Shown here one piece after another: positions 1 to 64,000 of a DNA stretch of 64,000 nucleotides. How positions within the stretch are numbered: the stretch's first letter is position 1; each line of letters starts with the position of its first letter. This DNA is from Pyrofollis japonicus (GTDB lineage: Archaea > Thermoproteota > Thermoprotei_A > Sulfolobales > Pyrodictiaceae). Made by a program: the position numbers and the translations under genes. The stretch lies in the NCBI RefSeq assembly GCF_033097485.1, contig NZ_AP028634.1, positions 1,045,126 to 1,109,125 on the forward strand, read 5' to 3'. The notes beneath the pieces are model-generated. The model did no database searches. It worked only from the letters and a program-made list of their open reading frames with translations, and was not told where the DNA came from.

Positions 1-837
1 TCTGAAGTCGCAAGAAAGGCAGACACCGTGCTCCTAGTTATGGATTCCTATACAGCCTCTAATAGAGCACATTTCTATAGCTCGCTAGGCATCACGACAG
101 AAATATATCCTCTTGATATGCGTGATTCACCCACAATATTCTCTCTCCTAGGCATACTTGCTTGGATAAACGAGGAGGGTCGAGGAAAAAGCATCGTAGT
201 TGAGGGGCTCGGTCAACAAAGCCTACTCGAAGAAGCATTCAAAATAGTCTACATGGGGTACGATATAAGCGAAATTAATACAAATAAGCTCGTCTCGCCC
301 CTGCATTTCCGCTCAATAATACATCTCTACGAACTTAGAAAGGCTGGAATAGTCCTCGAAGATGAGGCAAGAAGGTATATTGATGCAGCGTTTAGCGGCG
401 GCGACGCCCATAAATCGAGCATCATAGAGCTTAGCCTTGACTTAATAATACAGCTCGAGAACAGAGGAGCCCCCATAGGCAATTTGTGCTCACTTGACAT
501 ATTTCGAGCAGTGACAAAGAACCGAGAACCGCTAGAAAGATGCAAGCTCTACTTCGAGGCTGCAAAGCTTCTAGATGAATACAATACTGGCGCTGTGAAA
601 ACAGTAGCCCTTAGCCCGGCGGGCGGCAATAAGGTAGACGCGCTTGTTGGTTGCAAACTCATGTTCAGCGATGAGGAGTGTTGGCCAGAGGCCCTATCTG
701 CCCAGAATGTGATAAGGATGCTACTAGATAGGAAAGCATTACTGCTAAATGATATAAGGATGGTGTTCCCAGAAGAAGCGGCATGTCTAGCCTATGATAA
801 GAAAGGCATGGTGTGTACATTTGACCGAGAAGTGTAA
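1..837 (+). CDS. Hypothetical protein, 5' end cut by window edge
   Basis: The reading frame is open from base 1 with no stop. A GTG at 28 is possible, but residues before it (SEVARKADTVLLV) continue the same hydrophobic strand, so the true start probably lies upstream. The visible part is about 278 residues, mixed alpha/beta, with no transmembrane segment or signal peptide. A GRGKSIVVEG stretch loosely resembles a nucleotide- or phosphate-binding loop, but it is not a Walker A motif. I do not recognise the family. The end overlaps the longest possible start of the RNase HII gene by 44 bases, which suggests co-transcription. The coding call rests on length and coupling to the next gene. Confidence 0.7.
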   Translation, partial: SEVARKADTVLLVMDSYTASNRAHFYSSLGITTEIYPLDMRDSPTIFSLLGILAWINEEGRGKSIVVEGLGQQSLLEEAFKIVYMGYDISEINTNKLVSPLHFRSIIHLYELRKAGIVLEDEARRYIDAAFSGGDAHKSSIIELSLDLIIQLENRGAPIGNLCSLDIFRAVTKNREPLERCKLYFEAAKLLDEYNTGAVKTVALSPAGGNKVDALVGCKLMFSDEECWPEALSAQNVIRMLLDRKALLLNDIRMVFPEEAACLAYDKKGMVCTFDREV

Positions 838-1579
838 GGGCTTTGCTGTAGGCGTTGATGAGGCTGGTCGTGGCCCCCTAATCGGCCCTATGGTACTTGC
901 TCTTGTTGTTATTAAATGTGAAGACTTAGACGCTCTGGCTGAAACCGGTATTCGGGACAGCAAGGACTTAGAGCCCTATACGCGTAGAAGACTATTTGAA
1001 ACTATACTTAGTAGTTCAAACTATGTGATTTACACCATTATTCCACCAGCCGTCATTGATTCCTTTAATCTCAATCAGCTTGAATACGAGACAATCGCAT
1101 ATATGCTTAAAAGACTACGTGAAGCAACGAGGATCGAGCCCTCCTTCTTATCAATATATATTGATGCTGTAGGTCCCGTGAATAAGATGAGGAACGAACT
1201 CCGGAAAAGGCTGCCATGGCTACGCTACTCAAGGCTTATTGTGGAGCCAAAAGCTGACTCAAAATATGTTGTTGTCGGGGCTGCGAGTATTATTGCAAAA
1301 GTAGTGCGTGATAAAGAGATTGAAAAGCTCAGAGAACTCTACGGAATAAGAGGATCTGGATACCCTACTGATCAGCGAACCATAGATTGGCTGCGCGAAG
1401 CATATGAAATGAACCCAGATAATCCTCCATGGTTTGTGAGGCGGACTTGGAGCACATTGAGGCAGCTTGCTCCTAAGTGGTACATAGAGAAGCGTAAGGA
1501 ACTGTCAGCCTTAGGACCTAGGCAGCGGACTCTAACAGAGTTCCTCGGGGCCAATAAGCCTCGCCAAAAGCAGGGATGA
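794..1579 (+). CDS. rnhB: Ribonuclease HII
   Basis: Cleaves the RNA strand of RNA-DNA hybrids and removes misincorporated ribonucleotides. The type 2 signature GVDEAGRGPLIGP lies at residues 20-32. The metal-binding acidic set is visible as D22, E23, D124 (IYIDAVGP) and D155 (EPKADSKY), followed by the conserved VGAASIIAKV stretch. At 261 residues it is slightly long for archaeal RNase HII (about 210-230), with a C-terminal tail ending in a TLTEFLG segment resembling a PIP-box, the PCNA-binding motif seen at this end of archaeal family members. The start is uncertain: TTG at 821 has a GGTG ribosome site before it and would drop nine residues. It overlaps the gene upstream. Confidence 0.95.
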   Translation: MIRKAWCVHLTEKCKGFAVGVDEAGRGPLIGPMVLALVVIKCEDLDALAETGIRDSKDLEPYTRRRLFETILSSSNYVIYTIIPPAVIDSFNLNQLEYETIAYMLKRLREATRIEPSFLSIYIDAVGPVNKMRNELRKRLPWLRYSRLIVEPKADSKYVVVGAASIIAKVVRDKEIEKLRELYGIRGSGYPTDQRTIDWLREAYEMNPDNPPWFVRRTWSTLRQLAPKWYIEKRKELSALGPRQRTLTEFLGANKPRQKQG

Positions 1580-1587
1580 GTACGTTG

Positions 1588-1648
1588 TCAGTTACGGCCA
1601 CACTCTTCATCGCTACACATGTGCTCCGGTAAGCCCACCTATCATCAT
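1588..1648 (-). ncRNA. Candidate box C/D guide sRNA
   Basis: In the 224-base spacer after rnhB, the minus strand reads box C ATGATGA (1648-1642), 12 bases, a weak D' (CCGG), 12 bases, a C'-like GCGATGA (1613-1607), 15 bases, then box D CTGA (1591-1588). The 61-base length and box order fit archaeal 2'-O-methylation guide RNAs. Against it, D' is poor, the C'-D spacing is 15 rather than about 12, and I see no clean terminal stem. The target is unknown. The rest of the spacer holds only a possible TATA element near 1672. Confidence 0.25.
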
Positions 1649-1803
1649 ATTTTTGCACAAGGCGCATATTTGTATAAGCCCAGCTAATAATAATGAGATT
1701 TTCAAGGAGATTATTAGGGTATTGTCCTGGAGCGCTGTATAGATAGAGGGTAGTGCGAAATCCATAGCACCGAACGGATTAATGCCCAGGGTGTAGAGGC
1801 TGC

Positions 1804-3102
1804 ATGGATAAGAAAGTCCGATATCTCATAGACTTTGTGGCTAAAACACTCTATGTGGTCATGGAGAAGAAGATTAGCCATGATAGGGCTTTTCAAATGG
1901 TGCTAAGAGAGTATAAGAAGGCTGCTAACGAGCTTCCACTCAAGATCCTCTACAAAGCTTCAAGAGACGTTGTGAACGACTACTATACGCTGCGCTATGC
2001 AGAGCAATATGTCTACGGTTCGCGTGGCAGTGCTAAGAGAATGGTGAGGCTCTGGCTCATTTTGAGAGGAGATGAAAAGGACTACCTCCACGCAATCTCT
2101 GATGGCATTGAAAGACTGAGAAGAAGACTTGCAAAGACGCTGCCAAAAAGAATAGAAAGTATTGACGAGCTCATTGACTCGATAGGGCAGACACCAGTAC
2201 GAAGGCTATCCCTCCTATACTCGTACCCCGAGTGGTTTGTAGATCTCTTCGTAAAACTTGTCGGAGTAGAGGAGACTGAAAAGCTCCTCAAAGCACTTAA
2301 CGAGGAGAAGTGGTGGATCAGAGTAAATACCCTCAAGACCGATGTAGATACAATAGCTCGGAGACTCCTAGAAAAGGGCGTGCTTGTTAGAAAAGATAAT
2401 GATCTACCCTATATGCTTGAAGTAGTAGATTATAATGAGCCGCTTCACCACCTCGAAGAAATGTGGAACGGTGAAATAGTCTTCCAAGACAAAGCATCGG
2501 CCCTTGTAGTAGAGGCACTTGATCCGCAGCCAGGTGAATTCATTCTCGACATGGCAGCAGCTCCAGGAATAAAGGACAGCCTAATAATGCAGCTAACAAA
2601 CAACGATGCACACATAGTGGCCATCGATATTTCCAGAGAACGAACAAAGAGGACACTTAGAGTACTCAAAATGCTTGGCGCAGACATATCCAAGATACAT
2701 GTTGTAAACGCGGACTCCGCGCTATTCAGCCTTAGCAGAAGACCGGACAAAATCATACTAGACGCTCCATGCACAAGTAGTGGTGCTATAGGAAAGGACC
2801 CTGCTATCAAAATACACCTTGAGAACATAAACTGGGTGGCTAAGTTCCCCTCCCTGCAGTCAGAACTACTTCGCTCCGCACTAAGATACAAAGTCGATAC
2901 CGTCTACGCTGTTTGCAGCCTTTTACCCTTTGAGGGAGAGGAAATCATAGATGCTTACGCTGATAGGCTTGACGAGCCTAAAATACCGGGGCACTACGGC
3001 TACAAAGCATATGAGCCCATAAGCGCCAAGGTTAAGCGCCTATTCCCCCATATACATGGTACTCAAGGCTTCTTCATAGCAAGGATAAGAGGAACCCCAT
3101 GA
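1804..3102 (+). CDS. RsmB/NSUN-family RNA (cytosine-5)-methyltransferase
   Basis: SAM-dependent methyltransferase that makes 5-methylcytosine in rRNA or tRNA. The N-terminal about 125 residues are helical, like the NusB-type domain of RsmB. A pre-catalytic segment (WIRVNTLKTD, residues 171-180) leads into the Rossmann methyltransferase domain. Motif I is LDMAAAPGIK (248-257), the motif IV cysteine is C323 in DAPCTSSG, and the motif VI nucleophile is C371 in YAVCSLLPFEGEE, so both catalytic cysteines are present. Length 432 is usual. No C-terminal PUA domain is evident. The exact target cytosine cannot be read from sequence. The ATG follows a GAGG element. Confidence 0.9.
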   Translation: MDKKVRYLIDFVAKTLYVVMEKKISHDRAFQMVLREYKKAANELPLKILYKASRDVVNDYYTLRYAEQYVYGSRGSAKRMVRLWLILRGDEKDYLHAISDGIERLRRRLAKTLPKRIESIDELIDSIGQTPVRRLSLLYSYPEWFVDLFVKLVGVEETEKLLKALNEEKWWIRVNTLKTDVDTIARRLLEKGVLVRKDNDLPYMLEVVDYNEPLHHLEEMWNGEIVFQDKASALVVEALDPQPGEFILDMAAAPGIKDSLIMQLTNNDAHIVAIDISRERTKRTLRVLKMLGADISKIHVVNADSALFSLSRRPDKIILDAPCTSSGAIGKDPAIKIHLENINWVAKFPSLQSELLRSALRYKVDTVYAVCSLLPFEGEEIIDAYADRLDEPKIPGHYGYKAYEPISAKVKRLFPHIHGTQGFFIARIRGTP

Positions 3103-3202
3103 ATCCCGTGATGACAGTGCATTAGTTATAATAAAACCTTAGCAGCGTCACGAGGATAAAGAACAACTATTTCCCTGCATTATGTAGTGTATTATTGTAC
3201 TT

Positions 3203-3279
3203 GGCGAGCGGGGGTCGGGGACCCCTGCGACACCGCCGCAGAGCGGCTGGATGAGCAGGGAGACGAATTGCACGTCCCC
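3203..3279. other. GC-rich hairpin cluster in a 403-base intergenic gap
   Basis: The gap 3103-3505 has no convincing gene. It holds three hairpins close together: a 9-bp stem with a GGG loop (3208-3228) closed further out by GGCG/CGCC (3203-3206 with 3234-3237), GCCGC-AGA-GCGGC (3235-3247, competing with that outer helix), and GGGaGACG with CGTCCCC (3258-3279). Flanking bases are less GC-rich. This could be a small structured RNA or a terminator/leader structure; the strand cannot be told. A box-C-like GTGATGA with a CCGA twelve bases on lies near 3395, but I find no matching C' and D. Confidence 0.35.
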
Positions 3280-3505
3280 TACTCCTCCCATTATGCACTT
3301 ATTCCTTGAAATATGGAGCAAGGACTCAGTCGCTGAATATGATAAAGGTAAATGTGTGGAATACACTAGAAGCTGAAGGCCGTTGTATCGTCATGTGATG
3401 AAAGCCCGGCGCACCGAAGACAACGCTAGCTTTTTGATAGAATACTGTGCCCAGATAGAGCCCGGGGTCCACGCTAATACGGGGCTAGAGTGAGGGGTTC
3501 CTCAT

Positions 3506-4015
3506 ATGGCCAAGTCAGATAAGAAAAAGAAAGAACCCGTTAGCGGTACAAAGAAAGAACTCGTCATCATAACACGTCCCGTTGTCACCAGGGATAAGGT
3601 TGAAAAGGATGAGCGAAAACGCCGCCTCCTAATGATACTAAAGGCTATGGACGACCAAGGAGGAATATATGAACGTAGTCTAGCTCACCTCGTATACTGG
3701 CTTCAGAGCGAGAAAGGGATGAATCTCGGCTACAACTTCTATGTAATAGGAGACGTGCCAACGTCGAAGGAGCTACACGAGGATATAGTAGCTCTTCTTT
3801 ACGTAGGATTCGCGGAAACAGATCCGCGCACGAAGAAACTTAGATTGACGAGCGAGGGCAAGGAGTTCTTAGAGAAGGTACTCGATAAGGAGTACTATGA
3901 GCAACTTGCTGCCGCTATAGAAGAGTACAAGCCGAAGGTCGCAGCTCTTGATGCGCAAATAGAGCTGACTACGATGCTCCAACGCCCGAGGGCAAGGAGA
4001 AGACGATTATTCTAA
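3506..4015 (+). CDS. Hypothetical basic protein with winged-helix-like core
   Basis: 169 residues. A lysine-rich N-terminus (residues 1-20, several KK runs) precedes a helix-strand core at about 35-125. LLMILKAMDDQGGIYERSL and the later LRLTSEGKEFLEKVL give a winged-helix, MarR/PadR-like impression. The C-terminus is arginine-rich (RPRARRRRLF). Basic ends suggest nucleic acid binding. I do not recognise a named family; a conserved crenarchaeal DNA- or ribosome-associated protein is an inference. The start ATG at 3506 follows a GAGGGG element. It stands alone, after a structured intergenic region. Confidence 0.8.
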   Translation: MAKSDKKKKEPVSGTKKELVIITRPVVTRDKVEKDERKRRLLMILKAMDDQGGIYERSLAHLVYWLQSEKGMNLGYNFYVIGDVPTSKELHEDIVALLYVGFAETDPRTKKLRLTSEGKEFLEKVLDKEYYEQLAAAIEEYKPKVAALDAQIELTTMLQRPRARRRRLF

Positions 4016-4121
4016 ACCTTATTATCTCATAATACATTTTCTTGCAACATTACTGGAGTAAAAATATGAATGATAATAGAGGCATGTGTCTTAGCTCTTC
4101 ACATTATTTCTGTTGTCTACT

Positions 4122-4607
4122 CTATCCTCCCGGTGCTCCATGCCAAACAGCGTCTCGCCATACAGCTTCCCAATAGTCTTGCTCGCTGAATACTAGAGGT
4201 TTAATTACGGCGTCACGGATACGTCTAAGTAATGCGTGGTGGAAGGTCTCATCTTTTAGCATCATCTCTATTATGAAGCGAGCCGCTGCGTTGCCCCTTA
4301 CTCGCCCGTCTTCGAGTAATCGCTTGAGTTCCTCTATGGCTTCCCTCTCTTCTTCTATGTGTCGTTCAATTTCTTTAGCTATTTCCTCTGATTCTTGCTC
4401 AGTGACAAGTCTTGGATTCTCAATAATATCTGCAAGAGCTTCATAGAGATGGGCGTGCTTTATAGAATCCATGGATACTGCCTTCATTATTGCCTTTAGC
4501 ATTAAGTTGTGTGACTTTGCAGCTGTTTCCTCTAAGCGTTTTGCGTATTCTCGTTCACGCTTTGCCTCCTCGCGGAAATATGCGACTAAGTTCTTTATCT
4601 CAGACAT
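4122..4607 (-). CDS. Ferritin-like four-helix protein
   Basis: 161 residues from the preferred ATG at 4607 (MSEIKNLV), which has a GGTGG ribosome site 7-8 bases upstream; a longer frame to 4631 includes that site and is unlikely. The protein is almost all helix. Helix 1 is rich in Glu/Lys/Arg, and later segments carry possible metal ligands: DSIKHAHLYEAL, EIERHIEEEREAI and KDETFHHALL. Repeated E/H pairs on helices are the pattern of rubrerythrin/ferritin-fold proteins, so a di-iron or peroxide-handling role is possible. The classical ExxH set is incomplete, so it may be structural. Monocistronic, convergent with 3506-4015. Confidence 0.8.
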   Translation of the reverse strand: MSEIKNLVAYFREEAKREREYAKRLEETAAKSHNLMLKAIMKAVSMDSIKHAHLYEALADIIENPRLVTEQESEEIAKEIERHIEEEREAIEELKRLLEDGRVRGNAAARFIIEMMLKDETFHHALLRRIRDAVIKPLVFSEQDYWEAVWRDAVWHGAPGG

Positions 4608-4788
4608 GGCATGCCACCTATCGATTAACAAGAGTGATTATAGCTGTTGCGTCTAGATGTACTTCACATAGATAATAAGTATAGTGTGAAGACTTCAATA
4701 TTTTGCTGCGTCGTTTAAGCATCAGTTGTAGCCGATATCGTGTCTGGGCTTAGCACTCCCTCCTCTGAACCACCATGTAATACCAGTG

Positions 4789-4797
4789 CTTATAACC
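4789..4797 (+). promoter_or_regulatory. TATA box of the EF-2 gene
   Basis: CTTATAACC lies about 45 bases before the EF-2 start codon. Transcription would begin near 4819, giving a leader of about 19 bases that contains the GGGGT ribosome site at 4828-4832. Confidence 0.55.
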
Positions 4798-4837
4798 GGG
4801 ACTCTGCTTGAGCCAACAGTGGGTGCAGGGGTAAGCT

Positions 4838-7054
4838 ATGCGAGTAAAGCATGTTGATGAGATTCTCAAAATAATGAGGAATATCGAGCAAGTCAGAAAC
4901 ATAGGTATTGTCGCCCACGTAGACCATGGCAAGACCACTACAAGCGACAGCCTACTAGCAGCGGCCGGAATAATATCGCAGAGAATAGCAGGCGAGGCAC
5001 TAGCACTCGACTACCTCAAGGTAGAGCAGCAGAGAGGTATAACCGTAAAGGCTGCCAACATTAGCCTATATCACGAATACCAGGGCAGGCCTTATGTAAT
5101 CAACCTCGTAGACACGCCGGGCCACGTCGACTTCTCGAGCCACGTTACCAGAAGCCTAAGGCTAATGGACGGCGCAATAGTAGTTGTCGATGCCGTTGAG
5201 GGAGTAATGCCCCAGACAGAGACTGTTCTCAGGCAGAGCCTTGAGGAGCGTGTACGCCCAATACTATTCATAAACAAGGTTGACCGCCTCATAAAGGAGC
5301 TAAAGTACACGCCTCAGCAGATACAACAGAGATTCGTAGAGATAATAAAGGAGATCAACTACCTTATCAGCATATACGCTGACGGCGAGTTCAAGAAGAA
5401 GTGGCAGCTAGACCCAATGAGCGGAATGGTGATATTCGGCAGCGCTAGGGACAAGTGGGGAATAAGCATACCAATGTCCCAGAAGAAGGGCATAAAGTTC
5501 TCAGACATTATAGAGGCCTATAAACGCGGCAAAGACGCAGTCGAAGAGTTCGCATCCAAGGTCGCACCACTCCACGAAGTCCTCCTCGACGCAGTGGTCA
5601 AGTTTATACCAAATCCGCGTGAAGCTCAGCGATACCGTATACCAAAGATATGGAAGGGTGATATCAATAGCGAAGTAGGAAAAGCGATGCTTGATGCTGA
5701 TCCGAACGGCCCACTCGTGTACGCTATATCGTTCATGAGGGTTGATCCGCGCATACGCCGCCTAGTCGCGACTGGTAGAATCTTCAGCGGCACGTTGAGG
5801 CAAGGCGACGAGGTCTGGCTAATAAACGCCAGGAAGACAGCCAAGGTACTACAGGTAAGCATCTATATGGGTCCTGACAGAGAGGTTGTGGACGAGATAC
5901 CTGCGGGTAATATAGCAGCAGCGCTTGGCCTCGAAGATGCGCGCACCGGTGAGACTGTAGTATCGGTAGACCTCAAGGACAAGGTGCCGCCATTCGAGAG
6001 GCTGCAATTCGTATCAGAACCAGTAGTGACGGTTGCAATAGAGCCAAAGAACCCCAAGGACCTGCCAAAGCTGATTGACGCCCTATACAAGCTAACAATA
6101 GAGGACCCGAGCCTCCAGGTCAAAATAAACCAGGAGACCGGCGAATACCTGCTCAGTGGCATGGGCCCACTACACATCGAGATAGCACTATGGTGGCTCA
6201 AAGAAACCTATGGACTAGAAGTAAAGACTAGTCCACCAATAGTCGTGTACCGTGAGACTGTCAGGACCAAGAGCCAGATATTCGAAGGCAAGAGCCCCAA
6301 CAAGCACAACAAGCTCTACATAAGCGTAGAGCCGCTCAACGAGGAGACCATTAAGCTCATACAGAGCGGCGAGATAAGCGAAGACCAGGAGCCCCAGGAG
6401 AGGGCAAGGATACTGAGAGACAAGGCTGGCTGGGACTACGACGAAGCAAAGAGGATATGGGCTATAGACGAGAACTTCAACATATTCATAGACAAGACAA
6501 CCGGTGTACAGCATCTACGAGAAGTAAAAGACACAATCATACAGGGCTTCCGCCTAGCAATGAGGGAAGGTCCGCTCGCAAAGGAGCCCGTGAGAGGCGT
6601 AAAAGTCATACTACACGATGCAGTAATCCACGAAGACCCAGCCCACCGCGGCCCCGCACAGATATACCCAGCAGTAAGAAACGCCATCTATGCTGGCATA
6701 TTGACTGCAAAGCCGACACTGCTGGAGCCAATACAGAAGCTCGACATACGTGTCCCGCAAGAGTATCTCAGCAACGTGATAGCAGTAATATCGAGAAAGC
6801 GCGGCAAGATAATAGACATGAAGGAGCACGGCGTCGTAATGAGAGTCATAGCGGAGATACCGGTGGCCGAGAGCTTCGACCTAGCAGCAGAACTGAGAAG
6901 CGCGACACAGGGCAGAGCATTCTGGGGCACAGAGTTCAGCAGATGGGCACCAGTACCAGACAACATGCTAATGGACCTAATACGGAAGATAAGAGAGAGG
7001 AAAGGACTACCACCAGAGCCACCGAAGCCGGAAGAGTTCATATCGCCATACTAA
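4838..7054 (+). CDS. fusA: Translation elongation factor 2 (aEF-2)
   Basis: GTPase that moves tRNA and mRNA through the ribosome after peptide bond formation. The G1 loop AHVDHGKTT is at residues 26-34, G3 is DTPGHVDF and G4 is NKVD. Domains II-V follow without gaps for a total of 738 residues, normal for archaea. The diphthamide site is visible: [13 protein letters not shown], with the modified histidine expected at H603. The domain-V end ([10 protein letters not shown]) is the usual conserved finish. The ATG has a GGGGT ribosome site and a TATA box. Gene arrangement is solitary; no rpsG/rpsL cluster is adjacent. Confidence 0.99.
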
Positions 7055-7219
7055 CGCCCATATTACTTTCCAACCGGCTCGAATTCCCAAACACAAGGGG
7101 CTTTTTGGCCAAAACCGTTATGCTGTCTACTCCATTTATGAAGAATCGTTGATTCGCTTTTCCGAGAAACTATTTTTGAACAGCTTAGTCCCGCCTAGTT
7201 TAAAATAGGGAACAAAAGC

Positions 7220-8287
7220 ATGAGTAGAGCACTAATTCTCTACGATGATGTATTCAGACTCCACAAGGATCCTTTCGGCGACCACATGGAGTCGCCAGAA
7301 AGGATAACTCGCGTATTTAGTGCACTACGTGAGGCCGGGATATGGCCCTACTTCGTGTTTGAGAATCCGCGAAGAATAGGTATCAGAGAGAAAAGATTGT
7401 GTGAAGTCCATAGCTGTGACTACGTAGAGAAGATAAAGAAAATATCAGAGGAAGGAGGAGGTATTGTAGACCCCGACACATATGCAAACGAGTATACTTT
7501 TCAAGCGGGACTTCGCTATGCAGAAGCAGTAATTGATGCATCGAACAGAATCCTAAGCAACGAGTACGATATAGTCTTCGTGCCTGGCAGGCCGCCAGGA
7601 CACCATGCAGGCATCTTCGGAAGCGCAATGGGGGCTCCCACACTAGGCTTCTGCATATTCAACGTATCGGCCCTCGCAGCGCTCCATCTTGCGAGCTTTT
7701 CGAGGAACCGTGTCCTAGTAGTCGACTTTGACCTCCACCATGGAAACGGTACACAGGAAATACTATACGATAAGCCCGAAGTAATTCACCTTGACTTGCA
7801 CCAGGATCCCTCAACGATATATCCCGGGACGGGATGGCCTTGGCAAATAGGCGAAGGAGAAGCCAAGGGAACAAAGATAAACGTACTTGTTCCCCCGGAC
7901 ACAGGTGACGATGTATACATCAGCCTATTTGATAAAGCGATTGACATGATATTGGATTATTTCGGCAAGCCAGATTATATAGTCGTGGACGCAGGGTTCG
8001 ACGGCTATATCGATGACGGCTTAGGACTGCTAAGACTCACCACCAATACCTATTATCATATAGGGCGACGCCTACGAGAACTAAGTAATAAGGTGCTAAT
8101 AGTATTTGAGGGCGGATATTCAGCTGGGCTCCGTCACGCTCTTCCAGCGTTTCTTGCCGGAATTCTAGGCATACATGACGTGTCTCCCGAAGAAATGACG
8201 CAAAGTGATAAAAAGACTTGGGAGCAAGCACTAAGAGACTTCAACGAGACCGCGAAAAATGTTGAAGAAGCCCTTATGAAATACTAG
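7220..8287 (+). CDS. Histone-deacetylase-superfamily protein (class II / acetoin-utilization-like)
   Basis: Zinc-dependent deacetylase fold of 355 residues. RPPGHHA carries H128/H129. DFDLHHGNGTQ supplies D169, D171 and H173, and D261 in VDAGFDG completes the zinc site; D171, H173 and D261 are the expected ligands. A late EGGY supplies the catalytic tyrosine position. In archaea such enzymes may deacetylate polyamines, chromatin proteins such as Alba, or small amides; the substrate cannot be chosen here. An AT-rich GTTTAAAATA element sits about 20 bases before the ATG. It is convergent with the CBS gene, 11 bases between stops. Confidence 0.93.
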   Translation: MSRALILYDDVFRLHKDPFGDHMESPERITRVFSALREAGIWPYFVFENPRRIGIREKRLCEVHSCDYVEKIKKISEEGGGIVDPDTYANEYTFQAGLRYAEAVIDASNRILSNEYDIVFVPGRPPGHHAGIFGSAMGAPTLGFCIFNVSALAALHLASFSRNRVLVVDFDLHHGNGTQEILYDKPEVIHLDLHQDPSTIYPGTGWPWQIGEGEAKGTKINVLVPPDTGDDVYISLFDKAIDMILDYFGKPDYIVVDAGFDGYIDDGLGLLRLTTNTYYHIGRRLRELSNKVLIVFEGGYSAGLRHALPAFLAGILGIHDVSPEEMTQSDKKTWEQALRDFNETAKNVEEALMKY

Positions 8288-8298
8288 GCTTTGCTTTC

Positions 8299-8742
8299 CT
8301 ATGCTGTCTCCTTGAGCATCGTTGCTAAGCCGAGTATGGTCAGCACTATGTCCATGATGTCTCGTGACGATATAACGCCTACGGGCTTGCCCTCCTCATC
8401 TACCACGGGCATGTGGCGTACATTAAGGTCTCTCATCTTCTTAATTATTTCAAGTATGTTTTCATCGCGCTTAACCGTAATAGGGTTCTCAGTCATTACC
8501 TCCCAGGCCTGCCGTGTCTCGGCATCCCATCCCTGGGCACATGCAAATACGATATCCCGCTCAGTGACTATTCCTCGAAGCTTGCCTTCCTCGTCAACTA
8601 TGAGTACGCTACCTATCCTCTTGTCTATCATGAGTTTCGATATTTCTCTAAGAGGGGTATTCATTGACGCGGTTACTGGTGGCTGAGTCATAATGTCTTC
8701 GGCGCGCAGGGGTATGGATCTCTTTTTACGTAGGAGAATCAT
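8299..8742 (-). CDS. Tandem CBS-domain protein
   Basis: 147 residues containing two CBS repeats, roughly residues 14-70 and 80-140. Each has the usual pattern: VxAsMNTPLREISKLMIDKR-type start and a GIVTERDIV or GVISSRDIM end. The pair forms a Bateman module that senses adenosine nucleotides or SAM. No attached catalytic or DNA-binding domain is present, so it probably acts as a free regulatory subunit; its partner is unknown. It is convergent with the deacetylase gene and divergent from the kinase-like gene. Confidence 0.93.
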   Translation of the reverse strand: MILLRKKRSIPLRAEDIMTQPPVTASMNTPLREISKLMIDKRIGSVLIVDEEGKLRGIVTERDIVFACAQGWDAETRQAWEVMTENPITVKRDENILEIIKKMRDLNVRHMPVVDEEGKPVGVISSRDIMDIVLTILGLATMLKETA

Positions 8743-8856
8743 GTGTATGTGCCTCCAGTTTATATAACATGTTTACTAGACATTATAGTAGTTTTGGCTG
8801 CACCTGTACATGTTATACTTTAACACAACAGCTTAACACGGCCAGTCTTAATCGTA

Positions 8857-10416
8857 TTGCTCAGAAGCAATATTTTGCTAAGAACAAGGTTACCGATATA
8901 CACGGTTAACGTAGGAATGACCTGCCCAGAAAACGGTATTGCCGAGGTAAGCTACAAGGCAGGCAGTCACAGGATTACCCTCATATTCTTTGATGAGGAA
9001 AATTATTGTATCGAGCGCGTAAACGAAGAGATAAAAATAGGCCTTGGAGCCGATAGCGCGTTTCTCGATGTACGCGAATCGCTATTCGGAGAAGTAATAG
9101 CTTCATTGATAGTGCTTAGGCCTAGTATAATTAAGGGAAATGAAGACCTTGTTTCAGAACTGTTTTGCAGCTATTATTTAAAGACAATAAATAATGAATT
9201 AAAGAAACTAAGACGTATATTTCAAGTAAACTATGAAAGGCTTAGAATCTCGCTTCTCTACCCACTGTTCTCGCGCCTATCAAGGCTACAGCTTCTTTAT
9301 CCATGGCTAAGACCTATTTACAATGACCACATGTACTCTAACCTCTACTTTGCCTGGCTTAATGAAAAAGTGAGACAATGCGTATCCGTAGCTCGGGATA
9401 AAAACGGTGAAGTGCTTGTTACGCCATCATTCCTAGAAGAGATAGCTTCCTCGGACACTAGGCAAGCAACTACATTGGAGAGAATTACAGCAGTAACTAA
9501 AACCGTTACAAGCATAGCTTCCCCGTCAATATTGCAGGCTATACCTGCTTCACTCCTTGTTGAGGGTATTCAGTCGAAGCCTCATCCCCTTCTCCGTGAT
9601 CCGCTTCTCCTTGTGCGCCTAGATGCAGCAAGAGTTGCAACAACGTTAATCGATTTCTATGATCAGCTGTTTAGCCTTACAAATCTATCAAAGGTAATTA
9701 ACCGACTAAAGCCCAAGACTCGGAGGCATGGCATAATACGTGCAGCTGAAGCCGTCGAAGTAGAAGGAGTACGAACAGCTGTTGTAAAAAAGTATGCAGA
9801 TATAGCAGCAGTTAAATGGCTTGTAGCAGCAATACTTACCCTTCAGCTACCAAAGCCGATACTCAGTGCACTTAAAAGACTCAATAACGAGTATTTCTTT
9901 AATAGAGTTCTCAGCGAAAAAGGCTATAACGTGGCCAACCCGATACTGCTTGATCCGCGTAGAAAACTTGCGGCCTACACCTATATAGAGGGCAAGAACC
10001 TTGCATCTATAGTTCAAGAAGAGCCAGATACCCCACTATACGAAGAACTTGGTAGGCTCATCGCATCGCTTCATAAGAATGATATATGCTTATGGGATCC
10101 TAATCCAAGCAATTTCATCTATAATGGCTCAGAGATTTTCATAGTCGATCTTGAGCAAGCACGTTTTGCATCAAACATAGAGGAAAAAGCACTAGATATA
10201 GCTATAGCGATCTACTATTCCCTGCTCTTTGACTTAAGTAAGGCGGCTGAACGTGCAACGCTATTTGCAAGAGGATACGTCGAAGGAGGCGGTGATAAAA
10301 CTGCTATCCTAGAAGCCACTAAGCACAAATATATAGCACCCTTCTTCACAGCAGTGCCTTTCACGCATTTAGAGAAAGCTAGGAAGGCGTTGATAAATGC
10401 AATAGGGAATACGTGA
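8857..10416 (+). CDS. Kinase-like protein, divergent Bud32/WaaP-type fold, with long N-terminal region
   Basis: 519 residues. The first about 300 are helical and unfamiliar. The C-terminal 220 look like a small archaeal/LPS-type protein kinase: the ATP lysine in RTAVVKKYAD (about residue 310), a hinge near YTYIEGKNLA, and the catalytic loop LWDPNPSNFIYNG where Asp and Asn are kept but the usual His-Gly before Asp is Leu-Trp. IVDLEQA replaces DFG in the way WaaP/Kdo kinases do (DLD). ATP-dependent phosphorylation is likely; the substrate is unknown. TTG start, with CTTTAACA-like TATA about 40 bases upstream. Confidence 0.8.
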   Translation: MLRSNILLRTRLPIYTVNVGMTCPENGIAEVSYKAGSHRITLIFFDEENYCIERVNEEIKIGLGADSAFLDVRESLFGEVIASLIVLRPSIIKGNEDLVSELFCSYYLKTINNELKKLRRIFQVNYERLRISLLYPLFSRLSRLQLLYPWLRPIYNDHMYSNLYFAWLNEKVRQCVSVARDKNGEVLVTPSFLEEIASSDTRQATTLERITAVTKTVTSIASPSILQAIPASLLVEGIQSKPHPLLRDPLLLVRLDAARVATTLIDFYDQLFSLTNLSKVINRLKPKTRRHGIIRAAEAVEVEGVRTAVVKKYADIAAVKWLVAAILTLQLPKPILSALKRLNNEYFFNRVLSEKGYNVANPILLDPRRKLAAYTYIEGKNLASIVQEEPDTPLYEELGRLIASLHKNDICLWDPNPSNFIYNGSEIFIVDLEQARFASNIEEKALDIAIAIYYSLLFDLSKAAERATLFARGYVEGGGDKTAILEATKHKYIAPFFTAVPFTHLEKARKALINAIGNT

Positions 10417-10492
10417 AACACTTGGTGAGAATCTTTGCAGGAATCGTAACCGCTAGCTCCCTAAGCGAAAAAGGCTAGGGAAAATTATTGCG

Positions 10493-10654
10493 CTACCTCT
10501 TCTCCTTCCTCTTCTTGCCTCCTCCTCCACCCTTGCCTTTGGGCTCAATAAACTCCTTAAAGTACCAGCCATGGACATGCTTTATATGTTCCAATAATGC
10601 CTTGCGCCTAAACATTCCCTTACCGCACACAGGACATGGCCTTGCACCCGGCAT
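10493..10654 (-). CDS. Small C2H2 zinc-finger protein
   Basis: 53 residues from ATG at 10654, which has a GGTGAG ribosome site six bases upstream; the longer frame to 10681 encodes the site itself. One zinc finger is clear: CPVCGKGMFRRKALLEHIKH followed by VH, giving C-x2-C and paired histidines. The tail is a Gly5 run then KKRKEKR, very basic. Probably a small DNA- or RNA-binding regulator of a type common in Thermoproteota. Confidence 0.85.
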   Translation of the reverse strand: MPGARPCPVCGKGMFRRKALLEHIKHVHGWYFKEFIEPKGKGGGGGKKRKEKR

Positions 10655-10975
10655 TTCTCTCACCTTTCTACTGTTTTTCACAACCTTGCTCCAAGTTTGA
10701 GATGAGTAATCTAAGCCAGAGGGATAAACAAGTATTGCAGCTGCTACATGAATTAACCATATAGTCGTATGTAGTAGAGGATTCGGTTACGGGCCTTTAC
10801 ATCATAGCCTCACTGGGAGGCTCAAACCCGTGACCCTCACCACATCCCCTCCCTCACGTCACAGTAGCATAATAGCTGGCTAGAGGTAGATAAAGGACTT
10901 CGTTCATCAAAGGTGTAGGGCCACATAGTTATAACTCAGAGCAGTCTTGTGTCCTCCCCGGGAAGGTGGAGACCT
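10655..10975. other. Intergenic gap between zinc-finger gene and hemL
   Basis: About 320 bases between divergent genes. A GTTATAACT element (about 10928-10936) is a plausible TATA box for the heme operon, and the minus-strand promoter of the zinc-finger gene should also lie here. I see no ORF, tRNA or strong hairpin. A GGCTCAAACCC stretch near 10818 mimics a tRNA T-loop but has no tRNA around it. Confidence 0.4.
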
Positions 10976-12271
10976 ATGCCCGGTTCTAGGAGCAAAGAGC
11001 TCTACGAGAAGGCACTCAGTATTTTCCCCGGTGGCGTTAATAGCCCTGTCCGTGCAGCTGTAAAGCCTTATCCCTTCTACGTTGAGCGCGCCGAAGGCCC
11101 CTACATCTACACGGTAGATGGCGAGAAGCTGATTGACTATGTCCTAGCCTATGGCCCCCTCTTTCTAGGCCATAAGCACCCAAGGGTTCTCGAGGCAGTG
11201 AGAGAACAACTTGAGAAAGGATGGCTCTACGGAGCCCCGTATGAACTCGAGATCAAGCTAGCAGAGAAGATTCTCAAATACTATCATCCCGGAGGCATGG
11301 TAAGATTCGTAAATACGGGTACAGAGGCAACGATGACTGCCATTAGGCTTGCGCGTGGAGTTACTGGCAGGGACCTCGTAGTCAAGTTTCAAGGATGTTA
11401 TCATGGAGCTCATGATGCCGTGCTTGTAGGAGCGGGAAGCGCTGCTGCAGAGTACGGTGTGCCTATGAGCAAGGGTGTGCCCAGCGATGTTGCAAAGCTA
11501 ACCCTTGTGGCAAAATACAATGACCTAGAGAGCGTTGAGAAAATAATGAGGAAGCATGGAGAAAAAGTAGCAGCCGTAATCGTTGAACCCGTTGTGGGTA
11601 ATGCAGGTGTCATTCCGCCAAAACCTGGGTTCCTCCAAGGGCTCCGCGAGCTGACGAAAACCTATGGCGCACTCCTCATAATGGACGAGGTTATAACTGG
11701 GTTTAGGCTCGGACTCGGCGGAGCCCAAGAATACTACGGAGTTAAGGGAGACATAACGACTCTCGGGAAAATAGTTGGAGGAGGCATGCCAATAGGCGTC
11801 GTTGCAGCCAGTAAAGAGGTTATGAAAGAGCTCACACCCAGCGGCAAAGTATTCAACGCTGGCACATTCAATGCGCACCCCGTAACGATGGCTGCTGGCC
11901 TTGCAACAATAGAGGTTCTTGAAACCGGCGAGCCCTACAAGGTTGCAAATAACGCGGCAAAAACCCTTGTAGAAACACTTGGCGACTTGGTGAAGCGATA
12001 TGGTATTGAGGCCACAATAAATCATGTTGAAAGCATGTTCCAAATATTCTTCACCGGAAACGAGGTAGCCTCTCCTGAGGACGCCCAGAAGAGCAAAAAA
12101 GAAGTCTATGTAGCGCTTCACGAGGAGTTGCTAAAGAGAGGCGTCTTCATAGCGCCGAGCCAGATGGAGGCGGTCTTTACCAGCGGTGTACATAGTGAAG
12201 ATGTTGTAGAGGAAACTAAGAAAGCCCTAGAGGAATCGTTTAAGGCCCTACGAGAGCGTGGCTTGATATGA
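10976..12271 (+). CDS. hemL: Glutamate-1-semialdehyde 2,1-aminomutase
   Basis: PLP enzyme that moves the amino group in glutamate-1-semialdehyde to give 5-aminolevulinate, the C5-route entry to tetrapyrroles. [11 protein letters not shown] near the start is the family hallmark. [14 protein letters not shown] binds cofactor phosphate, MDEVITGFR holds the PLP-contacting Asp, and K265 in [12 protein letters not shown] is the Schiff-base lysine. 431 residues, a normal length. Start chosen at ATG 10976 because AAGGTGGAG lies just upstream; a GTG at 10949 would translate the ribosome site. Its TGA overlaps the hemC ATG, so the two are translationally coupled. Confidence 0.97.
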
Positions 12272-13185
12272 AGATACGTGTAGCAACCCGTGGCAGTAAG
12301 CTAAGCCTCGCACAGACAAACATAGCGCTCAACGAGATAAAAAAGGTCGCAGAAGACGTTGAGTTCGAAATAGTCATAGTTCGCACAAAGGGGGATATAC
12401 ATCAAGATAAGCCGTTCACAGCAATAGGGGGAAAGGGCCTCTTCGAGAAAGAAGTAAACCTTGCTGTACTTGAAGGCAGGGCAGATATCGCGGTCCATAG
12501 CTTAAAGGATGTGCCGAGCCAGGTGACGCCGGGACTAGTGCTTGGAATGACTCCTCCTCGCGACTCTCCATTCGACGTACTTGTATCCCGCAATGGCGCA
12601 AAAACGATATGGGATCTTCCTAGTGGGGCAGTAATAGGTACATCAAGTGCGCGTAGAACAGCCATGCTTAAACATGCTAGAAGAGACCTAGTGTTCAAGC
12701 CTCTGCGCGGCAACGTTGATACAAGGCTCGAGAAGCTCCGCAAAGGACTCTACGACGCGATCATAGTTGCCGAGGCAGCGTTACAGAGGCTCAGCATCAA
12801 TATAGAGTACTGGAGGATTCCGCCCGAAATCCTTCCACCGGCCCCCAGCCAGGGCATTATAGGTGTGTACACGGTTTCGAAGCGACTAGACTTGTTAGAC
12901 GTGCTTGAAAAAGCAACGCATAGGGAGACCATGATCGTTGCACGCGCAGAGAGGGCATTCCTTAGTAAAGCAGGCGGGGGCTGTCACGTTCCGCTCGGAG
13001 GTTATGCCTGGATAGAAGGTAACAAACTGAAGCTCTACGCCGCAGTAGCTAGCCTAGACGGCTCAAAGAGGGTTGATGTGGTACTTGAAGGCAGTCCGGA
13101 GCACCCAGAAAGCCTCGGCGTCTTGGCTGCGCTAGAGCTCCGAGATAAGGCGGAGAAGGCGGGAATAGAGATAAGATCCATGTAG
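12268..13185 (+). CDS. hemC: Hydroxymethylbilane synthase (porphobilinogen deaminase)
   Basis: Polymerises four porphobilinogen units into hydroxymethylbilane. The N-terminal [12 protein letters not shown] and the [12 protein letters not shown] segment are family signatures; arginines of the dipyrromethane pocket are in [12 protein letters not shown]. The cofactor-binding cysteine is C239 in [10 protein letters not shown]. 305 residues, normal. Second gene of the hem operon, overlapping hemL by four bases and followed 43 bases later by cobA. Confidence 0.97.
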
Positions 13186-13228
13186 TGATGCCTCATTATT
13201 TGATCAGGGTAGCGAAGAGGGTAATGAT

Positions 13229-14008
13229 TTGCAGGGAGCCGGGAAAGAAGGATGTCGAAAAGGCAAGGTCTATATAGTTGGTGCTGGGCCCGGTGACCCT
13301 GAGCTGCTTACCCTGAAAGCGGTGAGGATCATTAGGAGCGCCGACGTCATAGTCTATGACCGGCTGGCGCCGACAGACTTCATCAAGAGAGAGGCAAAGA
13401 GCGATGCAGAACTGATTTACGCTGGCAAGGCTCCTGGAAGACACGCTATGAGCCAGGATGAAATAAACAAGCTACTAGAAGAGAAAGCGTGCGAAGGCAA
13501 ACTCGTTGCAAGAATACATGGAGGAGACCCGTTCCTATTCGGCCGGGGCGAGGAAGAATGCATATACTTGGCTTCCCGCGGGATAAGCTGCGAAGTAGTC
13601 CCGGGTATAACAAGCGCCATAGCCGGCCCCGAGCTTGCCTGCATACCTCCAACTTCGCGTCTTGTCGCTTCTAGTGTCGCAATAGTGCCTGGAAGAGAGG
13701 CGGCGGAGCGCAAGGAGCGCCGCGTATACTATGGTAGGATAGCGAAGACTGTTGACACCATGATAGTCTTGATGGGCGTTGGCCGCTTATCGGAAATAGT
13801 GAATGAGCTGCTCGAGGAAGGACTAGACCCCTCAACACCAGTAGCTATTGTTGAAAATGCCTCGCTGCCTAACCAGCGGGTTGTAGTAGGCAGGCTTGCA
13901 AACATAGTTAGCAAGGCAAGAGAGGCTAATGTTAAGCCTCCAGCAGTCATAATTGTTGGAAAAGTTGTTTGGCTGAGGGATAAAATATGCCCAGAGACCA
14001 GCCGCTAG
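13229..14008 (+). CDS. cobA: Uroporphyrinogen-III C-methyltransferase (SUMT)
   Basis: Methylates uroporphyrinogen III at C2 and C7 with SAM to make precorrin-2, feeding siroheme, the archaeal (Ahb) heme route and cobamides. VYIVGAGPGDPELLTLKA near residue 14, GGDPFLFGRGEEE and VPGITSAIAGP are the classic motifs. 259 residues, so a single-domain SUMT rather than a CysG fusion. TTG start at 13229; the conserved part begins about 13 residues later, so a shorter start is possible. Its 3' end overlaps hemD by 22 bases. Confidence 0.95.
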   Translation: MQGAGKEGCRKGKVYIVGAGPGDPELLTLKAVRIIRSADVIVYDRLAPTDFIKREAKSDAELIYAGKAPGRHAMSQDEINKLLEEKACEGKLVARIHGGDPFLFGRGEEECIYLASRGISCEVVPGITSAIAGPELACIPPTSRLVASSVAIVPGREAAERKERRVYYGRIAKTVDTMIVLMGVGRLSEIVNELLEEGLDPSTPVAIVENASLPNQRVVVGRLANIVSKAREANVKPPAVIIVGKVVWLRDKICPETSR

Positions 14009-14739
14009 TCCTGCTTCTACGACCCCACCCTGTTGAGCCAGGCCCCCTAGCGGAGGCAGCAATAGTGGCTACGATTCCCGTCCTACGGGTAGTACCAAGC
14101 GAAGAATCCATCACGAAGATAGCCGCTCTCTTAGATAAATGTGACTGGCTTGTACTGACTAGCCCACGTGCCCCCGCTATGCTCAAGCCTATCCTAGGCA
14201 AACTGCGCAGTGTCGTTAAGAGCGGGCTCAGAATAGCGGTTGTCGGGCCAAAAACTGCGCAGAAACTACGCGAAGAACTAGGGCTAGAAGCCGTCCTTCA
14301 GCCAAGAGAGTACATGGGGAAAGTGCTTGCAGGAGAACTTGTCCGCCTTAAGCCTCGATGCGTGCTGCTCGCTCGATCCGAGAAAGCCAATCCAGAGCTA
14401 GCACGAATACTGAAAGAAAACAATATACAGTTCATAGAGGTCCCCCTTTACACTGTTGAGCCCATAGATGACGCATGTGAAGCAGCGGCAAGAATAGCCG
14501 ACTTATTCGACTATGTAGTATTCACGAGCCCCAGTGTTGTTGACGCATTCATGGCTAAATACGGCAGAGGGAAAAAACCGAGAGAAGCAACATTCATTCC
14601 TGTTGCAATCGGGCCCACGACTGCAAAAAGGCTCGCATCGCACGGATTCACCGAGGTACTGGTACCGGACGAATACACGTTATCAGGTGTGACTAGGCTC
14701 GTCAAGAGTCACTGGGCCGCCAAAATAGGCGGTAAATAA
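13987..14739 (+). CDS. hemD: Uroporphyrinogen-III synthase
   Basis: Cyclises hydroxymethylbilane with inversion of ring D to give uroporphyrinogen III. HemD sequences are poorly conserved, but the two-lobed pattern is present: DWLVLTSPRAP and FDYVVFTSPSVVDAF, each followed by a hydrophobic IAVVGPKTAQKL- or VAIGPTTAKRL-type strand and helix. 250 residues, usual size. Position after cobA in a hem operon supports the call. It overlaps the convergent cofE by 38 bases, so the 3' ends of both mRNAs are mutually antisense. Confidence 0.93.
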   Translation: MPRDQPLVLLLRPHPVEPGPLAEAAIVATIPVLRVVPSEESITKIAALLDKCDWLVLTSPRAPAMLKPILGKLRSVVKSGLRIAVVGPKTAQKLREELGLEAVLQPREYMGKVLAGELVRLKPRCVLLARSEKANPELARILKENNIQFIEVPLYTVEPIDDACEAAARIADLFDYVVFTSPSVVDAFMAKYGRGKKPREATFIPVAIGPTTAKRLASHGFTEVLVPDEYTLSGVTRLVKSHWAAKIGGK

Positions 14740-15610
14740 TGCGTGCAAACAAGTTCTTTATGAGACCTCTAAGCCCTAATCCCTTAAACCCCAGAGCGTA
14801 ATCCGATACACCTTCAGCGCTTTCACGGTATTCAAGACCTCTTACAATCACGACTGGTATGCCTTCACTCGTCTGCCCCATTAGGAGAGCAGCAGCCGAG
14901 GCCACCTCGTCAACGATGATATCGACTCCACCGAACTTCGGCCTACCATAAATGTCTCTCGAAGCAAAACCATGCCTAACTGGCTCTATTCCAGAAGATC
15001 CTACAGCGACATCAACTGTGCCAACTTTGCCGCTGGTATTAGTCTCGGTATCAGTTATGACTACCGCAACTCTCTTACCAGTTAATTGCTCGATTTCATT
15101 CCTAAGCCTCCTAGCCTCTTCGTCGAAATTGACTATGTTTGCAACAGCGTATCCCGGAGGAACATTTGAGTAATCAACGCCACCATCCATTGCTATAAGG
15201 CCTTGGCGAGTCACAACGAACATTATTGACGAAATTGTGTTAATGAGCTTGTCGGCCTCCTCCGGGCTAGGGGATAGCCTTCTTAGCTTCTCTCCAAGAG
15301 CCCTGACATCAATGAATGCTATGAAGTCTTTTGAGGCTCTCAAAACAAGCTCTACTTCTACAGAATCCTTCCCAGTAACGAGGGACATCAGCCTTGCGGC
15401 AAACGACGGCTTGACCGTTCTCAAGTCAATCAGATGGCGGCGTGCCTTCATTACGAGCTTCGATGCAGCAACTATAACGTCTCTATCATGTATGCCGATA
15501 CCCTCCTTCGCGGCAGTGTCTACAATGAGCTTTGCAAGATCTGTTCCAGGCCTTGCCTCGGGTAAGCTTAGCCCAATAACTTCGAAACGTCTAGCCACTG
15601 TTACGCCCAT
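14702..15610 (-). CDS. cofE: CofE-like coenzyme F420:L-glutamate ligase
   Basis: GTP-dependent ligase that adds glutamates to F420-0. IGLSLPEARPGTDLAKLIVDTA at the start matches the family N-terminus, with DRDVIVAASKLVMKARR after it. GGVDYSNVPPGYAV and VVITDTETNTSGKVG correspond to the IDxSNV and SDT blocks. The second block is altered: family members usually read SDTFGRPWR and later AIGxAG, here SDT is TDT followed by ETNTSGKVGTVDVAVGSSG. At 302 residues it is longer than the usual about 250. Activity on F420 is likely but a different gamma-glutamyl acceptor is possible. No other cof gene is nearby. Confidence 0.8.
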   Translation of the reverse strand: MGVTVARRFEVIGLSLPEARPGTDLAKLIVDTAAKEGIGIHDRDVIVAASKLVMKARRHLIDLRTVKPSFAARLMSLVTGKDSVEVELVLRASKDFIAFIDVRALGEKLRRLSPSPEEADKLINTISSIMFVVTRQGLIAMDGGVDYSNVPPGYAVANIVNFDEEARRLRNEIEQLTGKRVAVVITDTETNTSGKVGTVDVAVGSSGIEPVRHGFASRDIYGRPKFGGVDIIVDEVASAAALLMGQTSEGIPVVIVRGLEYRESAEGVSDYALGFKGLGLRGLIKNLFARIIYRLFWRPSDS

Positions 15611-15737
15611 GAGTATTGCTTAAGCCGCTGACGTGGACTTATTAGTTGCACCGATAAACAAGGCATGGTTATTTCATCTAAGCGAGGAGTATGATATCAC
15701 ATTCCCTGAAAATAGGAGAGGAGAAGCCGGGTTGGAA

Positions 15738-15852
15738 TGGTAGCCGGGCGGGGATTCGAACCCCGGTCACGGGGGTTCTTCCGCCCACGGGAAGGCCCGT
15801 AGCCCGCTGGGCGGCCAAAGCCCCGCATCCTTGGCCGCTAGACGACCCGGCT
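15738..15852 (-). tRNA. tRNA-Gln (TTG) with 39-base intron
   Basis: Acceptor stem AGCCGGG/CCCGGCT, A73 and an encoded CCA. T-arm CGGGG-TTCGAAT-CCCCG. The anticodon stem CGGGG/CCCCG is interrupted after position 37. The intron (15776-15814) folds with the exons into a textbook bulge-helix-bulge: outer stem, 3-nt bulge AAC on the 3' strand, 4-bp CTTT/GAAG, 3-nt bulge GGC on the 5' strand, inner CGCCC/GGGCG. Cutting after GG and after AA gives loop CTTTGGC with anticodon TTG. A1-U72 also fits archaeal tRNA-Gln. Confidence 0.93.
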
Positions 15853-15910
15853 ACCCGGTCTCTAGTTCCGTGTTTAGAGTAGTGTAGTCGCTTGCTAGGG
15901 TTTATTGGGC

Positions 15911-17074
15911 TTATCGCTTCTTGACGCGAGACTCAACTGGCGGCGGGTCGAACTTGTTCCTTATGAGGAACTTGTCAACCATGTCCTTTGCCTTCTCTCG
16001 GCGCTTCTGGTGCTCTTCTAGGAATTTTGCCACGCGCTCAGCTAGTTCTCTCTTGCATTCACCGCAGAGAAGCTTGCCTGTCTTGCAGGCCCAGTAGCGC
16101 TCTTCGAGCTTCTTGTCATCAGGCTCAAACATTAGCTCGTATAGCTTGAATATTGGGCATCGATCCGGGTTTCCTCCAAGCTTTCTCTGGAGCTCAGCGG
16201 TGGGCTGCCCCCCGGTGAACGCCCTCATGATTTTCTTCTTAGCCACTTCCGGCGGATCGGTTGTGTAGAGTGCTGTCTCGGGCTTAGAGGACGACATCTT
16301 TCCCTCGGGCCCAAGCCCCGGTAGTAGCTTACCGTGTATCTGTGCGGGTTTCGGGTAGCCGAGGCTTGGCGCAATGTCCCTGGCTATACGCCAGTATGGG
16401 TCTTGGTCTATGCCTGCAGGTATTAGGACCCATGTAGGTTCTCCGTAGATCTCTGAGGGCAGAAACGCCATTGCTATCTGGAGCGTTGGATAGAATATCA
16501 TGCCGACGTTTGTTGAGTCTGTGAACCCAAATGCCGCCCTCTGCACGGAGAACGTTATCTTCTTTGCAACCCTCGCGGCTATGGGGTAGAGGTACCTAAT
16601 GTCCTCGCTATCTATGACTATATGGGTCTTCTCCGGCTTGAACCCCACGGCTATTATGTCAAGAATATTCTCGTAGGCCATACGGTTAGTGTCCTCTAAG
16701 CGGTAGCCCTCTTCGTGCCAGAACTTCTCGTCGTCAGTGATCTGGAAGAACAAGTCTATGCCGAGCTTCTCTTGAAGCCACTTCGTAAACACCCATGGAA
16801 GTATGTGGCCGAGGTGCGTGTGTCCCGAAGGACCTCTACCGGTATAGAGTGCTGTTCTCTCACCGCGTCGATAAGCTTCGAGGAAGGCATCCAAGTCCCT
16901 ATGGGAGTAAAACACGCGGCGCCGTATCATGAAGTGCTGTTCGCCAACAACCTCCTCTAGGAGCCTTGCCTCGCGCTCAGTAAGGGGCTTTGCACCGAAT
17001 ATCTCTATGAGCCTATTATAGTCAACGAATGCCTCAGCTTCCCAAGGAGTTACATCTGGCTGCTCGTTCGCCAC
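15911..17074 (-). CDS. trpS: Tryptophanyl-tRNA synthetase
   Basis: Class I synthetase charging tRNA-Trp. The HIGH-type motif is GPSGHTHLGHI and the KMSKS-type motif is KMSSSKPETALY. 387 residues with the N-terminal extension typical of the archaeal/eukaryotic subfamily. A C-terminal CKTGKLLCGECKRELAE segment has three cysteines that may bind zinc, a feature of archaeal TrpRS. It sits 58 bases beyond the tRNA-Gln gene on the same strand. Confidence 0.97.
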   Translation of the reverse strand: MANEQPDVTPWEAEAFVDYNRLIEIFGAKPLTEREARLLEEVVGEQHFMIRRRVFYSHRDLDAFLEAYRRGERTALYTGRGPSGHTHLGHILPWVFTKWLQEKLGIDLFFQITDDEKFWHEEGYRLEDTNRMAYENILDIIAVGFKPEKTHIVIDSEDIRYLYPIAARVAKKITFSVQRAAFGFTDSTNVGMIFYPTLQIAMAFLPSEIYGEPTWVLIPAGIDQDPYWRIARDIAPSLGYPKPAQIHGKLLPGLGPEGKMSSSKPETALYTTDPPEVAKKKIMRAFTGGQPTAELQRKLGGNPDRCPIFKLYELMFEPDDKKLEERYWACKTGKLLCGECKRELAERVAKFLEEHQKRREKAKDMVDKFLIRNKFDPPPVESRVKKR

Positions 17075-17222
17075 AAAAGCTGACCACCAGGAAGGCTAGC
17101 GCACTACACGCCAGGGAGGTAAAGAGGCTAACGCGTCGCCAACTCCGATAAAACAATGCGGCGAGGGCAACCTAGATGAGAGTGCGACCGGGGACAACTA
17201 CATAGTGGCAATGAGGGTGCCT

Positions 17223-17343
17223 GGGGGATCCCCCTAGCCTGACCACGGCTCAGGAGCCGTGGAGGTGAGGAGGTGGCCCCCTCCCCGAGCCACCTCAAGT
17301 AAAGGGGTGTATTCATGGGCGTGGGAGGACTTACAATCCTCCC
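17223..17343. other. Four stable hairpins in the trpS-gcvT spacer
   Basis: Spacer 17075-17372 has no gene I can support but carries GGGGGATCCCCC (17223-17234), CCACGGCTC-AG-GAGCCGTGG (17243-17262), GAGGTGGC with GCCACCTC around an 11-base loop (17270-17296) and GGGAGGA-cttacaa-TCCTCCC (17323-17343). All are perfect. On the plus strand they would form part of the gcvT leader and end 29 bases before its GTG. A structured leader, a small RNA or a terminator array are all possible. Confidence 0.45.
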
Positions 17344-17372
17344 CCTCTCCTCTATCTCAGTGGTGCTGAATT

Positions 17373-18509
17373 GTGGCCAAGTATCGTATTCCTTTATACG
17401 ATGTCCATAGAGAACTAGGGGCAGAGTTCGGCGAGTTTGCTGGCTGGGAGGCACCAATAAACTATGGAAGCGTTATTGAGGAGCACTTGGCTGTACGGCG
17501 AACCGTCGGATTCTTCGACCTAAGCCATATGGGGCGCCTTATCCTAAGCGGGCTGGACGCGACAAAGGTTCTAGACTACCTTGTCCCTCGTGACATATCC
17601 TCCGAGGAGGGCATGATGGTTGGGCCTACAGCTATGCTTAATGAGAATGCTGGCTTCCGCGACGACATTATGACCTATAACCTAGGCTCTGATGGGTGGC
17701 TTATAGTGCCTAATGCAGCTAATAGAGAGAAGATATTGAGCCACATCCAAGAGTGGATAGGAAAGCTTAAAGCTAATGCACAAGTCGAGGACAAGACGTT
17801 CGACTGGGTGCTCTTCGCCGTCCAGGGGCCACGTGCAGCCAGGCTAATGGAACAGCTAGGAGTATCCCGCGAAGTCCTTGAGCTGAAGGCCCTAAGATTC
17901 GTGCGAAATGTCGTATTCGAGGCAGCGAGGGCAAAAGCATTACTTGTTTCGAGAAGCGGCTGGACCGGGGAAGATGGTTTCGAAATAATCGCCGAGGTCT
18001 CAGAGGGCGAAAAAATACTGCGCAAAGCAGCCGAGCTAGTAAAGAAGCTTGAGGGGAGCTTGTGCGGCTTAGGAGCCCGTGACAGCTTAAGAATGGAGAT
18101 GGGCTTCGTCCTCTACGGCCACGAAATAGACGAGGAAATTAACCCAGTCGAGGCCCGTTATTGGTGGGTCTTCAAACCAGGCCCCAAAGCGGAATGTCTA
18201 GGTTGTCCAGCACTGCGCGAAGCACTCCGCAATGGCGCTGAAAAAGTTAGAGTTGGACTAAGGCTAAGCAAGAAGGCAAGAGTGATACCACGGCAGGGAG
18301 ACAAGGTGTACATCGAAGACGTGGAAATAGGGTACGTCACAAGTGGCGCGTATAGCCCAGTGCTTGGCAGGAGTCTTGCCCAGGCATACATTGATGCAAA
18401 GCATGCATTAATGGGCTTAGATGTTGAGGTCGAGCGGCGCGGAAAGAGATACAAGGCAAAGATAATAGACTTCCCGGCAGTGACGCCAACGTCGAGCCTG
18501 CCAACCTAA
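17373..18509 (+). CDS. gcvT: Glycine cleavage system T protein (aminomethyltransferase)
   Basis: Takes the aminomethyl group from lipoyl-H protein and passes methylene to a tetrahydropterin, releasing ammonia. FAGWEAPINYGSVIEEHLAVR and FFDLSHMGR are N-terminal signatures; the SRSGWTGEDGFEI block and CGLGARDSLRMEMGF with the catalytic-region residues follow. 378 residues, usual. GTG start; an in-frame TGA two codons upstream rules out a longer one, and GGTG sits eight bases before it. gcvH and gcvP are not in the window. In this lineage the acceptor may be a modified pterin. Confidence 0.93.
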   Translation: MAKYRIPLYDVHRELGAEFGEFAGWEAPINYGSVIEEHLAVRRTVGFFDLSHMGRLILSGLDATKVLDYLVPRDISSEEGMMVGPTAMLNENAGFRDDIMTYNLGSDGWLIVPNAANREKILSHIQEWIGKLKANAQVEDKTFDWVLFAVQGPRAARLMEQLGVSREVLELKALRFVRNVVFEAARAKALLVSRSGWTGEDGFEIIAEVSEGEKILRKAAELVKKLEGSLCGLGARDSLRMEMGFVLYGHEIDEEINPVEARYWWVFKPGPKAECLGCPALREALRNGAEKVRVGLRLSKKARVIPRQGDKVYIEDVEIGYVTSGAYSPVLGRSLAQAYIDAKHALMGLDVEVERRGKRYKAKIIDFPAVTPTSSLPT

Positions 18510-18714
18510 ACCAGCCTTTTCCTATTCATTGTCGAAGCTGAGGCAATAATTGGTTAACTAATTAAAACTTGGAAGAACATAGGTAAGTGATACCGCTGTA
18601 GCACCGGATACTGGACATACTCCGAGGAAGGTCTTCCTTTTCTCCAACCAGCTTAATACAGTGCTATAGATTACCTCGCCTAGTCTAAACCCTAACCTCT
18701 TCACAATATCTGGT

Positions 18715-19167
18715 TTGGTGGGAGCCGTGAGTCTGGCTCTAGAGAAGCTCGCGGCACTTGAAAGCTTATCCGAGAGCCTCGAAGAGGTGGGCAGCAACGA
18801 AGCCACCTCCTCTCCGATAATTAGCCCTCATCGCTTCATGGACCACGTGCGCACGGTTACTACTGCATTCATAATAGCTGGTAGGCTCGAGGGAGCACGG
18901 CTCATAAGGGTCGTGGAGGACTATGGGTTCTCGGAGACGATGTGGGCAAGGGTAATAGTGTGGTTCGACGGAGTAGTATTCTACATATATGCGAAACCAT
19001 ACATAGACGTTCCGGACGTAGATCTATTGGTTGACGATGCGGCAGAAATAGCTGAGAAGCTGGGAGAAAACCATGTAGTTCCCGTAGGCGCAGCTTATGA
19101 GTACAGTTTTGACGCCGAGAGATACGCTAAGAGTATCGAGGTCGAGCTAGTCCACCTAGGACTCTGA
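18715..19167 (+). CDS. Hypothetical protein
   Basis: 150 residues (TTG at 18715, or GTG at 18718). No signal peptide or membrane span. The first 35 residues are Ser/Glu-rich; the rest is alpha/beta, with MWARVIVWFDGVVFYIYAKPYID forming two strands. Not recognised. A GTCTAAACC element about 30 bases upstream and no ribosome site suggest a leaderless transcript. Its stop overlaps the convergent gatB stop by 12 bases. The coding call rests on length and absence of a better frame. Confidence 0.65.
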   Translation: MVGAVSLALEKLAALESLSESLEEVGSNEATSSPIISPHRFMDHVRTVTTAFIIAGRLEGARLIRVVEDYGFSETMWARVIVWFDGVVFYIYAKPYIDVPDVDLLVDDAAEIAEKLGENHVVPVGAAYEYSFDAERYAKSIEVELVHLGL

Positions 19168-20604
19168 CCTCCTAAGCTTCCTCAGCGCCTCTTCTACCAG
19201 CCTCCTAGCAACAACGGGGTCCGCTCTCCCCCTTGTTTCCCTCATAATCATCCCAACGAGAAAGTTTATTGCCCTCGGATTCCTCAGCGCATCCCTAACA
19301 GCCCTCGGGTTTTCCCTTATCACTTTCTCTACAATCGGCCTCAGCTTCTCCGGATCAGCTATTCTGGTATAGCCGAGTTTCTCGACAAGCTTGTCGGGCT
19401 CTTCCCCTGTTCTAACAAGGTGCTCGGCAAGCTCCTTTGCCTGCCTTATACTGATCACGCCGCTATCAACTAGCTCCATTACGCGCGCCACGTGGCTCGG
19501 CTTAACTCTAGAATAAAGAGGCCTAAGATCCTCATCTTTCAACCAGTTAAGGAGATCATTAACAATGTAGTTTGCAAGCCTGCCCACGTCACCTCTGTAC
19601 GTCTTTGCCGCATCTTCGAAGAAGTCTGCCAAGACCTTCCTAGAAACAAGGACTTTCGCCGTTTGCGGGCGAAGACCATATTGTTCTATGAGTCTCTTTA
19701 CCCGTGCATCGGGTAGTTCCGGCAAAGATTCTCTGAGCTTAGCGACAAGGTCTTCGGGGATAGGTATCGGAGGAAGATTAGGCTCCGGCATATATCGATA
19801 GTCTTCTTCTGCCTCCTTGGCCCGGGCTGGTAGTGTTACTTTCCTAACAGGGTCCCAGTGCCTAGTCTCCCTCTTTACCTTAAGCCCTTTTAGCACAAGG
19901 TCTCGTTGCCGGGTATACTCGTATGCAAGAGCCCTCTTCACCTCCTGTATACCCGTAATGTTCTTGATCTCTACTCTTTCTCCCCCCTCTATGCTGATAT
20001 TGGCGTCAGCCCTCATTGAGCCCTCCAAGCCACAGTCGCAGATACCTAGGTGCTCAACAATGCTCCTAAGCTTCTCGAGAAACGCGGCTGCCTCTTCGGG
20101 GCTGCTCATATCTGGCTCGGTAACTATCTCGAGTAGAGCTATCCCGCTCCGATTGTAGTCGACAAGCACATAGGGGCTCGTATGAGGGCTTCCACCAGGA
20201 TATACTATCCGGCCAGGGTCTTCCTCGATGTTTATTCTCCTAATCCTTACTCTTTTGGCGCCGCTTGGTGTCTCTATCTCAACGTAGCCGCCGCGGCAAA
20301 TTGGCTCTAAGTACTGTGTTATCTGGTAGTTCTTCGGTAGATCGGGGTAAAAGTAGTGCTTTCGATCAAAGCGTAGAACTTTCGCCACCTTCCCGTTTAT
20401 GGCGAGGCACAGCTGTATGGCCTTGTGGACCGCCTCCTCATTCGTTACTGGCAACGCTCCTGGGAGCCCAAGGCAGACGGGGCATACGTGAGTATTAGGC
20501 TGTGCTCTGCGGTAATCAGAGCTGCAGCCGCAGAATAGCTTGGTCTTAAGGCTTGTTATCTGGACGTGGATCTCGAGCCCTATTACGGCGCGCGGCTCCA
20601 TCAT
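19156..20604 (-). CDS. gatB: Asp-tRNA(Asn)/Glu-tRNA(Gln) amidotransferase subunit B
   Basis: Kinase/tRNA-binding subunit of the GatCAB complex, which in archaea mainly makes Asn-tRNA from Asp-tRNA(Asn). VIGLEIHVQITSLKTKLFC opens the family domain; CPVCLGLPGALPV and RKHYFYPDLPKNYQITQY follow, with a C-terminal YqeY-like tail. Zinc ligands CGC and CPVC are kept. The start ATG at 20604 follows GCGAGGAAG and gives 483 residues, the normal length; a frame to 20721 would add 39 basic residues unlike the family. GatA and GatC are not adjacent. Confidence 0.95.
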   Translation of the reverse strand: MMEPRAVIGLEIHVQITSLKTKLFCGCSSDYRRAQPNTHVCPVCLGLPGALPVTNEEAVHKAIQLCLAINGKVAKVLRFDRKHYFYPDLPKNYQITQYLEPICRGGYVEIETPSGAKRVRIRRINIEEDPGRIVYPGGSPHTSPYVLVDYNRSGIALLEIVTEPDMSSPEEAAAFLEKLRSIVEHLGICDCGLEGSMRADANISIEGGERVEIKNITGIQEVKRALAYEYTRQRDLVLKGLKVKRETRHWDPVRKVTLPARAKEAEEDYRYMPEPNLPPIPIPEDLVAKLRESLPELPDARVKRLIEQYGLRPQTAKVLVSRKVLADFFEDAAKTYRGDVGRLANYIVNDLLNWLKDEDLRPLYSRVKPSHVARVMELVDSGVISIRQAKELAEHLVRTGEEPDKLVEKLGYTRIADPEKLRPIVEKVIRENPRAVRDALRNPRAINFLVGMIMRETRGRADPVVARRLVEEALRKLRRSES

Positions 20605-20761
20605 GGCATTCTTCCTCGCCGCTAGCAGTGGCAGGGCCCTCTTCCTGTAAGCTGGGATATCCCTGCTAGGCCGTAGTGGCTTCACTCTCTGCGGGGATAA
20701 AACTATCTTCCTCGTAGACAAAACAATACTTGACCAGCTTTCGCTTCGCGGCTCTTGGAGG

Positions 20762-21196
20762 ATGAGGTGTTTGCCTAGCCTCGAGGAGCTCGAGAAGCGC
20801 GCACTTAGCGTCCTTGATAACGCATACGCGCCCTACAGCGGTGTAAGGGTCGCGGCTGCTGTTGAGGCGGAGGATGGGTCAGTATTCCTTGGGGTAAATG
20901 TTGAGAACGCCAGCTATGGGCTAACTATATGCGCAGAGCGCTCAGCAGTAGCGTCAATGGTTACAGCTGGTAAGCGAAAACTGAGAAAGGTAGTAATTGT
21001 CTCGTCTACCGAGGAGCCACTTCCTCCGTGTGGCGCGTGCCTCCAGGTCCTGGTCGAGTTCGGTGATAGGGGTACAGTCGTGGTCTCTATATCAGCTAAG
21101 TCGGGCAAGAAGAAGATGTGGAGGCTAGAAGAGCTCGCAGGCCACCTCTTCTCAATAAAGGAGATAGTGCAAGGAGGTAGAGGGGCTCAGTCCTAA
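20762..21196 (+). CDS. cdd: Cytidine deaminase
   Basis: Converts cytidine/deoxycytidine to uridine in pyrimidine salvage. APYSGVRVAAAV binds substrate; CAERSA carries the first zinc cysteine and catalytic Glu, and PCGAC gives the other two cysteines. The all-cysteine zinc site and 144 residues mark the small tetrameric class. ATG start, GGAGGATG just upstream. Confidence 0.96.
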   Translation: MRCLPSLEELEKRALSVLDNAYAPYSGVRVAAAVEAEDGSVFLGVNVENASYGLTICAERSAVASMVTAGKRKLRKVVIVSSTEEPLPPCGACLQVLVEFGDRGTVVVSISAKSGKKKMWRLEELAGHLFSIKEIVQGGRGAQS

Positions 21197-21370
21197 CCCC
21201 CAGGCATCTTCATCAACGGTCTTCGAGTACAGGCCAGCCTCCTCACAGCCCAAGAAGACTATATGTAATGGCCTCCAGGCTCTAAAATAGAGAATCTACA
21301 TGCAAACCTATTTTAACCCTAAACAGCTCCTATTCACATGTTAAACCGCGTAGCATGGTGTAATGTAAGA

Positions 21371-21808
21371 ATGGAAAATAACGTAGAAGAAACCAAAATA
21401 TCCGAGCTCAAACCCGGAATGAACAACGTAAACGTAAAGGTCCGCGTCCTCGAAGCCGAAGAGCCACGCGTGATAAACACGCGTAAAGGCCCCCGCACTA
21501 TAAGCGAAGCAGTAGTCGGCGACGAGACTGGACGAACACGCTTAACCCTCTGGGGCCACGCGGCTGGCAGCCTCAAGCAGGGCGAGGCAGTAGAGATACA
21601 CGGTGCATGGACAACGGCTTACCGCGGCCAAGTAGTCCTCAATGTTGGCGGTAAGAGCAACATAGAGCACGTTGCGGACGAGGAGGTCCCGGCAGCAGAG
21701 GACGTACCAGAGGAGACGCCGCGCGCGCCCGAGGGTTATCGCCCGCCTAGGCGTGGCGGAGCCGGAGGAGCACGCGGCTCCTATCGCAGGAGGCAGCCGC
21801 GCTTCTAA
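21371..21808 (+). CDS. ssb: Single-stranded DNA-binding protein, crenarchaeal OB-fold type
   Basis: 145 residues from ATG 21371 (MENNVEETKI); a frame to 21338 adds an unlikely cysteine/Trp lead. One OB fold spans about residues 8-110: ISELKPGMNNVNVKVRVLE and DETGRTRLTLWGHAAG match the Sulfolobus-type SSB. The tail is acidic/proline then RPPRRGGAGGARGSYRRR, a flexible Arg-Gly tail for protein contacts. Possible TATA elements (CTAAAATAG, TTTTAACC) lie 30-70 bases upstream. Role: protection of ssDNA in replication and repair. Confidence 0.93.
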   Translation: MENNVEETKISELKPGMNNVNVKVRVLEAEEPRVINTRKGPRTISEAVVGDETGRTRLTLWGHAAGSLKQGEAVEIHGAWTTAYRGQVVLNVGGKSNIEHVADEEVPAAEDVPEETPRAPEGYRPPRRGGAGGARGSYRRRQPRF

Positions 21809-21941
21809 GACAGCATAGCCCCCATGCATGTGGGAGAGGCGCTGCCCGTAAACAAGTAGGTTTTTCAAAAGCCACGTAACATGGCTAATCCTTCAAAGTG
21901 TGTAGCTCCTTTTCGCGTGTTTCAGCTGTTGCATTATTTGT

Positions 21942-22457
21942 TCAGTCAGTGAATGCTGCCTCAACCCCGCTAAGCCTGAGAATAACCCCCGTCATGAGCA
22001 TTATTGAGCCGGCTAAGAACATTAGAAGCGCTACAACTGATAATGAAAGGTATGGGTGGCTCACTAGGTGAGCTGTGGCGTTAAGCGATGCATAGATCGC
22101 GTTGTTGCTCCTGATAACTATGCTGTCAAGCGGTGATAAGCCTTGCAACGAGATGTTCTCTCCCGGCTTCACGCTTACCGATATATTGGTATATGGTGCC
22201 GAGATCACGGTAATCGTTGAAGGGCCGCGATTAAGTATTGTGAGATCTATGCTGCTTACCCTCTCGGCACGGAGGCCACTATCCTCGCGGAACAAGTTGA
22301 GCACCACGATGGAGTAAGACTTGTTGGAAGCTATCATGCGGCTAGCATGCACCTCACTAGTAACCGTATAAAGCGCTGCAATGGATGAAACTAGTGCGAT
22401 AACTAGGAGCACTACACCGAACCTGATAAGATAGCTACTGAGAAACTTGGCCGCCAT
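21942..22457 (-). CDS. Two-pass membrane protein with extracytoplasmic domain
   Basis: 171 residues. TM1 at about 11-31 (FGVVLLVIALVSSIAAL), a beta-rich outside domain with several NxS/T sites (residues 43-125), TM2 at about 135-158 (LSLSVVALLMFLAGSIML). No recognised family. The topology resembles small archaeal surface or secretion accessory proteins. Divergent from the next membrane-protein gene. Confidence 0.75.
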   Translation of the reverse strand: MAAKFLSSYLIRFGVVLLVIALVSSIAALYTVTSEVHASRMIASNKSYSIVVLNLFREDSGLRAERVSSIDLTILNRGPSTITVISAPYTNISVSVKPGENISLQGLSPLDSIVIRSNNAIYASLNATAHLVSHPYLSLSVVALLMFLAGSIMLMTGVILRLSGVEAAFTD

Positions 22458-22620
22458 TTCTCACTCTGGCCCTCCGAGCTCCGCTCCGATTATGTCTCCC
22501 TCGCGGGCCACCATTATTGAACCTGGGTCACGCAATATCGGTTAATTTTGGTGTCGCGGCAACAAGCATTAGCCACTTAGTCGCCTGAAACCCGGCCTAA
22601 GAGTAGCGGGAAGAGAAGGC

Positions 22621-23409
22621 ATGCCTAGACAAAAGACTTGGAAAAGGAAGTACCTCCTCTGGCGCATCACTCTACTAGCCAGCCTTGCGTTAATAGTGGT
22701 AGGCTTGTTTGCACCATCTATTACCATAAGGAAAGAGAGTGTGAGCGCTTGCCTCATACCGTACAACACACTTCACATTGCTATTCAAGAGATAAACTCG
22801 TCGCTCAAAGTAAAGGACATAGTGGTAATATACAGCAAGTGTACAACCACGGAATGCTCTTCTACATCATCAACAATAAGCATTAGCATAAATGATCTAC
22901 GGGAAGGCGCAAAAACGATTGTCCTCGGGCCGAGCATGTTCAACAATATAGTAGCAGAGCTAGAGACAGGCGAAACACTACCAGCATCCAACGTGAAAAG
23001 CACTGGCATGCATGGATCATCCCTCCTCTTCACCTGGAACTATCCATCGCTCAAAATGCTACTATATGTAGGCATGTATGCGAAGAAGGCCTATATTAGC
23101 ACGGATTATCCGCTATTTGGTTACGAGTCGCCAAGACAGTGCATGGCCAAGCATGTTAGTGAAGAAAGAGGTACGACCATAGGAGTCCTCGTATGTAGTA
23201 AGAATTTGTACGAAATACAGCTCGACTTTACTAGGAGACAATACCTTGGCCTCCTCGTGCAAAAGGCTGAGGTGGAGAGCTATGCTTGTCCCACAACGCT
23301 GCAGCTCCGAACATATATCGATACAGCGTTAATCCTGGAGGCGGCTGCGTCTTCGTTGCTCGCATCGTTAATCCTAACATACTTCAAAAATAGAAAGAAA
23401 ACAATATGA
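22621..23409 (+). CDS. Two-pass membrane protein with large extracytoplasmic domain
   Basis: 262 residues. TM1 at about 17-35 (TLLASLALIVVGLFAPS), a Cys-containing outside domain at 36-225 with six cysteines that could form disulfides (C44, then CTTTEC), and TM2 at about 235-255. Positive charges sit at both cytoplasmic ends (RQKTWKRK, KNRKK). Same topology as the divergent gene 21942-22457, so they may be partners. Not recognised. Confidence 0.75.
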   Translation: MPRQKTWKRKYLLWRITLLASLALIVVGLFAPSITIRKESVSACLIPYNTLHIAIQEINSSLKVKDIVVIYSKCTTTECSSTSSTISISINDLREGAKTIVLGPSMFNNIVAELETGETLPASNVKSTGMHGSSLLFTWNYPSLKMLLYVGMYAKKAYISTDYPLFGYESPRQCMAKHVSEERGTTIGVLVCSKNLYEIQLDFTRRQYLGLLVQKAEVESYACPTTLQLRTYIDTALILEAAASSLLASLILTYFKNRKKTI

Positions 23410-23571
23410 TCGCCCGTCCTATCCCGGCTTGAATATTTCCCAAAAGTATTCGGATTGCTTCTTCCAAGTTCTAAACTAGTATCTACCTAGCACCAGCAAC
23501 ATAGTTATCGCTATTTAAACTCAAAGTGTATTAGACTCAATTATGCGAGCCAGCGTCCACTCTAAGGAAAG

Positions 23572-23581
23572 CTTTTTAAAG
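23572..23581 (+). promoter_or_regulatory. TATA box of the peptide-binding-protein gene
   Basis: CTTTTTAAAG lies 66 bases before the TTG start, in an otherwise gene-free 237-base gap (23410-23646). Expected transcription start near 23605, leaving a leader of about 40 bases that includes the GGGGGA ribosome site. Confidence 0.5.
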
Positions 23582-23646
23582 ACGTACAATAAATCTAATC
23601 TTATTGAGGTAAGGTAAGAGGACGCACACATAGGGGGATTCATGCC

Positions 23647-26600
23647 TTGAAGAAGTATTTAGCTCCAATCCTTGTAATAGCGCTCCTCGTAATTCCCTTC
23701 GCATCCTTCGTACAGCCAGCAGCGGCTCAGGCGGAGAAGGGCCCTGCAGCTGACCACGTTATTTGGAAGGCTGTCCCGTTGCAGAATGCTGTTCAAGCGT
23801 TGACGAGCGGCGACATCGATGTCTACTTGTTCGGTCTGCGGCCCTCTGCTGCCCAGCAGCTCGTAGGCAAGCCTGGCATTGCCCTCTACCAAGCCCCCGC
23901 AGGCCTTGTTGATATCGGGCTGAACCCGGCGCCGGTCATGATTGTGCAGCTCCCAGGCAAGGTTAGCAAGGCTGCCGCGGCCCAGGCCCTCGGCGTAGAC
24001 CCCGTGGTAATCTCGGCGGTAACCTACATACCGGCTGACGCTAACCTAAGCATACTGAACTCGATGCCTTTCATTGGTGTACCTATAAACAAGACCGACG
24101 TAACTATCGTTGAGCTTTGTGCTAAGCCGGCAAGCCTCCCCGGTAACGTAGAAGTACTCTGGCAGAGCGACAAGTATGACATCAACCCATTCTGCTTCCG
24201 AGACATAAGGTTCGCGCTCAACTATGCCATCGATAGAGACTACATCGTTAAGAACATCTACAAGGGCCTAGCAATAGCGAAGTACACGTTCTATGGTCCA
24301 GACGACCCAGTATACACCGAGCTAATAGATATAGTAGCGAAGTACAAGTTCAGCTACAATCCCGACCTCGCAAAGAGCATAGTATCAAAGGTACTCGCAA
24401 AAGCTGGTGCTGAGCAAAGAGGTGAGGTCTGGTACTACAACGGTAAACCAATACAAGTGATTGGTATTATTCGTGTTGAGGACGAGAGGCACGAAATAGG
24501 CCTAATGTTCGCCAACGCCCTCGAGCAGATGGGTATACAAGTGATAAAACAAGAGGTAACCTTTACGGAAGCCATACCCAAGGTGTACTACACCGATCCA
24601 CGCGACTTTGAGTGGCACTTCTACACTGAGGGCTGGGGCAAGGGTGCCATCGATAAGTGGGACCCATGGAACCTAGCACAGTTCGCTGCAGCATGGCTAG
24701 GCTGGTCACCAGGATGGTTCGAGCCAAGCTACTGGAACTACAGGAACTACACTATCGACTACTACAGCATGCTAACAGCACAGACACAGATAAATGCAGA
24801 TCAGCTCAAGGAGAGCAATTATGTTGACTATCTAGTGTGGATACAAAAGGGATTCATAAAGCCTGGTGAAACAATTTACATAGAAAGCAAAGACCACTGG
24901 ATTTCTTATCTACGTAGGGGCACTGAGCTAGGCCTCTTAGAGAGTATCAGAATCTGGATAGTTGCCACAATGGATACCTATGCTGCAAGGAGTGACGTCA
25001 AGGGCGTTACATTAGACCTTGGCGCTGGTTTAAGGAATCCATTCTTCTATCGTGGTATGTATAAGGAAGGTAGCGACACGATAAGGGTCGGTCATCTACA
25101 CGTTTTCACGGCTGGTACGATCTGGGATCCGGTTGGCGGTTTCAGCGATGTCTACAGCGTTGATCCAATGAGGGCGACCTACGATCCATGGATTTGGAGA
25201 CACCCGTTCAACGGCGAGCCAATACCGTTCCGTGTAACATTCAGCGTTGAGACGGCAGGCCCAACTGGTAAATTACAGGTGCCAGACGACGCAGTATGGT
25301 GGGACGCGAAGCATCACAAGTGGGTGCTCGCTAAGGAGCTAGGCAGGACAGAGGCAACAAGCAAGGTGGTATTCGACCTAAGCAACCTCATAGGAACACA
25401 CTGGCACGATGGCGAGACAATAACCTGTGCAGACATAGTAGGTTACTATGCCGAGCTACTAGACCTAGCATACAACCCGACAAAGAGCCAGATAGAGGGA
25501 AGCGTGGCCTCCCAGCTACAGCAGAGCTTCAACACATTCGTAGCATTCAGGTTCCTGCCAGGACAGAAGAAGATAGAGGTCTACCTCAACTACTGGCACT
25601 TCGACCCCAACTACATAGCTGACTACGCAGTAATAGCTCCATCAATACCAGTACCGCTACTCCTAGCAGAAGACTACCTAGCATTCGTGAAGAAGACCTA
25701 CGCGCTAAGCGACACCCGCAGCGAAAAGGAGAACATACCGCACATCAACCTAGTACTCAAGAACCACGCCGAGGACATAGCTAAGGCCCTCGATGAGATG
25801 AAGTTCGACGACTACAAGAGCTGGTTCACACTACCACACGGCAAGACCGTCATGACGCCGCAAGAGTGGAGTGACAGAGTATCAAAGATAAAGAACTACA
25901 TAAAGGAGTACGGTGTTGCATGGATAAGCCAGGGTCCGTTCAAGCTAGTACGCTTCGACAAGGACGCCCAGGAGCTAGAATTAGAAGCCTTCCGTGATCC
26001 AGCATACCCGTTTGGCCCCAAGAAATGGGTATATGGCTTACCAGTTCCGACCGAAATAACTTCAGTAGTAGTACCTACTGTGGTTACGGGACAAGACGCC
26101 CAGATAACGATTGTTGTAAAAGGTCTCGAACCGATACACGTAATATACATCATACGTGATCCAGCAACAGGAGAAATTGTGTTAAAGGGCATGGCCCAAA
26201 AGACTGCAACTGGTTACATAGTAAAGTTGCCAGGTAAAATAACAATAAAGTTGAAGCCGAACTATGTATATGAACTCGAAATTGTGGCTTACAGCGAGCA
26301 AGTTGCATTGCCTGCTGGAAAGACGGCATTACTACAAACATTGTCGCCTGGATTAAGTCAACAATTATCGCAGACACAGAAACAGATACAGCAGCTCCAA
26401 AAGCAGCTTGGCCAGCAAGCTGAGGAGATACAGCAGCTAGGTCAGCAGGTGCAGCAGCTAGCACAGCAGCTCGGCCAGCTACAGCAGCAGCTTGGCCAGC
26501 AGGTAGCCCAGGTGTTGCAGCAGTCACTAACACAGCTGGCAAATACGATAAGCAAGTTAAGTACATCTACAGCGCAGGGCTTCGACACGGTCAATAAGCA

Positions 26601-26835
26601 GATAAAGACTCTCAGCGACACCCTTGCCAGCGTATCAAAGAGCGTAAGCGACCTCGACAAGAAGGTAAGCAACCTACAGAACAGCCTGAACACGTTAGCA
26701 ACAAAGGACGACGTGAATAGCGTGGCGAGCAAGGCATCCTCAGCGGCAAGCAAGGCCAACGCAGCGCTATGGGTATCAGTGATCAACCTAATATTGCTAC
26801 TAGTAGTAATAGCGCTGCTATTCCGCAAAGCCTGA
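23647..26835 (+). CDS. Membrane-anchored ABC substrate-binding protein, SBP family 5, permuted
   Basis: Captures peptides or other solutes for the permeases downstream. 1062 residues, about twice the usual 500-600. Signal peptide 1-28 ending VQPAAAQA. SBP family 5 blocks occur in circularly permuted order: ALTSGDIDVYL (about 51-61) and DIRFALNYAIDRDYI (about 185-199) come before THWHDGETITCADIV (about 584-598) and SQGPFKLVRF (about 760). A beta domain (795-895) follows, then a Gln-rich coiled coil (about 905-1020) and a C-terminal TM anchor (about 1041-1059). TTG start: GGGGGA is eight bases upstream, while the nearer ATG at 23642 reads only two codons before TGA. Confidence 0.9.
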   Translation: MKKYLAPILVIALLVIPFASFVQPAAAQAEKGPAADHVIWKAVPLQNAVQALTSGDIDVYLFGLRPSAAQQLVGKPGIALYQAPAGLVDIGLNPAPVMIVQLPGKVSKAAAAQALGVDPVVISAVTYIPADANLSILNSMPFIGVPINKTDVTIVELCAKPASLPGNVEVLWQSDKYDINPFCFRDIRFALNYAIDRDYIVKNIYKGLAIAKYTFYGPDDPVYTELIDIVAKYKFSYNPDLAKSIVSKVLAKAGAEQRGEVWYYNGKPIQVIGIIRVEDERHEIGLMFANALEQMGIQVIKQEVTFTEAIPKVYYTDPRDFEWHFYTEGWGKGAIDKWDPWNLAQFAAAWLGWSPGWFEPSYWNYRNYTIDYYSMLTAQTQINADQLKESNYVDYLVWIQKGFIKPGETIYIESKDHWISYLRRGTELGLLESIRIWIVATMDTYAARSDVKGVTLDLGAGLRNPFFYRGMYKEGSDTIRVGHLHVFTAGTIWDPVGGFSDVYSVDPMRATYDPWIWRHPFNGEPIPFRVTFSVETAGPTGKLQVPDDAVWWDAKHHKWVLAKELGRTEATSKVVFDLSNLIGTHWHDGETITCADIVGYYAELLDLAYNPTKSQIEGSVASQLQQSFNTFVAFRFLPGQKKIEVYLNYWHFDPNYIADYAVIAPSIPVPLLLAEDYLAFVKKTYALSDTRSEKENIPHINLVLKNHAEDIAKALDEMKFDDYKSWFTLPHGKTVMTPQEWSDRVSKIKNYIKEYGVAWISQGPFKLVRFDKDAQELELEAFRDPAYPFGPKKWVYGLPVPTEITSVVVPTVVTGQDAQITIVVKGLEPIHVIYIIRDPATGEIVLKGMAQKTATGYIVKLPGKITIKLKPNYVYELEIVAYSEQVALPAGKTALLQTLSPGLSQQLSQTQKQIQQLQKQLGQQAEEIQQLGQQVQQLAQQLGQLQQQLGQQVAQVLQQSLTQLANTISKLSTSTAQGFDTVNKQIKTLSDTLASVSKSVSDLDKKVSNLQNSLNTLATKDDVNSVASKASSAASKANAALWVSVINLILLLVVIALLFRKA

Positions 26836-26849
26836 GAATAGCAGCTGAT

Positions 26850-26905
26850 TAGGGTTTTAAACCTATACTGTTTTTTGTTTTTGTATCTTTGTTCTTGTTT
26901 CTCAT
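26850..26905 (+). terminator. T-rich transcript end after the binding-protein gene
   Basis: A small inverted repeat TAGG-GTTTTAAA-CCTA (26850-26865) is followed by TTTTTTGTTTTTGT and more T-rich sequence. This is the form of archaeal intrinsic termination. It lies in the 333-base gap 26836-27168, the rest of which shows no gene. It may let the binding protein be made in excess over the permeases. Confidence 0.5.
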
Positions 26906-27168
26906 CTATTTATTTGCAGAGCATCGTTATAATTGTTTTATGTATCATCTTATCAGTATACTTCATAGTGGTTATGTTTGTTTAACGTTTTAGGCTGTGT
27001 GAATAATTACCTATTATCAGTTGATTCGCTAGGCTTTTTGTACCCCCTTGGCTCTCCTAAACGACTCGGACACAGACGAGAATATCCATGTCTCCTATAT
27101 CAAAGCGTTGTCTGTACAAATCACCCTAATACAAGTCATATGTTTAGGTGTAGAGGGGTAACCGGGTC

Positions 27169-28248
27169 TTGGCGGGCAGGACTGCCTCTGTGCTTGCAAG
27201 GCGTGCCGTGTTCCTCACAATAGCACTTATCTTGATAATGATACTGACTGCTGCGATTATCGGTGCCTCTGGTTACGACGAGAAAGTGATAAGGGCGATT
27301 ATTGGAACCGAGCTCCAGGCTTATAGGCAGTCGCTTCAACGCCAGAATATACCTGCGACGGAGATTCAGAAGCTTGTTGAGCAGCGTAAGCAAGAACTAA
27401 TAGAAATATATGGGCTCAATAAGCCGTGGACTGCGCGTGTCCTTCCTATGGCGTTCCGTGCTCTGAAGCTTGATCTGGGCTATGTAAAGAGCCGCGCGGT
27501 TGCCGATGTCGTGGGGAAGCAGTTGCCTCTTAGCGTTAAGGATGCTATCCTAACGGTTCTCCCAAGAACGATAGTGATGTTGACTGTCGCCGAGCTCATA
27601 TGTGCTGCTATAGCTCTCCGGCTTGCTCCATTGATAGCCTATAAGCGTGGAAGCCTTCTCGATAAATCGGTCATAGCGTATGCGGCGTTTACTAATGCCC
27701 TACCTATATGGTGGCTAGGCCTTATAGCAATATTCTTGTTTGGCTACGAGTTACGCATCGCTCCGACAGATTATAGGATAGTGATTAAGTATATTAACGA
27801 GTTTACAAGCAATCCTGGCGACGCCATGATAGGTTTGCTCAAAGTATCATGGCTACCGGTCACGGTGGTCGTGATAGGCCTTCTAGGCGGCTGGCTCTAC
27901 GGTATACGAGCAATAGCTATACGTGTAGTCAACGAGGACTACGTCTATGTTGCAAAAGCTAAGGGCCTTCCAGAGGAAATAGTGGTCAAGCGCTACATTC
28001 TTCGAGTAATTCTGGGACCCGTGCTAACAATAGTGATACTGGCTCTTGCCGGCTCAATAGGTGGCTTCATTATCACGGAGTCAGTCTTCGACTGGCCAGG
28101 CATGGGTTCACTATACTATGCAGCAATAACGAGCGGTGATGCACCAACGCTCATCGGGCTCATATACATAACAACGTTGGTGTATATACTGGCGAGGTTT
28201 ACTCTAGAGGTACTATACATACTCGTAGATCCACGTGTCCGTTACTAA
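27169..28248 (+). CDS. Peptide-type ABC transporter permease, DppB-like
   Basis: 359 residues, BPD-transporter fold. A first TM at about 13-33 is followed by an outside segment, then a cluster of TMs from about 135. The cytoplasmic EAA loop is visible as YVYVAKAKGLPEEIVVKRYILR, with the conserved Ala and Gly. The terminal FDWPGMGSLYYAAI and VYILVDPRVRY are DppB hallmarks. TTG start. First permease of the transporter operon, 101 bases before the second. Confidence 0.9.
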   Translation: MAGRTASVLARRAVFLTIALILIMILTAAIIGASGYDEKVIRAIIGTELQAYRQSLQRQNIPATEIQKLVEQRKQELIEIYGLNKPWTARVLPMAFRALKLDLGYVKSRAVADVVGKQLPLSVKDAILTVLPRTIVMLTVAELICAAIALRLAPLIAYKRGSLLDKSVIAYAAFTNALPIWWLGLIAIFLFGYELRIAPTDYRIVIKYINEFTSNPGDAMIGLLKVSWLPVTVVVIGLLGGWLYGIRAIAIRVVNEDYVYVAKAKGLPEEIVVKRYILRVILGPVLTIVILALAGSIGGFIITESVFDWPGMGSLYYAAITSGDAPTLIGLIYITTLVYILARFTLEVLYILVDPRVRY

Positions 28249-28349
28249 CCAAACTGTGTTTTTACGCAATTCATGTCTGTCTTAAACATGCTTCGTAGTG
28301 ATTGATAAAGGATGTGTATGAGATAGGCCTCTTACCTGGGGGATAGGGT

Positions 28350-29879
28350 TTGAGCACGAAAGCTGCAGAAGTAAGGAAGAGAATGGCTAAGGCACGGTCG
28401 GAGAGATTCCGCGAGGCAAGAGAGATTCTTGACGAGGTCTGGAGGAGCCTAATGGGTAAAACGGGCCTCATACTCATAGTGTTCTTAGTAATTGTGTCAA
28501 TTTACGCGCTGGTTTCGATGCCGCCAAATATAGTCAAGCTTTGGAATGATCCTAAGGCGTGGGAAGATAATCCATCAGTAGTTCCGCCTACCTGGGTCAG
28601 CTACTTCGGGACACCCGTTGCCCCCCACGTCGCAAAGGTGCTGAAGCCTTCACAGCAAGGAGTATATAGCTCGGCAATGATTGAGAACGCTGTTCCTGTT
28701 GCTGGTTTTGTGCAGGTCTTCTCGCTAGACTACAGACTTGACGCCAAGGCGTTCCCACAAGACATTATTGCTAAGATTGTTGATGCCTCTGCGAACCCTG
28801 TTGGCGGTGTACAACCCATTGTAACGGTGTACATGATTGTAAAGAGGCCCGACGGGCTCGTCGTCATGGTTAATTCGCCTGCGCCGCAGCCCCTCAAGGA
28901 CATTATTGCGGCTGGCGTCATAAGGCTTGACCCTGCGCAGACAGCTGCCTCTCTTGCAGCAGCTTTTAACATAAGCCTTACGGAGGCCCAGGCGCAGCCC
29001 ATACGGCTATTGTTCGGCAAGCTGGTCGGCAACCGTGTTGAACCGTTGCTCGGCACGTACAAGATAGACTTGATACTAATGTATGGCGGTGTTGACCCAC
29101 ACTCCATGGAGCAAGCTGTGAAGCAGGGCACCTCCGGCATACAGAGTGTCAAGATGATAGTAAAGGGCTCGGCCTACGGACTAATGGGCACCGACTACGT
29201 TGGCCACGACCTCTGGCTCGGCCTGCTCTTCGGATTCCCAGCCGCGTTGGCCGTTGGCTTCTTCGGCGCAGTAACAGCGGCACTCATAGGCATGATTATG
29301 GGAGTTATAAGCGGCTACTATGGCGGATGGGTTGACGAACTCATTCAGCGTACAGTAGACGTCCTCGGAAACATACCGCTTCTCCCAATACTGGTGCTGA
29401 TAGGCGTTATTGTACAGGAATGGAACATTAGTCCCTGGGCGCGCTTGTTCATAATTATCGGCGTACTCGTTCTCGTATCCTGGGGCGGCTTAACGATAAT
29501 CGTCAGATCAATGGTTCTCAGCATTAAGTCAGAACCATATATTGAGGCCGCGAAGGCGGTTGGCGCGAGCAATACGAGGATAATGTTTCGCCACATAGTG
29601 CCGCAGATATTGCCCTACGTGTTCGCTAACCTAGTGTTCTCGGTCCCAGCGGCAATACTGACCGAGGCCGGTCTAAGCATCCTAGGCATAAGGCACGGCC
29701 TGCCAACATGGGGCGCCATATTGAGCGATGCGGAGGCCTATGTTAGGAGCGGTGGCAGCTACGCGGTGTGGTGGTGGATACTGCCGCCTGGCATACTCAT
29801 AGGTATAACCTCTGTAGCATTCGTGTTCCTAGGACTCGCGCTCGAAACAGTAGTTGAGCCAAGGCTCCGCAGGAGGTGA
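28350..29879 (+). CDS. Peptide-type ABC transporter permease, DppC-like, with extra outside domain
   Basis: 509 residues against the usual about 300. TM1 is at 32-52. Residues about 53-280 form an inserted, probably extracytoplasmic domain. The standard DppC core then begins at GLMGTDYVGHDLWLGLLFG and includes the EAA loop YIEAAKAVGASNTRIMFRHI. The last TM ends LALETVVEPRLRRR. TTG start after GGGGGATAGGG. The inserted domain may contact the equally enlarged binding protein. Confidence 0.9.
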   Translation: MSTKAAEVRKRMAKARSERFREAREILDEVWRSLMGKTGLILIVFLVIVSIYALVSMPPNIVKLWNDPKAWEDNPSVVPPTWVSYFGTPVAPHVAKVLKPSQQGVYSSAMIENAVPVAGFVQVFSLDYRLDAKAFPQDIIAKIVDASANPVGGVQPIVTVYMIVKRPDGLVVMVNSPAPQPLKDIIAAGVIRLDPAQTAASLAAAFNISLTEAQAQPIRLLFGKLVGNRVEPLLGTYKIDLILMYGGVDPHSMEQAVKQGTSGIQSVKMIVKGSAYGLMGTDYVGHDLWLGLLFGFPAALAVGFFGAVTAALIGMIMGVISGYYGGWVDELIQRTVDVLGNIPLLPILVLIGVIVQEWNISPWARLFIIIGVLVLVSWGGLTIIVRSMVLSIKSEPYIEAAKAVGASNTRIMFRHIVPQILPYVFANLVFSVPAAILTEAGLSILGIRHGLPTWGAILSDAEAYVRSGGSYAVWWWILPPGILIGITSVAFVFLGLALETVVEPRLRRR

Positions 29880-29886
29880 GGTGTAT

Positions 29887-31011
29887 ATGAGTAAGACAGT
29901 TATGAGTCAAAATGGCGTAATTAAGGCGGAGGAGCTAAGAGTATGGTTCCCTGTAAGGCGAAGCATTGTTGACGCCCTCCGTGGAAGACCCCAGCTCTTC
30001 GTCCATGCAGTCGACGGTGTCACGTTCGAGATACATGAGGCGGAAATATTCTGCCTTGTAGGAGAAAGCGGTTGCGGCAAAACTACGACGGGTAGGGCAC
30101 TCCTACGCCTCATAGACAAGAGCAATGTTCGTGGTGGCCACGTCTACTTCCGCCCCAGCAAGGAGGTCTACGAGGAGGTTGCGCGACTAGCTCCTCAAGC
30201 AGTGGTTGAGGAGGGCGTCATAGACCTCTACCGGGTACCGGATAAGGCTATGAAGCCTCTGCGCAGGGAGCTACAAATAGTGTTCCAGGACCCCTTCGGC
30301 AGCCTCAACCCGCGCATGAAGATAGGCGATATACTCGAAGAGCCGCTCATAATTCACGGCATAGGTTCTACCCCGGAGGAGCGTGCAGAGATCATAGCGA
30401 GAGCCCTTGAAATCGTCAAGCTTACACCGCCCGAGGAGTTCGTTGATAGGTATCCGCACCAGCTCAGCGGTGGGCAGAGACAGAGAGTAGTGATAGCGAG
30501 AGCACTGCTCCTCAACCCAAGATTCCTCGTTGCCGACGAGCCTGTATCAATGCTCGACGTATCTATACGTGCAGAGATCCTCGAGATACTGTTCGAGCTG
30601 AAGGAGAAGCACGGCCTAGCGCAGCTGTTCATTACACACGACCTAGCGCTCGCGAGGCACGTGTGCGACCGATTAGCAGTAATGTACCTTGGCAGGATAG
30701 TCGAGATGGGACCAACCGACGTAGTCATATCGAAGCCACTGCACCCCTACACTAGGGCGCTCATGGCAGCAGTACCTGAGCCCGACCCGCGCAACAGGCT
30801 CCGCGTAAGAAACGTCCCGATAAAGGGCGAGGTAACAAGCGCGGTTCACTTGCCGAGAGGATGCAGGTTTAGGCCGAGATGCGTAGCATACGACCAGACG
30901 CCAGCAGTGAGACCGAAATGCGACTCAGAAGAACCGCCACTCTTCGAGGCGGAGCCAGGGCACCACGTCGCCTGCTGGCTACACGCCCCGAGAGAAAAAC
31001 TCGGGGCATAG
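29887..31011 (+). CDS. Peptide-type ABC transporter ATPase, DppF/OppF-like
   Basis: 374 residues. Walker A GESGCGKTTTGRALL, Q-loop FQDPFGSLNPRMK, signature LSGGQRQR, Walker B FLVADEPVSMLD and switch His in FITHDLAL. The C-terminal oligopeptide-transporter extension has the cysteine cluster CRFRPRC, PKC and CWL, known to bind an Fe-S cluster in some OppD/DppD proteins. ATG at 29887 is preferred, with GGAGGTGAGG before it. This is the only ATPase gene in the operon; family members usually come as DppD plus DppF, so it may work as a homodimer or with a subunit encoded elsewhere. Confidence 0.93.
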   Translation: MSKTVMSQNGVIKAEELRVWFPVRRSIVDALRGRPQLFVHAVDGVTFEIHEAEIFCLVGESGCGKTTTGRALLRLIDKSNVRGGHVYFRPSKEVYEEVARLAPQAVVEEGVIDLYRVPDKAMKPLRRELQIVFQDPFGSLNPRMKIGDILEEPLIIHGIGSTPEERAEIIARALEIVKLTPPEEFVDRYPHQLSGGQRQRVVIARALLLNPRFLVADEPVSMLDVSIRAEILEILFELKEKHGLAQLFITHDLALARHVCDRLAVMYLGRIVEMGPTDVVISKPLHPYTRALMAAVPEPDPRNRLRVRNVPIKGEVTSAVHLPRGCRFRPRCVAYDQTPAVRPKCDSEEPPLFEAEPGHHVACWLHAPREKLGA

Positions 31012-31152
31012 CCCTTTTCTCGACCCGGAATAATTTTTAAGATAATTCCTCGCCACGTCCAAACCCTGGCTAATGTATCTAGCTTCTGGCACGGTGTTAC
31101 TTCCTCCTAACCCAACTATCCAGCTCCTAACCCAGTATGCTTGTCGGGGAGA

Positions 31153-31746
31153 ATGTTGCAGAGATATGGTAAACTCCTCCTAAGCATAGGATACTTGTCC
31201 GCACCCTTTGCCGGACCCGGCTCAGCAGTAATAACGGCCGCGGGCTGGCTCTCCTACGGCTCCGAGTCCGGCAAGAACCACTTGAGCATGATCGGGCTCA
31301 TAGGCCTGCTAGGTGTTGCGGGAATACTAAGCGGCACCTATGTGGCCAGCCTCTCCGGGCTACAGGGCGCCGGGGGAGTACTGCTGCTACTCTACTTCGC
31401 CCTCGGAGTCGCGGCGATATGGATGCTCGGCTCGGAGCACAACAACTCAGCACTAAAGGCTGCCGCAATGCTGCTCGCAGTCTCATGGCTCCTAGCAGTA
31501 GCTGGCGCCAGCGACATAAGCAGCGCCACTAGCGCTGCATCGGGCACGGTCATCGACTGGGGAGGAGTCTCCTGGGCAAACGCGGCAGCACACAACGTTA
31601 TACAGAAGATAGGCGGCTCAGCGGCAATAGCAAAGGCCCTTGCCCTGCTAGGAGCGGTGCTAGCGAGCTTTGGCTTCCTATCGCTAAACGAAGCGCGTAC
31701 CGGTATATCGCATGAAGAAACAATATTCAGCATAGGAACATACTAA
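31153..31746 (+). CDS. Multi-pass membrane protein, unknown
   Basis: 197 residues from ATG 31153 (GGGGAG just upstream). Five to six hydrophobic segments: about 5-25, 43-62, 65-85, 92-112 and 160-180, Gly/Ala-rich. A polar outside loop lies between (SDISSATSAASGTVIDWGG). No family recognised. It follows the ABC transporter by about 140 bases with its own likely TATA (TTTTTAAGA near 31034), so probably a separate unit. Confidence 0.75.
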   Translation: MLQRYGKLLLSIGYLSAPFAGPGSAVITAAGWLSYGSESGKNHLSMIGLIGLLGVAGILSGTYVASLSGLQGAGGVLLLLYFALGVAAIWMLGSEHNNSALKAAAMLLAVSWLLAVAGASDISSATSAASGTVIDWGGVSWANAAAHNVIQKIGGSAAIAKALALLGAVLASFGFLSLNEARTGISHEETIFSIGTY

Positions 31747-31908
31747 GAGCCAGCCCGTTAAGCGTTTTTATACCTCCAAGGATTCTCCCTCTTCATAGCA
31801 CTGATATTGGTTCTCTCGCCTTCTTCTCTATTAGCCGCATGTCCTTTGCACGGTTTTCTCTGAGCGCTTTAATACCCGCTTCTTAATAGGTATTACCACA
31901 CGTAGAGG

Positions 31909-32580
31909 GTGCAAGACAATTTGAGCACAGAAGCAAGCACACTGCGCCCAACAACCGGGATAATAAAGCCCCGCTTCAGCATAAGAAAGAACGGTGACGG
32001 CAGCCTCGTGCCACGGCACCACAGCGGCATAGACCCGGGCCTCGTGGGAGAGAAAGCATTCAAGCACCCGGCTGTGGCGAAGTGGTGGGGCTGGCTACTA
32101 AGCGAATACGAGCCCCCATATAGCGTGGCACTGATAACTCCGTGTAGCAACGTCAAGCCGTACACGAAGAGTCCTACGAGCAGAAAGATAAGAGGCCTAC
32201 TAAGGCGCCTAGACCTATGGGATAGTGAAAACAATAGGCCCCGAGGCATTGTTTGGCTATACTTCAGCGACTTGCTGATATTCGTGCCCTACGAGCAGGC
32301 CGAGGAGTACCCGGCCTGCTGCTACGAGGTGCCACCTCAACTCGTCCTAGCGAACCCGGGGCTGGTTGAGCTCGTAACTAGCAAGCTGTCGGAGGCCGTC
32401 AAGCACCTAGCCGATTACTTGGAGCAATTCGTCGTGTTCTTGCCAAGGAGGCACCTTACCTTGTGGGAGGCGGCGAAGAAGAAGTCGGCTAGATGGCCCG
32501 CAGAGCTGAGAGTAAAGTACACCCTCTTCTCGACAAGCGGGGTAGAAGCAGCGCTTAAGACCGTACTAGAAGAGCGTTGA
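31909..32580 (+). CDS. DUF5591/ArcS-like domain protein
   Basis: 223 residues, GTG start. ITPCSNVKPYTKSPTSRKI (about residues 76-94) matches the (L/T)PCSxxKPYxxSxSH/R pattern of the central DUF5591 domain of archaeosine synthase ArcS, which modifies G15 in archaeal tRNA. No N-terminal transglycosylase or PUA domain is attached, so this is a stand-alone short form. Part of the family functions with a radical SAM partner (RaSEA), and the next gene is a radical SAM protein. Function is inferred from one motif plus neighbour. A CTTTAATACCC TATA lies about 40 bases upstream. Confidence 0.6.
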   Translation: MQDNLSTEASTLRPTTGIIKPRFSIRKNGDGSLVPRHHSGIDPGLVGEKAFKHPAVAKWWGWLLSEYEPPYSVALITPCSNVKPYTKSPTSRKIRGLLRRLDLWDSENNRPRGIVWLYFSDLLIFVPYEQAEEYPACCYEVPPQLVLANPGLVELVTSKLSEAVKHLADYLEQFVVFLPRRHLTLWEAAKKKSARWPAELRVKYTLFSTSGVEAALKTVLEER

Positions 32581-32690
32581 CGTGATGCCAGCAACTCTTT
32601 TCAAGTATTACTCTTCAAAGCCTCCCATGAGGAGCAGCTCGGCCAGCGCTCTAACATATCCTTGCCCAAGAAACGGGGAAGCTAGGACCC

Positions 32691-33755
32691 ATGGCCTGGG
32701 AGTGGAAGTGGAGCAAGCACACAATACTCTTCAAGGGAGCAGAGAGCTTCGAGCAAACCGAGGCCCCGGTCTACCATAGCACCGGAGGGCCGTTGTTCAA
32801 GACGCTTCTCAGCAGCGGTTGCAGAATGGACTGCCGCTACTGCCCATTTGCCCGTTTCTGTAGAATTGCGCGCGAGCGCTGGGATCGGGAAAAGCTCGTT
32901 AAGGCATTTCTCACAGCGTACGAGGAGGGAATAGTTCGCGGACTCTTTCTTAGCAGCGCGCTCTACGGCGACCCCGAGAGGGTTACGACAGATATAATCG
33001 AGGTTGCAGAGGAGCTTCGCAGAAGGGGATACAACGGCTATATACATCTGCGCCTAATGCCCGGTACGCCGTCTCAGCTCGTGAAAAGGGCGCTAGAGGT
33101 AGCAGACAGGGTGGGGATAAACCTAGAGGCTCCTAACCCCTCAGCTTTCTCCGAGATAGCTCCTAGCAAGGGTAGCTGGAGTCTAGATATCTACTCAAAG
33201 CTACTCTACGCGGCAAGAATAGCCAAGAGCGCGAAGCGCGTTGACACGCAGCTAGTTCTCGGTGCAAGCGACGAGACGGACACCGAGGTCTTAAGCCTCA
33301 TAGAAGTACTCGTATCTAACGGCATAGGCATAGTCCACTTCAGCCCCTATACACCAATACCTGGCACGCCTCTCGCAGAGAAAAAGAAGAAGCCAACCCC
33401 TCTCTGGAGGACAAAACAGCTCTATGAAGCCCTTGTCCTCATACGAGACTACGGGTTTAGGCTAAAAGACATCAAGCCGCTAATCAGGGAAGACGGCAAC
33501 ATGCCGCGGCTAGGTAAAAGCCTCAAGGAAAGCATAGCAGAGCTACATCCAGGCTGGTTCCCTGTAGACATAGCCACAGCTGGTCAACAAGAACTCCTCC
33601 GTGTACCCGGTATAGGTCCTCGCAGCGCCCGGGCCATCATCAAGCTGCGCCGCTCGGGGCAGAAACTGGACGTATTTACGCTACAGAAAATCCTCGGTCC
33701 TCAGCGCCTAAGGAAGGCCCTCCCCTTCCTAGACCTCTCTAACACCAATAGGTAA
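32691..33755 (+). CDS. Radical SAM protein with C-terminal helix-hairpin-helix domain
   Basis: 354 residues. The cluster motif C44-x3-C48-x2-C51 (SGCRMDCRYCPF) binds the 4Fe-4S that cleaves SAM. A TIM-barrel core follows (GLFLSSALYGDPERV, VDTQLVLGASDETD). The C-terminus has a helix-hairpin-helix DNA/RNA-binding motif: LLRVPGIGPRSARAII at about 303-318. This combination is the family annotated as putative DNA modification/repair radical SAM protein, which in bacteria pairs with a UDG-like protein. Here its neighbour is ArcS-like, which raises a tRNA-modification role as an alternative. Confidence 0.88.
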   Translation: MAWEWKWSKHTILFKGAESFEQTEAPVYHSTGGPLFKTLLSSGCRMDCRYCPFARFCRIARERWDREKLVKAFLTAYEEGIVRGLFLSSALYGDPERVTTDIIEVAEELRRRGYNGYIHLRLMPGTPSQLVKRALEVADRVGINLEAPNPSAFSEIAPSKGSWSLDIYSKLLYAARIAKSAKRVDTQLVLGASDETDTEVLSLIEVLVSNGIGIVHFSPYTPIPGTPLAEKKKKPTPLWRTKQLYEALVLIRDYGFRLKDIKPLIREDGNMPRLGKSLKESIAELHPGWFPVDIATAGQQELLRVPGIGPRSARAIIKLRRSGQKLDVFTLQKILGPQRLRKALPFLDLSNTNR

Positions 33756-33931
33756 GCGTACAACATAGACAAGGCCTTTAATGGGCTTCTATGCTCATTG
33801 AGCAGAAACCAGTGATACCCGGCGCCCTGGTATACAAGAGCACTACGAATATGTAGCTGAGATAGATACTGCTAAGTTAGCGGGGAAGCAGGGCCAATAG
33901 TGCCCTGAAGCCACTCTTCCGGTGAAGCAAT

Positions 33932-34696
33932 GTGATAAGCGGGGAGATTGCTAGGAGCAGCGGTGCCCAGAGCAGCCGGGTTCATCAAGTAATCATTCGC
34001 TACACGCTGTACTTTCTACCATTCCTAGTCGCTTACATGCTTTACGAATCAATTAGGGCGATAGTTGTAAGTGTGCGCGGCCTAGTCTACTATGGATTCC
34101 TTCTGGAAATGAGCAAGAAGTTATTTGGAACACCGCTCACCCTGGTTCTCGCATCTCATCGAAACATAGTCCTAGACATTGTTGCCGGAGTTGTCTACGC
34201 GCTGCACCCTATCTACTTCTTCCTATTCGCTGTCTACGCGTTGTTAAAGAGTAAGCGTGTATTCGAATACCTCTTAGCCGCGTTCATAGTTAGCAGCGCT
34301 GTCGCGATAACAGTGTACGTAGTGATGCCCAGTGCTCCTCCCTGGATAGCACTGCCCGGAGTACAGCGCCCACCCAACTTCCTCCTAGAAATCCTTGAGA
34401 AGCTGACAGGGGCACGAATAGATCCTAACCCTTATGCGGCTATGCCTAGCATGCACCTCGCCATGGCCACGATCTTCGCATATTACTACTACCGTCTCCG
34501 GCACAGACTCGTTCTCCCAATAACATGGGTAACCTTGATGGCTTTCTCAACGATGTATACACTAAATCACTACTTCGTAGACGTGGTTGCTGGCATAGCC
34601 TTGGGCCTAGTCTCCTGTATAATTGCTGATCGCTACCTCGGACCAAGACTTGGTAATAGCCTTGAGAGGATTGTTGCAAAGCTAGTAGCAGACTAG
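33932..34696 (+). CDS. PAP2-superfamily integral membrane phosphatase/phosphotransferase
   Basis: 254 residues with five to six TMs. AMPSMHLAMA and LNHYFVDVVAGIALG give the two catalytic histidines of the type-2 phosphatidic acid phosphatase fold, closest to the inositolphosphotransferase-like subgroup. Likely acts on polyprenyl or archaeal ether-lipid phosphates at the membrane's outer face. GTG start with GGTGA seven bases before. Overlaps the convergent gene by 15 bases. Confidence 0.88.
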   Translation: MISGEIARSSGAQSSRVHQVIIRYTLYFLPFLVAYMLYESIRAIVVSVRGLVYYGFLLEMSKKLFGTPLTLVLASHRNIVLDIVAGVVYALHPIYFFLFAVYALLKSKRVFEYLLAAFIVSSAVAITVYVVMPSAPPWIALPGVQRPPNFLLEILEKLTGARIDPNPYAAMPSMHLAMATIFAYYYYRLRHRLVLPITWVTLMAFSTMYTLNHYFVDVVAGIALGLVSCIIADRYLGPRLGNSLERIVAKLVAD

Positions 34697-35527
34697 CGGC
34701 AGCACAATTGTGACTACTTCGCCGCTTGTCAGCCTTAAGTATACTTGCACCGGAGTCGTTTTATAGACTAGTAGCTCGCCTCTCATCTCTTTGGGGGCAG
34801 TCGGGCCGATCGCACTGTACAATATTGTGAGCTTTGTATAATAGGCATCCTCTCCAAGAACGCCTCCCATTGGTATCGTATATGTTGTCCGAAGCAGGGG
34901 CGCGGGCTCAGAGTCATAGAACTCCCATGCAAGCGTATCCTGTAGCATAAAGAGCTTAACATCAACGCTGGCCAGGGAGTTGAGTCCGCCTTGCTTTGTT
35001 CCTTTAAGGATGAGTCTTGCAAAGAAAGCTTCTCCTAAGCTTGGCTGTATTTTTCTCTCAAAGGGGAAAGCAGTACCCGTAGACAAGTTAATCTTCTCGT
35101 CAAGGACTCTCTCTATGCTTGAGCACATACTCGTCGAAGGCACTATGCGTTCAGCGTAAAATCTTAGAATGGACGCCGAGCCGGGCTTTGTAATGGTTAG
35201 TACCCCTCTATCGCTTGACGAGAAGTACTCCACCATGGTTCCTTTCTCTAGCATTATGGGTGTTGAAGGCTTTACAACCACTGTCTCGTTTTCAACCCTA
35301 ATAGTTATTTTCTCTACAAGGATCTCCTGGCCAGGATTAATAAACATGTGACACCTAAAGATATTCCCTAATATGTCTTCGCATACGCCGTTGGCAAGTA
35401 TGTTCAGCTGCTCTGCTGTGCCCTCTTCGTGTTCTTTCCCGGTACTGAAGAATGCTAATGCCATGACCAGCACGGCTACTAGTATAAGGGCAATAGTCGT
35501 TGCTGCAAGTTTCGTCCTCTTCTCCAA
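34682..35527 (-). CDS. Membrane-anchored extracytoplasmic protein
   Basis: 281 residues. A single N-terminal TM or uncleaved signal (residues 8-28, TTIALILVAVLVMALAFF) with KR before it, then a beta-rich outside domain with two early cysteines (C49, C59) and two later (C134, C280). No recognised family. Next downstream on the same strand from the ABC ATPase 35654-36652, 126 bases away, so possibly co-transcribed with it. Confidence 0.75.
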   Translation of the reverse strand: MEKRTKLAATTIALILVAVLVMALAFFSTGKEHEEGTAEQLNILANGVCEDILGNIFRCHMFINPGQEILVEKITIRVENETVVVKPSTPIMLEKGTMVEYFSSSDRGVLTITKPGSASILRFYAERIVPSTSMCSSIERVLDEKINLSTGTAFPFERKIQPSLGEAFFARLILKGTKQGGLNSLASVDVKLFMLQDTLAWEFYDSEPAPLLRTTYTIPMGGVLGEDAYYTKLTILYSAIGPTAPKEMRGELLVYKTTPVQVYLRLTSGEVVTIVLPLVCY

Positions 35528-35653
35528 CTCCCGTACCGCCCCGCGGCGCTATTATTGCGATAAAAGTATTAGCATTCTCTGCCAAAACCTATAGGCCCTA
35601 CTATGGCCTTTGCACATAAGAAGCCTCGTTGCATGGCTCCGTTTAGCCACGAT

Positions 35654-36652
35654 TTATTCATGAATTGTTACAAGGCTAGTATCAATAACTATGTGTATTT
35701 GTCTATGCTCCAGCTTCTCGGCTTCAAGCGGCGGCACATATGCTCTAAGAAGGGTGCCTGTGCCAGCTAGCCTTACAATCGCTATTGCCCTACCACGCTC
35801 CCTTATAACTTGAACAATTCTCGCTGGATAAGCACCCTCAACTCTTTCTCTGACAAGCTTTACGGCCTCTGGGGGGAATACAGCAGTACCCTCGCCAAGT
35901 CCTAGAACCTCTGCATCAACGATATTGTGGCCGAGGAATACGGCAGCGTCAAGGTTCGGAGGCCTATAGTAGATTTCAGCGGGCTCTCCCTCAGCTATTA
36001 TTCTGCCCTCTACCAATATTGCCATCCTCGTTGCAAGGCTAAGGGCCTCGTCCTGGTCGTGGGTAACGTGGATAACGGTTAGCCCGAGCTCGCGATGAAG
36101 GCTCATAAGCTCTAGCCTGAGCCTCTCGGCAAGAGGCCTATCGAGGTGGCTTAGAGGCTCGTCAAGCAGGAGTATGCGAGGCTCGGTTGCAAGTGCTGCT
36201 GCTAGTGCTGCTCGCTGTAATTGCCCCCCGCTTAGCTCGCCAGGACGCTTATGCGAGACACTGCTAAGCCCAAGCTTCTCAAGCAGCCTCTTTGCCTCCT
36301 CCTCGGCTACGCTCCTCTGCACCTTCCTCCTAGTAGTAATAGCGAGAATGATGTTCTCCTTCACGGAGAGGTGGGGAAGCAGGCCGGGAATCTGCTGAAC
36401 AAGGGCGACCCCCCTAGACCAAGGGGGCAAGCCTCTAGCAGACCTGCCATCAATAACTATATCGCCCCTCGAAGGCTCTACCAGGCCCGCAATAGTCCTC
36501 AATAATGTTGTCTTACCGGAGCCGCTGGGGCCGAGAACGACGAGGTAGCTCCCCCTGGGTACACAGAGGCTAACACCGCGAAGGACCTCCTCGCCCCCAA
36601 GCCTTACGGCCAGACCTCTTACCTCTAGGAAGCACTTGTTGCTTAGCGGCAT
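35654..36652 (-). CDS. ABC transporter ATPase, MalK/UgpC/FbpC-type with TOBE-like tail
   Basis: 332 residues. Walker A GPSGSGKTT, Q-loop LVQQIPGLLPHLSV, signature LSGGQLQR, Walker B ILLLDEPLSHLD, switch VIHVTHDQDEAL. Residues about 235-332 form a TOBE-like regulatory tail. The family energises sugar, glycerol-phosphate or metal-anion importers. No permease or binding protein lies nearby; the 34682 gene could be an accessory. Divergent from a glycerophosphodiester phosphodiesterase. Confidence 0.9.
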   Translation of the reverse strand: MPLSNKCFLEVRGLAVRLGGEEVLRGVSLCVPRGSYLVVLGPSGSGKTTLLRTIAGLVEPSRGDIVIDGRSARGLPPWSRGVALVQQIPGLLPHLSVKENIILAITTRRKVQRSVAEEEAKRLLEKLGLSSVSHKRPGELSGGQLQRAALAAALATEPRILLLDEPLSHLDRPLAERLRLELMSLHRELGLTVIHVTHDQDEALSLATRMAILVEGRIIAEGEPAEIYYRPPNLDAAVFLGHNIVDAEVLGLGEGTAVFPPEAVKLVRERVEGAYPARIVQVIRERGRAIAIVRLAGTGTLLRAYVPPLEAEKLEHRQIHIVIDTSLVTIHE

Positions 36653-36746
36653 TCCCCAGCCCCTATGGAGTGGCTCCGAGAGCCTTAGAAGGCCTAGGCC
36701 GATATCCTCCTATACGGTCTGAGAAACCCTGGAGGCTAAAATAGCC

Positions 36747-37484
36747 TTGAACAAGGTTCTTGCAGCGCTTTCGCGTAAGCCGTTCGCAGTCATAGGGCAC
36801 CGGGGTGCGAGGGGGAGAGCCCCCGAAAACACGCTAACAGCTCTTCGCTACGCCATAAGTGTTGGAGCCGACATAGCCGAATTTGATGTCCAGCGCACGC
36901 GTGACGGAGTCCTAGTAGCCAGCCACGACCCAGTATTAAGGAGCCGGGAGGGAGTCGCGATAAATATCCGCGAATCTCTTTACGAAGAAGTTGCCCGTGT
37001 AGAGCTTCCTGGCGGCGAACATGTACCCCGAATAGAGGAAGTAATCAGTGAGGCCCGTGGAAAGATAGCGCTATTTCTAGAAGTCAAGGAGCCAAGCGAT
37101 ACTCGGCCCCTAATAGAGCTTGTGGAAGAGCATGGCGCCGATGACTATGTTGCCGTGATAAGCTTCCACGAGGAAGCAATAGCTGAGCTGAAGAAGATTA
37201 AACCCCATATACCTGGCGGCCTAATATATTTCAAGCCGCCAGGCCTCATAACTCAGTGCAAGAAGATAGGATGCGAAATCGTGCTGCCCAGGTACCCCTT
37301 AGCAACACCGAAGGCGGTTAGCTTCGCGCACCGCCTCGGACTAAAAGTAGTCGCGTGGACCGTGAATGACGAGAAACTATTCTATGAGATGCATAAGAGA
37401 AGTGTTGACGGGATAGCGACAGACTACCCAGACATAGGCGTAAGGATACGCGACTCCATAGCCCAAGGAAAAAGTATAGCATAG
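36747..37484 (+). CDS. ugpQ: Glycerophosphodiester phosphodiesterase
   Basis: Hydrolyses glycerophosphodiesters to glycerol phosphate and an alcohol. IGHRGARGRAPENTL has the first catalytic His and Glu, and AEFDVQRTRDGVLVASHDP the metal Glu/Asp and second His. EVKEP and VAWTVND finish the barrel. 245 residues, no signal peptide, so a cytoplasmic UgpQ-type form. TTG start. A GGCTAAAATAGCC palindrome (36732-36744) sits right before it, between the divergent genes, and may be an operator or promoter element. Confidence 0.9.
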   Translation: MNKVLAALSRKPFAVIGHRGARGRAPENTLTALRYAISVGADIAEFDVQRTRDGVLVASHDPVLRSREGVAINIRESLYEEVARVELPGGEHVPRIEEVISEARGKIALFLEVKEPSDTRPLIELVEEHGADDYVAVISFHEEAIAELKKIKPHIPGGLIYFKPPGLITQCKKIGCEIVLPRYPLATPKAVSFAHRLGLKVVAWTVNDEKLFYEMHKRSVDGIATDYPDIGVRIRDSIAQGKSIA

Positions 37485-37590
37485 CTCCCCGCTCAATGCC
37501 TGGTCTCGGCCCGGTTAACTCTTAATAAGGAGGGGTACCAAGCCCCATATACACCCGAATCGGGAAGAAAGAAGGGGGTGCGGCTCAGCC

Positions 37591-37758
37591 GTGTCGAGAA
37601 AGCTACGCCTAATAAGGAGGCTTGAGAGGCATCTTCGCAAACACCCTAACGACAAGCAGGCAAAAGAGCTATTGGAGGCGTTGAAGGAAGGTAGATACGA
37701 GTGGCGCGGTAAGAGCGTAGTAATAAAGCCTAAGGAGGCTGCAGCCCAGTCTAGCTAG
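37591..37758 (+). CDS. Small basic protein, 55 residues
   Basis: GTG start with a GGGGGTG element ten bases upstream and a CTTAATAAGG TATA about 65 bases upstream. The translation begins MSRKLRLIRRLERHLRKHPN and ends PKEAAAQSS. The middle (KQAKELLEALKEGRYEWRG) is a predicted helix then strand. High Arg/Lys content suggests RNA or ribosome binding. Supporting real coding: good start signals, conserved-looking composition and a stop that interlocks with the convergent gene. Not recognised. Confidence 0.65.
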   Translation: MSRKLRLIRRLERHLRKHPNDKQAKELLEALKEGRYEWRGKSVVIKPKEAAAQSS

Positions 37759-39356
37759 TTCTCTTTTTGCAGGGACACGACCCTCTTAGAGCCCGCACTA
37801 TAGTATTTACACCTAGTCCACGGTGGAGCAAGCAAGGGTTTTTCCTGAACATAGCTTCTTCTAAGCATTAGTGCGGCCTCGGCCTTGCAAAGCTCGTAGC
37901 CGAGGTAGGCGTAGTGACTCGGCTCAGAAGCTAGGCCTAGGAATGCTGCTGCCTTGTAGATTTCTTCGCCACGGGTACCCCGTATTTCCACTACTCCTTT
38001 TCTCCCGATGTAGATGTCTCTTATCTCGTCCTTCTCTACAGTGATTAGATGGCTTCCTGTTAGGTCTTGTCGAAAGCCGTGCCAGGCAGCGAGAATGGAT
38101 GCATCGAAGACCTTGTCTCTCCTCCGAGGCAGCCTTGGAGGTGGCTGTGGCCTCTTCTCCTTGGCTAGCAGCAGGTCTATTCCCAGGTCTTTGGGCGGCC
38201 TCTTCTTAAGCAAAGAAATACCCGTCATAGTGGCCGCTATCGCCGCCTCGGTTACGGCCATGGTGGTCTTCCTGCTCTCCTCTGTTACAAGCAGAATGCT
38301 TGCCCCGAGCTCGGCTACTAGCTGTGTAAGCACAGCCACTTGGCCAGGGCTATCAGCGTCGACAAGCTCGTAGACATTCGCTATTCCTGCGAGGATCGGC
38401 GTATCCTTAATAATCCTTGAAGCCATGTAGTAGGCCGCTATGCTTTCTCCAAATCCGTATCCCGGGGCAGTGAGGACGGGGTCGGCTACTGGGACTAGGC
38501 CCCTCTCCTGCGCCTTCTCCACGAGGTGTTTCAGCTTCTCTGCCCGCTCACTTGGCTCAGCTGGCAACGAGTAACCCTTGCCATATGGCGCAACGACTAC
38601 TGCGGTGCCCCGTGGAAGCACGTCGAACAACGGGTCATCCATGCCCAGGGTGAAGACGAGGCAGGCCAGGCCCTCAGAGACTGCCTCTGCCGCGAGGACG
38701 CGGTCAGGAGTATCAATGGCCACTGGCCTGCCTACGGCCTCGACTACGCGGCTTAGCGCCTTGAGTGCTTCATCTGTGCTCCAGCTAGAGGAGAACCCGG
38801 CAACAACTATGTCGGCACCACGGCGCAGAAGCTCACCGGCCTTCTCAGCTGCTTCCTCTACGTGATCCTCTCCCTGCTCAACATAAACCTCGGCCACCAC
38901 CACCAGTGGCGGTGGGCGTAACGGCACCTTGACCCCGCAAACCTCTACGCCTGGCGACTCCTCGTGGTAGCGGCGCAGCTCCTCTAACCACTTGTCTAGC
39001 ATGAGGCTCGGCTCCAGCCTCTTCAGCCGCTTCAGTTCCTCCAGCCCTTGTTCCCCAAGCTCGACGAGCAGGAGGAGGGTTCCAGGCTCTTCGGGCCCCT
39101 TGACGACGGGCGCGCCCGCTGCATCCTCTAGCTCATCTACACTGTAGCCCAGGGTCCCAGGCACGATAACTAGGTCGTAGCGCCCCTTATGCTCCATGAG
39201 TACTCTGCGAAGAAGCTCGCGAGGTATAAGTGCTGCAACCTCCACCGGCGCCTCTATGACCTCGAAGACCCAGCCAGTCTTCTCCGAGAGCATGGAGGCT
39301 AGGTCGCGCAGCCTTGGCGCCGCCCTCTTACCGGTGACGAGGGCTATTCGCGGCAA
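37755..39356 (-). CDS. Dihydropteroate-synthase-like protein (archaeal family)
   Basis: 533 residues, TTG start. A central TIM-barrel resembling dihydropteroate synthase: ADIVVAGFSSSWSTDEALKAL, then GRPVAIDTPDRVLAAEAV, and ADPVLTAPGYGFGES. This matches the family described as dihydropteroate synthase-related protein (TIGR00284-type). The pterin-binding signature is altered, so true synthase activity on p-aminobenzoate is doubtful; a role in archaeal pterin cofactor synthesis is inferred. A C-terminal 130-residue domain is extra. Convergent with the 55-residue gene; stops share CTAG. Confidence 0.82.
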   Translation of the reverse strand: MPRIALVTGKRAAPRLRDLASMLSEKTGWVFEVIEAPVEVAALIPRELLRRVLMEHKGRYDLVIVPGTLGYSVDELEDAAGAPVVKGPEEPGTLLLLVELGEQGLEELKRLKRLEPSLMLDKWLEELRRYHEESPGVEVCGVKVPLRPPPLVVVAEVYVEQGEDHVEEAAEKAGELLRRGADIVVAGFSSSWSTDEALKALSRVVEAVGRPVAIDTPDRVLAAEAVSEGLACLVFTLGMDDPLFDVLPRGTAVVVAPYGKGYSLPAEPSERAEKLKHLVEKAQERGLVPVADPVLTAPGYGFGESIAAYYMASRIIKDTPILAGIANVYELVDADSPGQVAVLTQLVAELGASILLVTEESRKTTMAVTEAAIAATMTGISLLKKRPPKDLGIDLLLAKEKRPQPPPRLPRRRDKVFDASILAAWHGFRQDLTGSHLITVEKDEIRDIYIGRKGVVEIRGTRGEEIYKAAAFLGLASEPSHYAYLGYELCKAEAALMLRRSYVQEKPLLAPPWTRCKYYSAGSKRVVSLQKEN

Positions 39357-39443
39357 GGTCTACCCTTCTCCCAGGTACCTGGAGCACCAAGGAAGCAATA
39401 TTACTATCTGTGAGCACCGGGAATCGTTCAGAGGCGCGACACT

Positions 39444-40307
39444 ATGGCAGCGAAGAGAGCTATTGAAGCCATAGCGCTGGGCGTTGGCGTAGTGGAGGCT
39501 CTTATATGCCTGCTTGGCGGCGTAGTTGGCTGCAAGGCAGTAACAGCTATCGGTGGGGAGGGAGCCTATATGGCGATAGGGCTCATAGTCTACGTCCTCA
39601 TCAGCGGGGTTGCCGGCATAAGGCTGGTCTCAGGCCTCACGCTTGGCGCATCTACGGGCGTGCTTCTAAAGACACTGATCAATCTGCCCCGTCCTCCGAG
39701 CTCCGAGTGGCTTGTACCTGCAAGCGGTCCTGGATTCCCTAGTGGTCACGCGCTCATGTCTACACTGTTCTGGGGCATAGTTGCAGCTGAGACCCGGAGC
39801 CCCCTAGTGTTGCTGGGTGGCTCGTTGTCGGTGGCAGCTGTTTCGGCCTCCAGGCTCGTGCTACACGTACACTATTCCAGGGACATTGTTGGCGGCATAA
39901 TCGTCGGCTCGGTTCTGGCACTAATTTACTTCTCTGCGAGGATGAGGCTCTGCAGTCTGCGCCTCGCGACAGTGCTCGTCGCGGCTTCAGCCCCCCTGGC
40001 AGCTGTAGCGTTGCTCGCTTCGCCCAGCTACAGCTCTGCACAGCACGTTATGGGGATAGTCCTAGGCTTAGCGGCTGGCCTCGCAATCCTCTACACGGGG
40101 GTAGGCAAGGAGAGCCTTGTAGAGAAACTAGGAGCCCTTGGGACTCTCCTAGCGCTCACGTGGTCAGGGCTTGGCGCCATCGCAGCGAAGCTCTCCTCTG
40201 GCTCCCCCATCTCGGTGCTCGGTTTTGCTCTCTTCGCGTTCCTGGTAACGACTTCTCGGCCAATAGCATTGCTCCTGGTATTGGCGCGTAAAGAGGAAAA
40301 GAGATGA
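39444..40307 (+). CDS. PAP2-superfamily membrane phosphatase, classical type
   Basis: 287 residues, eight or so hydrophobic segments. The full PAP2 signature is present: KTLINLPRPP, GPGFPSGHALMS and SRLVLHVHYSRDIVGG. Probably dephosphorylates undecaprenol-like or archaeal isoprenoid diphosphates. The C-terminal third is an additional four-TM block. This is the second PAP2 gene in six kilobases but belongs to a different subgroup. ATG with GAGGCG upstream. Confidence 0.9.
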   Translation: MAAKRAIEAIALGVGVVEALICLLGGVVGCKAVTAIGGEGAYMAIGLIVYVLISGVAGIRLVSGLTLGASTGVLLKTLINLPRPPSSEWLVPASGPGFPSGHALMSTLFWGIVAAETRSPLVLLGGSLSVAAVSASRLVLHVHYSRDIVGGIIVGSVLALIYFSARMRLCSLRLATVLVAASAPLAAVALLASPSYSSAQHVMGIVLGLAAGLAILYTGVGKESLVEKLGALGTLLALTWSGLGAIAAKLSSGSPISVLGFALFAFLVTTSRPIALLLVLARKEEKR

Positions 40308-40372
40308 GCAAAGCAACTATCGCTACTATTCACCAAAATAGTTGAATATAAAAACAGCGTGGTCCCTAGGGG

Positions 40373-41758
40373 CTAGTTTAGCGTCTTCCAGGGCCTTTTC
40401 GCAAAGTGTCGCAGCAACAGTCTTGCAGCAACAACGATTGGGTCCCATACAGGGTTGGCTCCCGGCCAGTAGGATATATCGTAGCTGAACAGATCCCACA
40501 CCGTGCCGTGGCCCCAGATAAGCGCTGCCACAACGTTTACGCGCCAAAACGCGCTTGCATCCTCGGAGACGGCTTGTGCTCCGAGAAGCCTGCCAGTCTC
40601 CTCGTCAGCGATAACCTTGAGCCTTATCTCTGGCCCTCCACCGAAGTAGTGTGCCTTCGTCCTTGCAGTAAGCGTTGCAGCAACTGGTTTGAACCCGTAC
40701 CTGCTGGCCTCTTCTTCTCGTAGACCTGTGGCCGCGACGTAGAGCCCGAAGGCGCCGAAGGCGCTTGAGCGCAATACACCCGGAAACACAGCGTCCCCGC
40801 CAGCAATATTGGTGCCAGCGACGTAGCCCTGCTTGTTAGCGGCAGGCGCGAACGGCCACCAAACCCTCCCACCAGTTATAATGTCCCTCGTCTCAACGGC
40901 GTCGCCGATAGCATAGATGTACTCGTTGCTAGTCCTCATCCTCTCATCTGTCCAAATGGCGCCCGTCTCGCCTATTCGTAGCCCAGCCTTCTCGGCCAAC
41001 GCCGTATCGGGAACTATTCCCGGAGACACTATGAAGGCATCAGCCTCCACCGAGTCGCCGCCCTCTAGAACGACTCGCCTCGCCACGCCACCATCGCCTT
41101 CAATAGACACAGCCCTCTTGCCGAGCACGAGTTCAACTCCCCTGCTCCTCGCCTTCTCCTCAACAACCTCAGCCATTTCCGGGTCGAGAACCTTGTTGGC
41201 CAAGTGGTCACGGCTATGTATGAGGACTACCTCCCTACCAAGCTCAGCAATATTGTCGGCAGCCTCTATGCCGGTATAGCCACCCCCTATGACGGCTACT
41301 CGCTTAACACTGTTATCGACAACGTACTTCCTTATAGCATCAGCCTCGTCGAGACTATGCAGCGCAAAGACATTTTTATACATGAGCCACTCTCGCGGAA
41401 CACGTGGCTTAGCACCAGTAGCCAATACGAGGTAATCATACTCGTAGACGCCTTCCTCGCCGCTCCTTGTACGGTACCTTATCCTCCTCGCATCAGCCTC
41501 AACGTCTACGACCTCGGTGTATAGGTTAATCTTTATCCCGCGCTTCTTCGTAAACTCCTCCGGAGAATAGTACAGTAACTCCTCTAGTCGCTTAACGCGG
41601 CAGCCGAGATAGTAGGGTGTGCCGCAGAGGGCGAAACTAACCCACCCAGACTTCTCGAACACCACGACCTCGGCCTTGTCGCGGAGCAAGCGCTTGACAC
41701 GACTAGCAGCACTCATACCAGCCGCTCCAGCACCCACAACAGCAACCCGGAGAACCAT
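40373..41758 (-). CDS. CoA-disulfide reductase / NAD(P)H oxidase family flavoprotein
   Basis: 461 residues. FAD loop VVGAGAAGMSAASR, active-site C45 in SFALCGTPYY (family SFxxCGxPYYIG), NAD loop VAVIGGGYTGIEAA, FAD-binding YAIGDAVE, then the C-terminal dimerisation domain. In hyperthermophiles members reduce CoA disulfide, sulfur/polysulfide or O2. With anaerobic sulfur metabolism common in this group, a sulfur/CoA-dependent NAD(P)H role is plausible. ATG start. Monocistronic. Confidence 0.93.
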   Translation of the reverse strand: MVLRVAVVGAGAAGMSAASRVKRLLRDKAEVVVFEKSGWVSFALCGTPYYLGCRVKRLEELLYYSPEEFTKKRGIKINLYTEVVDVEADARRIRYRTRSGEEGVYEYDYLVLATGAKPRVPREWLMYKNVFALHSLDEADAIRKYVVDNSVKRVAVIGGGYTGIEAADNIAELGREVVLIHSRDHLANKVLDPEMAEVVEEKARSRGVELVLGKRAVSIEGDGGVARRVVLEGGDSVEADAFIVSPGIVPDTALAEKAGLRIGETGAIWTDERMRTSNEYIYAIGDAVETRDIITGGRVWWPFAPAANKQGYVAGTNIAGGDAVFPGVLRSSAFGAFGLYVAATGLREEEASRYGFKPVAATLTARTKAHYFGGGPEIRLKVIADEETGRLLGAQAVSEDASAFWRVNVVAALIWGHGTVWDLFSYDISYWPGANPVWDPIVVAARLLLRHFAKRPWKTLN

Positions 41759-41860
41759 TACACATGCCCTCCACGAACACTATATGGGCTCCTCAAGGTA
41801 CAAAGACTTAACTATGCTAAAGAAAACCAGGGGTAACGGCCTAGCACCAAGACACCTCTC

Positions 41861-42430
41861 TTAGTCCTCAGCCCTGACCTCCCTAAGCGTCTTATAAATC
41901 GGGCCACTCCTCGTCAATATGCTCTGCTTAAGCCTAACAGACTCAAGCACTATCTCGCCAACCTCCTCTTCGGCCAGCTCGTGGAGAAGCTTCACAACCC
42001 TATCGATGTTACGCCGCCCCTTAATCCTAGCAAGAGTAACATGTGGCACAAACTCCTCCCTCTCTGGCCGGAACCCCAGGCGGCGAAGACCATGCTCAAT
42101 CTCCTTGTAGATCCTCGTAAGCTCGTCAGCGCCCTCGCTCACACCAACCCATATAACCCTCGGGTTACTCGTGCTTGGAAACGCCCCGACACCTCTAAGC
42201 CTAATAACCACCCGCCTCGGCCTAGCAGACTCAATAACCCTCGCGATCTCGTCAACCATGCCCATTGGAATATTGCCTAGAAACCTTATCGTAATATGCA
42301 GGTTCTGGTCCTCAACAGGCTTCATGGGCGCACCAGTAGCGACAAACGCATCACGAATAGCAACAAGCCTAGCAATAACCCTAGGATCCTCTATATCCAC
42401 AGCTATAAACGCCCTAATAGTCTCGGACAA
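41861..42430 (-). CDS. thpR: RNA 2',3'-cyclic phosphodiesterase (2'-5' RNA ligase family)
   Basis: 2H phosphoesterase of 189 residues. The paired catalytic motifs are H45-I-T47 (LHITIRFLG) and H130-V-T132 (PHVTLARI). It opens RNA 2',3'-cyclic phosphates to 2'-phosphates, with possible ligase side activity; relevant to tRNA intron processing. TTG start. Adjacent to tRNA-Gly on the opposite strand. Confidence 0.94.
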   Translation of the reverse strand: MSETIRAFIAVDIEDPRVIARLVAIRDAFVATGAPMKPVEDQNLHITIRFLGNIPMGMVDEIARVIESARPRRVVIRLRGVGAFPSTSNPRVIWVGVSEGADELTRIYKEIEHGLRRLGFRPEREEFVPHVTLARIKGRRNIDRVVKLLHELAEEEVGEIVLESVRLKQSILTRSGPIYKTLREVRAED

Positions 42431-42554
42431 GGCTCACCACAACCCAGAGCTCCAAGCCAGGGACAACAAGACGCAACCAACTAAATGAATGTTAATGAAC
42501 CAAGCAAAATAAAACCCGGAACCCAGGCAAAACAAATACACAATACACGGGGGT

Positions 42555-42633
42555 GCGGCGGTCGTCTAGCCTGGACTAGGACGCCGGCCTCCCAAGCCGG
42601 TGATCCCGGGTTCAAATCCCGGCCGCCGCACCA
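42555..42633 (+). tRNA. tRNA-Gly (CCC)
   Basis: Acceptor GCGGCGG/CCGCCGC, A73 and encoded CCA at 42631-42633. Anticodon arm CCGGC-CTCCCAA-GCCGG gives anticodon CCC. T-arm CCGGG-TTCAAAT-CCCGG. No intron. The gene marks the left edge of the AT-rich island that follows. Confidence 0.96.
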
Positions 42634-42756
42634 ACTCCTCTTTCATCGCTGTCCGTCAACAAAGAAGTCCTCGGTGAAGCATTCTATTCGTATAATATTC
42701 CCTGGTTTGATGGTCAACCGGTAGCCGTCCCGTAGAGCGAATCACGGCATGTTGCA

Positions 42757-42772
42757 GTATTAATTGTAATAC
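42757..42772. promoter_or_regulatory. Palindrome, candidate operator of the toxin-antitoxin pair
   Basis: GTATTA-ATTG-TAATAC is a perfect inverted repeat 68 bases before the antitoxin start. Toxin-antitoxin complexes usually repress their own promoter at such sites. The rest of spacer 42634-42839 shows no gene. Confidence 0.45.
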
Positions 42773-42839
42773 CCGTTTCTTACGCGATAACTTAATCAGT
42801 CCATAGACAAGCAGATAGAAAGCTGGAGGTCGCCGCGAA

Positions 42840-43055
42840 TTGTCAGCAGCTATTGAGAAGGCTATCCTAGAGGAGATTCGGAGCCTCAAAACGATACTGG
42901 AACGTATAGAAGCTTTACTAGAAGAGCGCCTTATAGGTCTTGAAGAACCCTTACCGGATGAAGTTAAAGCAATCAAGGAGTATGAAAACGAAAAGAGGAG
43001 TGGTAAGGTGGAGCTATTAAGGCTAGAGGACATTATCAAGGAGAGTGTAGAGTAA
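42840..43055 (+). CDS. Antitoxin of RelBE/ParDE-type pair
   Basis: 71 residues, TTG start with GGAGGT ten bases upstream. Mostly helical: IEKAILEEIRSLKTILERIEALLEERL, then an acidic C-terminal part ending RLEDIIKESVE that would wrap the toxin. No ribbon-helix-helix is obvious. Identified mainly by its size and its position one base before the toxin gene. Confidence 0.8.
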   Translation: MSAAIEKAILEEIRSLKTILERIEALLEERLIGLEEPLPDEVKAIKEYENEKRSGKVELLRLEDIIKESVE

Positions 43056-43056
43056 G

Positions 43057-43317
43057 GTGAGGTACGAGGTACATCTTACGCGAAAGGCTAAGAAACAGCT
43101 TGATAATCTAGATCCTCAAGTAAGAAAAAGAATCCTTGAAGCGTTACTAGTGCTTAGAGACTACGGCTTTACACAAAGGCTTGACATTAAGAAGCTTAAG
43201 GGCTATAAAAATCATTACAGGTTTCGCGTCGGTGAATACCGTGTCCTATTTGAACTAGAGAAGCCAAATAAGATAATAATCTATGCCATTCTTCCGAGAA
43301 AACAAGCATATCAATAA
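43057..43317 (+). CDS. RelE/ParE-family toxin
   Basis: 86 residues. VHLTRKAKKQLDNLDPQVRKR at the start, then KLKGYKNHYRFRVGEYRVLF, the signature of RelE/ParE toxins, and a final AILPRKQAY strand with basic residues. RelE forms cut ribosome-bound mRNA, ParE forms poison gyrase; the basic residues favour an mRNA interferase. GTG start one base after the antitoxin stop. Confidence 0.9.
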   Translation: MRYEVHLTRKAKKQLDNLDPQVRKRILEALLVLRDYGFTQRLDIKKLKGYKNHYRFRVGEYRVLFELEKPNKIIIYAILPRKQAYQ

Positions 43318-43533
43318 AAATCTAGTTAATATTATTTGATAATTTGATAATTAGATCAGAATTGCTTAAAGATAAGCAGAGACTTGAATATGCTATCAGG
43401 AATTAAATGACACGAATAATTCATTTATGATACTTCACTATGGTATTGTTAAAAAAAGACCAAAGCTAAGGCTTAGATATTTGCCTAAATTTGCTATTAG
43501 TCTTAATTTCGGAAGTTGTTCGGGGGTTAAGCA

Positions 43534-44151
43534 GTGACAAACTGTAATCGTTGTGTCATTTTGCTTGACGTTTCTAAAGAGAGCCAAATATTGGGTTATG
43601 GTGTTATAATTCTTGATGAAAATACTATTAGACATTTTTGGAGACTTATATGTGGAGTTTGGGCTCCCTTGACTCGTGCATCTATACACTGCAAGGAACT
43701 TCTAGAGGCATCCATGTGGGGATTTAAGTGGAGTATACATATGCGTCTAGAACCTTATATACGTCATAATCTGATTAAGGCACTTAATCAGGCTAGAATG
43801 ATTATTTTAGCCTCTGTGCGTAAACTTATGGATGCTATTGATTTTATTATCATAAGAAGTGCTAGTATTTGTAGTACTTTAGTAGTAATACATGATGGAG
43901 GTCCGGAAGAGAATAAATGTGCTAACATAATTAAACGACGTGCAAGGAAAGAAGGGCTAAATGTTTATATACATGGAAAATATACACCTGCACTAATGCT
44001 CGCTGATTATATTGCTGGCATTGCGCGTAATCTTGTTCTAATAAAGCTACAGCCACCTCAAGGTAAAAAAACTCCACATAAATACAATACATATATAGGA
44101 GCTTATAAGAGACTTTACAAGCTAAAGGGAAAAGTGCACGAATTCTTATAG
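43534..44151 (+). CDS. DUF3800/RNase-H-fold-like protein
   Basis: 205 residues, GTG start with GGGGG seven bases upstream. N-terminal strand VILLDVSKES places D12 where DUF3800 proteins have their DESG aspartate. Other acidic residues are E55 (HCKELLE), D121 (VVIHDGG) and D158 in PALMLADYIAGIAR, the last close to the DUF3800 C-terminal motif QxADxxA. The four acids in this order resemble an RNase-H-type active site. I call it a putative nuclease. First gene of an AT-rich three-gene operon. The 216-base spacer before it is AT-rich, with a tandem ATTTGATA repeat at 43334-43349. Confidence 0.6.
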   Translation: MTNCNRCVILLDVSKESQILGYGVIILDENTIRHFWRLICGVWAPLTRASIHCKELLEASMWGFKWSIHMRLEPYIRHNLIKALNQARMIILASVRKLMDAIDFIIIRSASICSTLVVIHDGGPEENKCANIIKRRARKEGLNVYIHGKYTPALMLADYIAGIARNLVLIKLQPPQGKKTPHKYNTYIGAYKRLYKLKGKVHEFL

Positions 44152-44162
44152 GGTGTTAATTT

Positions 44163-45509
44163 ATGAGTGCTAGAACGGCTATGTATGCTTTGCGTGATAT
44201 AGCGCGTGAAATAATAGTTCTTCACGAGCCTGCAAATCCGGGTCTTGAGTCTAATCTTCGCCGCGTGTCTAAATGCCTTGATGCTGGTGGCGCTTTATAT
44301 GGTTATTATGGTAGTGGTAAGAGCTTGTTATCGCTACTTTACTCGCTTTATAAGACATTGCTAGGTGAGCCAACAGTGGTTATAGAAGCATATTCAGTTT
44401 TACGCTCACGGAGAGAACAATCATTTAGTTCCTTTTCTCCGACCTTGGAAGTGTTAGGTATCCTCAATGAAAGTATTAATAATGGCGAAAAAGTAGGGCA
44501 TGCGATTACTAGGTGGCTAGAAAGTATCGGAGACGGAGCTAAATTAAAGCTTAATGATCTCTATGATATATTTAGACGCTTCATGGATGTGAAAATTTCA
44601 ATATCGGGTGAAGGATTTGAAAAACTTTTAAACCTAATAGATATATTAGAGGAGAAACTTCATATAGCCCATATAGTTGTTGACGAATTTGAGAGACTTA
44701 TTGTAAATCCAAATGTCTATGGATATAGAACTAGAGGGGAGTTATTTGAAGATTTCTTTATGTTTGTCGACAGAAAAAGACCAAATGTCGGGCTTTCAAT
44801 TCCTCATACACTTCGTAGCATGTTAGACTTAGAAACTATAGCAAGGATGCAACCCATGACACAGATTATTTACGAGGAAAAAGAATTATTGGCACTTTTT
44901 GAGAGATTTGCTCGTGTAAGAGCACCTTCACACCTTGTAGAAAAACTTATAAATGAGTTAAAAGAACTCGGAATATACTTTAAGGTTCCTAGAGCAGTTG
45001 TGAGTCTTGTCAACGAGGCACTTGAAAGAAAAGATTTGAGAGAAATTGCTTCAGAAAGAATAAAATTCCTCTGTCTTGTTGCATATAATTTCCGAACCAA
45101 AAGTTTTAGAAAAAGATCTCTTTTATGCTTGTTTTACGCATATGCGTGGCTTAGGCAAGACATCTTTGATCCCATAAGCGAAGAAAAGCTATCTAATATG
45201 TTAAAGAGCGTCTGCTCTCTAGTACATGATGCTATATCTGGTAAAATTTTACGAAGTCTGCACAATAAATTCTATGAAAGCCTTATAGAGGTTTGTGGTG
45301 CGATGGATCCTCGAAGTATACTTAGAATAGCACGCAATTATAACATTCTTGAGAGGCTTGGTTCAGTATATGTATTATCGCCTCAAGCTATAGATAATCT
45401 TCTCTCTTCAATACAAGGTGAATTAGCAGACATATTGACGAAAAGTTATGAAATACGATTTGAACCTAGATCGCTTCTTGTAGAGCTTCAGCTTTATGGT
45501 AGGGAGTGA
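44163..45509 (+). CDS. P-loop ATPase, AAA+/STAND-like, unknown family
   Basis: 448 residues. Walker A GYYGSGKS at 47-54; Walker B HIVVDEFERLI with D174/E175; a possible sensor region GLSIPHTLRSML follows at 209-220. Residues about 240-320 look like an AAA lid and 330-448 like winged-helix turns (SVYVLSPQAIDNLLSSIQ). The GxYGSGKS plus DEFE pairing is seen in ATPases of phage-defence systems such as BREX, but also elsewhere, so this is only suggestive. ATG starts 12 bases after the upstream stop; a DUF3800-type nuclease and a helical protein flank it. Confidence 0.8.
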   Translation: MSARTAMYALRDIAREIIVLHEPANPGLESNLRRVSKCLDAGGALYGYYGSGKSLLSLLYSLYKTLLGEPTVVIEAYSVLRSRREQSFSSFSPTLEVLGILNESINNGEKVGHAITRWLESIGDGAKLKLNDLYDIFRRFMDVKISISGEGFEKLLNLIDILEEKLHIAHIVVDEFERLIVNPNVYGYRTRGELFEDFFMFVDRKRPNVGLSIPHTLRSMLDLETIARMQPMTQIIYEEKELLALFERFARVRAPSHLVEKLINELKELGIYFKVPRAVVSLVNEALERKDLREIASERIKFLCLVAYNFRTKSFRKRSLLCLFYAYAWLRQDIFDPISEEKLSNMLKSVCSLVHDAISGKILRSLHNKFYESLIEVCGAMDPRSILRIARNYNILERLGSVYVLSPQAIDNLLSSIQGELADILTKSYEIRFEPRSLLVELQLYGRE

Positions 45510-45514
45510 TTTTT

Positions 45515-46462
45515 ATGAAACTTCCTACTTTACATCGAGGGCCTTGGATATATCAATCTCCTAGAATTACGATGATATTAGCTTATTTATATTCTAAGAC
45601 GAAGGACCAGCAAATAATAGCAAACATAATAAAGGAGCATATTCAGTATGTATTAAAGCTTTCTTCGTCGGAAGAGAAGAGTTGGATTGTTAAAAGATTA
45701 GAAGGGCTTGGCTATGAGCGGAAAAGGCCGTGGGCAAAAGAAGTTGAGAGACTCGTAGACCCTAATATAGCAGCCTATTATTTTGAAAAGCTAGGCTTAC
45801 AGGGAAATAAGTTAAAAATGCTCATAGAGTTTATAGAACAGTTATTGCGCATATTACGTGCTAGAGATACTTTACGTGCTGTTGCATATTTGCCACCAAT
45901 GCTTACTTTGCCAGAGAAGGTACTGTTATTGAATTGCTTATCTTCGTCAAAATATTTTGATCTTAAAACTAGCTTAAAAGTAGTAATTCTCTCTTGGATT
46001 AAAGAAACAGATCCTTTGGAATTGCTTGAGGGGGAAATAAATCAGAAGAGAAAACAGTTTCGATTTCGATATACGTATCTCACAAGTTTGAATATAGTTA
46101 CAGGAAAACGATCCAGACCAAGGCCAACTCTTATAGGTTTTATACTGACATATGTAGTTGAAAATAATATTAATAATGTTATAGACACATATGTGAGGGC
46201 TCTTATAGATTATCGTAAATTAATACCAATGCTTTTGCTTGATATTTTTTCACTTGATATTGCTATTAAGGATATGTTAGAAAGCTATATAAATCTTGTT
46301 TCAAAAATATTATCAAATATTAAACAAAATATTATAAAATCAAAAGAAATTCTAGCTATGTTGCACGAAGAGGTAGCTTATTTACCTCTAGACGTAAGAG
46401 GGTTAACGGCTGTGACAATACTAAAACATATTAACACGGTATTACGTCTCATCGAGACATAG
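45515..46462 (+). CDS. All-helical protein of unknown family
   Basis: 315 residues from ATG 45515, with GGGAGTGA seven bases upstream overlapping the ATPase stop; this gives tight translational coupling. Leu/Ile/Lys-rich helices throughout, no TM, no cysteine pattern. Many AUA/AGA/TTA codons and low G+C (one counted line 19/60). It may be an adaptor or effector that works with the ATPase. No family recognised. Confidence 0.75.
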   Translation: MKLPTLHRGPWIYQSPRITMILAYLYSKTKDQQIIANIIKEHIQYVLKLSSSEEKSWIVKRLEGLGYERKRPWAKEVERLVDPNIAAYYFEKLGLQGNKLKMLIEFIEQLLRILRARDTLRAVAYLPPMLTLPEKVLLLNCLSSSKYFDLKTSLKVVILSWIKETDPLELLEGEINQKRKQFRFRYTYLTSLNIVTGKRSRPRPTLIGFILTYVVENNINNVIDTYVRALIDYRKLIPMLLLDIFSLDIAIKDMLESYINLVSKILSNIKQNIIKSKEILAMLHEEVAYLPLDVRGLTAVTILKHINTVLRLIET

Positions 46463-46503
46463 GAGAATTTTCTCAGCACTGTTTTTATGTTATAAAATAA
46501 TTG

Positions 46504-46532
46504 TTTATATCTTTATAATATAAAGATATAAA
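46504..46532. repeat. 29-base perfect palindrome after the three-gene operon
   Basis: Two 14-base arms around a single A: TTTATATCTTTATA then TATAAAGATATAAA. It lies 42 bases after the last stop codon. It could act as a terminator, a protein-binding site or a recombination site. It is part of the 485-base gap 46463-46947, which has no gene and is very AT-rich (46561-46620 is 12/60 G+C). Confidence 0.6.
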
Positions 46533-46533
46533 G

Positions 46534-46592
46534 AAAAAGCTAGATAACACATTTTTCGATTTCGCTATATTATTAAATTTTATTAGCTTTTT
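46534..46592. repeat. Inverted and direct repeats next to the palindrome
   Basis: AAAAAGCTA (46534-46542) is repeated inverted as TAGCTTTTT (46584-46592). Just inside and beyond lie near-identical direct copies of TAACACAT plus a T-rich tail, at 46545-46557 and 46595-46608, 50 bases apart. Nested repeats of this kind suggest a degraded mobile-element end or regulator sites. Confidence 0.45.
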
Positions 46593-46713
46593 GGTAACAC
46601 ATCTTTTCTTTATTTTATTCTATTATTTCCTTAATATTTATTATAATCGATAATATTTATAGTAATCTTACTCAAAATTAACAGTGTTGACATTGTTAAT
46701 TTATTCCTATATA

Positions 46714-46763
46714 GTATGTCGCTCAACGATCCTATTTTAGCCTCGGCTCGCTGGGCGGCATAC
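46714..46763. other. Long stem-loop near island end
   Basis: GTATGTCGC pairs with GCGGCATAC (nine pairs, one T-G) around a 32-base loop that holds a small AGCC/GGCT hairpin. It is a local GC-rich patch within AT-rich DNA, so a small RNA or cruciform site is possible. An AACAGTG-TTGA-CATTGTT imperfect inverted repeat lies just before it at 46680-46697. Confidence 0.35.
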
Positions 46764-46947
46764 ACTACCTTATTGGCAAGTGATATTCTTCTATTTTCTG
46801 GTTAAATAGCATCGTTATAGCTGCATAGATAATTATGAACATTTTCAAGATAAATGAATGCCTAGCAGATAGGTCATTATTCTAAATGCTCACTAAAGAG
46901 TTAAGAGGATAGGATTAGGCTGTATTGCCCCACGGGATATTTCGAAA

Positions 46948-47424
46948 ATGTCTCCGCCTCAGCCTCCACCTATAAGAAGAGGCATAGACGCCCGAGACCT
47001 GCTTGAAGCTGCGAGAAGAGCTATAGATACTGTTAGTAGGGCACTACCCTATATAGTACCTGGGCCCATAATTCTTCATCGAGGTCCAGCAGGAGAAGTA
47101 CATGTTGATATCCCGCTACTTTATCAAGGCATGGCACTGGATAAGATTCATTTCGACCCAGGCGAGAATAGACCATCACCTAAGGGAAGGCCCATAGTAT
47201 GGCTTGGAAAGATCGACTTACACGAGGTCAGGGAGATCGCGAAAACAATTGTTTCTGAGCTACGTGTATTAGGTGCTGCAGAGTATCGAGAACCGGAAGC
47301 AGCCTGGATCGTGCCTCTAGCATGGGGCCCCTTCATAGTTGCTCATATTAAAGTTAGTAGTAATGGTGATGAGATTATACCGGACTACGGTCTTACGAGA
47401 GAACTTAGGAGAATGGCTCCATAA
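46948..47424 (+). CDS. Hypothetical protein
   Basis: 158 residues, ATG start. Proline-rich first 12 residues, then one helix (DLLEAARRAIDTVSRALPYI) and a mixed beta domain with GPIILHRGPAGEVHVDIPLL and IVPLAWGPFIVAHIKV strands. Base composition returns to the host level, so it marks the right border of the AT-rich island. Not recognised. The permease gene follows within 15 bases. Confidence 0.75.
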   Translation: MSPPQPPPIRRGIDARDLLEAARRAIDTVSRALPYIVPGPIILHRGPAGEVHVDIPLLYQGMALDKIHFDPGENRPSPKGRPIVWLGKIDLHEVREIAKTIVSELRVLGAAEYREPEAAWIVPLAWGPFIVAHIKVSSNGDEIIPDYGLTRELRRMAP

Positions 47425-47437
47425 ACTGGAAGCCCTA

Positions 47438-48547
47438 GTGAAAAGAATCCTCGCAGATAAGCTTCTCTCAGCTCTACTCGCTCTCTACTTGGTTTTGTGC
47501 CTACTTGATCATAGTCTTCCCTCGAATAGTCTCGCTCTTCTAGAACCCCGTATCTATGTAAGCCTCGTAGCCCTCCTAGCTGCTTCTAGAGCTCTTGACC
47601 TCTCTGGTGCAGTCTCTAGGCTTGCTGTCTCAATGCTTGTGAAGCGCCAGGGCCGCTTAGACGCTTCTACTATTCTGCTACTGGTCGTAGGGAGTGGCCT
47701 CATCTCGATGATTATAACAAATGACGCAGCGCTCTTCGTCTTTATACCCTTAGTAGCGTCTTTTGAGAGGATATTGCGCCTCAACCTTGCATGGTTATAC
47801 GTCTTAATTGCACTCTCAGTCAATGTTACATCAATGATGAGCCCTATAGGAAATCCACAAAACCTCTATCTCTGGCAATACTATGGACTAAGTATACACC
47901 AATTCGTTCTCACCTTGCTCCCCTATACAATACTCTCTATAACCTTACTGCTATCCTACACGTTGTTGATGTACTCAAGGCTTCTAGCACATCGTTCGAA
48001 CTCCTCCCTAGACATACTGCCTCCTCCCATTAAGACTGAGTGGAAACTAGCCCTAGCTTCTCTACTCTCGATCTCGGCGTTATTCGTAGCTAGCCATTAT
48101 GGGCTCCAGTATCTTGCATTTGTGCTAACAATAGCATTGATCTCATCCGCTGATCCTCGCGCCTTAAAATCTTTAGATCTAGGACTCTTAGCAATATTTG
48201 GCTTATTCTTCATAGATTTTGGCGAAATTTCTAAACTATTAGCCCCCTATATAAGGGTGCCAGATAGTGCAGTAGGCTTGATAGCTCTAGCTGTAGGCCT
48301 AAGCCAGGTTATAAGTAATGTACCAGCAACAATTATGCTCGCCCACCTCGTGCAGCCGAAGAAGTGGTGGGCACTTGCGCTCGGCACTAATATAGGTGGA
48401 ACCTTATTACTAACGGGCTCGCTTGTCAACCTAATAGTTACAAGGCTCTCTAGACTCAAGGCCAATACTTATCATAAGTATGCTGTCCCATATTCTCTCG
48501 CTCTTCTACTTACTCTGCTATGTACTACATACTTAAAGACTCATTGA
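47438..48547 (+). CDS. ArsB/NhaD/citrate-type ion permease
   Basis: 370 residues with about ten TMs. NDAALFVFIPLVASFERIL, SPIGNPQNLYLWQYYGLS and the near-end TNIGGTLLLTGSLVNLIVTR are inverted-repeat signatures of the ion-transporter superfamily that includes ArsB and NhaD. Substrate unresolved. GTG 47438 is preferred because it lies just after the upstream stop; starts at 47339 or 47366 would overlap that gene and add non-TM residues. Confidence 0.85.
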   Translation: MKRILADKLLSALLALYLVLCLLDHSLPSNSLALLEPRIYVSLVALLAASRALDLSGAVSRLAVSMLVKRQGRLDASTILLLVVGSGLISMIITNDAALFVFIPLVASFERILRLNLAWLYVLIALSVNVTSMMSPIGNPQNLYLWQYYGLSIHQFVLTLLPYTILSITLLLSYTLLMYSRLLAHRSNSSLDILPPPIKTEWKLALASLLSISALFVASHYGLQYLAFVLTIALISSADPRALKSLDLGLLAIFGLFFIDFGEISKLLAPYIRVPDSAVGLIALAVGLSQVISNVPATIMLAHLVQPKKWWALALGTNIGGTLLLTGSLVNLIVTRLSRLKANTYHKYAVPYSLALLLTLLCTTYLKTH

Positions 48548-48669
48548 GAAGCAAGCTAATTGTATCTCGGCCTGCTTGGAGAATAGTTAAGGAGTAGAGG
48601 GAGCCGTTGTCTCCTAAATACCCCTTATCCAGCTTTGTAGCCTAAAGATTATGAAGCAAAATATGAGTG

Positions 48670-48678
48670 CTTATAAAC
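48670..48678 (+). promoter_or_regulatory. TATA box of the NifX-like gene
   Basis: CTTATAAAC lies 50 bases before the GTG start. A similar GCTTATAAAAG lies at 49262-49272, 85 bases before the next gene (49357). Both spacers otherwise look empty. Confidence 0.5.
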
Positions 48679-48727
48679 TAAGCTATATTAACCACTTGGT
48701 CAGCTTAACGAGGATCGGGTCTGAAGC

Positions 48728-49138
48728 GTGTATAACAGTGAACAGGGCACTCGGATAGCGATACCTGTCCTAGAAGATAGGGGACTTGACAGTGTAATTT
48801 CTGAGCACTTCGGCCGTGCACCATACTTTTTAATAATTGATATAAGAGACGGGAAAATTATCAATGTAGAGAAAGTGGCTAACTCAGCTGCCGAGAATCA
48901 CGCCCCCGGGGAGATTCCTCTCTTGCTACGCGAACTCGGCGTTAATGTAGTTATAGTTAGGGGTATTGGTCGACGTGCTGCAGCCTTTTTCGAAGAATAT
49001 GGTATAGAAGTTGTCAGCGGCGCTGATGGCCCTGTTAAGGACATTATCCAGGCCTATATTGACGGCATGCTGCAATCCCGCGAATATAAGCCTATGAGAC
49101 GCTGGAGAGAGAAGTGCAAACACAGGGAGGTAGCATAG
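48728..49138 (+). CDS. NifX/NifB-type dinitrogenase iron-molybdenum cofactor family protein
   Basis: 136 residues, GTG start. RIAIPVLEDRGLDSVISEHFGRAPYFLIID is the family's opening, ELGVNVVIVRGIGRRAAAFFEEYGIEVV its second half. Stand-alone members occur widely in archaea without nitrogenase and probably carry metal or Fe-S clusters. No nif gene is near, so nitrogen fixation is not implied. A basic C-terminus with one Cys follows the domain. Confidence 0.9.
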   Translation: MYNSEQGTRIAIPVLEDRGLDSVISEHFGRAPYFLIIDIRDGKIINVEKVANSAAENHAPGEIPLLLRELGVNVVIVRGIGRRAAAFFEEYGIEVVSGADGPVKDIIQAYIDGMLQSREYKPMRRWREKCKHREVA

Positions 49139-49356
49139 AGTACTCTTACCCCATCTGAGCCACCATGATCTTTGTTAGTTGTATCTTTCAGTTAATCGGT
49201 ATGTAATCTAATATTTAGTATTTTTGAATATTAATAGTTGCTGCCCATGGTGCTCACTATTGCTTATAAAAGTTTGAGCTTATTAGAGGGAAAGCATAGG
49301 CAGTCTCTGCCCTACATTGCGCATTTATGGATTAACGTGGAAGGGTAGAGGCAGGC

Positions 49357-50856
49357 GTGGAGCGCGTGTATCTTGTCGTTGTCGTAGTGCTCGTGGTAGT
49401 TGCTTGGCTTAGCGGATACATGGTTGCACAATATATGGGCGGCCACGAAGAGACTGTGCCGGATTGGTGTCTTGAGCTTAAAGAGAGCTATGGCGCCTTG
49501 AAGGAGGAGTTGCGAGAGATAAACGAGTCCTACAAGACGCTTCTAGGGAATTATAGTTTGCTTCTTGCTAGGCTCCAGGAGACTGAGAGGAACTACTCGG
49601 CTATGCTGGGCAGCTATGAGGGGCTCCGCGCCAAGGCCCAGGAGCTTGCAACGAGGCTAGCAGAGGCTCTAGGTAACCTTTCGAGGCTCTCAGCAAAGTA
49701 CAGTGAGGCCTTGAGGAAGCTCGCCGAGTATGAGAGCCTTGTAAATGCTCTCTCGGCGAACTATACTGCGTGTGTTAAGGCAAAGGCATTGATAGAGTCG
49801 AGGCTAATCGCTCTGAACAACTCCTACCAGGAGCTGCTGAGGAGGTATGAAGGGCTTAGTGCGCAGTACCAGCAGCTCTTTAGCAACTATAAGGAGTTGT
49901 TAGAAGAGTTCAAGACCCTGCAAGCCAACTATACAGAGCTTAGTAAAGAGTATCGACGCTTAAAGGAGAGGTATGAGGCTCTGCTCGAAAACTATAGTGC
50001 TAATGCGGATCTATTAACAAGACTTGTTGTGAGAACAGATCTATGGAACGGCTACATACTCGATGAAGAGGATTTTAATGAGTTCCTTGACTCCCTGCTT
50101 GCAGAGGACACGAAGCTAGCTAGAAAACTATCAATAACACACGAAGTTAGTGGGCTCAAGACTAGTCAGAGGGTTCTCCGCGTCTGGTCGTGGATACTAA
50201 GCAGCATGGGGTATTTCCCAGACTCCTATACAAGGGTAACTGACCCCTTCCTCTACGACATACATGTTACTCATCAGACATGGGAACTCCTTAACGAGAC
50301 AATAGCTAAGGGTGGAGGAGACTGCGAAGACCTAGCGCTACTGGCTTACAGTGTGCTCTCGGCAACCAAGACTAGCAGCGAAAAAGTATACCTTATAACA
50401 ATCCTTATCGGCGAGGACGGGAACAAGTTCTACGGCCACATGGCGGCACTAGTAGTGAGGACACTAAGCAACGGAAAAGAGTACTATATCGTAGACCCTG
50501 CAGGCAATTATCTCAACGGCATAAGCATGGCCTACTTAGTCAAAGGAGTCTACGCGAACGGGACATACTGGGAGGTACCGCTTTGGGCACACGCGTTGTC
50601 GCGCGAGACGAAGGAGTACCTTATGCGCTGGAAGCTCGCAACCATAGTATACTACATGGATGGTAGCCAGCTCCGGACCCCCGCCTATAAGCACTTTAGA
50701 GAGGCTAGTCAGGCGCTGAGAGACTGGCTCGGCTACTGGGCCGGACAGCTAGGATCCATAGTATTTGATGCGAGAATAAGGCTTGACACTATAGGATTTC
50801 ATAAAATATTTCAAAACTATATAGATGTAAGTTCTTTTCTCGAAGAAGAACAGTAA
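49357..50856 (+). CDS. Surface-anchored coiled-coil protein with transglutaminase-like domain
   Basis: 499 residues, GTG start. N-terminal TM or signal anchor (residues 4-24, VVVVVLVVVAWLSG). Residues about 38-225 form a long coiled coil with repeated N-Y-S/T glycosylation-like sites. From about 235 a transglutaminase/protease-fold domain follows with catalytic triad C323 (GGGDCEDLALLA), H361 (YGHMAALV) and D380 (YIVDPAGN). It would project from the cell surface and could crosslink or cleave surface proteins. Confidence 0.88.
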   Translation: MERVYLVVVVVLVVVAWLSGYMVAQYMGGHEETVPDWCLELKESYGALKEELREINESYKTLLGNYSLLLARLQETERNYSAMLGSYEGLRAKAQELATRLAEALGNLSRLSAKYSEALRKLAEYESLVNALSANYTACVKAKALIESRLIALNNSYQELLRRYEGLSAQYQQLFSNYKELLEEFKTLQANYTELSKEYRRLKERYEALLENYSANADLLTRLVVRTDLWNGYILDEEDFNEFLDSLLAEDTKLARKLSITHEVSGLKTSQRVLRVWSWILSSMGYFPDSYTRVTDPFLYDIHVTHQTWELLNETIAKGGGDCEDLALLAYSVLSATKTSSEKVYLITILIGEDGNKFYGHMAALVVRTLSNGKEYYIVDPAGNYLNGISMAYLVKGVYANGTYWEVPLWAHALSRETKEYLMRWKLATIVYYMDGSQLRTPAYKHFREASQALRDWLGYWAGQLGSIVFDARIRLDTIGFHKIFQNYIDVSSFLEEEQ

Positions 50857-50996
50857 TCTAGATAAGTAAAGTAGACTCTGTATAACACTATATTTTAATA
50901 GAACGCGTACTTGCTAATACTTGTAGCAGAAATCACCACGTTGCGGTAGTAATATATTCCCCTTCTTGGGTAATACTAAGTGAGAGTGTATAACTT

Positions 50997-51359
50997 TTGA
51001 GCGAAAATACATCCTCCAAAGACGACGCTACCCCCATCAACGCTAAGGATTTGAATGAAATTCTCACAGTGATCTGCGATAAGGCCGGCATCTTTTGTGA
51101 ACGGGTAAACGACACAGAAAGAATGAACCGTGTTGTCGGATTCGGGCTTGGCTTATTAGAGACGTATTGGCTTCTAGTTAACGAGGGCGGACACGAGCTC
51201 CTAAGCTACTGCCTTAACTACAATGATTGTAGAAACGAGGCCGTAAACACGGCTTTAAGCGTTGCAGACATGTATATCAGAAACGAGTACTTCTTCACAA
51301 TTAGCATTGAAGATATAAGAAGAATAATAAGCAAGATAAAACAGATCAAAAATCCCTAA
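50997..51359 (+). CDS. Hypothetical protein
   Basis: 120 residues, TTG start. Helical, with no TM and four cysteines (CDKAGIFC, YCLNYNDC) that could bind a metal or cluster. No family recognised. TATA (TATATTTTAATAG near 50890) lies about 100 bases upstream. It sits between surface-protein genes. Confidence 0.65.
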   Translation: MSENTSSKDDATPINAKDLNEILTVICDKAGIFCERVNDTERMNRVVGFGLGLLETYWLLVNEGGHELLSYCLNYNDCRNEAVNTALSVADMYIRNEYFFTISIEDIRRIISKIKQIKNP

Positions 51360-51476
51360 CACCGATAATTAGCCTATATTCTACACCATTATATTCCGCC
51401 TAGCACGGCATAGAGTGGTACACATAAGGGTGCGTCTAAAAATACTTAGTCCTACACAGCTAATTCTACCCATATA

Positions 51477-52028
51477 TTGGTGACCAGCCCTCCCAAGTAT
51501 ATATCTGGCGGGGACTGGGGCTTGAACGCGCTTTTTGCAACAATAATAATACTCGGGGTAACGGTCGTCCTGCTAGCAGCGGTAACGGGTTACATAGTGA
51601 CCACTGTACATGGTGTCGAGAAGACTAATCCCGTTAAAATACTCCGTATAGGTATGGACAGTAACCTCGTTGTATGCAACGATTCCTCTAACTGGAGTGC
51701 TGTCCTCTACTTCCCGTTCCAAGAGAAGGGCACTGTCTCAGTAAAGCTAGAATCAATAGAATTCACCAACGCGGGGCGCACCAGAATAGAATACTATATA
51801 ATCTACGATAGAGCGCCTGACCCAGACAATATCTGCAATGCGTTACCCCAGCACTCCCCTAGCGGCGTTATACTAGAACCTGGCGATAAAGGCTACCTAG
51901 CAATATTTGTCCCCAAGGAGTTCCAGCTGCCTAGCAATATCCCGTTCTACATGAACGTAATAATATATACAAGTAGCGGTGAAATTTACCTAACAGTACC
52001 AATCATTGTCCAGAGTAAAGCCCAGTAG
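51477..52028 (+). CDS. Archaeal type IV pilin-like protein
   Basis: 183 residues, TTG or GTG start three bases apart. N-terminus SGGDWGLNALFATIIILGVT then a hydrophobic helix to about residue 40, with a glycine just before it, resembles a class III (type IV pilin/archaellin) signal. A beta-rich extracellular domain follows. The charge before the cut (usually K/R-G) is missing, so it may be a simple membrane-anchored beta protein. CTAAAAATACT TATA about 40 bases upstream suggests a nearly leaderless mRNA. Confidence 0.65.
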   Translation: MVTSPPKYISGGDWGLNALFATIIILGVTVVLLAAVTGYIVTTVHGVEKTNPVKILRIGMDSNLVVCNDSSNWSAVLYFPFQEKGTVSVKLESIEFTNAGRTRIEYYIIYDRAPDPDNICNALPQHSPSGVILEPGDKGYLAIFVPKEFQLPSNIPFYMNVIIYTSSGEIYLTVPIIVQSKAQ

Positions 52029-52180
52029 CACACGAACGAGAACAGTAATAGTCCTAAGCCTAGTCAAGAACAGAGCCATAATTTAACTATAGTTGGTTAA
52101 GCAGTGCTTCTGTCGCAGTACAGGGTACTGGAATGAGTATTGTCAAGTGTGGGGAGAAACAAGGGCTGCTTGTGGACCGT

Positions 52181-52258
52181 TGGTGGGCCCGGGGGGATTC
52201 GAACCCCCGACCTCCCGGTTATCAGCCGGGCGCTCTAACCGGGCTGAGCTACGGGCCC
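52181..52258 (-). tRNA. tRNA-Ile (GAT)
   Basis: Acceptor GGGCCCG/CGGGCCC, A73 and encoded CCA. Anticodon stem CCCGG/CCGGG around CTGATAA, anticodon GAT. T-arm CGGGG-GTTCGAATC-CCCCG region normal. No intron. The spacers on either side (52029-52180, 52259-52350) show no gene. Confidence 0.94.
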
Positions 52259-52350
52259 ATCCTGGGCGTCTCCTTGTTGCCGTGTAGTGTGTACTGTACT
52301 AGTCTGAGGGTTATTTTTGTCTTAACCCTTCCTGTTAGCCATCTCCCTAT

Positions 52351-53004
52351 ATGTCTCTTGATGCATACTACTACTCGGTGCTCGTAGGGGTGTCTCTGAG
52401 GCGTAAGAGGAGTAGAGGTGGTATTAGTAAAAGTGGTTCTAGCAGGCTTGTGAGGGAGGAGTTTCTCCGCGAGGCGAGCGAGGCTGTAACCCCTGTTCAC
52501 GGCCAGGGCTTCTTCTACGTTGGGTACGGCTACATAGCCTACTACATAGTGTTCGACTACGTTGACCCCCTTGGTTATTACGATGCGGTTCTCCGAGACG
52601 AGAAACTCTTCGAGGAGGAGACTGCGAAGCTTGCATACAATATGCAGGAACTGGTGGATAGGGAGGAGGTAATGGTTAACGGTGAAAGGGTTAGGCCTCG
52701 CGTGGTCCTAGTAGATATAGGGTTTAGGGGTAAGAAGAGCCAGGTCTTCGTCGTATTTGGGCTCCGCTTTAGGGCACCGATTCGCAGCGGGAGAAACGTC
52801 TACGAGAACCGGTACGAGGCTGAGCCTATTGAGTACAATTATGAGGCCTACTGGGTGTTTCCTCCCGGCTCAAGAATAATCGAGGTAGACATGGGACCAG
52901 GGAGCGAGGACTGGGACATAGTGGATAACAACGTGGTCGCTATATATGGGAGGAGGGGTGGAAGGACGGGCGGCTACGAGAAAATAGTCTTCGAACTCCC
53001 CTAG
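52351..53004 (+). CDS. Hypothetical protein
   Basis: 217 residues, ATG start. Alpha/beta, aromatic-rich (GQGFFYVGYGYIAYYIVFDY), no TM or signal. Ends with GRRGGRTGGYEKIVFELP. No family recognised. Its TAG and that of the convergent gene share the CTAG at 53001-53004. Confidence 0.72.
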   Translation: MSLDAYYYSVLVGVSLRRKRSRGGISKSGSSRLVREEFLREASEAVTPVHGQGFFYVGYGYIAYYIVFDYVDPLGYYDAVLRDEKLFEEETAKLAYNMQELVDREEVMVNGERVRPRVVLVDIGFRGKKSQVFVVFGLRFRAPIRSGRNVYENRYEAEPIEYNYEAYWVFPPGSRIIEVDMGPGSEDWDIVDNNVVAIYGRRGGRTGGYEKIVFELP

Positions 53005-53618
53005 AGTATCCCCGAAACATCGTATACCGTGACGGGGCCCTCTACTTCGCCTTTCAGTATCCTTGTGAGGAGTGCTCTCGTCTCAGCCTCCGTCAATGCC
53101 TGGTTAACCCTGGCTCCCGCCACTGGTTCTCCGCGCCTAATTACTATGATGATGTCCTTCCCTTCAATGGTTGCCTTAACTAGTACTGGTTCTCCGCGCC
53201 TAAGCAGGTCCTCGAACTCCTGGCCCGAGGGAGGGCCACGATACAGCGTCTTAGCTCTCAGTATGACTCCAAGCAGCTGTGTAGGATCAGCAAGCCTGTC
53301 TGATAACTCTTTTCTCCAATAAGTAACCACTGGCGTTGGAACAAGCCTTCGTAGCGCCAATGGAATGTAGTCTGGGGCCTCTTTGCGCTTCAACGGCTTC
53401 TCAAGAGCGCCTGCCTCGCCCTGCGTAATTACGTAGACGCCTTCGCTGACCTTCTGCGCTTTTAGCCCTTGCCGTGAGGCCCAGGCCTCGAGAAGAGGCT
53501 CCGCATCAGCATCAACTGCTACAGTTATGCGGCCAGTCTTCTGGAGTGCAGCGATTAGCTCGTCGTATGGTATAAAGGGCCCCATGCCCCTATACTCCAA
53601 TCGTGGAGCCTCGCCCAT
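53001..53618 (-). CDS. Hypothetical protein
   Basis: 205 residues. N-terminal half has a strand-helix pattern (GRITVAVDADAEPLLEAWASRQ); the second half includes VLVKATIEGKDIIIVIRRGEP and ALTEAETRALLTRILKG. No recognised family. It follows the MBL-fold gene 53634-55142 after 15 bases on the same strand, so they form an operon and probably act together. Confidence 0.72.
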   Translation of the reverse strand: MGEAPRLEYRGMGPFIPYDELIAALQKTGRITVAVDADAEPLLEAWASRQGLKAQKVSEGVYVITQGEAGALEKPLKRKEAPDYIPLALRRLVPTPVVTYWRKELSDRLADPTQLLGVILRAKTLYRGPPSGQEFEDLLRRGEPVLVKATIEGKDIIIVIRRGEPVAGARVNQALTEAETRALLTRILKGEVEGPVTVYDVSGIL

Positions 53619-53633
53619 AGCTATACCTACCCC

Positions 53634-55142
53634 CTATACGTGTTTAGGTATAGTCTCAACTATTTCGCGTAGGCCCTCAATGATTGTCCTTGCTTCTTGG
53701 CGCCCGATTACGAGTGGGCCATGGTGTGGCGCCAATACCTCGATGTCTAGCCTGCTGACCTCGTTTATCCATGCCCGGAGCTTGCTGGGGCTTGCAACGT
53801 GTCTGAGGTAGGGTGCTACAAGCTTCAAGTACTCTTCTACATCGCTTACATATGGCTCCCAGAGGCCTGGAGGCGTTATTGCTCCTAGGCTTGTTCCTGT
53901 AAATAGGGTCTTCGAGACGGGGTCGTAGAGCGAAATATTGTGGGGCTGGAGGCCAGCACCTGGCACTACGAGAAGCCTTATACGCCCAAAGGCCTCCTCG
54001 TGGACCTCTAGTCGCACTCTCTTCACGTTGGGGCCTATGTGTGATATGGCTGAGTTGAGTATGCTCGATTGGTACGGAGTAGCGTAGACATATGCTCTCG
54101 GGTTCTTTCGGAGAAACATGTCTATACCGGCCACGATGTCTGCCTCTATGTGTGTTAGTGCTACGTGCTTTACCTTGTCAATGCCCTCTGTGACTTCCTC
54201 TATGTTGAGTATATGTCTCTCCTCAAGGCCTGATGGATTGACTATGACGGCCTCTTTTCCATCGAACACCATGAAGGTGTTGGATAAGAGGCCTCCACAA
54301 GCAGCGCAGCCCTTTACAGAGGCCCAGTACACTCTATGAGAGCCGCTGCTAGCTATCTCTAGGGGTGCGTAGATTACTGATTCTCTTCCACCGTAGAGAG
54401 CCCACGCCTTTACAGTGACCCTGCGCGCTAGGGGGAGGTTTGCGTAGAGAACATCGTCTCCACTGAGTCTCTGGCCAGGCAGCTCGGCGTAGAGTCCGGT
54501 GATCTTGTTGCCTCTTATCACGGCTCGTAGCGTGAAAGGCTCTCTCTCGTCAAGCGACTCGACCTCAACGAGGTAGTGGTCGGGGCCAAGGGCCGATATG
54601 ACTCGTAGGGCGGATTCGAGGGTAATGTTGAATACGGGGACGAATGCATCGTAGTAGACAAGCGTTGTGAGTACTGGAGGTTCCTTCTCGAGTGCGGCGA
54701 GCTTATTGTCTTCCTCGTTCACCTCAACCGAGGGATATGCGGATTCGATTCTCCTCCTGATTATGTCTGCTAGTTCGGAGCCAAAAGTATCTATTATCCT
54801 GGCTACTCTTCCCACGCCCTCACATACAACCGTTATCAGTGTTTGTAGTCCTTGCTGCACGGCGCTTATCTGGACAACCATCATGTCAGTATCGCTGCGA
54901 AATATGGCGGCAATCGATGAGGGGGTCTCAAAGACATCCATTACAAGCCTTACTTTCTCCGTGCCCCGGCGCCCCTTCGGAACGATTACTGCGATGTAGT
55001 TGCTTCCCATTTCGTCAACAACGGATATTCTACGGATTATGTCTGTTACTGAGCCTATTAGTCTTCTTGCCTCGGTAGGGCTGAGTGAGACAAGGAACTG
55101 TTTCCTCAAGACTACAACTTTCCCCGTATCTTCGTTTTCCAC
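53634..55142 (-). CDS. MBL-fold protein, flavodiiron ODP-like, with N-terminal extra domain
   Basis: 502 residues, GTG start. The first about 165 residues are unfamiliar. Residues about 260-490 resemble the oxygen-reducing diiron/protein (ODP) domain of flavodiiron proteins: THIEADIVAG (about residue 329, HxExD), LVVPGAGLQPH with a late His, and APHHGPL near the end. The usual ligand Asp in the FTGD-type position is replaced (LFTGTSLGAI), and there is no flavodoxin domain. Could be a redox or sensing module rather than an O2 reductase. Confidence 0.8.
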   Translation of the reverse strand: MENEDTGKVVVLRKQFLVSLSPTEARRLIGSVTDIIRRISVVDEMGSNYIAVIVPKGRRGTEKVRLVMDVFETPSSIAAIFRSDTDMMVVQISAVQQGLQTLITVVCEGVGRVARIIDTFGSELADIIRRRIESAYPSVEVNEEDNKLAALEKEPPVLTTLVYYDAFVPVFNITLESALRVISALGPDHYLVEVESLDEREPFTLRAVIRGNKITGLYAELPGQRLSGDDVLYANLPLARRVTVKAWALYGGRESVIYAPLEIASSGSHRVYWASVKGCAACGGLLSNTFMVFDGKEAVIVNPSGLEERHILNIEEVTEGIDKVKHVALTHIEADIVAGIDMFLRKNPRAYVYATPYQSSILNSAISHIGPNVKRVRLEVHEEAFGRIRLLVVPGAGLQPHNISLYDPVSKTLFTGTSLGAITPPGLWEPYVSDVEEYLKLVAPYLRHVASPSKLRAWINEVSRLDIEVLAPHHGPLVIGRQEARTIIEGLREIVETIPKHV

Positions 55143-55285
55143 GGGGGAGTAACAATTTTATACGTTATTGAGGCCGTGCATTCGGTGTCATCTATTTTCC
55201 CACGCGGCATCGTCTTTTGAAAGCCATACTGTTTAATAATCCTATATGGGCTCGGTATCCCTGGGATATTTGAGGGGATAGAGGT

Positions 55286-55858
55286 TTGGGTTATAGCATC
55301 AAAGATCTTGCATGGCTCGTAGGCAAGCTCAGAGACGAGGGAATTCGCGGAGTAATAATTGGCAGCACTGTTATAGACCTCGAGCTACGGCGCAAAGAGT
55401 TCGAAGACGATATTGACATCTTTGCTCTCGAGCCTAGCCCCCTCATCGAGGAGGACACTTATCGTGAAATAGCATATAGGAACGAGTGGCAGATGAGCTA
55501 CACGGCTCTCGGCACACCAAAGTTCGTCGTAAGGCTTCCAAGCGGGGAGGAAGTCATAGTCGAGTTCTACGAGAACATACACGACTTTTACATACCATTA
55601 GAGATCATAGAGAATGCTCCAAAGAAGACAATAAGCGGCGTAGAAGTCAGGCTCATAAGGCCAGAGGACTACATCGTGCTCAAGGCAAAAGCTGCCAGGG
55701 ATCCCGACATAGAGGATCTAAGGATAGTCAGGGAGTATATTGACGCCGGGAGGCTCAGAATAGACGAACGCATCATAAAGAGGGATCTAGAACTCCTCCC
55801 AGAGGAGGATCGACGACTCGCTATAAGCAAGCTTCGCGGCCTCGGCTTCCGCGTCTAA
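55286..55858 (+). CDS. Nucleotidyltransferase-fold protein
   Basis: 190 residues, TTG start. VIIGSTVIDLELRRKEFEDD followed by IDIF gives the GS(x)nDxD pattern of pol-beta-type nucleotidyltransferases, with a downstream conserved region VRLIRPEDYIVLKAKAARD like COG2413-type archaeal members. C-terminal helices end RLAISKLRGLGFRV. Could transfer AMP or nucleotides to a protein or small molecule. No HEPN partner gene is adjacent. GTTTAATAATCC TATA is about 55 bases upstream. Confidence 0.85.
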   Translation: MGYSIKDLAWLVGKLRDEGIRGVIIGSTVIDLELRRKEFEDDIDIFALEPSPLIEEDTYREIAYRNEWQMSYTALGTPKFVVRLPSGEEVIVEFYENIHDFYIPLEIIENAPKKTISGVEVRLIRPEDYIVLKAKAARDPDIEDLRIVREYIDAGRLRIDERIIKRDLELLPEEDRRLAISKLRGLGFRV

Positions 55859-55947
55859 ACCCCTCTTTATCCGGGAAATACTTCCCCGTGCTCGGGGCAC
55901 TAGTGATTAGTATTGCTCCGAAGAGTATACCTCGTGGTGTACGAGTT

Positions 55948-56946
55948 ATGGCAGGTAACAGCTTCTACGAGTACTACTTGTCCTGGGCTAATCCGGCCCG
56001 CAGAGCATATAGCACGGGTCTATCGCTGAGCCTTCCGGCAGCCTATTCCTCGAGCCAGGTAATAGTTGTCTGCGGAATGGGTGGGAGCGGAGCAGCCGGC
56101 GACTACCTTGCCTCCATCTCTGCACGGTACGGCGGCACCCCAGTAATCGCGCTCAAGGAGGCTGATCCTCCTAGCTGGGTGTCGAGAGGAGCCCTTGTCT
56201 ATGCTGTAAGCTTCTCAGGTAATACGCGGGAAACGCTGAACTGTGCCCGCAGGAGCTACGAGCTAGGAGCCCATGTAGTGGCAGTGACCACGGGGGGAAG
56301 ACTAGCAGCATGGGCCCGGGAGCGCAGCCTCCCGGTAGCAGTTGTTGAACAAGCTCCTGCCCCGCGCGCTGGCTGGCCCCAGCTCTTCTACACACTGCTC
56401 GGAAGCCTCATCGGGAACGGGTTCCTCAACGTCCCGGGAACAGATGTAGAGGACTCACTAAGGCTCCTCGGAGAAAAAGAGGCCGCCGAGAAACGCGCAG
56501 AGGAGCTGGCATCATGGCTACACGAGGCTAAGGAGAACAGGGTGGTACTTGCTCCAGCCCCGTACTACCCAGTAGCGGTGAGGATTCGCAGCGAACTAGC
56601 AGAAAACGCGAAGACCGCCAGCGATGCCTCGCAAGTACCGGAGTCAGGGCACAATATACTCGAGGGATGGGCTAGCGAGGGCCGCTACCACTTCCTCGTC
56701 GTAGACCCCGGCGAGGAGCCTTGGAGCAAGCTACTAGAGGAATTCGTTGCCCTCGCGAGGCCAGCCGACTTCCACGTAGAGAAGCTACTAGGAGACAACA
56801 TGGTCTCGAAGATGGTCTGGGGCACCTGGCTAGCCGGGCTGTCCTCGGTGAAGCTGGCAGCAATGAAGGGTGTTGACGCAGAGAAGCTCTCAGCTATCAA
56901 GATGTTCCGCCGAGTAGTGGAGGAGACCACAGAGTGGGGAGCATAG
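55948..56946 (+). CDS. Bifunctional phosphoglucose/phosphomannose isomerase
   Basis: Interconverts glucose-6-P or mannose-6-P with fructose-6-P. SIS-fold: VCGMGGSGAAGDYLA, VSFSGNTRETLNCARR, and the catalytic-end ENAKTASDASQVPESGHN with Glu and His, as in Aeropyrum-type PGI/PMI. 332 residues from ATG 55948; a GTG 60 bases earlier would add hydrophobic residues unlike the family. Confidence 0.94.
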   Translation: MAGNSFYEYYLSWANPARRAYSTGLSLSLPAAYSSSQVIVVCGMGGSGAAGDYLASISARYGGTPVIALKEADPPSWVSRGALVYAVSFSGNTRETLNCARRSYELGAHVVAVTTGGRLAAWARERSLPVAVVEQAPAPRAGWPQLFYTLLGSLIGNGFLNVPGTDVEDSLRLLGEKEAAEKRAEELASWLHEAKENRVVLAPAPYYPVAVRIRSELAENAKTASDASQVPESGHNILEGWASEGRYHFLVVDPGEEPWSKLLEEFVALARPADFHVEKLLGDNMVSKMVWGTWLAGLSSVKLAAMKGVDAEKLSAIKMFRRVVEETTEWGA

Positions 56947-57044
56947 GGCCAGGGGCTTCTCAATAAATTCTTCGAAGGCGAGAAAAGGGGGCAATACTTA
57001 ATAAAGCAGTTAGGCCCACCAATCGCCTTCGGAGGAGGAGAAGA

Positions 57045-57296
57045 ATGCCCAGCGAATACCTCTCCAAGGTAAAGGACCTAATAAAGCCGAAGCTAGAGGA
57101 GAAGGGCCTCAAGGCACTCCTAGTAGGCTCGACGCTCAAGCTAGTCAAGGACGGAGACACTGTTATGAATATTAGCGACAAAGGCGAAATAGTTGAGCTA
57201 AGCTTCAAGGGCAAAAAGTACACCTACGACAAGTGGTACACGAAGCCAGAGCACCTAGCTAAAACGATAACAGTTACGCTAGACGCCCAGCTCTAA
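57045..57296 (+). CDS. Small hypothetical protein
   Basis: 83 residues, ATG with a very strong GGAGGAGGAG ribosome site. ACTTAATAAAG TATA lies about 45 bases upstream. Helix (SKVKDLIKPKLEEKG) then strands (ALLVGSTLKLV, IVELSFKGKKYTYDKW). Lysine-rich. No family recognised; strong start signals support translation. Confidence 0.75.
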   Translation: MPSEYLSKVKDLIKPKLEEKGLKALLVGSTLKLVKDGDTVMNISDKGEIVELSFKGKKYTYDKWYTKPEHLAKTITVTLDAQL

Positions 57297-57486
57297 GACA
57301 AAAGACAAAGGTATGGCGCTAATAGACAAGCCTACAAAAATTTTTACACAAGGAAGCACACAATGCAGTATTTTCACGCTTCTCTCATTATCCTTGCCAT
57401 TCCTCTTCTGGTTATATGATTAGGGGGCTGGAGTTCAACGATAGAATATATTGTGGCTAGAACACATCGTAGGAGCAGGGAGTATT

Positions 57487-58422
57487 ATGTCGCTACCACC
57501 GACACTGTTCCTCCAAAGCGGTCTCGGGGCAGGAATATACGTGGTTGATGCCACGCCGCAGATGCTTGATATAGACTTCATAAAGACCTATCTAGTCGCG
57601 GACAATACTGCATGTGCGCTCATAGACTCCGGGCCGAGTAACGCGGCAAGTCATGTCGCAGAGACTCTGACAAGGCTTTGCAAAAACCAGGAGACAATAT
57701 ACATAGTTCTAACCCATATACACTTGGACCACGGCGGAGGAGTAGCCCTAGTAGCAGAGCACCTAGCCCAGCAAGGCTACCGAGTAGAGACACTTGTGCA
57801 CCCACGTGGCGAGAAACATCTCCGAGACCCCTCAAAGCTTTGGCAGGCATCGAGACAAGTACTTGGCGAAAGGGCATACGAGTTCGGAGAACCAGTCCCC
57901 TACTCGCTGAGCGGGCTACGCCCAACCAGTGACGGCGAGAAACTATGCCTTGGCAACACAGTTCTCGAAATAATCCATACACCGGGCCACGCGAGTCACC
58001 ACCAGAGCATAGTGCTAGGGCTCCCAGAAGGCACCATAGTCTTCACGGGAGACTCGGCAGGAGTATATGACCCCTTGACAAGCGGACTAGCGCCAACAAC
58101 GCCGCCACCCTTCCGCCTGGAACCCTTCCTTCAAAGCCTAAAGAAAATGAAAGCCTACGACCCGGAATGGATAGCGCCAACACACCTAGGCCCTGGTCCT
58201 GGAAACCTGCTAGAGAAGCACGAGGAGCAAGTAAAGCTCTGGGTGGACATAGTTAGCGAGAACCCCGGGCTAAGCACGGAGCAATTACTGGAAAAGATAC
58301 TAGAGAGGGACGAGCTGTCAAGAAAGCTATACACAGGCCTCGGCTGGAGCAAGCAAATCCAAGGCGTACTGGTTGACAGCATAGAGGGTATAAAAGCCTA
58401 CATAGAGCAAGCAAAGAGGTAG
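57487..58422 (+). CDS. MBL-fold metallohydrolase
   Basis: 311 residues from ATG 57487, with GGGAG five bases before; a frame to 57451 adds 12 residues. LTHIHLDHGGGVALVAEHL has the HxHxDH zinc motif, HTPGHASHH the next His, FTGDSAGVYD the bridging Asp, APTHLGPG the last His. All ligands are present, so it is an active hydrolase. Likely a glyoxalase II-like or general thioesterase/phosphodiesterase; substrate unknown. Confidence 0.92.
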   Translation: MSLPPTLFLQSGLGAGIYVVDATPQMLDIDFIKTYLVADNTACALIDSGPSNAASHVAETLTRLCKNQETIYIVLTHIHLDHGGGVALVAEHLAQQGYRVETLVHPRGEKHLRDPSKLWQASRQVLGERAYEFGEPVPYSLSGLRPTSDGEKLCLGNTVLEIIHTPGHASHHQSIVLGLPEGTIVFTGDSAGVYDPLTSGLAPTTPPPFRLEPFLQSLKKMKAYDPEWIAPTHLGPGPGNLLEKHEEQVKLWVDIVSENPGLSTEQLLEKILERDELSRKLYTGLGWSKQIQGVLVDSIEGIKAYIEQAKR

Positions 58423-58556
58423 CAAGCATATTTTACTTGATTATGTCTAGAGGCTCGTTTTGGCAACCTAATACCTTAGCGGGAGCTCGTACTTTTGCTA
58501 GGAGCGTATTGTATGCTCGGAACAAGAAGCTGGAAAAGAAAAACGTATGCGCCTTC

Positions 58557-60107
58557 TCATTGTGTTGCCGGGCTAGCCTTTTTGGCTATCTTTATCTTCG
58601 CGCCTAGTTCTTGTTCCAGCTTCTTCCACTCCTTGATGTTGTAGATGCAGCCTGGATCCGGTGCGAGCGGGTCTCCGAAGTAGGCGTAGGCCCTGGCGCG
58701 GCAGCCGCCGCAGATGTACTTGTATGGGCATTTGCCGCAGAATCCTTTCAGCAGCTCGCGGTTCCGTAGTGCCTTGAAGAGGGGCGCTGTTTCCCATATC
58801 TCGCGGAAGCTCTTTTCACGCACGTTGCCGACCTTGATTGGCAGGAAGACGCATGGTGCTACGTCTCCGTTTGGCTGTATTGCTGCATATATTCTCCCGG
58901 CGCCACAGCCTCCAACGAACTCGGCTACGGCTTTCACAATTGGGTCGTTTCCTACGTAGAAGTGTGTGGGAGCCACGTCCTTTCCTCCGCTGAGCTGGAG
59001 TGCTACGCGGCCGTACTGGGGCGCAGTGCTGACTATCTGTATTTTCCTCTTCTGCATTTCTTTGTAGATATGCCTTAGAAATTCCTCGCGCTCCATGGGG
59101 TCTAGGTCTAGCCACATGTTCTCCTTTCCACGACCCACTGGCACGAAGTTGAAGAATACGACGCGCTCAACGCCTATGCTCTCTGCGAGATCAAGAAGGT
59201 CATCCACCTCGTCTATGTTGGCCTTCGTAACCGTTACTGCCATGGCGTGGCTCACGCCAAGCTTAACCGCGTTCTCAAGAGCCTTTACCGCTCTCTGCCA
59301 TGCACCCGGGACGCCGCGGAACCAGTCATGCTTCTTCGGGTTAGCACTGTCAACCGAGACCTCTACGTAGCGTAGCCCGAGCTTGACGGCCTTCTCTAGC
59401 TTCTCTATATCTGCGAACATCCACCCATTAGTCGCCACAGCCGCATAGATGCCCCGTCTACCGAGCTCGTGGACTATCTGGTAGAAGTGGGGATGAATAG
59501 TTGGCTCTCCGCCGCTGAGTGCTACGGCAGCGACGCCAGCACGGTCAAGATCCTCGACAAGCCGTATCTTCTCTTCAAGCGTAAGCTCGTCTGGTAGCGG
59601 GTGATCGGCTCTCTGGTAGCAGTGCTTACACCTAAGGTTACACATGTTAGTGAAGTTCCACACTATGAGGAATGGCGCCGGCATTTTCTGCGGAACAGTT
59701 ACCCCGTAGAGAGCTAGGCCCTCGAATACGAGCGATATGCCGCGCCTCAAAGCGGGGTCACGGAGAGCCTGCCTCGCCTCCTCGATGTCCCCGTGTAGCA
59801 TCTTTACTCCTATCTCAACTATCTTGTTGATTATCGCTGAGATGAAGCGCGCGGTCACAGGGCACGAGTAGACGTTCTGGCCAGCGAACTTGGTAAGCGC
59901 GTGATAGAGTAGTGTTGCGTTGACCTCGCCCCGATCCTCGTGTATACAGTCGGCTCGCTTAACTGCTAGGCGTAGAATAGACCTTGTAACGGGGTTGTTG
60001 AACATGATCCTGATAGCTGCTAGGTACGACCCTATGCCGCCCCTCTTGGCCTCCTTTAACACTTTTTCCTCTAGTTCGTCCGATACGTGTTCTCCAAGAC
60101 TACTCAT
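58557..60107 (-). CDS. Radical SAM protein with SPASM domain
   Basis: 516 residues. C156-x3-C160-x2-C163 (TNMCNLRCKHCY) is the radical SAM cluster. LSGGEPTIHPHF gives the SAM-binding GGE. C-terminal SPASM: GGCGAGRIYAAIQPNGDVAPC, then GFCGKCPYKYICGGC and PGC, for auxiliary clusters. The first about 140 residues are an extra helical region. Members modify peptides, or make heme d1 and heme (NirJ/AhbC/AhbD); this one is too long for AhbC/D. ATG, with its ribosome site over the upstream gene's stop, nine bases apart: an operon. Confidence 0.9.
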   Translation of the reverse strand: MSSLGEHVSDELEEKVLKEAKRGGIGSYLAAIRIMFNNPVTRSILRLAVKRADCIHEDRGEVNATLLYHALTKFAGQNVYSCPVTARFISAIINKIVEIGVKMLHGDIEEARQALRDPALRRGISLVFEGLALYGVTVPQKMPAPFLIVWNFTNMCNLRCKHCYQRADHPLPDELTLEEKIRLVEDLDRAGVAAVALSGGEPTIHPHFYQIVHELGRRGIYAAVATNGWMFADIEKLEKAVKLGLRYVEVSVDSANPKKHDWFRGVPGAWQRAVKALENAVKLGVSHAMAVTVTKANIDEVDDLLDLAESIGVERVVFFNFVPVGRGKENMWLDLDPMEREEFLRHIYKEMQKRKIQIVSTAPQYGRVALQLSGGKDVAPTHFYVGNDPIVKAVAEFVGGCGAGRIYAAIQPNGDVAPCVFLPIKVGNVREKSFREIWETAPLFKALRNRELLKGFCGKCPYKYICGGCRARAYAYFGDPLAPDPGCIYNIKEWKKLEQELGAKIKIAKKASPATQ

Positions 60108-60116
60108 ACCTATGTC

Positions 60117-61541
60117 TCACCTCTTCCACTTGAGCGGGTGCACGACGAAGTCTTTCACCATTGAGAAAAACTCCCTGCCTAGGACGCCTACGAGATCCTT
60201 TAATCTGCCAGCCCTTAGCTCACGCCATACGAAGGCGGGGCGCAGGTAGAAGCGTCGGTACGCGTACTTGATCATTGACTGGAGCTGCTGCCTAGTAAAG
60301 TGGAAGCCCCTCATAACTGCGCGCACGGTCGTATAGTGCTCCCAGTTAGTGTCCTCTATCAGGTTGTACTTCTTCGCGTACTGGTAGAGCGGTGTACCGG
60401 GATAAGGCGTGAGGGCGGTGAACTGTGCGTAGTCGGGGTCAATCTTTATAGCGAACTCCACGGTCTTCTTCATATCGTCAATGGTTTCCCAGGGGAACCC
60501 GAGTATGAATGAGGCCGTGGCGAAGCCGCCGAGTTCCTTCTTCCACTGGAAGACCCTCTCAACCTGCTCTATTGTTATCTTCTTCCCTATGCGGTTCAGC
60601 GTCTCCTGGCTAGCAGACTCAACGCCAAAGTAGAGCGCTACGCAGCCATTATCGTAGAGGAACTTCATGTACTCCTTCGTCATGTGGTCGACTCGCGAGC
60701 CGCATGCGAACGTGAGGTCGAGGCCCCTCTTCTTGAACTCCGCGACCAGGTCTGTCATGAACTTCCTTCCAACACCTATATCGTCGTCTGCAAACACGAC
60801 GTGCTTCGCCTTATACTTGTACACTGCCTCCTCTATCTCGTCGGCGACTCTTATCGCAGAGCGGATGCGCACTCTTCTTCCGAAGAAGTAGCTTGTAGAA
60901 CAGTACATGCAGCCGTAGGGGCAGCCGCGGCTAGCCATGACGTGGATTATCCTTATCGGTTTACCGAACAACGTGTACTTGTCCATGGGGAGCAGGTGGC
61001 GCGCAGGCCAAGGAAGCTCGTCGAGGTCGGGCGGAGGCCTCTCAGGTGTTAGCACTATTTTCTCGCTTCTTTTCGACTTGAAGGCAATTCCGCGTACCTT
61101 TTTCAAACGCTCTTCGTCGAACCCGTACCTCTCAAGAACATCTATTAGTTCGGCTGCTGTGTACTCGCCCTCGCCTCGTACAACTATGTCTGCACCGTTC
61201 TCCAGTGCTTCCTTGAACATGAATGTGGGGTGTATGCCTCCAACAATAACCGGTACATCTGGAAGCTCTTCTCGTACGAGCTTTATTGCACGATAGCCGC
61301 GGGGAGCCGTGGGGGTTATCAGTGAGAAGCCTATGATGTCCGGCTTCCACGACTTTACCTCGCTTAGCCACTGCTCAGTACTCATCTCAAGAGTAGGCGT
61401 GTCGATTATCTTTACCTTGTGCCCTGCTCGTTCGAGCACAGCAGCTATGTATGCTAGACCCAGCGGGGGAGCCTTCATTCCCGTTATCTTGTATATCTCG
61501 AGCGTATGTATGTCGGGGGGAAGCGTAAGGAGTACGCGCAA
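60117..61541 (-). CDS. B12-binding-domain radical SAM protein
   Basis: About 475 residues. N-terminal Rossmann B12-binding domain (LRVLLTLPPDIHTLEI, MKAPPLGLAYIAAVLERAGH, PVIVGGIHPTF). Then the cluster motif MASRGCPYGCMYCSTSYFFG (CxxxCxxC), GVESASQETLNRIGK and ALTPYPGTPLY. The same broad class contains HpnJ-, BchE- and GrsA/B-type enzymes that methylate or ring-close unactivated carbons; archaeal tetraether ring synthesis is one candidate role. TTG 61541 (LRVLL) is preferred; a frame to 61604 adds 21 residues. Confidence 0.88.
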   Translation of the reverse strand: MRVLLTLPPDIHTLEIYKITGMKAPPLGLAYIAAVLERAGHKVKIIDTPTLEMSTEQWLSEVKSWKPDIIGFSLITPTAPRGYRAIKLVREELPDVPVIVGGIHPTFMFKEALENGADIVVRGEGEYTAAELIDVLERYGFDEERLKKVRGIAFKSKRSEKIVLTPERPPPDLDELPWPARHLLPMDKYTLFGKPIRIIHVMASRGCPYGCMYCSTSYFFGRRVRIRSAIRVADEIEEAVYKYKAKHVVFADDDIGVGRKFMTDLVAEFKKRGLDLTFACGSRVDHMTKEYMKFLYDNGCVALYFGVESASQETLNRIGKKITIEQVERVFQWKKELGGFATASFILGFPWETIDDMKKTVEFAIKIDPDYAQFTALTPYPGTPLYQYAKKYNLIEDTNWEHYTTVRAVMRGFHFTRQQLQSMIKYAYRRFYLRPAFVWRELRAGRLKDLVGVLGREFFSMVKDFVVHPLKWKR

Positions 61542-61658
61542 GTCTATACCCGAGAAGAATATTGACCCCGGGGTTAGTATTAGGGTAACTTGTACATGAA
61601 GCAATGTTTTGCCGTGATTAGACAGGTAGATAAGGACGGGCAGAATCCGGGAGCGGAG

Positions 61659-62345
61659 TCACCGCTCTTCTTTATTCGACTCGATATATATTTTCTTTGC
61701 GAGAGGTGATACACGCAGAAGTTCGTCCAGACTCCGAGGCACATAGGGTAAGATCATTCTTAGCAACGGAGCCTCCCTGTTAAGTAGGTCAAGGACTGCT
61801 GAGAGCATGTTGAGAAGAGATTTACTTGTTTCACGGAAATCGTAAACAGCCTTGCCGCTCATTTCTAGCATTGAGGACAAGAAGCTTGGCCTCGTCCGGG
61901 AGAGGAGCCCAACAATGTAAGACGCGCTTAGCATTATTGACGCGTGACCAAGCCTTCCTTGCAGGTAGATGTACAGGGAGTTGCAGTTTGGTACTTCGTA
62001 GCATCGATCCCCGAGAGTAAGACAGTCTATCTTGTCAACGGGGACCATTGTGATTGCATCGTGGTAGGCGATGCCGTGCTCTACCCGGGGCCGGATGACA
62101 AATATGGTATCATGGTAGTGGTAGATTATTTGTCCTCCCTGTATGCTTCTCTGTTTTGCAGCTCTCCATATCCTGCGGATACTGTACTCGCTCAGCCCTC
62201 TACTCCTTAGAAATGTCGTTGTGAAAACCGGTGCATCAATACACCTAAGCGAATGCATTGATGCGCATAGCTTGGAGATATCCCTAAGCCCTAGAAGGAC
62301 GGCCTCAAAGAGCCTTATGAGGTCTCTTTGTAGCCTATCTTGCAC
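61659..62345 (-). CDS. Hypothetical protein
   Basis: 228 residues, GTG start. Helical N-terminus with five cysteines, then a mixed middle (QGGQIIYHYHDTIFVIRPRVEHGIAYHD) and Leu-rich helices with no TM signature. Not recognised. About 55 bases before the B12 radical SAM gene on the same strand, so possibly co-transcribed with it. Confidence 0.68.
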   Translation of the reverse strand: MQDRLQRDLIRLFEAVLLGLRDISKLCASMHSLRCIDAPVFTTTFLRSRGLSEYSIRRIWRAAKQRSIQGGQIIYHYHDTIFVIRPRVEHGIAYHDAITMVPVDKIDCLTLGDRCYEVPNCNSLYIYLQGRLGHASIMLSASYIVGLLSRTRPSFLSSMLEMSGKAVYDFRETSKSLLNMLSAVLDLLNREAPLLRMILPYVPRSLDELLRVSPLAKKIYIESNKEER

Positions 62346-62551
62346 TCTGCTCGTCCTCCCCTCCTTCCCTAAGGAATAGGATAATTATAGTGCTCTCTAG
62401 GGGTCTGGGTATAGGATTATCTCCAATTATATGGCTATTTTCTTTTCCTCGGCCAGGTGTCCGCTCATCATCTAGACTAGTCAGCGGAGGTGCATACAAG
62501 TCCTCACTGGTTTCACTTGATCCACAAAAATGGCACGCTGCTACAAGGGCC

Positions 62552-63589
62552 CTAGAGGCGTAGACTTAGTCTTCGAAGGACGTTCTCGAGCGTTACTAGA
62601 TCAACGTCTTCCCGGAGCCTAACTATGGCTAAGCCGCTGTGCCCGCCTATATCCTCTGCTACGCCCTCCTTTACTAGGCCTGTTGCTACCCGGTAGGCTC
62701 CGCGCCCCTTGCTCCTTATTATTAGGAGCCTCACGCCATCGTCTCTCTCAACGAGCAGCGCTACCGGTTGCTTCAGTATCTTATACAGTTTTGACGCTAG
62801 TGCGCTTGAGCCCCTGTTTACCCACTTTCCTCTAGCATCCACGAAGCGTATATAGCCTACCCGTTTAGCAGTAATGGCTAGCTCCTTGGCCTTCTCTGCG
62901 ATCTCTTTGTCACTCTCCTCCGCTATCTTGACCACTTTTTCTACGAGCTTAGTGTCGAACGGCATGTCCTGGGGCAGCGGGCTCGCGAGCCACTTGACGA
63001 GCTTCCTCCACAACTCCTTGTCGCGGAGCACTGTGCATGCCTTCGATATGCTCGCCGCAAGCTTCACGACCCGCCTCTCTGCCTCTGTTAGCGGCCTAGC
63101 GCCTCTCTCAAGAACGCCAACGGCCTTCATGAATGCTTCCAGCCTTGGCGTCATGTGGCGTACTCCTAGGCTTCGTAGCAAGTTATAGGTCAGCATTGCT
63201 GTCGGCTTATGCCCGAGGTATATTTCTTCGCTTAGCTCGTATAGCTTCTTAGACATGTAGATTGTTGAGAAGTGGTGGTCTATGTATATTAGCCGCGTCC
63301 CTTTACAGTCTCGCATGAAGTCTAGGAGCACTTCGTGTATGTCCTTAGTGAGTGGTATATCCAGCACAGCTAATGCGTCGGGACAGTTACCGGCCTCCAG
63401 TATGTGTTGGAGAGCGTCCTTGAATCCCCGGGGCCCAGCAGGCTCGAGGCTGACCTCGTGCCTACCCTTGAGCGGATAAACCTTCCTATAGTACTGTGCA
63501 TAGTATAGCATCGCTGCAGCAGTTACCCCATCCGCATCCCAGTCAGCTATAATCCCTACCGGTATCTTGACAAGGCTCCTCGGCTTCAT
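62552..63589 (-). CDS. DHH-superfamily phosphoesterase (RecJ-like)
   Basis: 345 residues, ATG start. Motif I GIIADWDADGVTAAA with D16, D18 and D20; later ALAVLDIPLT and the DHH motif in LIYIDHHFSTIY; DHHA1-like C-terminus ending DIGGHSGLAIVRL with its GGH. Members are exonucleases of replication/repair (GINS-associated nuclease in archaea) or nanoRNases. No GINS gene is adjacent. It precedes nothing on the same strand within 200 bases. Confidence 0.92.
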   Translation of the reverse strand: MKPRSLVKIPVGIIADWDADGVTAAAMLYYAQYYRKVYPLKGRHEVSLEPAGPRGFKDALQHILEAGNCPDALAVLDIPLTKDIHEVLLDFMRDCKGTRLIYIDHHFSTIYMSKKLYELSEEIYLGHKPTAMLTYNLLRSLGVRHMTPRLEAFMKAVGVLERGARPLTEAERRVVKLAASISKACTVLRDKELWRKLVKWLASPLPQDMPFDTKLVEKVVKIAEESDKEIAEKAKELAITAKRVGYIRFVDARGKWVNRGSSALASKLYKILKQPVALLVERDDGVRLLIIRSKGRGAYRVATGLVKEGVAEDIGGHSGLAIVRLREDVDLVTLENVLRRLSLRL

Positions 63590-63786
63590 AGTATCAGCTC
63601 CCAGTACCTACTATTTGCAAAACACCCCCCTAAGTCTAGATAGGACGCTACTAACGAGAATAAGCAAAACAACAGCATTTACGCTGGTAAGACCAAATTA
63701 TGCTCGTAAAAGGACTAGAAAGAGCGGTGCTCACTGATTAATCAGTGCTGGCTAGCCGGGCATGAACTGCAGCAGTTCGTGCTCAT

Positions 63787-64000
63787 TCACAGCAAGTTGA
63801 TGAGTAGTTGCCCCGTGTATCCCGTTATTGCGAGGACTGTAAAGTTGAAGGCAAGCTGTGCCGCCAAGGGGTCGGCGTTTGGCGGTACACGGTCTCCGGA
63901 TAATGCTCTCGTGGTTTCGATTGCCTTTGGTATGCTTAGTAAGGGTAGGAGTGCGAGGGGCTGTCTCGCCGCGACGGCTATCAGTGCTTGGGCGGCATAG
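63787..64000 (-). CDS. UbiA/MenA-type prenyltransferase, 3' end only
   Basis: The stop is at 63787-63789 and the frame is open to the window edge, giving 70 residues. AAQALIAVAARQPLALLPLL is membrane-like, then PKAIETTRALSGDRVPPNAD, AAQLAFNFTVLAITGYTG. The pattern (LPxA..R....G.......TxxLqLxfgllL) matches the C-terminus of MenA-like UbiA prenyltransferases, which attach polyprenyl tails to quinone precursors. The opposite-strand frame is a shadow. Partial. Confidence 0.65.
   Translation of the reverse strand, partial: YAAQALIAVAARQPLALLPLLSIPKAIETTRALSGDRVPPNADPLAAQLAFNFTVLAITGYTGQLLINLL

Follow-up and report, generated by a model that had tools for sequence, protein, structure and literature searches.

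We report a protein of Pyrofollis japonicus that is very probably the tethered solute-binding protein (SBP) of an Opp/Dpp-type importer, in which an intact binding domain has been circularly permuted, and for which a mechanism and a history are proposed below. The gene was located in the window, a stretch of 64,000 nt (GCF_033097485.1, NZ_AP028634.1, forward strand, positions 1,045,126-1,109,125), and coordinates given without a prefix are positions in this window (Table 1). The TTG start codon was supported by the nearest relative, which has an ATG codon at the aligned position. With a score of 82.6 bits against the curated Pfam cut-off of 32.4, the window protein met the criterion for membership in family 5, and the criterion that Opp/Dpp-type permeases and an ATPase should be encoded alongside was also met, while no NCBIfam model scored above its cut-off for this protein. 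The domain family (PF00496, cluster C) and the operon partners are shared with the DppA, OppA, and AppA proteins, from which the window protein differs in that its halves are swapped and that it contains an additional Ig-like domain and a coiled coil.

Table 1. Positions of the permuted binding protein, its segments, the operon genes and other proteins discussed in the text
Feature	Position	Strand	Basis or remark
Circularly permuted family-5 solute-binding protein, 1062 aa, TTG start; single ORF	23647..26835	+	ORF, Pfam, crossed 7fi3 match
Sec signal peptide, residues 1-28, ...AAAQ, cleavage near 28	23647..23730	+	Sequence; conserved at family N terminus
C-module, residues 30-470 = canonical OppA 317-721	23734..25056	+	Half-domain HMM, 7fi3 profile match, PF00496
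ALTSGDIDV block, residues 51-59	23797..23823	+	Sequence
DIRFALNYAIDR block, residues 186-197	24202..24237	+	Sequence
Junction, canonical C terminus fused to canonical N terminus, residues ~463-480	25033..25086	+	Junction profile; 7fi3 chain 721 then 22
N-module, residues 478-812 = canonical OppA 22-314	25078..26082	+	Half-domain HMM, 7fi3 profile match
HWHDGETITCADIV block, residues 585-598	25399..25440	+	Sequence
SQGPFKL block, residues 761-767; new cut site shortly downstream	25927..25947	+	Sequence, 7fi3 match
Ig-like beta domain, residues ~802-899	26050..26343	+	AlphaFold secondary structure, pLDDT >90
Coiled-coil stalk, residues ~901-1034, first 60 Gln-rich	26347..26748	+	Heptads; low-confidence model helices
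C-terminal TM anchor (about 1040-1059), then short basic tail	26764..26823	+	Hydropathy maximum 2.96 over 19 residues
OppB-type permease	27169..28248	+	PF00528, 2.5e-28; order conserved in relatives
OppC-type permease, ~220-residue extracytoplasmic beta domain after TM1 (residues ~57-280)	28350..29879	+	Pfam, AlphaFold
OppF-type ABC ATPase (ABC_tran + oligo_HPY)	29854..31011	+	Pfam
SlaB-like protein (beta domains, ~213-residue coil, TM), adjoins large beta-rich protein	L158:2139-5978		Own genome
Canonical-order f8 proteins	L036:5179-7866, L037:4464-7160, L038:4755-7442		
P0002, DppA-like permuted binding protein, 761 aa	G000:C1:1988146-1990428 (L055:1147-3432)		N-terminal TM anchor

Order of the modules in the binding domain

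An earlier note on this DNA had described 4 sequence blocks typical of SBPs (ALTSGDIDV, DIRFALNYAIDR, HWHDGETITCADIV, and SQGPFKL), each present once and in permuted order, and this order was confirmed as real and far beyond chance. In a single-sequence search of the PDB, residues 161-469 of the query matched residues 384-719 of the OppA protein of Thermococcus kodakarensis (7fi3), and residues 492-777 matched residues 22-298 of the same chain, so that the 2 matches crossed. With a family profile built from 62 relatives, profile positions 33-369 corresponded to chain residues 317-721 (independent E 4.7e-50), and positions 390-692 to chain residues 22-314 (independent E 5.6e-31). Taken together, the 2 blocks covered residues 22-721 of the 732 amino acids in the 7fi3 chain once and without overlap, with the cut site falling between chain residues 314 and 317. 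In canonical proteins encoded by the same genome, the cut corresponds to the loop that follows GPY...NPYYxG, that is, the loop after the GPYxL strand in lobe I.

The N-half and C-half HMMs each gave a single match in the window protein, and positions 210-356 of the PF00496 profile aligned to residues 179-340. Canonical N-to-C order, which is typical of PF00496 but not definitional, was not met, as seen from the crossed match. In members from Caldilineaceae, Calidithermus, Pyrobaculum, and Ignicoccus, the PF00496 match started at profile positions 145-151 near the N terminus, which in these alignments would be consistent with the same cut. The window protein and 7fi3 belong to the same sub-family, align over nearly the whole chain and share the motifs RVEDER, YTEGW, WNPxxxGYSDTYS, and VPEDAV, but 7fi3 has the canonical order, and its solved chain lacks a coiled coil.

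The AlphaFold model of the full protein had a pLDDT of 88.6 and a pTM of 0.83, with pLDDT values mostly above 90 across both halves. When the model was searched with Foldseek, the top match in the PDB was 7fi3, followed by YliB, YntA, NikZ, AppA, and OppA/DppA structures. The criterion for an OppA-like bilobed fold was met on the basis of the pTM value and of PDB matches led by OppA, AppA, NikA, and DppA, without a superposition across the permutation. The Foldseek TM-scores against 7fi3 were 0.27 and 0.39, with an rmsd of 7.8; since Foldseek aligns in sequence order, these scores cannot show a superposition of the whole domain. The alignments and the predicted model support the interpretation of the window protein as a single-domain circular permutant.

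A natural circularly permuted ABC binding protein, which its authors linked to membrane anchoring, is Tp0684 (MglB-2) of Treponema pallidum (PMC4990184). The window protein is likewise a permuted ABC binding protein with a suggested link to anchoring; Tp0684, however, has a sugar-binding cluster B fold, represents an unrelated sub-family with a different cut, and belongs to a group found in treponemes and Gram-positives. Membership in the permuted cluster B ("cluster Bc") was not met by the window protein, which matches family 5. No description of permuted family-5 proteins was found in the open-access literature, a search that did not cover subscription papers.

Stalk, anchor and cell envelope

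Downstream of the permuted modules, the earlier note had placed a beta domain, a coiled coil and a terminal TM anchor, and these were recovered in that order. The core periodicity of residues 903-1034 was computed to be near 3.5-3.6, a value that none of 5,000 shuffles reached; when the halves of the coil were analyzed separately, it was reached by 0 and 1 of 5,000 shuffles, respectively. The AlphaFold confidence for the coil was low, about 40-70. The note was right about the coiled coil as such, but its length is ~132 residues rather than about 115, and only its first 60 residues are rich in Gln. At 0.1485 nm per residue, a coil of ~132 residues would be about 20 nm long. It is plausible, though not shown, that the coil lifts the binding domain above the membrane, as the note had inferred, but the domain is less likely to extend through the S-layer.

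Like SlaB of the Sulfolobales (PMC5744192; 8qox), whose stalk is a 20 nm trimeric coiled coil with a C-terminal TM segment, the window protein carries a C-terminal TM anchor preceded by a coil of comparable length, but SlaB lacks a binding domain. Heptads followed by a TM segment meet the description of a SlaB-like build, not of membership in the family, as the SlaB model NF040788 scored only 29.4 bits against a cut-off of 700, and this over the coil and the TM segment alone. Sequence similarity between the coil and the SlaB structure 8qox (E 8e-5) may be compositional, and we did not take the resemblance of the coil to sequences such as SlaB, flagellin, and viral spike proteins as a sign of homology. 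The SlaB-like protein encoded in the same genome has a longer coil than the window protein, and likely forms an S-layer pair with its large beta-rich neighbor. Because the ~20 nm coil of the window protein equals the SlaB stalk in length and is shorter than the coil of 213 residues, the binding domain is more likely to be located in the space under the S-layer than to extend through it, and we infer that the stalk likely spans this space.

Outside the group with the coil, the relatives contained S/T-rich or other linkers. Thermoproteota binding proteins with a C-terminal anchor and an S/T-rich linker (L024-L050) follow the same anchoring logic, whereas the sub-clade of the window protein has a coiled coil instead. 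Ignicoccus has no S-layer, and its permuted proteins (L028, L029, L033) contained neither a linker nor a TM segment; the I. hospitalis genome (G035) is among those analyzed. Among the archaeal members checked, the anchor was truly absent only in Ignicoccus; its apparent absence from L030 and L032 was rejected, as these loci end early (open frames of 892 and 902 aa). Furthermore, a tail of 175 residues, compared with 239-255 residues in near relatives, was identified in a genome that we take to be that of Thermosphaera aggregans; Thermosphaera has no S-layer. Tails of 167-193 residues were also present in relatives with an envelope of undetermined type, and these equally short tails weaken the use of stalk length as a clean S-layer marker. 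The comparative data favor a putative role as spacer or tether, without proving it.

Other readings of the protein were weighed against these data. Tandem duplication is the usual route to permutation, so that remnants of it could exist, and the chain could represent 2 tandem or partial SBP half-domains from different copies in normal order, which the earlier note had named as the result that would refute it. It was not met: we identified one N-half and one C-half, crossed relative to a complete canonical homolog whose residues 22-721 were covered without overlap, and one compact and confident model, which leaves this arrangement with hardly any credibility. It is also improbable that the halves pair across chains joined by the coil in a domain-swapped oligomer, with no chain containing a complete permuted domain. 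Although the heptads make oligomerization of the coil a probable inference and the SlaB stalks are trimers (PMC5744192), the single-chain model was highly confident over both halves, and the members without a coil keep the same permuted order. A separate question is whether the height of the coil matters at all, since it could serve to attach the protein to another envelope protein, such as the S-layer stalks, or to oligomerize it. In the relatives, low-complexity S/T-rich linkers take the place of the coil, which can thus be dispensed with, and a SlaB-like coil protein is available in the genome; on the other hand, the lack of linker and anchor in the S-layer-less Ignicoccus and the short stalk in Thermosphaera fit a spacer or tether, and we consider an attachment or oligomerization device unlikely, without dismissing it.

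Transporter operon and proposed mechanism

The gene order SBP-OppB-OppC-OppF/D was computed to be kept in most of the loci with enough flanking sequence. The OppC-type permeases of this transporter family were mostly 447-645 aa long, as compared to 292 and 263 aa in the 2 canonical systems of the genome. In the AlphaFold model of OppC (pLDDT 93), the extracytoplasmic domain at about residues 57-280 was beta-rich; no such domain is present in the OppC/DppC structures, which match only ~230 columns. It was also noted that this domain is common to the transporters of the family and missing from the canonical OppC proteins of the genome. The operon contained a single Opp-type ATPase gene. A lone second gene of this type was observed at G000:C1:824660-824854, away from other Opp systems, and its product is a candidate for the partner of the OppF protein encoded in the operon. 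The 262-aa protein encoded upstream of the binding protein (22621-23409) contained hydrophobic stretches close to each of its ends, and Pfam gave no confident match.

The ligand is most likely a peptide, an inference by analogy with one homolog, 7fi3, whose structure contains an endogenous pentapeptide. For I. hospitalis, the genome paper (PMC2614490) describes an ABC transporter for oligopeptides and improved growth when peptides are supplied.

The permutation, the coil, the anchor and the conserved operon are established by computation, with the canonical termini fused and the new termini in the lobe I loop after the GPYxL strand. In the mechanism that we propose, the protein would be exported by the Sec pathway and then anchored through its C-terminal helix, the bilobed domain would fold as usual, and peptides would be captured between the membrane and the S-layer. 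The binding protein would dock on the OppB-OppC pore, powered by OppF and the partner ATPase, and the stalk is inferred to hold the domain within reach of both the S-layer and the permease. A reason compatible with the history outlined below would be that a permuted domain is tethered at a different point, which is our hypothesis.

Distribution and history of the permuted order

The history that we propose would consist of one old founding permutation, a later return to canonical order in one lineage, and an independent permutation in a DppA-like family. The earlier note had asked whether the order is shared by other Thermoproteota, which turned out to be the case for most of them, and also for some bacteria. 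According to the half-domain HMMs, the 80 named loci from a scan across GTDB were without exception permuted, as were all homologs from the genome search that contained both halves, except those in the family here called f8, which belongs to the same taxonomic order as P. japonicus. Archaeal permuted loci were identified in Pyrodictiaceae, Acidilobaceae, Desulfurococcaceae, Thermoproteales, Nezhaarchaeota, Bathyarchaeota, Nitrososphaeria, and Caldarchaea, and bacterial ones in Bipolaricaulota, Chloroflexota, and Deinococcota. A profile of the junction, in which the canonical C-end is fused to the canonical N-end, matched 122 of the 200 sampled Thermoproteota genomes, or ~119 after exclusion of 3 partial matches (2 canonical f8 proteins and one fragment), and 12 of 101 Chloroflexota genomes. 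From this wide distribution of the junction we infer that the permutation event is old and that the window gene belongs to a large family. In the tree, the bacterial copies fell inside archaeal groups, which suggests, from this placement only, that they may have been acquired by transfer. Plasmid searches with P0001 and the TkOppA C-half identified no relatives.

The f8 proteins (L036-L038, ~895 aa) were homologous to the permuted family but had the canonical order. In a tree for which both modules were rearranged to canonical order, they branched within the permuted group, sister to L040-042 and L049, with UFB support of 99-100. The tree was rooted on TkOppA as a single outgroup, which is distant and fragmentary, its sequence having been read off a printed search alignment. 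Each module alone placed L036-L038 in the same neighborhood of the tree, and these proteins are therefore not chimaeras of distant parents. In an AU test on 23 rows, the placement of all permuted proteins on one side of a branch cost 57.7 log-likelihood units (p-AU 9e-7). The canonical order in f8 appears to be a reversion within one lineage, as far as the trees can tell. The OppA protein of Aeropyrum pernix (APE1583), which has reportedly been characterized, may be the same as L049, an assumption of ours that is unconfirmed.

The converse possibility is that f8 retains the ancestral order and that there was no reversion. Parallel events at the site are conceivable, as the DppA-like family was permuted independently and ancestrally at the same loop, but an ancestral f8 would require about 5 parallel permutations on the rooted tree, and at least that number of events contrasts with the 2 of one permutation followed by one reversion. 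Furthermore, the Ig-like domain is absent from f8 and its permuted sisters alike, and the retention of ancestral order in f8 is considered doubtful as compared to the reversion. The idea that permutation is required for a C-terminal anchor was also rejected, given that the canonical f8 proteins are C-terminally anchored as well.

The P. japonicus genome encodes 3 other family-5 proteins, one of which, P0002, is also permuted, so that 2 of the 4 family-5 proteins in this genome have a permuted order. In the numbering of DppA (5f1q), the order in P0002 was 468-535, 27-124, 203-448, while its homologs in families f2, f4, f5, f8, and f9 (about 44-66% identical) had the order 241-452, 462-530, 27-124, 204-235. 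These homologs are cut at the loop that is also used in the window family, whereas P0002 itself is cut elsewhere. Scored alone, the C-tail segments of the DppA-like proteins were weak (3.2 and 6.8 bits), but they lie at the positions demanded by the permutation, and the segment is missing at the canonical place. Both permuted types have an N-terminal TM segment and a linker that is mostly S/T-rich. In a tree of the DppA-like family rooted on canonical proteins, the P0002 type was monophyletic (100/99) and nested within the other type, the nesting being moderately supported (83/82 and 83/88), and its order looks to be derived from that of the other permuted type. The DppA-like family was apparently permuted independently of the window family, ancestrally at the same loop, and both of its permuted orders persist at 60-66% identity.

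Natural circular permutations are usually single curiosities, whereas the one in the window protein is apparently ancient and extends to most of the sampled Thermoproteota and several bacterial phyla. We tentatively suggest, while regarding it as somewhat less than an even prospect, that permutation has been recurrent and reversible in the tethered peptide-binding proteins of Thermoproteota, with at least 4 events driven by a shift of the tether to a favored site on lobe I. Solely within this joint reading, the 4 events would be the founding permutation, the reversion, the DppA-like permutation (ancestrally at the same loop), and the DppA-like re-permutation elsewhere, and the tether would meet the favored site through the C terminus in one family but through the N terminus in the other. 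The apparent reversion and the parallel case make it testable whether permutation is selected for moving the tether of a surface protein. Order-sensitive annotation and domain boundaries based on Pfam misread the permuted family-5 proteins. We also observed a permuted binding protein with a C-terminal TM segment (L136:3771-6224) in a genome that resembles those of Nitrosopumilaceae or another ammonia oxidizer, a resemblance that is unconfirmed.
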